Origin: a virus
Strand: one strand, 5' to 3'
Length of the DNA stretch: 24,270 nt
IMG/VR virus record: IMGVR_UViG_3300003873_000086
Span: 1-24,270 of that record
Shown here: piece by piece, positions 1 through 24,270 of the stretch
How positions within the stretch are numbered: the stretch's first letter is position 1
How the letters are laid out: each line of letters opens with the position of its first letter
Program-made: the position numbers and the translations under genes
Notes under the pieces: generated by a model
What the model was told of the DNA's origin: nothing
Databases searched by the model: none
What the model saw: the letters and a program-made list of their open reading frames with translations, nothing else

Positions 1-69
1 ATATATCTCCCGCTCACGAGGATTCTTGACGTGAATTTTGACGATTAGTGGTGTAGTGAAACTGCTCAT
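1..69 (-). CDS. 5' end of an unidentified late gene, cut by the window edge
   Basis: Only the first 23 codons are present. They begin MSSFTTPLIVKIHV and continue out of the window. The ATG overlaps the TGA of the HNH gene in an ATGA arrangement. A GAGG lies seven bases upstream, so the start is well supported. The opening TTPLIV resembles the start of DUF1353-type phage proteins, which often sit beside lysis genes, but 23 residues are too few for a family call. The function is left open. Confidence 0.6.
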   Translation of the reverse strand, partial: MSSFTTPLIVKIHVKNPREREIY

Positions 70-401
70 TTGGATGCCTCTGTTCTCATAACTTTTCGAT
101 ATGTTGCACACAAATCCTTCACGTTCAGCACGTAGCGGTTACGGAATGAATTGTTATGGCCCAAAACAAGGTGACACGGGCGGCACAGTACCAGCATGTT
201 TGTTTTATCTGCTGCACGTCCGGGGGCTACTGACACAGGTACGATATGGTGTACCTCTAGCCGCTTGATGGAGCCACACCACGAACATAATTTATGAGTC
301 TTATGGAACGCGCGCATAGCCTTGTGCGTAGCATAAAGCCTACGTGCATGATGTGTCACCATTGACGGGTTGCGCATTACTAAGCCTATGAATGAGAGCA
401 T
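66..401 (-). CDS. small HNH-type endonuclease domain protein
   Basis: A 111-aa protein with a zinc-binding HNH core. It has a CSWC pair (C39, C42), the HHIVPV motif with the catalytic-type histidines at 51-52, an Asn at 68, and a second CRPCH pair (C73, C76). HNH proteins of this type cut DNA using a metal held by a beta-beta-alpha fold. Phage versions serve in packaging, homing or unknown roles. It sits after the outer-membrane gene, one base from its stop, and overlaps the next gene by ATGA. It lies far from terminase, so a packaging role like that of the HK97 HNH protein is less likely. The N-terminal 30 residues are basic and could help bind DNA. Later in-frame ATGs at residues 9 and 14 are possible alternative starts. 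Confidence 0.85.
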   Translation of the reverse strand: MLSFIGLVMRNPSMVTHHARRLYATHKAMRAFHKTHKLCSWCGSIKRLEVHHIVPVSVAPGRAADKTNMLVLCRPCHLVLGHNNSFRNRYVLNVKDLCATYRKVMRTEASK

Positions 402-402
402 A

Positions 403-948
403 TTAAAACCTGTACCTTAGTGAAATATCCGGCAGCCACGTCATGTAGCGAAACCTGTGCGCCGTTGTCTGCTCGGCAAGGGCTTTACCATATGCCACCG
501 GAATAAAGGCTGTGACGCGTGGCCTGCCTTCATATAATACGCCTGCATGAAGTACGACATGGCCGTAGTTGTAATTCACTCCGGCGTAGGGGCTGATGCG
601 GTTGAATCGTACCGTCTGATGCACAGTCAGCATCGGGTCATGGGTCACAATATCTGCATGGTTGTTGTTGTAATATGCACCAGCTTCAACGTCCCAGCTT
701 CCGAAATGCTTGCCTGCAATCAGGCCGTATGTGAGCAGATAGAGTTTTGCGTCTGACGTATCGCCCTGTTCTGTGTAGTTAAAATTATACTTCATGCCAT
801 TGATCTGCGCCTTGACGTAAGCAGAGCCGAAGTCATGCGAGACAGACGCCGACGCGCCGAGTGTGCCGAAGCCAATCTCTGTCGCATGTATAGACGACAA
901 GCCAACGGCCAGCGCAAAGCCGAGCAGGAAGTACAGGATGCGATTCAT
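403..948 (-). CDS. small beta-barrel outer-membrane protein (Lom-like by position)
   Basis: A 181-aa protein with a signal peptide: hydrophobic residues 4-18 and a likely cut after the SSIHA sequence near residue 22. Many short alternating hydrophobic/polar strands follow, and the protein ends in ISLRYRF. A terminal Phe after alternating aromatic residues is the classic signal for BAM-dependent insertion into the outer membrane. The size fits an eight-stranded barrel. Lambda places its outer-membrane protein Lom just downstream of the tail fibre gene, and this gene has the same position. Such proteins are usually lysogenic-conversion or superinfection-exclusion factors; that role is inferred here. 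The start overlaps the upstream stop by ATGA and has only a weak SD, so expression is probably coupled. Family beyond 'outer-membrane barrel' is not certain. Confidence 0.8.
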   Translation of the reverse strand: MNRILYFLLGFALAVGLSSIHATEIGFGTLGASASVSHDFGSAYVKAQINGMKYNFNYTEQGDTSDAKLYLLTYGLIAGKHFGSWDVEAGAYYNNNHADIVTHDPMLTVHQTVRFNRISPYAGVNYNYGHVVLHAGVLYEGRPRVTAFIPVAYGKALAEQTTAHRFRYMTWLPDISLRYRF

Positions 949-1457
949 GCCGCCGCCGCTTTAGCACGTTTGGCTACCAGCGCCTTCACTGGTGCGGTAA
1001 CTGCTGTCACCGTGGCTTGGGCGGCGGTCCGCTCTGCTTTGTCTGTTACGATTGCAGGGTTCACCAGCTTCTTACCTGTTGGTTTCCCTGTTAGTGGATC
1101 GTGCTCAGTCAGCTTAGGATATAACAGCTTACCAGCCTTATCCTTATCTGTTGCTTTCTTGGCTGGCAATGCAAGGCGTGCTACTGCCTCTTCGTGTCTC
1201 AGCGTAGCAACAAGCAATGCGTTATCTTTAATCTCCTGAGTATATCCAACCTCTGCCGCCGCTAAGGCTTTACCAATACCTGCAACCTGTGCCGGGTCAG
1301 TAAGAGCATGACCAGAAGGGTCAAGCAGCGAGTAAACAATACGCTCGATATTCGCAAGACGCTCAGCATAGCCTAAGCCTGACTCGGCCAGTCGTGCCAT
1401 TGCCCTTGCCTTCAGTACGTCCAGTGGATATGTGGTATTTCCCATAGTATCAATCAT
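945..1457 (-). CDS. fibre-adjacent phage protein of unknown function
   Basis: A 170-aa protein I do not recognise. The first half looks helical and acidic to neutral. The second half has a short turn-rich stretch (DPLTGKPTGKK) and ends in an Ala/Lys-rich tail (VAKRAKAAAA). There are no cysteines, no signal peptide and no membrane segment. It directly follows the fibre gene with a TAATG overlap. This is the usual place for a fibre assembly chaperone (Tfa-like) or a small fibre-associated protein, but no Tfa motif is visible. The call rests on position only. The ORF is clean and well coupled on both sides, so the gene is real even though its role is unknown. Confidence 0.75.
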   Translation of the reverse strand: MIDTMGNTTYPLDVLKARAMARLAESGLGYAERLANIERIVYSLLDPSGHALTDPAQVAGIGKALAAAEVGYTQEIKDNALLVATLRHEEAVARLALPAKKATDKDKAGKLLYPKLTEHDPLTGKPTGKKLVNPAIVTDKAERTAAQATVTAVTAPVKALVAKRAKAAAA

Positions 1458-3952
1458 TATACAGTCCTCATTTCTACGTCATAGGTTGTGGTAGCAGTTA
1501 TCCCAGTAGTAATGCTCCACAAAAAGCCGTCAAATACAGGTGCGTTGGTGGATAGGCTGACGTATGTTCCTGCCGCTGATGTAACGCGAATAGGCTTGTA
1601 GCCTTTCGGCATAGTAAGCACGGTGCCAACCGATGTGATTGCCTTTGTAATAGTACCCTGTGGCAGCTTTCTAACAGCACCTAGTTCACTATTCACATCA
1701 ATAGCAGGACGATGCATAACGCCACCTGATAGGCCATTGAATGGCGTAGTGAATGCTGTGCCATTGGCCTGTGATTCAACCACTTCCAAGCCATGCACAA
1801 GGTCGTGATTAGCTGCTGTCTCAACTGCGTACATATCAGTCTTGCTGTCGTATGAGAGGTTGGTTACTGCGGCTGCTGACAGTAAGCATTTCTTGCCACC
1901 GTTCAATGCATTTTCTTGCGCAGCTATGAACTTAGCTTGTTCTGCTGTTGGTGCTGTAGCACTGATGCGGACGTAGCCCTCGAAGGAGCCTCCACTCCAA
2001 AACCTAACAGTATTACCTGCACTGTTGCCGATGGTCAAATTGCCTGTGGCGGATACTGAACCTGTCATTGTACCAGAGGCCACTGTGACTCCATCGACAT
2101 CAATGTATACCGTTCCGTTACGGCGATAGAGAGCTAACGTATGCGCGGCTGTGTTGGTAAATGTAGCCGATGTTGAGGCGATGATTACCCAACCTGTAGC
2201 GAAATAATATAATGTAAGTATATTAGAACTTGTGACTTGCAACATAAAGGAATTAGCTGAATCATTACCTAGCCCAACAATAACGCGATTAGCTACGCCA
2301 GCCGTCCCCCACTTAACACCACTCATAATGAGACTGAAATCACCCGTGCCTAGGGCATTGAACGCTGCATTCGTTGGTATCTGAATATAGTTAGCAGCAG
2401 AGAAGCCACTAACGATAGTGCGGCCACCTGCTTGAGTTGTCTTGGTTAGCGTACCCACTTCAACAGGTGATAGTGCTTTGACGCTCTTATCAGCTAATGC
2501 AGAAGTGGAATCGTAGCCTATGGTGGCACGAATATCGCCAACTAGCATCCCTGTGTTGGCTGTGGAGGTCATGTAGGCGACCATGCCGTTGGCTGGGGTT
2601 GTGGGGTTGTAACTTATTGCAGTTAAACCTCTAGGCCCACCATAATAGCCGCCCGACAAGACAGGTTGTGATCTGGTTGTCCCATCATAATATCCAGTGA
2701 GTAGGTTATCATGATAAGAGTAAACAGCTCCACTAAGAACATCTATAAATGAAGTCCTTAACCAATTGACAGCATTTATAAAACCCCATGTAAACATGAA
2801 TGTGCTGCCATATTGATACACTATATGACCTACATAAGGAGTAACTCCTTCTAAGTTGGTCGTATTAACAACATTACCATCATCCTTAATAACACTGACC
2901 CCACCATTCGTAGCCACGGCAATAGTAGGCTTCTGCATACCATACTCATCGTAAGGTGCATCGGGGAGGAATGTGATGGCTACGGAGTTGACTGTGGAGT
3001 TAATAATACCTACTGTTGACAGGGCAATAAATGATCCTATCTGTGTCCCCGAAGTTAAGGGCAAACTCTGGACATAGTGCGTTGTATTAGAAAATAACTC
3101 CACGTTGTCCGTCCCGAAATTAAACACATAAAGACCGACCCCGCCGTCACCAACGATAATATAATTCTTACATGCACGAACGCTGGTTGTATTGAGGTAT
3201 AGTTGGCCGTTCCCTACACCAACTTTGACCATCCACATTGTAGGCTGACTACCAGTAATGTCCCAGATAATCACTCTGCTAGCTTCAGCAGTAACCAACC
3301 GCTTAACAGGCATCTTGCGAGAACTAGCACGAGTAGTAGTGCCACCACCATACAGATTGAATGCTGTGCCAGTAGAGTAAATGTCACCTACTACAATGGA
3401 GGGGTTAGCAGCAAGAGCAGCAGCATCATTAGCATAGATAGCAGCCATATACTGCTTACCGAGGGAAACAGTCTCATTCTCCCAGCTAGTATGCCCCTGC
3501 CTGTCTATCCATGCTGCGTCGCCTGTGTCGTCTGCGATGTCCCAATCTACAATGCCAGTGATAGGCAATGCTTGGGCGATAGGGGGGATTGCTCCGAGCC
3601 AATCACCTCTTATTAGTCCCTTTGCGTCAGCCAGCGGAATTTTGCCGCCTGACGGGACAAGCGTGGCGGTGCCGCCTGTAACGACTGCTGCGGCGTTGGC
3701 TTCACTGGCGGCTGCCGCGTTTTTAGAGTTAAGGGCGGACGCAGCGTCCGCATCTGCGGCAGTCTTGTCCAAGGCGACCTGAGCTGCATCAATGGTTACT
3801 TGCGAAGCCGCGCTATCGACTACAAGTTGCCGCGTTTCCAAGCCGTTGTTGCTGGTCTGGATGGTGGTCATGTCCGATTTGAGATCGGATAAAACCTGTG
3901 AAGGCGTTTCACTGCCTGTATGGGTTGGGACGTTGAGACTCACGATCGACAT
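1457..3952 (-). CDS. long tail fibre / receptor-binding protein with LamG-like domain
   Basis: An 831-aa protein. Residues about 10-95 are Ala/Ser/Asp-rich and predicted helical, as in trimeric fibre stalks that attach to the tail. Residues about 100-500 are Gly/Thr/Val-rich beta structure with repeated short strands, possibly a beta-propeller or beta-solenoid. Residues about 515-690 look like a concanavalin A/LamG sandwich: an opening with YIQIPTNAAFN and GDFSL, then LYRRNGTVYIDVDGV, then a closing GYVRISATAPTAEQ strand. Such domains in phage tails usually bind surface glycans. The C-terminal 140 residues are a further beta region. An AGGAG five bases before the ATG supports the start. It is the last large structural gene before the accessory end of the cluster. 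No catalytic motif was recognised, so binder versus depolymerase is open. Confidence 0.8.
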   Translation of the reverse strand: MSIVSLNVPTHTGSETPSQVLSDLKSDMTTIQTSNNGLETRQLVVDSAASQVTIDAAQVALDKTAADADAASALNSKNAAAASEANAAAVVTGGTATLVPSGGKIPLADAKGLIRGDWLGAIPPIAQALPITGIVDWDIADDTGDAAWIDRQGHTSWENETVSLGKQYMAAIYANDAAALAANPSIVVGDIYSTGTAFNLYGGGTTTRASSRKMPVKRLVTAEASRVIIWDITGSQPTMWMVKVGVGNGQLYLNTTSVRACKNYIIVGDGGVGLYVFNFGTDNVELFSNTTHYVQSLPLTSGTQIGSFIALSTVGIINSTVNSVAITFLPDAPYDEYGMQKPTIAVATNGGVSVIKDDGNVVNTTNLEGVTPYVGHIVYQYGSTFMFTWGFINAVNWLRTSFIDVLSGAVYSYHDNLLTGYYDGTTRSQPVLSGGYYGGPRGLTAISYNPTTPANGMVAYMTSTANTGMLVGDIRATIGYDSTSALADKSVKALSPVEVGTLTKTTQAGGRTIVSGFSAANYIQIPTNAAFNALGTGDFSLIMSGVKWGTAGVANRVIVGLGNDSANSFMLQVTSSNILTLYYFATGWVIIASTSATFTNTAAHTLALYRRNGTVYIDVDGVTVASGTMTGSVSATGNLTIGNSAGNTVRFWSGGSFEGYVRISATAPTAEQAKFIAAQENALNGGKKCLLSAAAVTNLSYDSKTDMYAVETAANHDLVHGLEVVESQANGTAFTTPFNGLSGGVMHRPAIDVNSELGAVRKLPQGTITKAITSVGTVLTMPKGYKPIRVTSAAGTYVSLSTNAPVFDGFLWSITTGITATTTYDVEMRTV

Positions 3953-3960
3953 ATAAACTC

Positions 3961-4743
3961 CTATATAAATGATGGCGAATTGCTTGGTATCTGAACCGAG
4001 GGCAATACGCGCACATCAAAATCATAATTAAACAGGCCGAGTGTCTGTGTTCGTTTCGGCTCGGCTCTCTTGTTCAGAATACATGATAAAAATTCGTCGG
4101 GGAAATTCTCGAAATCGGGAAACCAGATAAACGACTGGCCTTTCATAGCAGTGTCCACAAACGATTCAAACGCTTCCATGTCAGATGCGATACCGGATGC
4201 CCTTAAATCTTCAACGAATCTTTGTGAGAACACAAACCGCTCTTGTGTACTCATATAGCGAATCTGAGTCACATTAGATGTTGCAATGGATTCAGTCCGA
4301 GCATCTTTGTGCTGATGATCAAGTTTCCCGTATCGGTAATCAAGCCAGATTTGTGCAACGTCGCCCGCTTCATACCAATCGCCCCAAAATGCCGGAGTCA
4401 ATCCGTCCAGATAACCTGATGCCATGTGATATGCATCATGCCCGAAACCTCTCCTTAGTTCGTTGCCTGTCCTGATTGGTGTGGACGCTGCAACAGACTG
4501 CCTCAATGGTGTCTTGAGTGTGATTGTCCCACCCGTTGAAACGTCAGGTAGCCCGGTTATGACAAGATATGACCTGTTATCACCTTGAAACTGTATGATT
4601 TGATTATTGTTGATCTTTCCCGTTCCTGCTGCCGCAATCACTATAGACGTTGCACCAACGGCATGACTTCCACTTGTCGTGATATTCTTTGCGGTTCCAC
4701 CAAGTGCGATGTACTCAATCAGTCCGATTCCGTTAGGCGTCAT
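3961..4743 (-). CDS. distal tail / baseplate-associated protein
   Basis: A 260-aa protein lying between the hub and the fibre, hence probably a virion component of the tail tip. Residues about 28-90 form a beta module (AVGATSI...IIQFQGDN..YLVITG...LKTPLRQ) that clearly resembles a segment of the coat protein in this window. The rest is mixed alpha/beta with conserved-looking aromatic patches (FWGDWYEAGD near 120, FIWFPDFENFPDEF near 207-220) and a C-terminal LFNYDFDVRVLP strand. No enzyme motif is visible. The start overlaps the hub stop as TGATG. The family name is not known to me; the role is inferred from gene order. Confidence 0.65.
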   Translation of the reverse strand: MTPNGIGLIEYIALGGTAKNITTSGSHAVGATSIVIAAAGTGKINNNQIIQFQGDNRSYLVITGLPDVSTGGTITLKTPLRQSVAASTPIRTGNELRRGFGHDAYHMASGYLDGLTPAFWGDWYEAGDVAQIWLDYRYGKLDHQHKDARTESIATSNVTQIRYMSTQERFVFSQRFVEDLRASGIASDMEAFESFVDTAMKGQSFIWFPDFENFPDEFLSCILNKRAEPKRTQTLGLFNYDFDVRVLPSVQIPSNSPSFI

Positions 4744-7484
4744 CAGAATACCTCCACAATGAAATCACCAGCACTGCCATGCTGTGGTTGTTTTCCCGAA
4801 AGGAATCCTCTATTAAGAGCGCCGTTTGCACCACCTGATGTTAATATGCTTCCAGCATTATAAAACGGACTGCCGCCAAGTCCATCATTTTCCATCAAGA
4901 TAGCAACGCTGCCACCACCACCACCACCACCGCCAGATACAGAAGCACCAAAACCTGTCCCCTTTATACCATCTGTTCCATTTTCGCCGCGTACATCTAT
5001 TGTCATTATCGGTATATTTATATTACGTGCAATTATAGCGATTCCTACGCCACCCTGGCCGCCATCGCCACCTTTTCCATAGCTCAAAGTTTCACTTGCT
5101 GCACCACCAGAACCACCGCCGGAGCCTGTCAAATCTTTAGGGACTCCAGAGATTTTCGTGAGTAAACCGGAAACCTTTGTGCTGCCTGTAATTGCGGGGC
5201 GTGTAGGTGGAGTGTGTAATGATGAGCCACCCTTACCCTGATATGATGCATCCCCGACATTATAAAACTGATTACCACCATTTCCACCTGCGCCAGCATA
5301 TCCCCCAGAGATACCATCAGTATTATTAAAAGAACCCACAAATGGGAATGCCCTAACAGAAGTTGGCACCGTTCCAATGCCGCCAGCCTTCCCTTTCACC
5401 GTTCCGCCTATGATCGATGCCCCTAATACATCCAGAACCGAACCTGTACTCCAGAATCTAACCGTTCCCGATATTGCAACAGTATGCTTAAAGCGAATAT
5501 CGCCAACAAAATAATAATCGCCCGCAGCTAATGTAGCTGGGCCAATTGTTTCACAAACTCCATATACAACAGCAAAGCCAGCCTGTAATGATAAATCAAC
5601 GCCAACCTGATACGCAACGTCGCTAAATCTTGGCCCTGTCCCTAACCCCGGAGTAAACCAGTTTGGTTCTTCCGGCTGACTTACCAAATGCAAAACAGGC
5701 TCGCCGGTTTTCAGATTGACCGATGTACTCATCACCTCATATGCACGCATTTGATGCCCGTCTGATAACAGCCATGTCACACCGCCATCAATCACAGTGT
5801 TTGCGCCCCATACAGGTTCAGTAGCGCCAGATACTCCCTCGGCTGACGCTATGTTTGCCTCATAAAGATAATCACCAGTTGTAAATATCTTCATCCCGGG
5901 TTTCCACGTTGTACTTGCCGCCCATTTGTGTTCAGTCGTAAACACGTCCTGCTCGCCTAAAATATCAATACCAACTACATCGCCTACTTCAATATCCTCA
6001 TGTTCCGGTCTGAGCGTGACTTGCCTTTCAACCGGTGGTGACGTGAATCGGGATTGGACCGCATTGAAAAAGGTGTACAGCGCAGCTACCGATGCGGAGT
6101 CAGCCTGTACCCCTCTAGCATTATATTTTATTGTATTGGACGGGCCGTGCCTTGTCCGAGACGATACATCTTCAAAGACTGCACGCCTCAGATAGTCCTT
6201 GCTCTTATCTCGTGGTAAGGGTAGGTATTTCAGCTCCATTCTAGATGACATTTTTTGCATGTTCGCCTTAGCAGGTGATATCTTTACAATGTCATCTTCA
6301 TTCAATACACGATAGCCCAAGTCGGTACGCATACGACCAGTTGCGGGATCCATAGCAGCTTGTGGAGTAATATTAAACGCTTTGCATGAGTATCGACCAT
6401 CTGAAAGCACGCGGCCAAAAGAGCCTGTATTCCTCAATATCTCTCTCTCGATAAAGACTTTAGCTTGAATCGAATCGGAAAAGATAAACTCAAATTCAAT
6501 ACTGCCTTCCATTAAGCCTATCCCAGCCCCATTCTTCAACAGTCCTGTTCTCAATTCACCAACGGCAAGCCATGTAGTAGTATCAATGTCGGATAAACTG
6601 AGACTCAAGCCATAATGAGCAGGTAAAATATCATACCCACCAATTTGTGCTCCGGTAGATGTTAAGACTTGCAATGCTAAAACATATGGGTTTCCCCTCA
6701 ATACGCAAATCTCTTGCACAGAATCACCCTGCGCATGGACTGCCGCCGTGGTTGAAAACATACCACGGCCACCTGGTGGTATTGTAAGCACGTTTGATGC
6801 GTTTGCAGCCCACATCATGATTTCTTTATTTATTTTAATAAAGCCTCGATTGGCACCGCCTCCATAAGCCGTGTGAGCAGTGGAAAAGAGAAATTCTGTC
6901 GAGTCAGTCAGTGTGACTGTCAATGCAGATGTAGATGTAACAGCGACAGCAAGCGTGGTTGTTTTCGGAGTGAATATATCCTGCTTCATCCATTTCAATA
7001 TTGATTGGGACTGAAACGTGTAGAGGCCCTTATTTGAATCAAACTGCGAGTCATAGACATTCAGCGTCCTGACTTTTATCCGGCTGTTCCAATCTCCGCC
7101 GGTCGGGATGATATAAAGTTCATCTCTCTGCCTTCGTGTAGACTGAGCTGTGTCAGCCTCAGCTTTACGCATGATCTGAGTGACAATTCCATCCTTATCG
7201 ACCAGATTGTAACTCATTGAACCGATGGATGATGTGCCGTTTTTCTCGTCGATTTTTTCCGTCAGTGCTGAAATAGTGGTGTGGTCTAATAGTGGAAAAT
7301 ATCTCGCAGCTAACCATGCAGGAGCGTTGTTTATCTCTGAAATATCAGCCGAGCCGAAATAAACATCATTTACATTTTCGATACCGGCCTTGCCATCATT
7401 CCACGCCCTTTCAATCACATAAACAGGATGCTGCGCAAGTAGCTTCCTGTGTGCGTCGTATGTCGGATTAGTTACGAGAGTCAT
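4743..7484 (-). CDS. tail hub (Tal-like) protein with glycine-rich C-terminal tip
   Basis: A 913-aa protein directly after the tape measure, the usual position of the siphovirus tail hub. The ORF could open 57 bases earlier, inside the tape measure gene. I prefer the ATG at 7484 (MTLVTNPTYD), one base past the tape measure stop. The N-terminal half is beta-rich with a module at about 180-260 containing GFIKINKEIMMW and PPGGRGMFST, typical of hub and fibre proteins. Around residue 530-585 is a WKPG...GDYLYEA...SGATEPVWG...DGGVTWLL segment, a common carbohydrate-binding-like tail insert. The last 230 residues are strongly glycine-rich, including a run of eight Gly. This recalls collagen-like or polyglycine receptor-binding tips such as the Salmonella phage S16 adhesin, but here it is fused to the hub. 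Confidence 0.75.
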   Translation of the reverse strand: MTLVTNPTYDAHRKLLAQHPVYVIERAWNDGKAGIENVNDVYFGSADISEINNAPAWLAARYFPLLDHTTISALTEKIDEKNGTSSIGSMSYNLVDKDGIVTQIMRKAEADTAQSTRRQRDELYIIPTGGDWNSRIKVRTLNVYDSQFDSNKGLYTFQSQSILKWMKQDIFTPKTTTLAVAVTSTSALTVTLTDSTEFLFSTAHTAYGGGANRGFIKINKEIMMWAANASNVLTIPPGGRGMFSTTAAVHAQGDSVQEICVLRGNPYVLALQVLTSTGAQIGGYDILPAHYGLSLSLSDIDTTTWLAVGELRTGLLKNGAGIGLMEGSIEFEFIFSDSIQAKVFIEREILRNTGSFGRVLSDGRYSCKAFNITPQAAMDPATGRMRTDLGYRVLNEDDIVKISPAKANMQKMSSRMELKYLPLPRDKSKDYLRRAVFEDVSSRTRHGPSNTIKYNARGVQADSASVAALYTFFNAVQSRFTSPPVERQVTLRPEHEDIEVGDVVGIDILGEQDVFTTEHKWAASTTWKPGMKIFTTGDYLYEANIASAEGVSGATEPVWGANTVIDGGVTWLLSDGHQMRAYEVMSTSVNLKTGEPVLHLVSQPEEPNWFTPGLGTGPRFSDVAYQVGVDLSLQAGFAVVYGVCETIGPATLAAGDYYFVGDIRFKHTVAISGTVRFWSTGSVLDVLGASIIGGTVKGKAGGIGTVPTSVRAFPFVGSFNNTDGISGGYAGAGGNGGNQFYNVGDASYQGKGGSSLHTPPTRPAITGSTKVSGLLTKISGVPKDLTGSGGGSGGAASETLSYGKGGDGGQGGVGIAIIARNINIPIMTIDVRGENGTDGIKGTGFGASVSGGGGGGGGSVAILMENDGLGGSPFYNAGSILTSGGANGALNRGFLSGKQPQHGSAGDFIVEVF
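4912..4932 (-). repeat. GGT microsatellite encoding polyglycine in the hub
   Basis: Six tandem GGT codons flanked by GGC encode a run of eight glycines in the hub C-terminus. The unit is three bases, so slippage would change length without breaking frame. Confidence 0.85.
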
Positions 7485-7485
7485 T

Positions 7486-9768
7486 TCATGCCGCCAATAT
7501 CTGCGCCTGCGCTGATTGCGGGCCGAAGATGACGACATCATTATTGTCAGCCTGGTGACGCAATGCGGCAGGAACGATTACATTCACGAGTTCGTCTTGT
7601 GAAATCACGCCCTGCACGAAGATGGTTGTCTTGTGGTGGACGGGTTGCTGGGCTGGGGTTTGCAGGCCTGTTGCCGGGTTGATCGGCGTTATCGGTGTAG
7701 CGCCTCCGCCGCCAGCGGATGCGGTTGGGATGGCAACACCGCCGGTACTGCCGCCCATTTTGGCACTGTTGATTTTCTGGGCATTGGCCATGCCTGCGGC
7801 AACGACTGCCGCCGCTGCGGCTGCGCCAAGGAATGGCCCAACAATGGGGATGCCAGCCAGTGATTGATACGCTTTGGTTGCGCCCAGGTAAGTGTTCACC
7901 GCGTTCTCACCCTGGGCAGCGATTTTACCGGCCTCGAAGGCTTTGCGGTTATGGCTGGACATCAATCCAGACAATGCTTTCAATCCTGATGCTGCAAACA
8001 CTAGTTTCTGATCGGCGGTGAACTTGTCCCACATTACTGACACTTTAGCAAACTTGGCAAGATTCTTAGCCATTGCATCCAAGTTGACTTGCTGATTAGC
8101 GGTAACGAGTTGCTGGAACTGCCCTTTTAGATTGGCGGCGGCTTGCTCGCCTTCTGCTATCTTTGCAAGCCTGTCCTGGGTTGCTTGGTCATCAATGGCT
8201 GCTAGTTGATCTGCGGTTTTCTGCGCCCTATTAATTTTAAGCTCATCATAATATGCACGCATCTTATCTATCTGGTCGAGGCTTGCACCTTGTGCCGTGG
8301 CTGCATCAATATTTCTTTTTTGCTCCTCATCTAAGGATGCAATATCGGCTTCCTGTTTGGCCTGTAACATAGTTTGCTGGTCGGAAAAAGAAGCCTCGCC
8401 GAGGATCTGAATCTGGCGGAACTTGGCTGAATGAATGTCGATGATTTGCGCTGCTGCGGCCTTTTCTGCTGCAACCTTATCGGCCAATGCTTTGGCTGCT
8501 TTCTTAGCTGCTATTTCTTCCGGCGTTGGGCCGCTCTTTCCTGTCTTCCCCCCGGCTGATGATATAGGGTTTCTTGCAGATTCAGTAGCCGTAAACAGCT
8601 TGCTCGCGAGCGCATCTATTTTTTTGATAGAATCATTCGCAGATAAAACGGCAGAATCGAGGGACTTCGTACTTTCTGATTCTGTATCAGATATAGCTTT
8701 ATGCAGTCGCTTCATTGACGATATCGTAGCCTCCACAGATGCTACGCCTAAGTCTTTTCCTGTGACATCGCGTATCAACATCAATAAACCAGAGATTCCC
8801 TCCAGTTCTGATTTGAACGCGTCCACAATAACGCCTGATGTCTTATCAACACCAAGCCGTAGTATATCATCAATGACCGTGAGTCCTTCGAATCCTTTTG
8901 CTAGTTCTGCTGTTGCTACGATTGCAACCTGCATCGAAGTTATCAGGGCGTCAGATATTGCCTTTGACAGATCATCTATGCCTTTGCCGTTTTTGTTCAA
9001 CTCATCGAGGAATATCGAAAGAACTCCTTTTGATGCATTAAACGACCCAGCGTCTCCGATTTTTTTCACAAATAGAGTCCACTTGTCGCCCATCATCGAC
9101 ATTGACCCATCCCATGTCTTCGCTAAGTCATTCGCAGCACCACGGAATTTGCTTGCAGGGTCTTCAAACGCACGGATTAGCTGTGCCCTTGTTTCCTCTG
9201 CGGATACGCTCACTCCAGCTTTGAATCCCAGCATTGCAGTAATGCCGCGCTCTCTGAACAAATCAGCAGCCCCCGCTCCGGCTGAATACATCCGTACGAT
9301 TTGACCCGTAGTGTCTTGAATTGATAATCCAGAAACAGCAGCAAGGTCGGAAATCATTGGCATCCACTTGTTCACATCTTCAACACCGCCCGCCATTACA
9401 CCTGACAGATTAGTCGCTGCATCCATAATATCCTTGAATGCGAACGGCACCTGCGACGCAAATTTTGTCATGTCTTTGAATAGTCTGTTTCCTTCTTCGA
9501 CCGATCCAAGCGTATGTTGTAGCCTGATCTGGAAGTTTTCGAACTCAGCCGATACCGATATCATTTTTCTTTCGACTATTACTAGCGCCGCTGCACTCGC
9601 TGATCCGAATGCAGCCATCGCTATTGCACTGGTCTTCAGTGATTTGTTGAACTTATCCGTCGCTTTTTCAGTACGTCCAGATTGTTTGCCAAACCTATCG
9701 AGCGCCTTCGTTCCCTTGTTTACTTGCCGACTGTCTACCGCAAGGCCAACTTTCACTATATCACTCAT
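7486..9768 (-). CDS. tape measure protein
   Basis: A 760-aa tail length ruler. The ORF extends eight codons further, but GGAGG lies seven bases before the ATG at 9768 (MSDIVKVGLAVDSRQV), so that start is chosen; it overlaps the chaperone stop by 8 bases. Residues about 70-230 match the tape-measure N-terminal domain: FENFQIRLQHTLGS, then FASQVPFAFKDIMDAATNLSG, then RERGITAMLGFKAGV and KTWDGSMSMMGDKW. Long charged helices follow (about 420-580, rich in Ala, Lys, Gln). A hydrophobic Gly/Ala stretch around 650-690 (IPIVGPFLGAAAAAAVVAAG) could insert in the membrane during ejection. At about 0.15 nm per residue the length suggests a tail of very roughly 110 nm, consistent with a siphovirus; this is an estimate only. 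Confidence 0.93.
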   Translation of the reverse strand: MSDIVKVGLAVDSRQVNKGTKALDRFGKQSGRTEKATDKFNKSLKTSAIAMAAFGSASAAALVIVERKMISVSAEFENFQIRLQHTLGSVEEGNRLFKDMTKFASQVPFAFKDIMDAATNLSGVMAGGVEDVNKWMPMISDLAAVSGLSIQDTTGQIVRMYSAGAGAADLFRERGITAMLGFKAGVSVSAEETRAQLIRAFEDPASKFRGAANDLAKTWDGSMSMMGDKWTLFVKKIGDAGSFNASKGVLSIFLDELNKNGKGIDDLSKAISDALITSMQVAIVATAELAKGFEGLTVIDDILRLGVDKTSGVIVDAFKSELEGISGLLMLIRDVTGKDLGVASVEATISSMKRLHKAISDTESESTKSLDSAVLSANDSIKKIDALASKLFTATESARNPISSAGGKTGKSGPTPEEIAAKKAAKALADKVAAEKAAAAQIIDIHSAKFRQIQILGEASFSDQQTMLQAKQEADIASLDEEQKRNIDAATAQGASLDQIDKMRAYYDELKINRAQKTADQLAAIDDQATQDRLAKIAEGEQAAANLKGQFQQLVTANQQVNLDAMAKNLAKFAKVSVMWDKFTADQKLVFAASGLKALSGLMSSHNRKAFEAGKIAAQGENAVNTYLGATKAYQSLAGIPIVGPFLGAAAAAAVVAAGMANAQKINSAKMGGSTGGVAIPTASAGGGGATPITPINPATGLQTPAQQPVHHKTTIFVQGVISQDELVNVIVPAALRHQADNNDVVIFGPQSAQAQILAA

Positions 9769-10174
9769 TCTCTGGCCTCCGTAGCATCGCAAACAGCGAT
9801 TTGAATTTTCTCTCGACTTTCTCTGTCGTGGCCTCTGAATCTATACAAGGGCCGTGGCAGTCTTTTCCGTTCGATCTGTAATACTCGTTCACATAAGCAT
9901 TTGATAGACGTTTAACGGCTGTATATTCGCGCCCTGATAGTCTGTCCTGTGTTATTTCTGACCACGCCTTTATCTCCTGCCATGTTATAGCAATGATTCC
10001 ATTACCCGTTGACTGATGAAATCCAATCTCGCCCAACAAATCGACAATATAACCAAGCGGGCCGACTTCCGGATACCCATAGTCAGGGTCATCCGATAGT
10101 CTTTCCATACGTTCAAGGCGTGACTCAACTGCCGAACCCTCTTTATGCTTGGGTGAAGCTGCAAGCCACGCCAT
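9761..10174 (-). CDS. tail assembly chaperone, frameshift extension (G-T type)
   Basis: This 137-aa ORF has no ribosome-binding site before its first ATG, but its frame stays open upstream through the slippery run at 10213-10219. It is most likely translated only as the extension of the upstream chaperone after a -1 shift, giving a fusion spanning 10605-9761 of about 281 residues. The sequence (GYIVDLLGEIGF, ITWQEIKAWSEIT, LSNAYVNEYYRS) resembles the C-terminal part of siphovirus tail chaperones. These coat the tape measure during tail assembly and are absent from the virion. It lies between tube and tape measure genes, the universal location. A separate start at 10174 is the less likely alternative. 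Confidence 0.85.
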   Translation of the reverse strand: MAWLAASPKHKEGSAVESRLERMERLSDDPDYGYPEVGPLGYIVDLLGEIGFHQSTGNGIIAITWQEIKAWSEITQDRLSGREYTAVKRLSNAYVNEYYRSNGKDCHGPCIDSEATTEKVERKFKSLFAMLRRPENE

Positions 10175-10200
10175 GTGGCGAACGTATAACTCAGCCTGAT

Positions 10201-10605
10201 CTAGGCAATCGTAAAAAAATTGGCACGATCTCCGATGAACAGATCAACCTGTTCCCGAATCCATGCATGCTGTTCATACAGTGACCTCGCCTCCGATTGC
10301 GAGAACTTGACAACCTCGCCACCGGCAACAATGCCAGACCATCCAATAGTACATGCTGCAAGCAATTCGCAAGCCTCACTATCGGAGTTTGTAAAGTCAG
10401 GCTTCCGGCCCTTGGCAATCTTCTGCAAGCGGCGATTATGGAGTTCACGCTGCTTTTTCCGATATGCTGCCGAGTCTGTGCCCGATACTTTGATAGACAT
10501 AGGCTTGCCGTCATGTTCTAACGGCTCCCCTGTAACTGGGTGCTCGAGTATTACCTCTGCACCCTCGTCGGCCTTCTCTTCCAGGTTGATGTCATTTAAG
10601 TCCAT
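10201..10605 (-). CDS. tail assembly chaperone (G type)
   Basis: A 134-aa acidic helical protein opening MDLNDINLEEKADE. The ORF could begin 26 codons earlier inside the tube gene, but the ATG at 10605 follows the tube stop by a single base and is preferred. It has a small beta segment (VILEHPVTGEPLEHDGKPMSIKVSG) and then helices (YRKKQRELHNRRLQKI; ACTIGWSG; FSQSEARSLYEQHAWIREQVDLFI). This is the usual pattern of the abundant chaperone that binds the tube and tape measure. It ends ANFFTIA, and the two Phe codons TTT TTT lie on the slippery heptamer, so a fraction of ribosomes should continue into the next ORF. Confidence 0.88.
   Translation of the reverse strand: MDLNDINLEEKADEGAEVILEHPVTGEPLEHDGKPMSIKVSGTDSAAYRKKQRELHNRRLQKIAKGRKPDFTNSDSEACELLAACTIGWSGIVAGGEVVKFSQSEARSLYEQHAWIREQVDLFIGDRANFFTIA
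10213..10219 (-). promoter_or_regulatory. -1 programmed ribosomal frameshift site
   Basis: The mRNA reads GCC AAT TTT TTT ACG ATT GCC TAG. T TTT TTT fits the X XXY YYZ rule exactly. Slipping -1 gives TAC GAT TGC CTA, which runs without a stop into the downstream chaperone ORF. Six bases after the heptamer, GCCT-AGATC-AGGC can form a small hairpin. The location between the two tail chaperone frames is where such sites are expected. Confidence 0.88.
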
Positions 10606-10606
10606 A

Positions 10607-11047
10607 TTATGCTTCAACCAAAGATTCTGGATCAATTGCAATATCAACCACTGTGGTTTCAACACCGTCTGATGCAATGGCACCCTGACCGGCTTTCAGA
10701 ATCTTGCCGGTGAACTCGCCAATATTCCCAGATGGTAGGGTGATTTTGAACGAATAGCTTGCAGTAGCTGCTAAAGCCGACTGCAAGAGTACCTGTCCGG
10801 CATCTGTAACAATCTTGCCGAGTGTGATAGACACGTTAGCAATATCAAAGGTACCCTTGAATTTCTGCGGATATGCGCGTCCGACTGTCTGATGTGAAAT
10901 AGCGTTATATGCTTTCGATAGTTCGCCAATGTCGATTACTTCACCAATCGCTGTAAAAGTCAGAGCTGTATAACCTGCCGCTGTGATTGCCGCTGGCAAT
11001 GCAGACGACACGCCCATCGTTGTTCCTGTTTGTAATGCTACTGGCAT
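10607..11047 (-). CDS. major tail tube protein
   Basis: A 146-aa protein of the gpV-like tail tube family: small, Ala/Thr/Gly-rich, without cysteines. It has the typical order of strands: an N-terminal GTTMGVSSALPAAIT, a central GEVIDIGELSKAYNAI, a VGRAYPQKFKGTFD strand, and a C-terminal SYSFKITLPSGNIGEFTGKIL. It polymerises into the hollow tail tube around the tape measure. A strong AAAGGAGG six bases before the ATG, overlapping the upstream stop, fits high expression. It lies between the tail terminator and the tail chaperones, the standard order. Confidence 0.85.
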   Translation of the reverse strand: MPVALQTGTTMGVSSALPAAITAAGYTALTFTAIGEVIDIGELSKAYNAISHQTVGRAYPQKFKGTFDIANVSITLGKIVTDAGQVLLQSALAATASYSFKITLPSGNIGEFTGKILKAGQGAIASDGVETTVVDIAIDPESLVEA

Positions 11048-11059
11048 GATATGCCTCCT

Positions 11060-11503
11060 TTAACGAGCTACAAAAGCCCTGTAATTTATTCTGATAACGA
11101 TTTGATAAAACCCGCCATCATTCCTGCCACCGTCTCGTGATGCTGAAACGATACTTACTTGCTGACTGTCATAACTCAAAACCCCACCAATCGGGAATAA
11201 TGCGAGTACATCCTCAGCCTTTGTCTTTACCGCGAACGCGCCTTCATCCGCTGGGTATTTCAATATGACCTGAAACAGACCTACATATTCATCGGTGTTG
11301 GCTAACGTATATGCCGACTTACCGGATGGAAATGTTTTCAACTCTGCGAACTCACGCCCTGGCGTTGGTGAATAAACGCCCAAATGAGACGTGTATTCGA
11401 TAATGTTCCAAGTCGAATAGGCGCCGTTCTCATGCACCAAATCCAGCGCAAGCGAACCTGTCAACATCGTGTCAGTGAATGTCTGATCTATCGCAATGGT
11501 CAT
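11060..11503 (-). CDS. tail terminator protein
   Basis: A 147-aa alpha/beta protein at the terminator position, just before the tube gene. It resembles the DUF4128-like group of phage tail terminators: an opening with a short helix, a PTPGREFAELKTFPSGKSAYTL region, and a C-terminal FYQIVIRINYRAFVAR strand. Terminators cap the growing tail tube and form the face that docks to the head. Start and upstream stop overlap as ATGA. The family call is from general pattern and position rather than a defining motif. Confidence 0.7.
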   Translation of the reverse strand: MTIAIDQTFTDTMLTGSLALDLVHENGAYSTWNIIEYTSHLGVYSPTPGREFAELKTFPSGKSAYTLANTDEYVGLFQVILKYPADEGAFAVKTKAEDVLALFPIGGVLSYDSQQVSIVSASRDGGRNDGGFYQIVIRINYRAFVAR

Positions 11504-11892
11504 TTGTGTATCTTCCGCGCTTGTTCTTTCACTATACCACGCACACGAGTCACATTTTTACCCACCATTGCATCAATGTTTTCATACTGCTTTGCATATG
11601 GCAGGTTATTTGAAAAATATGTCAGCCCATCTTTCGTTGATTTAGACATTATCCGTTCGTTGACTTTCTGTCTGAATGACTCGGCTTCCGACCCACCTTT
11701 TTTTAGTTCGCGAATCGTTATGTCAGATGGTCTGTTTTCCTGTATCTGCCAATTCCCGCGGAGGCGTCCTGTATCAACACGAGTATCACCTACCACGCTA
11801 TTGAACAGTTCAATCTTCACGGCTTTCGCCAATGTACCAAGATCATCGCCACCTTTAGCCGCAATCCTCTGCAAATCAGCCGCCCAACTCAT
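11500..11892 (-). CDS. HK97 gp10-like neck / tail completion protein
   Basis: A 130-aa protein with the hallmarks of the HK97 gp10-like group: an N-terminal helix, the VDTGRLRGNW motif near residues 39-48, a SNNLPYAKQYEN segment around 94-105, and a basic C-terminal helix. These proteins sit in the neck and link head completion to the tail. Overlaps of four bases on both sides place it in the connector operon with the head-closure and terminator genes. Confidence 0.82.
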   Translation of the reverse strand: MSWAADLQRIAAKGGDDLGTLAKAVKIELFNSVVGDTRVDTGRLRGNWQIQENRPSDITIRELKKGGSEAESFRQKVNERIMSKSTKDGLTYFSNNLPYAKQYENIDAMVGKNVTRVRGIVKEQARKIHK

Positions 11893-12248
11893 GCCAGCCT
11901 CACTTGCGCAAAATAGACAACAGGAGTGACATCATCCGGCTTGATCGTCTTAATCTTGATAATAGTCCAGCTCTGGCCGTCAATTACCGGTTTATCTTCA
12001 AGGCTTGGTATTTGTTCATTGCTCAATACCAGTTCACGATCCCCTGCCATTATTCGCGTACCGTCCACAACAGAATCAGGATATGGCTTAATCAATCCGG
12101 TCGTAGTCACGCTCGCATCAGTTCCGGCAATCAACAGACCGGAAACAGCATTGTACTTTTCACCAGTGGTTCGTGTCAGCGTGATTGATTTGCCAAATTC
12201 TGTGAGTAGCCCTTTAGCTGTCGCGGCCATGTCTGCATAAAAACTCAT
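11889..12248 (-). CDS. head-closure / head-tail joining protein
   Basis: A 119-aa protein with an N-terminal amphipathic helix (MSFYADMAATAKGLLTEFG) followed by a compact beta barrel: SITLTRTTGEKYN, an alternating middle, a DRELVLSNEQIPSLEDKP stretch, and a final YFAQVRLA strand. This helix-plus-barrel pattern is that of head-closure proteins (Hc1/gpFII-like) that seal the adaptor ring. It lies between adaptor and neck genes with ATGA overlaps. The call is by pattern and synteny. Confidence 0.72.
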   Translation of the reverse strand: MSFYADMAATAKGLLTEFGKSITLTRTTGEKYNAVSGLLIAGTDASVTTTGLIKPYPDSVVDGTRIMAGDRELVLSNEQIPSLEDKPVIDGQSWTIIKIKTIKPDDVTPVVYFAQVRLA

Positions 12249-12772
12249 GCTCGACTCAAATCAACAGAGAATAGACCAGACCGATTCAATAACGTAGCCA
12301 GTAATGCATCACCTGTGGACGTGTGTGTCATTTTCTGATCTGATCCTGTCATTCCCTGTTTCCGAGGAACTGCGAATTGAACATCAACAGCGCCTCCAAC
12401 ACTCTTTCTGCTTGCGATCAAGTTCGGATTGACAGCCTTGTTCCATAAGTCGATTCCGTTGTGAATATCCAGTGCATAAGCCTGCTGAGCTAGAATGACC
12501 TGCCGTGGTATCTCGTCGCTGTTCCAGTACCAACCATTTATACGCACGCGCCAACGCGGGAACGCCATAGGGTTATTTCTGTGAGTCCTGACTCCCTGCA
12601 AATTAGGCTCATGTTGATCAATAAACGATGCGGCCTGAATCAACTCCTCATCAGCCGTTGCATCACTGGCTATCGTTACGCCAATGCTTGCAGCGTATGC
12701 GATATAATCAGCACGCGATAAATATGAATTAGCACCGGCAACAATAGCCCCAGTCTCTACGACAATAGCCAC
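12245..12772 (-). CDS. head-tail adaptor protein (DnaT-like fold annotation)
   Basis: A 175-aa protein starting at GTG (12772) right beside the stop of the 35-aa gene. The opening VVETGAIVAGANSYLSRADYIAYAASIG and the helical core (EELIQAASFIDQ; QVILAQQAYALDIHNG) match the phage adaptor group often annotated as DnaT-like ssDNA-binding. In phages it is the first ring beneath the portal (adaptor Ad1), so the DnaT label should not be read as a replication role. The GTG start has a GAAGG about eight bases upstream and is probably coupled to the preceding gene. Confidence 0.78.
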   Translation of the reverse strand: MAIVVETGAIVAGANSYLSRADYIAYAASIGVTIASDATADEELIQAASFIDQHEPNLQGVRTHRNNPMAFPRWRVRINGWYWNSDEIPRQVILAQQAYALDIHNGIDLWNKAVNPNLIASRKSVGGAVDVQFAVPRKQGMTGSDQKMTHTSTGDALLATLLNRSGLFSVDLSRA

Positions 12773-12880
12773 TTATTTTGCCTTCGGTTTCGTCTTAGTG
12801 AAATGTCCCGACTTAATCAGGATTCCGGCATCAGCTTCACCGCACTCGATGGCTTTGCCTGACTTATCATATACAACCAT
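12773..12880 (-). CDS. 35-aa small protein between coat and adaptor genes
   Basis: A short ORF beginning MVVYDKSGKAIECGEADAG and ending in a Lys-rich tail (TKTKPKAK). AAAGGAG six bases before the ATG is a strong ribosome-binding site, and the stop abuts the GTG of the adaptor gene. Small proteins of this kind are common at this position in related phages, but I do not know a function. The two Gly- and Lys-rich ends suggest a small folded or accessory structural peptide. Confidence 0.7.
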   Translation of the reverse strand: MVVYDKSGKAIECGEADAGILIKSGHFTKTKPKAK

Positions 12881-12899
12881 TCTTCGCTCCTTTAGGCGT

Positions 12900-12942
12900 G
12901 CTTAATTTGAGGGACTCCCAAAGAAGCCCCCCACTGTTAAGC
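12900..12942 (-). other. long stem-loop just downstream of the coat gene
   Basis: In the mRNA, GCTTAA pairs with TTAAGC around an inner ten-pair stem GGGGGGCTTC-TTTG-GGAGTCCCTC, with three G-U pairs. It begins five bases after the coat stop. No U-run follows, so a rho-independent terminator is unlikely. It could stabilise the coat mRNA 3' end or be an RNase processing point that isolates the abundant coat message from the connector genes. Confidence 0.6.
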
Positions 12943-12947
12943 AAGCC

Positions 12948-14093
12948 TTAACCTAGCAACAGCGCCGAGTGACGGGGCGCGATCATTTTCATACCCCAAG
13001 CCAATGCAACCTCATAGCGAACCTTGCGATAGCCCTTATACATGGCGAACTCGAAGGTCAGTCCGGAACGCGGGTCGGTTACCATCTGAACATCGGCTGC
13101 CAAATCGCCTTCCTGTGGTCGTGCAGGTGCGCGGGTAGCAAGCACAATCGCTGATCGGTTGAATACCATGTTACGAGCGGCAGCGCCGACGATTGTCATA
13201 GCGACGTTATTAGCAAGTGCCTGACGTAAGCCAGGTTCCTGCAATACGATAGAGCCGGGAGCAGCAACACCAGTTGCAACAACATACTGATTCGTATCAC
13301 CTGCGAAGGTAACAATGTCACCAGCCAATACAGTTCCTGCGCCAGTATCCAGCGCAATCGAAGTATCACCAACAGCATATCCACCAACCAGATTCGACAG
13401 ATAACCTGCGCCTGTACCGACTGCCGGAGTTGCAATCTGTGCAGACTGACGCAAATCCAAGCCAGCAAGAGGAAGCAATACACCCTGACGCTGCAATGAA
13501 TCAGTGCCGGTAATGTTTGCTTGTGCCTGCTTACCCTGAATGGTAGCGCCTGCAGTGGTGTTCATGATAATATGGTTATCGAACTCAGGGGCGCCGTTAT
13601 CAACGATTATCTTCTTGGCGAATGATGCATCAGAGAAATCACCAGCAGTTGCAAACGGTGTAACGCCAGCCGTGCCATATGCGCGGGACGTCTGAGCGTG
13701 TAATGCAGCCAGATCAGATTCAACATCATTGACCAAGCGACGGATACGCTGCGCGATTTTCTGAGCGCGTACACCAAGATAACCGGGCCCGGTAGCAAGT
13801 CCTTTCTGATCTTCGCCATTGAATCCAAAGCTATATGCTTTCGAATTAGAAATGGTCAGAGTAGTCGAGCCGGAAACTTCACCAACTGGATCAGGGACAA
13901 CCATTGCAGAACTGATAGTAATGCCAGCCGGTGCATCCGGTTCCACATCGACAACGATGTTTTGATTTAATTCAGCACGAGCGGAACTCGCGGATAGTGT
14001 GACTGCGGGGATCATGCCAGTGACTTCACGACTCACTACGTTAAGTGATTCATAAATGTCCGGCAGGATGGCAGTGATTGTATTTTCAGCCAT
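12948..14093 (-). CDS. major capsid protein, P22 coat (gp5) family
   Basis: A 381-aa protein with features of the P22-type HK97-fold coat: an opening helix (ILPDIYESLNVVSREVTGMIPAV), the KAYSFGFNGEDQKGL segment near 85-99, a long spine helix (VRAQKIAQRIRRLVNDVESDLAALHA, about 108-133), and a C-terminal TFEFAMYKGYRKVRYEVALAWGMKM domain. Residues about 240-303 form a beta module (AVGDTSI...GDIVTFAGDTNQYVV...) shared with the tail protein at 3961-4743. It is shorter than P22 gp5 (430 aa). It follows a scaffold gene, as expected for this family. Its own promoter lies upstream, and its AAAGGAGG site is held in a hairpin, so translation may be controlled. Confidence 0.9.
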   Translation of the reverse strand: MAENTITAILPDIYESLNVVSREVTGMIPAVTLSASSARAELNQNIVVDVEPDAPAGITISSAMVVPDPVGEVSGSTTLTISNSKAYSFGFNGEDQKGLATGPGYLGVRAQKIAQRIRRLVNDVESDLAALHAQTSRAYGTAGVTPFATAGDFSDASFAKKIIVDNGAPEFDNHIIMNTTAGATIQGKQAQANITGTDSLQRQGVLLPLAGLDLRQSAQIATPAVGTGAGYLSNLVGGYAVGDTSIALDTGAGTVLAGDIVTFAGDTNQYVVATGVAAPGSIVLQEPGLRQALANNVAMTIVGAAARNMVFNRSAIVLATRAPARPQEGDLAADVQMVTDPRSGLTFEFAMYKGYRKVRYEVALAWGMKMIAPRHSALLLG

Positions 14094-14096
14094 TGT

Positions 14097-14120
14097 GGCC
14101 TCCTTTGATTTGCGGAGGCC
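14097..14120 (-). promoter_or_regulatory. hairpin sequestering the coat ribosome-binding site
   Basis: mRNA GGCCTCC-(10-base loop)-GGAGGCC forms a perfect seven-pair GC-rich stem. The 3' arm contains the GGAGG of the coat ribosome-binding site, with the ATG four bases past the stem. Folding would block 30S binding. The pairing is seen directly; regulation is inferred. Confidence 0.72.
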
Positions 14121-14130
14121 GGAAAGAACA

Positions 14131-14161
14131 ACGCCCTCCTTGATTTAACAAGTAAGGGCGT
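14131..14161 (-). promoter_or_regulatory. upstream leader hairpin with a decoy Shine-Dalgarno
   Basis: mRNA ACGCCCT-ta-CTTG-ttaaat-CAAG-g-AGGGCGT: eleven pairs with a small internal loop. Its 3' side contains AAATCAAGGAGG, nearly identical to AAATCAAAGGAGG at the coat ribosome-binding site. The following sequence TGTTCTTTCC is only weakly U-rich, so a terminator is possible but not typical. Confidence 0.65.
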
Positions 14162-14212
14162 AACCCAGAGGAATTATCAGCCGTAAGCCAGTAATTCGCC
14201 TATGTAGCGCGC

Positions 14213-14242
14213 ATTATACGCACAATTTCTATGCGGCGTCAA
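14213..14242 (-). promoter_or_regulatory. sigma70-type promoter for the coat gene
   Basis: TTGACG (14242-14237), an 18-base spacer and a perfect TATAAT (14218-14213). The -35 lies in the last codons of the scaffold gene. A GCGCGC stretch follows the -10. Transcription should start near 14206, giving a leader of about 113 bases with two hairpins before the coat ATG. This would let the coat be made in excess over scaffold and portal. Confidence 0.72.
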
Positions 14243-14870
14243 CCACTTTTCCACCATCTTTGAAGTATGCCATCTTTTCGACTGCGCCAAGATCATCAAA
14301 TTGAGTGCGGGTGATTGTCTTACTCTTTCCACCATCGCCTTTCTTTCCAACATCTCCGGATCCGGATGCTTTCGAGCCGACAAGTAGTGGCGCAAAGGAT
14401 ACATTGCTTTCGATTTCTGCCTTTAGATCAGCTAATGACAAAGCTGATGGTTTTCCATCCGCACCCAATACCCTGACAATCGGATGACCTTCTTTCACAT
14501 CAACAGATAGACGCCGTTCGATGTGCGGTAGCAACACGTCAGCACTACCCGGCAATGCCAATTCAGAAGCAAGCTTATGCGCTTCCGTTCCGACTGTCAT
14601 GCGCTTTACCATGTTCTGATATTCAGACAAGGCCTCGTCGCGTGCTTTTGTTTCTGATTCAAGTTTCGCCTGCCATGATGCTTCCAGTGCGTCCACATCG
14701 CCAGATTTCTTTGCAGCGTCTGCTGCTGCTGTTTCGGCTTTCTTCCGTTCATCCTTTTCAGCTTGGATGAGTTCTCTGTTTTTCTGGGTAAGTTTCTCGA
14801 CTGATGTTTGCAGTGCTGCAAATTCAGCGGGATCGATTGCTGGTACTTCGTCTTTCTTCTCTTCTGGCAT
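14229..14870 (-). CDS. capsid scaffolding protein
   Basis: A 213-aa highly charged protein between minor head and coat genes. Residues 12-80 are a Lys/Glu/Ala coiled coil (LTQKNRELIQAEKDERKKAE and on). A middle region has ELALPGSADVLLPHIERRL, and a Gly/Ser/Lys linker near 165-185 precedes a short C-terminal helix (TQFDDLGAVEKMAYFKDGGK), the usual coat-binding end. This layout is typical of phage scaffolds, which template procapsid assembly and then leave. A strong AAGGAGG precedes the ATG by five bases. Confidence 0.85.
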   Translation of the reverse strand: MPEEKKDEVPAIDPAEFAALQTSVEKLTQKNRELIQAEKDERKKAETAAADAAKKSGDVDALEASWQAKLESETKARDEALSEYQNMVKRMTVGTEAHKLASELALPGSADVLLPHIERRLSVDVKEGHPIVRVLGADGKPSALSLADLKAEIESNVSFAPLLVGSKASGSGDVGKKGDGGKSKTITRTQFDDLGAVEKMAYFKDGGKVVDAA

Positions 14871-14879
14871 AATGCCTCC

Positions 14880-15965
14880 TTATAGTCCTGCTTTCATAAA
14901 AGCGGTAGGGTCAAGCTGTCTCATCTGCTTGAGATTTAATGGTTCAAAGTTTTTACCCAATTGCAGTTCAGCAAATCGTTCTGACGATATGCCGCCATTG
15001 CGTAACAGCTTACCGCGCGATGGCCCAATGATGGAATCCTGAACCTTCGCCGGTTGCATTTTGAGCCAACTGTAATACGATTTATTCTGTACCGATACAG
15101 CTTTGCCCTTTTGTAGCTTGCCGTCCTTCATGTGAACATCACGAGCGGCCCTTGTCCTGCCTTTCGACAATGCTGCATATTTTGGCTTTAGGTGACCGAT
15201 GACTGTGCAGCGGCAATTTATGTGGAGCGGAGGTCTCGGCCCCTTATCGAACGGGAAGAACTTGCTATCCAATGCCGCATCTGCAGAGCCTGTCCGCGAG
15301 TCCAATGTTGATACCCACTGAACGCCATCTAATACATCGCTGTTATCTTTCAGTGTCTCCATTCTGGCTGTCGTGGCTGCATGTTGTAGCGTAGTCCTGA
15401 CCAGTGCCTCCTGAGCGCGTTTTACTTGCGCCAAGGTGCCGTCTCTGAACTTCGCCGCGTTGGTGCCTCTCACGCGTTTGATGATCTCTTGCGTAGTCTG
15501 TCCCTCTGCAAAGCCGAGCCGGATTATGTTAGCTATTCGTTTCGTTTCCGCCTTGGTGAAGTCCTTATAAACGTCTGACAACACTTTACCACCGGCTGCA
15601 GCAATCGGGGCCGCATTCACCGCCGCCATGATCTGAGTGTCAGATGGTAATTGAAAGTTTACGCCGTCAACTACATTGCTGAGTGATTTCTGTTCAAATT
15701 CTGCCTCGGATATGGCGATTTCTTTCGTGCTTTGTTTCCAGACTTCGCGATAGTCAGACAGTGCGCCGGTAATCCCGACCTCTATCAAATCAAGTTGGCG
15801 CTTTAATGCCCTGATAGTGATGCCGCTACCTTTGCGCGTCAATATTTCTCGAATATTTTTATCCATCATCCGAATGAACGAATCGAACTTGCCGACCTCA
15901 TGCGACTTTAGACGCTCAAAATGACTTTGATGGCGCGTGGCTATCTGCAATAGTGATTCTTGCAT
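14880..15965 (-). CDS. MuF-like minor head protein
   Basis: A 361-aa protein. The N-terminal 230 residues are mainly helical. The SPP1 gp7/Mu gpF signature lies at about 185-255: EALVRTTLQHAATTARMETL, then GVQWVSTLDSRTG, then PPLHINCRCTV (residues 245-254). The C-terminal 100 residues contain YYSWLKMQPAKVQDSIIGPSRG, a segment common at the end of these proteins. MuF proteins bind the portal and are carried in the procapsid, with roles in genome ejection. The start directly abuts the portal stop, with a GGAG about eleven bases upstream. No toxin domain is fused at the C-terminus, so this is the plain form. Confidence 0.88.
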   Translation of the reverse strand: MQESLLQIATRHQSHFERLKSHEVGKFDSFIRMMDKNIREILTRKGSGITIRALKRQLDLIEVGITGALSDYREVWKQSTKEIAISEAEFEQKSLSNVVDGVNFQLPSDTQIMAAVNAAPIAAAGGKVLSDVYKDFTKAETKRIANIIRLGFAEGQTTQEIIKRVRGTNAAKFRDGTLAQVKRAQEALVRTTLQHAATTARMETLKDNSDVLDGVQWVSTLDSRTGSADAALDSKFFPFDKGPRPPLHINCRCTVIGHLKPKYAALSKGRTRAARDVHMKDGKLQKGKAVSVQNKSYYSWLKMQPAKVQDSIIGPSRGKLLRNGGISSERFAELQLGKNFEPLNLKQMRQLDPTAFMKAGL

Positions 15966-17369
15966 TTATGCAGGCGCTCCAAGATCTGTCATGGCAGGTA
16001 TTCCAATCTCGGCATTGAACTCCTCAAGCGTCTTTTCACCATCAACGATATTATGCGATTGCATCCAATCAAAATAGTCCGATACTGGAATAGCCCCTTG
16101 AACATATCCTGCAATGATCTGCTGTATGTCCTGAGCTGTTGCATCTTGTTCAACAAAGTCAGCCTTCGCTTGAAACATCAATCCATCCTCCGGTATGTTC
16201 ATATACCGAGCGCACCACTTCAGGGTCTGAGTGTATGCTGAGCTGATATTGCCGGAGATAATAGACAGTGCCGAATGCTGAACCGCTTTATCATTGTTCG
16301 ATTCTGATGCTGTCTTAGCCACGCCGCCCGGTTGAATATATCTCGCTCCTAATCCGATCATGGCCTCTTTCTTGTCTTCCATTGCCTGATGAACCATCGT
16401 ATTTGGTGGCGCTGATGCAAAACCGAACTTCTCGCCAGATGGAACGCCCAATAATGTCCTGCTTCCAACGTACATCTCATTCTTTTTCATCAGGTCAACG
16501 TGTGTTTGTGTGACTCCTGACATCCACGGCTGAGCCTGACCTGCAAACCATACCGAGTCCTCATAGTCTGCGCTGTTCCGATAGTGGGCTATATTCAGCT
16601 TAACCAACCCGAGCATGATGGATTCATCAACATCAGGGGAGTTCGACATTGAACCAACAAACGTAAACGGTATGACGTCCCACGGATTGCCTGATCCATC
16701 CAAAGGCATTGTTTCAGCTACTACTTGCCATTTTCCCTCGTCATCTTTCTGCCACTTCCTGTCGTAAAATATCCCACCCTCAAGATATAATTCCCGAAGC
16801 TGGTCAATGATTTTAACAGAATATCCGTCCGGCTGGACAACTTCAACATCTTCCTCGAATACGATGAGCGATAGTCTTACTTGCGAGCCGACCTTTTCCG
16901 TGCGCCAGTTGATGACCTGTTCAGCTTCAATCTCGTGGATCGTCGCAAAGAACTGGCCGGTATTCATGTCTGCTTTTGAGAGTGGAGCTTCTACCTGTGG
17001 ATAAGTAACGAACAGGCCCCCTCTTCCCTTGCCGATAATATCAAGCCCTAAGTCCTGCGCCTGATGATAAATAGATACGCCGCCACCATCAGCATTATAC
17101 TGTAAATATTCCAGCGCGGTCGGTATTGTGAGAATCGGAGGCTCGGAATATAACAACGCATTGAGGCCCATCGCCGTTTTTCCTGCAATCGGATAAAATA
17201 CTGCACGCTGCTTATAATGTTCGTTCCGTTCTCTGTTCTCTGGTGAAATGTCATACTCGTTAAGGTAAACCAGGTATTGATCTACGTCATCGCCCTCGAT
17301 TACGCTTTCAATCAGTTCCCATTTTTCAATGTTATCTTCGTATTCTGGATTCTGGAAATCAATGCCCAT
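15966..17369 (-). CDS. portal protein (DUF4055 type)
   Basis: A 467-aa protein in the portal position between TerL and MuF. It has the features of the DUF4055 portal group: an N-terminal YKQRAVFYPIAGKTAMGLNALLYSEPP, a middle beta wing (HEIEAEQVINWRTEKVG...RLSLIVFEEDVEV), a PFTFVGSMSNSPDVDESIMLGL block, and a stem/crown helix run from GLARYIQPGGVAKTASESNND (approximate) to the C-terminus. The dodecameric portal is the DNA gate and the site of terminase and adaptor binding. A GAGGT overlapping the TerL stop serves as ribosome-binding site. Confidence 0.87.
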   Translation of the reverse strand: MGIDFQNPEYEDNIEKWELIESVIEGDDVDQYLVYLNEYDISPENRERNEHYKQRAVFYPIAGKTAMGLNALLYSEPPILTIPTALEYLQYNADGGGVSIYHQAQDLGLDIIGKGRGGLFVTYPQVEAPLSKADMNTGQFFATIHEIEAEQVINWRTEKVGSQVRLSLIVFEEDVEVVQPDGYSVKIIDQLRELYLEGGIFYDRKWQKDDEGKWQVVAETMPLDGSGNPWDVIPFTFVGSMSNSPDVDESIMLGLVKLNIAHYRNSADYEDSVWFAGQAQPWMSGVTQTHVDLMKKNEMYVGSRTLLGVPSGEKFGFASAPPNTMVHQAMEDKKEAMIGLGARYIQPGGVAKTASESNNDKAVQHSALSIISGNISSAYTQTLKWCARYMNIPEDGLMFQAKADFVEQDATAQDIQQIIAGYVQGAIPVSDYFDWMQSHNIVDGEKTLEEFNAEIGIPAMTDLGAPA

Positions 17370-17371
17370 AT

Positions 17372-18613
17372 CTACCTCGCGCTTTGGATGCCGGTCACAA
17401 GCATCGGTTTATTAACTGGATTCTCATATGCCGCCGGATATGTCGCAGCATCAACTATGTGGTCGAGGCCAGTGGATTTGTCCGGGACTCCATTCTGGTC
17501 GTATGGTAATTGTTCGAACGCTCTCGCCAAGTCTGGGCACTCATTATCATTCACGAATAGCCAACCCTTAATGAATCCTTGATTTGTTGCAATAATCCTA
17601 TCTTTGACCAATGGGTTAGATTTGTTTGCAAGCACATGGAAGCCAGCCTGTTCCAATAGACCAATGTCTGATATTGAAGCATCAACAGACTTCCTGCTTC
17701 GCCCTGATGCGTCAGGATATATCGTAACGTCATGCTCGGGATAAAGTCCCTTGATAGCGTGAATCATTGCCGGTGTATCATATATCCCCTTCAACTCTCC
17801 TACTGCGTGCCATTGTTTACCCCTCACCACGTAAATAACGCCGCTCATGTTCTGCACGTTGAAATCCATTCCTATGCGTAGCGGTTCCTTATCTTGAATG
17901 GTCTCGGCTGACCTGTTTTTTATCCTGTCATACGCGTTATAGACTGTCCCTGATGTTAGGTTAACGAATTGCCCACCAATATATGCCTCTACTAAAGCCG
18001 CTGGATATGTTTCAAGCAATGACGCTATATAATCTTCCGGCAGATTGTCCCTGTTCTCGTATGTTGAAGCTTGAACCATTGAGTACGATTTTGTCGGGCT
18101 GTTTGCAAACTTGTTATATACGAACAGGAAACCTTCCGGCGTAGTGGTCACTCCGATACTGTTCTGCACACCTTTAACCATCAGTCTCATTCGAGCGATG
18201 ATCTTATTCCATACCGCTGCAGCTTTGTTCTTAGGTATAGTATCAATCTCATCCACCATAGCCCGCGCAATCTTGAACCCGATTATTGAGTTCGGCCTGT
18301 CCATTGATCTGCATATGATTGTACCATAGTAAATGCTGCCACGGTAAATATGAACTTCCTTGTTTGCTTCCTTGATGTCAGTGCGGAATCCCAATAGCGT
18401 CGCTACCTCATCAAACACTTGATAGAAGATGTCTCGAATAGCTGGGTATGTAGGGGCGAAGTAACCCTGAATTACGCCTGGGTTAGCTAACGCGAAGGTC
18501 ATCATATCCATACAGCCAACGAACGTCTTACCGCTTCCGAATCCACCAACGTATGCTCGGAATTTCGTATTCAACCCATCTAGAAATATACCTTGCGGGT
18601 TACTTAGCTGCAT
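17372..18613 (-). CDS. terL: terminase large subunit
   Basis: A 413-aa packaging motor. Walker A is GGFGSGKT (23-30), and Walker B is MVDEID with the catalytic Glu (about 117-122). The C-terminal RNase H-like nuclease shows its acidic residues in GMDFNVQNMSG (about 247), YPDASG (about 297) and LDHIVDAATYP (about 385). It translocates DNA into the procapsid and cuts the concatemer. The start overlaps the TerS end by 14 bases and lacks a strong SD, so it is probably coupled to TerS translation. The size is normal for a compact TerL. Confidence 0.95.
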   Translation of the reverse strand: MQLSNPQGIFLDGLNTKFRAYVGGFGSGKTFVGCMDMMTFALANPGVIQGYFAPTYPAIRDIFYQVFDEVATLLGFRTDIKEANKEVHIYRGSIYYGTIICRSMDRPNSIIGFKIARAMVDEIDTIPKNKAAAVWNKIIARMRLMVKGVQNSIGVTTTPEGFLFVYNKFANSPTKSYSMVQASTYENRDNLPEDYIASLLETYPAALVEAYIGGQFVNLTSGTVYNAYDRIKNRSAETIQDKEPLRIGMDFNVQNMSGVIYVVRGKQWHAVGELKGIYDTPAMIHAIKGLYPEHDVTIYPDASGRSRKSVDASISDIGLLEQAGFHVLANKSNPLVKDRIIATNQGFIKGWLFVNDNECPDLARAFEQLPYDQNGVPDKSTGLDHIVDAATYPAAYENPVNKPMLVTGIQSAR

Positions 18614-19004
18614 TTGTTACTTTCACATCCCTGACCGGTTCAGCCACTTCAAACGTGAACTTGATCGGCGTTGCTTCTTCTGTGTTTGATTCCTCACCTT
18701 TCTCTCTCCATCCGAAATTACATTTAAGATTGAATATTGAACCTGTGCATGCGGGGTCGTAGAGCCGTTGCTCTAAAATTATCTCTACTCTTTGCCTCGC
18801 TCTTTTTACTATGCCAAAAAACTTGTCGCGTTTTCCGTAGTTTCTAAGTGTTTCCGTATCTATGTCGAGTGATAACGCTATGCCGGATATGGTTGGTTTT
18901 ATCTCCTGTTCTTCTATGTCTGCGAAATAACAGTCAATAGCTGCCTGTAAGTCACTGGCTGTTTTGAACTTTAATGGTCTTCCGCCTGCGTGTTTTACTG
19001 TCAT
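18600..19004 (-). CDS. terS: terminase small subunit
   Basis: A 134-aa DNA-recognition subunit. It opens MTVKHAGGRPLKFKTASDL, the AGRPxxF-type start common in phage small terminases. A helix-turn-helix-like region (ISGIALSLDIDTETLRNYGKR, about 40-60) follows, then helices (VKRARQRVEIILEQRLYD) and the FNLKCNFGWREK motif at about 92-103. These resemble the P22 gp3-like and related TerS. It lies directly before TerL. There is no good SD before the ATG; a promoter sits so close that the message could be nearly leaderless. Confidence 0.88.
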   Translation of the reverse strand: MTVKHAGGRPLKFKTASDLQAAIDCYFADIEEQEIKPTISGIALSLDIDTETLRNYGKRDKFFGIVKRARQRVEIILEQRLYDPACTGSIFNLKCNFGWREKGEESNTEEATPIKFTFEVAEPVRDVKVTNAAK

Positions 19005-19012
19005 AGCCCGCT

Positions 19013-19041
19013 ATCATAACCGTATATCCACATTTATTCAA
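19013..19041 (-). promoter_or_regulatory. candidate promoter for the terminase/late block
   Basis: TTGAAT (19041-19036), a 17-base spacer and TATGAT (19018-19013) fill the 40-base gap between RusA and TerS. Transcription would start within a few bases of the TerS ATG. A second TATAAT (19049-19044) nearby has no matching -35. Confidence 0.5.
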
Positions 19042-19044
19042 GTA

Positions 19045-19401
19045 TTATATCTCAGTCACCGTCACTATAGCGCAAGGTTTATCTTTCCGCATTTCACCAC
19101 GCACAATATGCAAGTCGTCAATCTGGCTGTCGTCGTCGTATAATCTTCCGTCTGCCATTGCATCCAACATAACCTTGAAAGTGTTGTCCAGATCATGCCG
19201 CCTTTTATTTGAAAAGTGTACTTTGATATGTACCGCGACCTTTTTATTTCCAAAACGTATCCTTGAGGCCGATACAAGGCACGCTACGGCTTTTTTATAG
19301 GCTCTTCCTTCCCGTGATATTAACATCCTGCCCTGATAGGTTCTGTATGCCCTGTTTAACGATAGTGGCTCTGGTAGTTCGAGTCTTACTGATGCTTTCA
19401 T
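19045..19401 (-). CDS. rusA: RusA-type Holliday junction resolvase
   Basis: A 118-aa protein of the RusA family, which cuts Holliday junctions during phage recombination and prepares branched DNA for packaging. The N-terminus is PLSLNRAYRTYQGRMLISREGRAYK. The conserved acidic catalytic stretch is HDLDNTFKVMLDAM (D70, D72, D80), followed by GRLYDDDSQIDDLHIVR with D89-D91 and D95-D96 in the usual metal-site region. The length is normal. The start overlaps the upstream 59-aa gene by ATGA. It is the last gene before terminase, a common place in lambdoid-like phages. Confidence 0.93.
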   Translation of the reverse strand: MKASVRLELPEPLSLNRAYRTYQGRMLISREGRAYKKAVACLVSASRIRFGNKKVAVHIKVHFSNKRRHDLDNTFKVMLDAMADGRLYDDDSQIDDLHIVRGEMRKDKPCAIVTVTEI

Positions 19402-19577
19402 TCTTTCGCCCCTTTTTTTATCCTACACGTCCGGCATACTGAATCAATATCAATCGCATTGCCCCACGCATTGCCCCACCACTTCCCGTCCTTACTCACA
19501 ACGTAAGCATCAACCCAATCGAAAAAGCGTTTGCAGATTCGGCAGGTGCCCGCGTATATGTATTCAGTGCTTTTCAC
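19398..19577 (-). CDS. 59-aa Cys-pair (zinc-finger-like) protein
   Basis: Starts at GTG with a clear GGAGG seven bases upstream and ends in an ATGA overlap with rusA. The protein has two Cys pairs, CRIC (12-15) and CRTC (48-51), spaced as in a zinc finger, and a Trp-rich middle (KWWGNAWGN). It is probably a small metal-binding, perhaps nucleic-acid-binding, protein like others in nin-type regions. I do not recognise the family. Confidence 0.65.
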   Translation of the reverse strand: MKSTEYIYAGTCRICKRFFDWVDAYVVSKDGKWWGNAWGNAIDIDSVCRTCRIKKGAKE

Positions 19578-19665
19578 GCTGCTTCCTCCACCATATCCGA
19601 GACTTCCGCTTTGACTCTTCGCGGGCTTTTCGTTCTGACCGGCATGCTGATGCTGATTCAGTCAT
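19564..19665 (-). CDS. 33-aa basic micro-protein
   Basis: ORF of 33 codons starting MTESASACRSERKAR and ending RIWWRKQREKH, with 13 Arg/Lys residues. The ATG overlaps the stop of the upstream 44-aa gene as ATGA, and its end overlaps the next gene by 14 bases. The support is positional only. A strongly basic peptide like this could bind nucleic acid. Confidence 0.42.
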   Translation of the reverse strand: MTESASACRSERKAREESKRKSRIWWRKQREKH

Positions 19666-19796
19666 AGCTTCATCCCCATCATCTTTGCTAATTTACTTAC
19701 TGACTCAGGGGTGCATTTTCTCTTACATTCGTCACAGAGTTTACCAAGTTTTCGGCATTCAGGCTTACGCTTCTTGCAGCTCGGACAGTAATACAT
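19662..19796 (-). CDS. 44-aa Cys-rich micro-protein
   Basis: ORF starting MYYCPSCKKRKPEC and containing CPSC and CDEC pairs plus two further Cys and many Lys, a zinc-ribbon-like pattern. It begins with a TAATG overlap on the NinB-like gene and ends with an ATGA overlap. The Cys pairs and the overlaps on both sides make it credible despite its size. Function unknown; probably nucleic-acid binding. Confidence 0.6.
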   Translation of the reverse strand: MYYCPSCKKRKPECRKLGKLCDECKRKCTPESVSKLAKMMGMKL

Positions 19797-20269
19797 TATT
19801 TATTCCTCCATTTCTTCCAGTCCTTATCCAATACTGGCAAAGGCCTGCCTATACTTTGATAATGTGCTTCAATGTCATCCATCATCTGTTTGACCTGTGC
19901 CAGAGTTGACCATGACAGACTAATCTTTTTGGCATGGATTTTCAACTTATCATGCTGGCCTGTTTGCTGATATATCGCCACTAGATCAACCCACATTTCC
20001 TGTAATTCGTTCAGCGGTTCCGTTATGTAAATGCGTGCCAAAAACTTAGCCTTCAGCATATCATGTACTTCGGCCAAACTTATGCTCTCATTTTCCGATA
20101 TGTATCTTTCCCATCTGCCGATCAGTCCGCCCAACTGCGCCAGAGTCTTTCCTGTTTGTGCCTTGCGGATTATAACTTCGACTTTGCCGTCTTGCTCTTG
20201 GTGAACGATATAGTCCACGCAATTACACATAACTTCGCGGCTTACCAGGGTGAACTTCTTACTTTTCAA
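19796..20269 (-). CDS. ninB: NinB-like recombination protein
   Basis: A 157-aa protein. The chosen start is the TTG at 20269, six bases after a GGAG and overlapping the previous stop as TTGA. A longer TTG start at 20281 would place the SD inside the gene. The protein opens MKSKKFTLVSREVMCN, then has VEVIIRKAQTGKTLAQLGGL, which matches the 'V.I....RSLAQN' block of NinB-type proteins. It ends with QVKQMMDDIEAHYQSIGRPLP, like the C-terminal helix of that family. NinB (lambda Orf) helps load recombinase on SSB-coated DNA. The usual QN after LA is QL here, so assignment is moderate. Confidence 0.6.
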   Translation of the reverse strand: MKSKKFTLVSREVMCNCVDYIVHQEQDGKVEVIIRKAQTGKTLAQLGGLIGRWERYISENESISLAEVHDMLKAKFLARIYITEPLNELQEMWVDLVAIYQQTGQHDKLKIHAKKISLSWSTLAQVKQMMDDIEAHYQSIGRPLPVLDKDWKKWRNK

Positions 20270-20346
20270 ATCACGCTCCAATATGCCATAGCTAACCGAT
20301 TCACGGCCTCTGTCTGCCCGTATTTAGCAGTTAGGCGCTCAATCAT
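20266..20346 (-). CDS. 26-aa micro-ORF copied from the HNH gene C-terminus
   Basis: Encodes MIERLTAKYGQTEAV followed by NRLAMAYWSVI. Twenty of 25 residues are identical to the end of the HNH protein at 20621-20941. It has a GAGG six bases before its ATG and ends by TTGA overlap with the NinB-like gene, whose GGAG ribosome-binding site lies in its Trp-Ser codons. It may be a functional leader peptide that couples translation, or a scar of a duplicated HNH gene. Confidence 0.5.
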   Translation of the reverse strand: MIERLTAKYGQTEAVNRLAMAYWSVI

Positions 20347-20439
20347 CCTGCACCTCTTTCACTGCTTCTTTGATATCTGCAATGTATGCCAGAATGCCGC
20401 AATTATCATAAAATCATCTAATTCCTGCTGTATGTTCAT
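20339..20439 (-). pseudogene. small gene apparently split by a -1 frameshift
   Basis: Reading from the ATG at 20439 (ATGA overlap with the upstream gene) gives MNIQQELDDFMIIAAF and a stop at 20359. Moving to the -1 frame after the fourth T of the TTTT run gives MNIQQELDDF-YDNCGILAYI and on through ADIKEAVKEVQDD to a stop at 20339. The shifted version looks more protein-like and its end overlaps the next ATG. A single lost T, a sequencing error, or real frameshifting are all possible. Confidence 0.4.
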
Positions 20440-20621
20440 TCGCTATCCAATGCATCGGCCAATATCATTGCTATTTCAGTTACAAAAGCACAGTCACCGC
20501 CATCTTCAAATAACGCATCATAGTCGCGCGTCGAGAATATCTCTGGATCAAACACGGGGTGATCACATAAATCCTTCAATGCGTCTTTTATCGCTGATTC
20601 TAAAATCTCTATTCTATCCAT
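20436..20621 (-). CDS. 61-aa acidic protein of unknown function
   Basis: A small acidic helical protein (MDRIEILESAIKDALKDL at the start, AFVTEIAMILADALDSE at the end) with one central DPEIFSTRDYDALFEDGGD segment. The ATG overlaps the HNH stop as TAATG, with a GGAG about nine bases upstream. It ends in an ATGA overlap. No family recognised. The strong negative charge resembles DNA-mimic or small regulatory phage proteins, but that is speculation. Confidence 0.58.
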   Translation of the reverse strand: MDRIEILESAIKDALKDLCDHPVFDPEIFSTRDYDALFEDGGDCAFVTEIAMILADALDSE

Positions 20622-20941
20622 TATAACACGCTCCAGTAAGCCATCGCCAGTTTATTTACGGCTTCCGTCTGCCCGTATTCCTGAGTTAATCTTTCCAGCA
20701 TATATTTGCACCATTCATTAAGCTGATTCTGCGTGCTGATCTGGCGACTGTCGCAAAGTTTGTGGTGATAGCAGCAAACTGGTATCACTACAGCGTGCGG
20801 CATTTTGTTTCCAGTTCCACAGCCCTTCACGCGTACATGATGGTGCACAATATCGCCGAAGCACTCATAGCCTGCGTATGTGCATTGCTGATCGCGTGAA
20901 CTTGCAAGATATTCGCGTTCCTGCTTTGTTTGCTTGGTCAT
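20621..20941 (-). CDS. HNH-like zinc-binding protein (DUF1364/NinG-neighbour type)
   Basis: A 106-aa protein starting MTKQTKQEREYLASSR. It has Cys20 and Cys27, HHH at 33-35, a GCGTGNKMP turn and IPVCCYHHKLCD at 53-64. This is a treble-clef layout close to the HNH-related DUF1364 group found in phage recombination regions. A GTG ten codons earlier is possible, but the ATG at 20941 with AAGGGG upstream is preferred. The last 25 residues (ERLTQEYGQTEAV...LAMAYWSVL) recur in the micro-ORF at 20266-20346. It is probably a structure-specific or nicking nuclease, but activity is not proven by sequence. Confidence 0.7.
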   Translation of the reverse strand: MTKQTKQEREYLASSRDQQCTYAGYECFGDIVHHHVRVKGCGTGNKMPHAVVIPVCCYHHKLCDSRQISTQNQLNEWCKYMLERLTQEYGQTEAVNKLAMAYWSVL

Positions 20942-21053
20942 TTGTGTATCGCCCCTTAAAATCACCGCCACGGCCGTCCAGCGACTCCAGACGCTCGATA
21001 GCGCGCAGGCGTAGGGCGTGATTACGCAGGATTATTTTTGTCATCTTATTCAT
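20865..21053 (-). CDS. 62-aa basic ORF overlapping the HNH gene
   Basis: Begins with a TGATG overlap on the small membrane gene and reads MNKMTKIILRNHALRLRA, then ERLESLDGRGGDFKG. The last 25 codons lie over the start of the HNH gene in another frame, which is unusual. The first 38 codons look like a genuine basic helical protein. The rest may be read-through or a frameshifted end. No family recognised. Confidence 0.38.
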   Translation of the reverse strand: MNKMTKIILRNHALRLRAIERLESLDGRGGDFKGRYTNDQANKAGTRISCKFTRSAMHIRRL

Positions 21054-21193
21054 CAGAATGTAACGCAAAATGTTAAACAGCTAGCCGACATCCAGTAAAC
21101 AACTTTCCGCCAATCGCCGTCAATTGCGTACATGCCGGCGCTGGCTATGTTTATCACTATTAACAGGGTTGGGAGATATTGGGCGCTGGTCAT
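21053..21193 (-). CDS. 46-aa small membrane protein
   Basis: Encodes two hydrophobic segments, about residues 6-24 (YLPTLLIVINIASAGMYAI) and 31-46 (VVYWMSASCLTFCVTF), joined by a short DGDWRK loop. It would form a helical hairpin in the inner membrane. It overlaps the methyltransferase stop as ATGA and the next ATG as TGATG, so it is tightly coupled. Function unknown; small phage membrane proteins can act in lysis timing or exclusion, but nothing here decides. Confidence 0.62.
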   Translation of the reverse strand: MTSAQYLPTLLIVINIASAGMYAIDGDWRKVVYWMSASCLTFCVTF

Positions 21194-22212
21194 AGCAATG
21201 ATTCCTGTTTAGGCCCATTTTCATCAGCAAATCGTTTGTCAGCAAGGTCTAGGTTGATCCTAGCCTGCTTAAAATATGACTCTTTCAACTCAACTCCGAT
21301 TGCCTTTCTTCCAAGTGACACAGGAGAATACACTTCGCTACCGACCCCCATAAACGGCGTAAATACAACCTCGCCTTCATTCGTGTACATATCAACAATC
21401 CTGTCAATAACGTCTAGCTGCAATGGATGAACATGTTTCTCGTCATCTTCTTCGCGGGAATCCCGAAACGGTAAGACATTATCAATACGAATATCATCCC
21501 ACACGCTTGATGCATAACGCTGCCAAATATAATGAGATAGCTTGTTTGACTTTGGATCATCATGATCGGCAAAATGGGACTGTAAATACTCCCAAAGTTG
21601 TTCACTATTCAGATCAGCTTCATTAGCATTATTCCATGCATTCAAGATATTAGGGAGAATCGGAACGTCCCCGAAATACCGCGTAAATCCTTTTTCATGA
21701 GTCACCGGCACTGCATTTTCACCTTTTTTAGTGAATATCAAAACGTAGTCAGGCATAGCCGTAAAGCATTGCACTGCATCCTCAACAATCAATTTATGCA
21801 TCAGGCTCTTGACCATCGTACGCATGCGTACCTTTAGCGGCTCCTTCCATATTGTAATCCTGTTCCTGTACTGGAACCCGTGCTTTTCATGCAATGCAAT
21901 TATCTCATGCGGAAAATCCCAAAGCCTGCATGCGTTATCAAAAACATCAGTGCAATGAACAGCATTGATCCTGCCAGGCTTCGTAATCCTCGCCATTTCT
22001 TTTATCAAAAACTCATATTGCTGTAAAAATTGCTCGCGTGTTTCACAGTTTGAAAAGTCCCGATGTGATGAACTGTATTGATAAAGCCCGCAAAACGGAG
22101 GACTATAAACTGATAAATCTATTGACTCGTCATCCATTTCTTTAATCACATCGACGCAATCGCCGTTATAAATCGCATAATCATCAGTAACAATCTGATC
22201 TTTTACTTTCAT
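21190..22212 (-). CDS. beta-class DNA amino-methyltransferase (N4-cytosine or N6-adenine)
   Basis: A 340-aa protein of the N6_N4_Mtase family. The catalytic motif IV is SPPF (37-40) near the N-terminus and the AdoMet-binding motif I FTPFMGVGSE (284-293) is near the C-terminus. This order defines the beta class. A preceding GDCVDVIKEMDDESIDL block and a following GRKAIGVELKESYFKQA block are typical. SPPF is shared with N4-cytosine enzymes such as M.PvuII, so N4-cytosine is favoured but not proven. Residues 110-230 form a large target-recognition region. It overlaps the helicase stop as TAATG, so both are made together. There is no cognate restriction enzyme gene in the window. Confidence 0.9.
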   Translation of the reverse strand: MKVKDQIVTDDYAIYNGDCVDVIKEMDDESIDLSVYSPPFCGLYQYSSSHRDFSNCETREQFLQQYEFLIKEMARITKPGRINAVHCTDVFDNACRLWDFPHEIIALHEKHGFQYRNRITIWKEPLKVRMRTMVKSLMHKLIVEDAVQCFTAMPDYVLIFTKKGENAVPVTHEKGFTRYFGDVPILPNILNAWNNANEADLNSEQLWEYLQSHFADHDDPKSNKLSHYIWQRYASSVWDDIRIDNVLPFRDSREEDDEKHVHPLQLDVIDRIVDMYTNEGEVVFTPFMGVGSEVYSPVSLGRKAIGVELKESYFKQARINLDLADKRFADENGPKQESLL

Positions 22213-23579
22213 TACATGAACCCCGCCTTTTTTATTGTCTTATTAAACTCTTTTTTTGATATATCAAAGTCACCATTAACGTTCAAAACAAGATTATCAT
22301 ACAATTCGATTGCCTTGTTTTTTTTCTGATCGAGTGTTGTAACAACCCTTTCTTGCCCCTCTGAAATAACTATGTCGCATATTACGTCGCTGGTCTGCCC
22401 GAACCTCCAGAACCTGCGTATGGCCTGATAATACTGCTCATATGACCATGTTGGAAAAAATACAGTATGATTGCAATGCTGCCAGTTCAGACCCATTGAT
22501 GTCATCCGTGCCTTTGTTATAATCCTTGGTATATCGCCATTCGCGAACGCAATTAGTACATCCTCTTTTTTGTCTAATGTCATGCTGCCTAATATTTCTA
22601 CTGCGTCAGAATCCAGTTCATTCAACAATGCGCTCTCATCGTTTCTATTGCACCAATACACTGATGTTTTACCTGATGCCAAACCGATAGCACTTTCACA
22701 CCTTTCTCTAACTGTAGATTTCTGTTCGTTCCTTACTTCCGTCATAGTTTTTGCAGGTTGCGCAAACAATGATCCCTGATTGCCTGCAATCCACACGTCT
22801 TCATTTCTCACAACATGAGTATTAGTGATTAGTTCGGGTAGTTCATATCTATCGTCACAATATCCCAAATCTGACGGTCGCTTAATCATTATTGACCAGC
22901 TATTAACCCATGCGAAAAAGTCTCGCTCGGCATGCGGTTTAAGGTAAAACTTTTCCCCAATATTTCTATTCCGTGAATCACATGAACTTTGATTATTACT
23001 GAAAAATCGACCTATCATATCCATGTATCCAAGATATCCTAGAGACTCTGAACTATTGCCAAGTTCAGTAAAATCATTCGGTGAAGGTGTTGCTGATGCT
23101 AAGAAGCGATATTTTACTTTCTTCATAAACGATATAACTTCGTTTTTTATCTTGCCTTGAAAGTTCTTTAATATGCTTGACTCGTCCAAAATTACGCATT
23201 CAAAATCATTATGATTAACAAGGTGCAATCGTTCATAGTTCAAAACCATTATCTTGCCTTTTATTTCACCATCCTTTGAATGATAAACCCCATCAACTCC
23301 TATCTTTTCAGCCTCTTTTATAAATTGAAACGCAACAGCTAGCGGCGTCAATATCACCACATTACCACACGTTCGTTCTACTATGTTTTTTGCGATTGAT
23401 AACTCGATCAAAGTTTTGCCTAATCCAGTATCAGCAAATACTCCCATTCTACCCTTACTGACCGCTCTCGATATTATTTCTTTCTGGAAATCAAAGGCGC
23501 AATCAGGGAACCATGTTGGTTCAAATCCGAACCTCCCTGTAAGCTGTTTTTTTGATTCAAGGAACTCTGCATAATTCAT
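22212..23579 (-). CDS. SNF2/DEAD-type superfamily 2 helicase
   Basis: A 455-aa ATPase with the motifs of superfamily 2 in order: Walker A ADTGLGKT (49-56), LTPLAVAFQF (77-86, motif Ia), LDES (131-134, motif II), SATPSPND (162-169, motif III), TSMGLNWQ (motif V, about 365-372) and YQAIRRFWRFGQ (384-395, motif VI). The RFGQ ending is like the SNF2 RxGQ. Residues 180-280 are a family-specific insert. No nuclease domain is visible. It is coupled by ATGA to the HTH gene upstream and by TAATG to the methyltransferase. It could remodel or translocate on phage DNA with the methyltransferase; the pair recalls a Type III Mod-Res set without the nuclease. Confidence 0.9.
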   Translation of the reverse strand: MNYAEFLESKKQLTGRFGFEPTWFPDCAFDFQKEIISRAVSKGRMGVFADTGLGKTLIELSIAKNIVERTCGNVVILTPLAVAFQFIKEAEKIGVDGVYHSKDGEIKGKIMVLNYERLHLVNHNDFECVILDESSILKNFQGKIKNEVISFMKKVKYRFLASATPSPNDFTELGNSSESLGYLGYMDMIGRFFSNNQSSCDSRNRNIGEKFYLKPHAERDFFAWVNSWSIMIKRPSDLGYCDDRYELPELITNTHVVRNEDVWIAGNQGSLFAQPAKTMTEVRNEQKSTVRERCESAIGLASGKTSVYWCNRNDESALLNELDSDAVEILGSMTLDKKEDVLIAFANGDIPRIITKARMTSMGLNWQHCNHTVFFPTWSYEQYYQAIRRFWRFGQTSDVICDIVISEGQERVVTTLDQKKNKAIELYDNLVLNVNGDFDISKKEFNKTIKKAGFM

Positions 23580-23824
23580 GATGCAAACAACCTCAGCGCC
23601 GGGTGAATCCGTGCATTATCATCATGCCAAAACTCAGGATGCGATCTGCGTGGCTGATGTCCTTTTGTCTCCCGTGACTGCCTGCCGTATCGAATCATAC
23701 GGGTATTGATTGTGCTGCGTGGTATTCCGGTTGCTTTTGCAATATCCACCAGCCTTTCGCCAGCGGCCAGCATATCCAGCATATGATCCCATTCACGCGG
23801 TTTTCTCTGCGCCCACGATATCAT
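23576..23824 (-). CDS. small helix-turn-helix protein
   Basis: An 82-aa protein. Residues about 12-45 form a helix-turn-helix: WDHMLDMLAAGERLVDIAKATGIPRSTINTRMIRYG, of the sigma70-region-4/Hin kind. A basic tail follows (QSRETKGHQPRRSHPEFWHD). It is likely a DNA-binding regulator or accessory replication factor. It overlaps the zinc-ribbon gene upstream and the helicase downstream by four bases each, so it belongs to the same operon. Confidence 0.75.
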   Translation of the reverse strand: MISWAQRKPREWDHMLDMLAAGERLVDIAKATGIPRSTINTRMIRYGRQSRETKGHQPRRSHPEFWHDDNARIHPALRLFAS

Positions 23825-24060
23825 GCTACCAGCATCCTTTGAAGCGTATTTACCCTATCACGGCACTTCACCGTGTCGGCATTTTCAATCGCTGCCAGTT
23901 CCTTTCTGATGCACACGTTGCAGCGCTTGTTTTTGTTTGGCTTGCATTTCCCAGCAATAAAGTCCGGCCTGCCGCCAACCATTTTCGGCTGCATGTGAGC
24001 GCCGGGGAATCCTCTTCCGCACTCTGTGCACTTTCTGTATTTCTTCAATGGATATGTCAT
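23821..24060 (-). CDS. 79-aa zinc-ribbon protein
   Basis: The start chosen is the ATG at 24060 (MTYPLKKYRKCTEC), with GAGGT about seven bases upstream; the ORF could open ten codons earlier. Cys pairs are CTEC (11-14) and CNVC (about 48-51), with another Cys in GKCKPNKNKRC, which gives a zinc-ribbon-like pattern. Many Lys/Arg suggest nucleic-acid binding. Function not known. It ends by ATGA overlap with the HTH gene. Confidence 0.7.
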   Translation of the reverse strand: MTYPLKKYRKCTECGRGFPGAHMQPKMVGGRPDFIAGKCKPNKNKRCNVCIRKELAAIENADTVKCRDRVNTLQRMLVA

Positions 24061-24158
24061 TTTGTCACCTCTTGCCGCAATTATCATCACCCTGCCGGTA
24101 TTGTATAATAGTTATATGTTATGGTTTTTGGTGCTTGTATAAGGTTTGATTATATCGC
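24061..24158. other. 98-base AT-rich gap with a small inverted repeat
   Basis: No gene fits here. It contains the zinc-ribbon ribosome-binding site and the inverted repeat TATAA-TAG-TTATA at 24104-24116, which could be an operator or chance in AT-rich DNA. A lone TATAAT (minus strand, near 24150) has no convincing -35. Confidence 0.4.
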
Positions 24159-24270
24159 TTACTCGCTTAACCTCGCCGATTTCCACTGCATTTTGACAAT
24201 CTTTCCGCCTTCCCGGATTCGATCCGCCGCGCGCTCGTCCAGCACATCCGACTTCAGCTGCTCGCCAGTC
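24159..24270 (-). CDS. 3' end of a gene cut by the window edge
   Basis: An open frame enters from the right edge and ends at the TAA at 24159. Its last residues read EQLKSDVLDERAADRIREG and on to KSARLSE, which looks coding. A second frame is also open through here until further downstream, so the choice is not certain. No family can be named from about 37 residues. Confidence 0.4.
   Translation of the reverse strand, partial: TGEQLKSDVLDERAADRIREGGKIVKMQWKSARLSE

Follow-up and report, generated by a model that had tools for sequence, protein, structure and literature searches.

The coat gene of the phage analyzed here is preceded by a leader RNA that, by the comparative evidence below, is a conserved two-state switch with exchange pairing. 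Our main reading, suggested by comparing hundreds of related viruses and assigned a probability of roughly 0.6, is that the phage's scaffolding protein reads the loops of two hairpins in this leader, P1 and P2, and in doing so turns coat production on. How tailed phages keep these two proteins in balance has long been asked.

A sigma70-like promoter and five-stranded leader precede the coat gene

The window, the whole stretch of DNA analyzed, is a 24,270-nt IMG/VR record. Its minus strand encodes the structural operon of a tailed phage, with terminase, portal, head morphogenesis, scaffold, coat, adaptor and tape measure. All features below lie on this strand. The major coat protein gene (12948-14093; phrog_283, P22_CoatProtein) starts with an ATG at 14093, and the scaffolding protein gene (14229-14870; phrog_206) encodes the candidate loop reader. 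For the gene at 12245-12772, Pfam gives DnaT_2 and PHROGs gives head-tail adaptor Ad1; the operon position favors the adaptor identity.

A sigma70-like promoter (TTGACG-18-TATAAT; 14213-14242) matches the consensus at 11 of 12 positions, with its -35 box within the last scaffold codons. This putative coat promoter overlaps the scaffold stop codon and predicts a transcription start near 14206; most of 26 relatives have a site with at least 9 of 12 matches whose -10 box ends 110-132 nt before the coat ATG. The -35 box (14242-14237) is built from the scaffold's conserved C-terminal Val-Asp codons (GTTGAC), and protein and promoter constraints therefore overlap here.

The leader downstream of this promoter is about 113-115 nt long and comprises five strands, a to e. 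Hairpin P1 (14171-14197), seen in the folds, has an upper stem UGGCU-UAC-GGCUG with the triloop UAC, and this stem shows compensatory changes among relatives. Hairpin P2 (a:b; GGGU-UAC-GCCC; 14156-14166), supported by the strand-swap test described below and by its pair types, has the competing strand GGGU (14166-14163) as its 5' arm, while its 3' arm doubles as the 5' arm of the terminator-like hairpin 1 (b:c; ACGCCCTTACTTG-TTAAAT-CAAGGAGGGCGT; 14131-14161), which rests on the strand-swap test and on the U-tracts of relatives. The degenerate U-tract UGUUCUUU (14123-14130; six T in 10) follows b:c. Strand c (14131-14142) carries a GGAGG (14139-14135) that can potentially pair with the CCUCC (14118-14114) of strand d, and hairpin 2 (d:e; GGCCTCC...GGAGGCC; 14097-14120) contains and sequesters the coat Shine-Dalgarno sequence (SD). 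A first-pass annotation of this DNA had placed hairpins 1 and 2, and the complementarity between them, exactly here. Its two stems are only half of the element; the promoter, P1, the GGGU strand and the terminator role in relatives were absent from it. The region folds with a minimum free energy of -42.6 kcal/mol, and none of 200 dinucleotide shuffles folds as well (z -3.5).

In the mechanism that we propose, transcription of the coat gene would start at its own promoter and yield a leader with two mutually exclusive folds. In the OFF state, b:c would act as an intrinsic terminator and d:e would hide the SD, so that leaky transcripts would be silent as well. In the ON state, a would hold b in P2, the terminator would be prevented, c would capture d, and the SD in strand e would be free. 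P1 and P2, with their matching triloops, would form a tandem operator to which the scaffolding protein binds, probably as a dimer. Whenever free scaffold is present, this binding would stabilize P2 and turn on coat synthesis. We infer scaffold binding, activation by binding and dimer binding, while comparison among phages supports the promoter, P1, P2, the terminator, the SD hairpin, the c:d exchange and the loop matching, as well as the association of the leader with scaffold lineage and with scaffold residue 28.

Competing helices are maintained among relatives

As relatives we took phages with a related coat from IMG/VR. Their scaffold-coat gaps fall into two groups, a majority of 10-30 nt and a minority of 80-210 nt. 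RNAalifold on a MAFFT alignment of the leaders misaligned the SD hairpin, and we therefore turned to strand-swap tests, in which the duplex energy of a strand with its own partner is compared with that obtained with partners of other leaders (20,000 permutations).

Across 24 leaders, own partners outperformed swapped ones for a:b (z -5.7), b:c (z -11.7), d:e (z -9.0) and c:d (z -6.2), values to be read knowing that the strands were chosen by eye from folds, a bias that favors b:c and d:e, not c:d. None of the 20,000 permutations was as good as the observed pairing for any of the four, and the control pairs gave +0.9 (a:d), 0.0 (b:e), +0.5 (bt:e) and -1.9 (c:e). Fifteen diverse leaders (mean identity 0.47, maximum 0.59) yielded z scores of -5.0 for a:b, -8.6 for b:c, -7.5 for d:e and -5.45 for c:d (0/20,000 for the last), with controls near 0. 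As own partners beat swapped ones, the c:d cross-pairing exceeds chance, and both this exchange and the competing a:b hairpin are maintained. This supports the partner exchange that the first-pass annotation had suggested; both of its stems are kept across related phages, and the d:e helix over the SD, which it had assigned to sequestration, is retained through compensatory change. The SD hairpin is rebuilt from differing sequences, among them GCCTCC/GGAGGC, GTTTGCTC/GAGTAAAC in L384, TGTAAGCCT/AGGCTTACA in L578 and TTCCTCA/TGAGGAA in L467. In all 24 leaders tested, P2 and the terminator share one strand, the 3' arm of the former being the 5' arm of the latter, and the mutually consistent states are a:b with c:d and b:c with d:e. 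Separately, L174 and L196 carry a GCCTCC...GGAGGC hairpin over the SD of a non-coat gene, just before a MANTISFEDLKHD protein.

With a mean b:c energy of -19.8 kcal/mol and a following U-run of 4-8 T in 10 in relatives, hairpin 1 has the properties of an intrinsic terminator; the window's own tract is weaker. The device had been proposed earlier as a translational switch. Its SD exchange is supported, but translation alone does not describe it: termination is probably controlled too, because U-runs (up to 8 U in 10) come after hairpin 1 in relatives and because this hairpin competes with P2.

In the window, the OFF fold (-41.8 kcal/mol) is favored by 11 kcal/mol over the forced ON fold (-30.7 kcal/mol), and with only a:b forced, d:e still beats c:d. 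Given this stability, ON would need a binder or a particular co-transcriptional folding order. The strong preference for OFF would also suit a static arrangement in which the promoter, a leaky terminator and the SD hairpin fix the coat:scaffold ratio with no regulator, and terminators are common between phage genes. Such a device, however, would have no use for matched loops or for covariation of the competing helices a:b and c:d, and we consider it improbable.

Matching triloops in two types of leader

We termed type A those leaders that are built like the window's, with a terminator-like hairpin, a U-run after it and an SD hairpin (L001-L005, L046, L079, L089, L191, L274, L340, L341, L349, L380, L384, L423, L424, L502, L510, L577-L579, L611, L613 and others). 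Their SD hairpin ends 1-7 nt upstream of the ATG; P2 occurs in nearly all of them, and a recognizable P1 and promoter in most. The P2 loop is a triloop in 24 of 25 leaders, the exception being AGCA in L001. Of 18 type A leaders, 17 have P1 and P2 loops that end in the same two bases, where 9.3 would be expected (s.d. 1.5). The window has UAC/UAC; here, as in L002, the P1 loop was read by eye from folds.

Type B leaders (L508, L529, L551, L557, L568, L585, L543, L597 and others) have three triloop hairpins and no terminator, and their SD, CCGGAGU, is complementary to ACUCCGG, the 5' arm of the second hairpin. Here, 23 of 25 hairpin pairs have matching loops (expected 8.3) on differing stems. 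Type B is a translation-only variant of the coat leader, and by the logic of the folds a triloop hairpin held closed would leave the SD free in both types alike.

Several other arrangements were noted. The scaffold-coat gap of L006 and L010, whose scaffolds belong to the type A lineage, contains P1/P2-like hairpins, lacks terminator and SD hairpin, and is possibly a reduced leader. The coat leader of L393 has a triloop hairpin, UCUAC-AGU-GUAGA, with eight U directly 3', as if one hairpin did both jobs, operator and terminator. Tandem hairpins with GGAU tetraloops (e.g. GAGCC-GGAU-GGCUC) lie between scaffold and coat in several viral contigs and in cultured phages such as DMCA, CGphi29, 611R4 and Klebsiella 5 LV-2017 (coat leaders L319, L322, L323, L328, L329, L336, L566, L600, L609, L623 and L626). 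Their readable scaffolds have Asn or Gln near position 28, and the GGA in the loops may be likened to CsrA sites.

The leader follows the scaffold, and its hairpins recur at scaffold starts

The 22 phages closest to the window by scaffold all have gaps above 80 nt and nearly all have type A leaders, while their coats are only 43-83% identical to the window's; leaderless phages have coats up to 65% identical and scaffolds scoring below 160 bits. By these comparisons, the presence of the leader tracks scaffold lineage, not coat lineage. L467/L474, L374 and L540 are exceptions, with similar leaders despite unrelated scaffolds, and co-inheritance is in part linkage because the scaffold gene adjoins the leader.

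We defined the operator as tandem hairpins whose loops end in the same two bases and whose centers lie 18-30 nt apart, placed before a phrog_206 scaffold gene or its coat gene; the window shows all of these features. Two other scan patterns were discarded: looking for only the SD hairpin or only P2 returned mainly chance hits, and a terminator-plus-triloop descriptor was unspecific (483 matches in 8.3 Mb, 19 adjoining a coat gene).

Among cultured phages, 367 records contain the central scaffold domain (residues 62-163), and those inspected have other capsid genes. Eleven of 17 cultured phages with this domain carry, just 5' of the scaffold gene, two triloop hairpins that agree in the last two loop bases and of which the second lies at the SD: UGG/AGG in TheodorHerzl and eiAU, AGU/GGU in ART, GGU/UGU in phiP4-7, GGU/AGU in KL1, Kakheti25, Bhz58, KP1 and RcTitan, AGA/GGA in phiES15 and UAG/UAG/AAG in KW1E. 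As controls, the tandem element was found at 0 of 161 ORF starts and in 1.1% of random windows, and shuffles gave 0.03 on average. Among P22-coat relatives it precedes the scaffold in 37 of 133 leaderless phages and in none of the 25 type A or 7 type B phages, and it occupies the coat leader in 15 of 27 type A and 9 of 13 type B phages (2.2% of random 140-nt windows). Tandem pairs at scaffold starts share the last two bases in 57% of leaderless and 55% of cultured phages and in 17% of random windows. TheodorHerzl (L661), Kakheti25 (L663) and KW1E (L656) likely carry putative scaffold autoregulation operators upstream of scaffold; these phages grow on laboratory hosts and are well suited to experiments.

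On the scaffold's own SD, scaffold binding should repress scaffold synthesis. P22 scaffolding protein represses its own synthesis post-transcriptionally. Both points lend some weight to the same two-state leader working with the opposite sign, where scaffold is a repressor or attenuation enhancer and free scaffold lowers coat synthesis by feedback: the second hairpin encloses the SD before scaffold genes, where binding should repress. In the coat leader, however, a stabilized P2 should activate because the terminator is then shut out and c can expose the SD, and type B predicts the same sign. We therefore regard repression of coat as unlikely, although it is the strongest of the alternatives.

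A scaffold residue tracks loop identity

In 77 non-redundant scaffolds with a loop assignment, column permutation tests singled out position 28 (Thr in the window; codon at 14787-14789), which lies in the motif S-V/I-x-x-L-28-x-K-N-R-E-L. Loops ending in G go with Lys28 in 14 of 17 cases, usually as Gly-Leu-Lys, NGC loops with Glu28 in 16 of 18, and the NAC loops of the window and L002 with Thr28; loops ending in GU follow no clear rule at this residue. Fisher tests of the association, which ignore relatedness, gave 4e-6 and 1e-9. When loops were permuted within scaffold clusters, column 28 ranked first of 177 at the 50% threshold (z 6.1), second at 40% and first at 35% (z 9.5), with 0 of 2000 permutations reaching its score at each threshold; columns 37 and 42 score as well. 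Phages beyond the test set follow the pattern too, with GLK in L585 (GGG) and L333 (UAG), GLE in L597 (UGC/UGU) and LT in L003 (CAC/AAC). L001, the nearest scaffold relative (77%), has Glu28 and AGCA loops, and L002, at 58-62% identity, shares both Thr28 and AC loops with the window; the match is therefore not mere descent. Nearest neighbors by scaffold predicted the loop in 49 of 66 cases and those by coat in 40 of 66 (chance 19). In an AlphaFold model of the scaffold, residue 28 lies within a long N-terminal helix; the model has no known RNA-binding fold, and a Foldseek search of the PDB gave no match.

Of the triggers first considered, protein, ribosomes or temperature, these data favor a protein, because the tandem loops match within a phage and track one scaffold residue; ribosomes and temperature are less favored. 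The reader could be another phage or host protein that travels with the scaffold gene, and since the relatives' records are genome fragments, other linked genes are conceivable. Yet within lineages the loop is tracked by one scaffold column, and phages that differ in their coats carry the hairpins on the scaffold SD, so that we hold such a reader to be rather unlikely. More doubtful still is an action of P1-P2 on RNA polymerase directly, as by HK022 put RNA, with no phage protein. It would agree with two stem-loops just 3' of a promoter and 5' of a terminator, but the loops vary among phages, match within each and track the scaffold residue, and the same hairpins occur on the scaffold SD where there is no terminator. 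Judged from sequence, the loop-residue association argues against such protein-free action.

Returning to scaffold as the reader, we consider it slightly better than an even bet that the phrog_206 (GP20) scaffolds are a family of RNA-binding regulators with a changeable triloop code. Their operator would move between the scaffold ribosome-binding site, for autorepression, and the coat leader, for a coupled termination/translation switch that matches coat synthesis to free scaffold. In this code, Lys28 would read a final G, Glu28 would read NGC and Thr28 would read NAC. If true, a structural assembly protein would also regulate genes by binding RNA through a recognition code able to evolve, and could be used as an orthogonal gene-control part. 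The analysis names a candidate protein and residue for loop reading and a testable RNA element that many phages, E. coli K-12 phages among them, carry before coat or scaffold.

Comparison with known systems

The window had no match in Rfam 15 at E<=1, nor did the leaders of 15 relatives, apart from two weak matches (E ~0.8) in L598, and a search of E. coli genomes for the leader DNA found none. A literature search, incomplete in coverage, returned no earlier description of the design and nothing relevant on P22 scaffold autoregulation.

The layout resembles that of ANTAR antitermination by dual hairpins (EutV, NasR, AmiR), two small hairpins with matching loop features of which the second overlaps the 5' arm of a terminator, as P2 does here. 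ANTAR protein dimers stabilize these dual hairpins (PMC3369931). ANTAR loops are hexaloops with A1 and G4, whereas window-type leaders have triloops (24 of 25; AGCA in L001); moreover, a phage scaffold is the proposed reader here, and an SD exchange is added. HK022 put RNA, two stem-loops that bind the beta-prime zinc domain, exerts its effect on RNA polymerase and needs no dedicated protein (PMC9378689). Like P1 and P2, these stem-loops lie just 3' of a promoter, and put suppresses termination, as is predicted here; in contrast, P2 shares an arm with the terminator and the loops co-vary with a protein residue.

In P22, too, the scaffold is a post-transcriptional controller, the role proposed here, but the present scaffolds belong to phrog_206 and the window's operator lies on the coat leader. 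We know of no comparable RNA operator for P22 scaffold autoregulation. The MS2 coat protein is a virion assembly protein that reads an RNA hairpin loop over a ribosome-binding site; it does so at a single hairpin of an RNA phage, with neither terminator nor strand exchange. In ribosomal-protein leaders, such as the S10 leader with L4, a structural protein controls termination and translation of its own operon through leader RNA. The control proposed here is of this kind, but would be exerted by a capsid scaffold, in a phage structural operon and through a changeable loop code.
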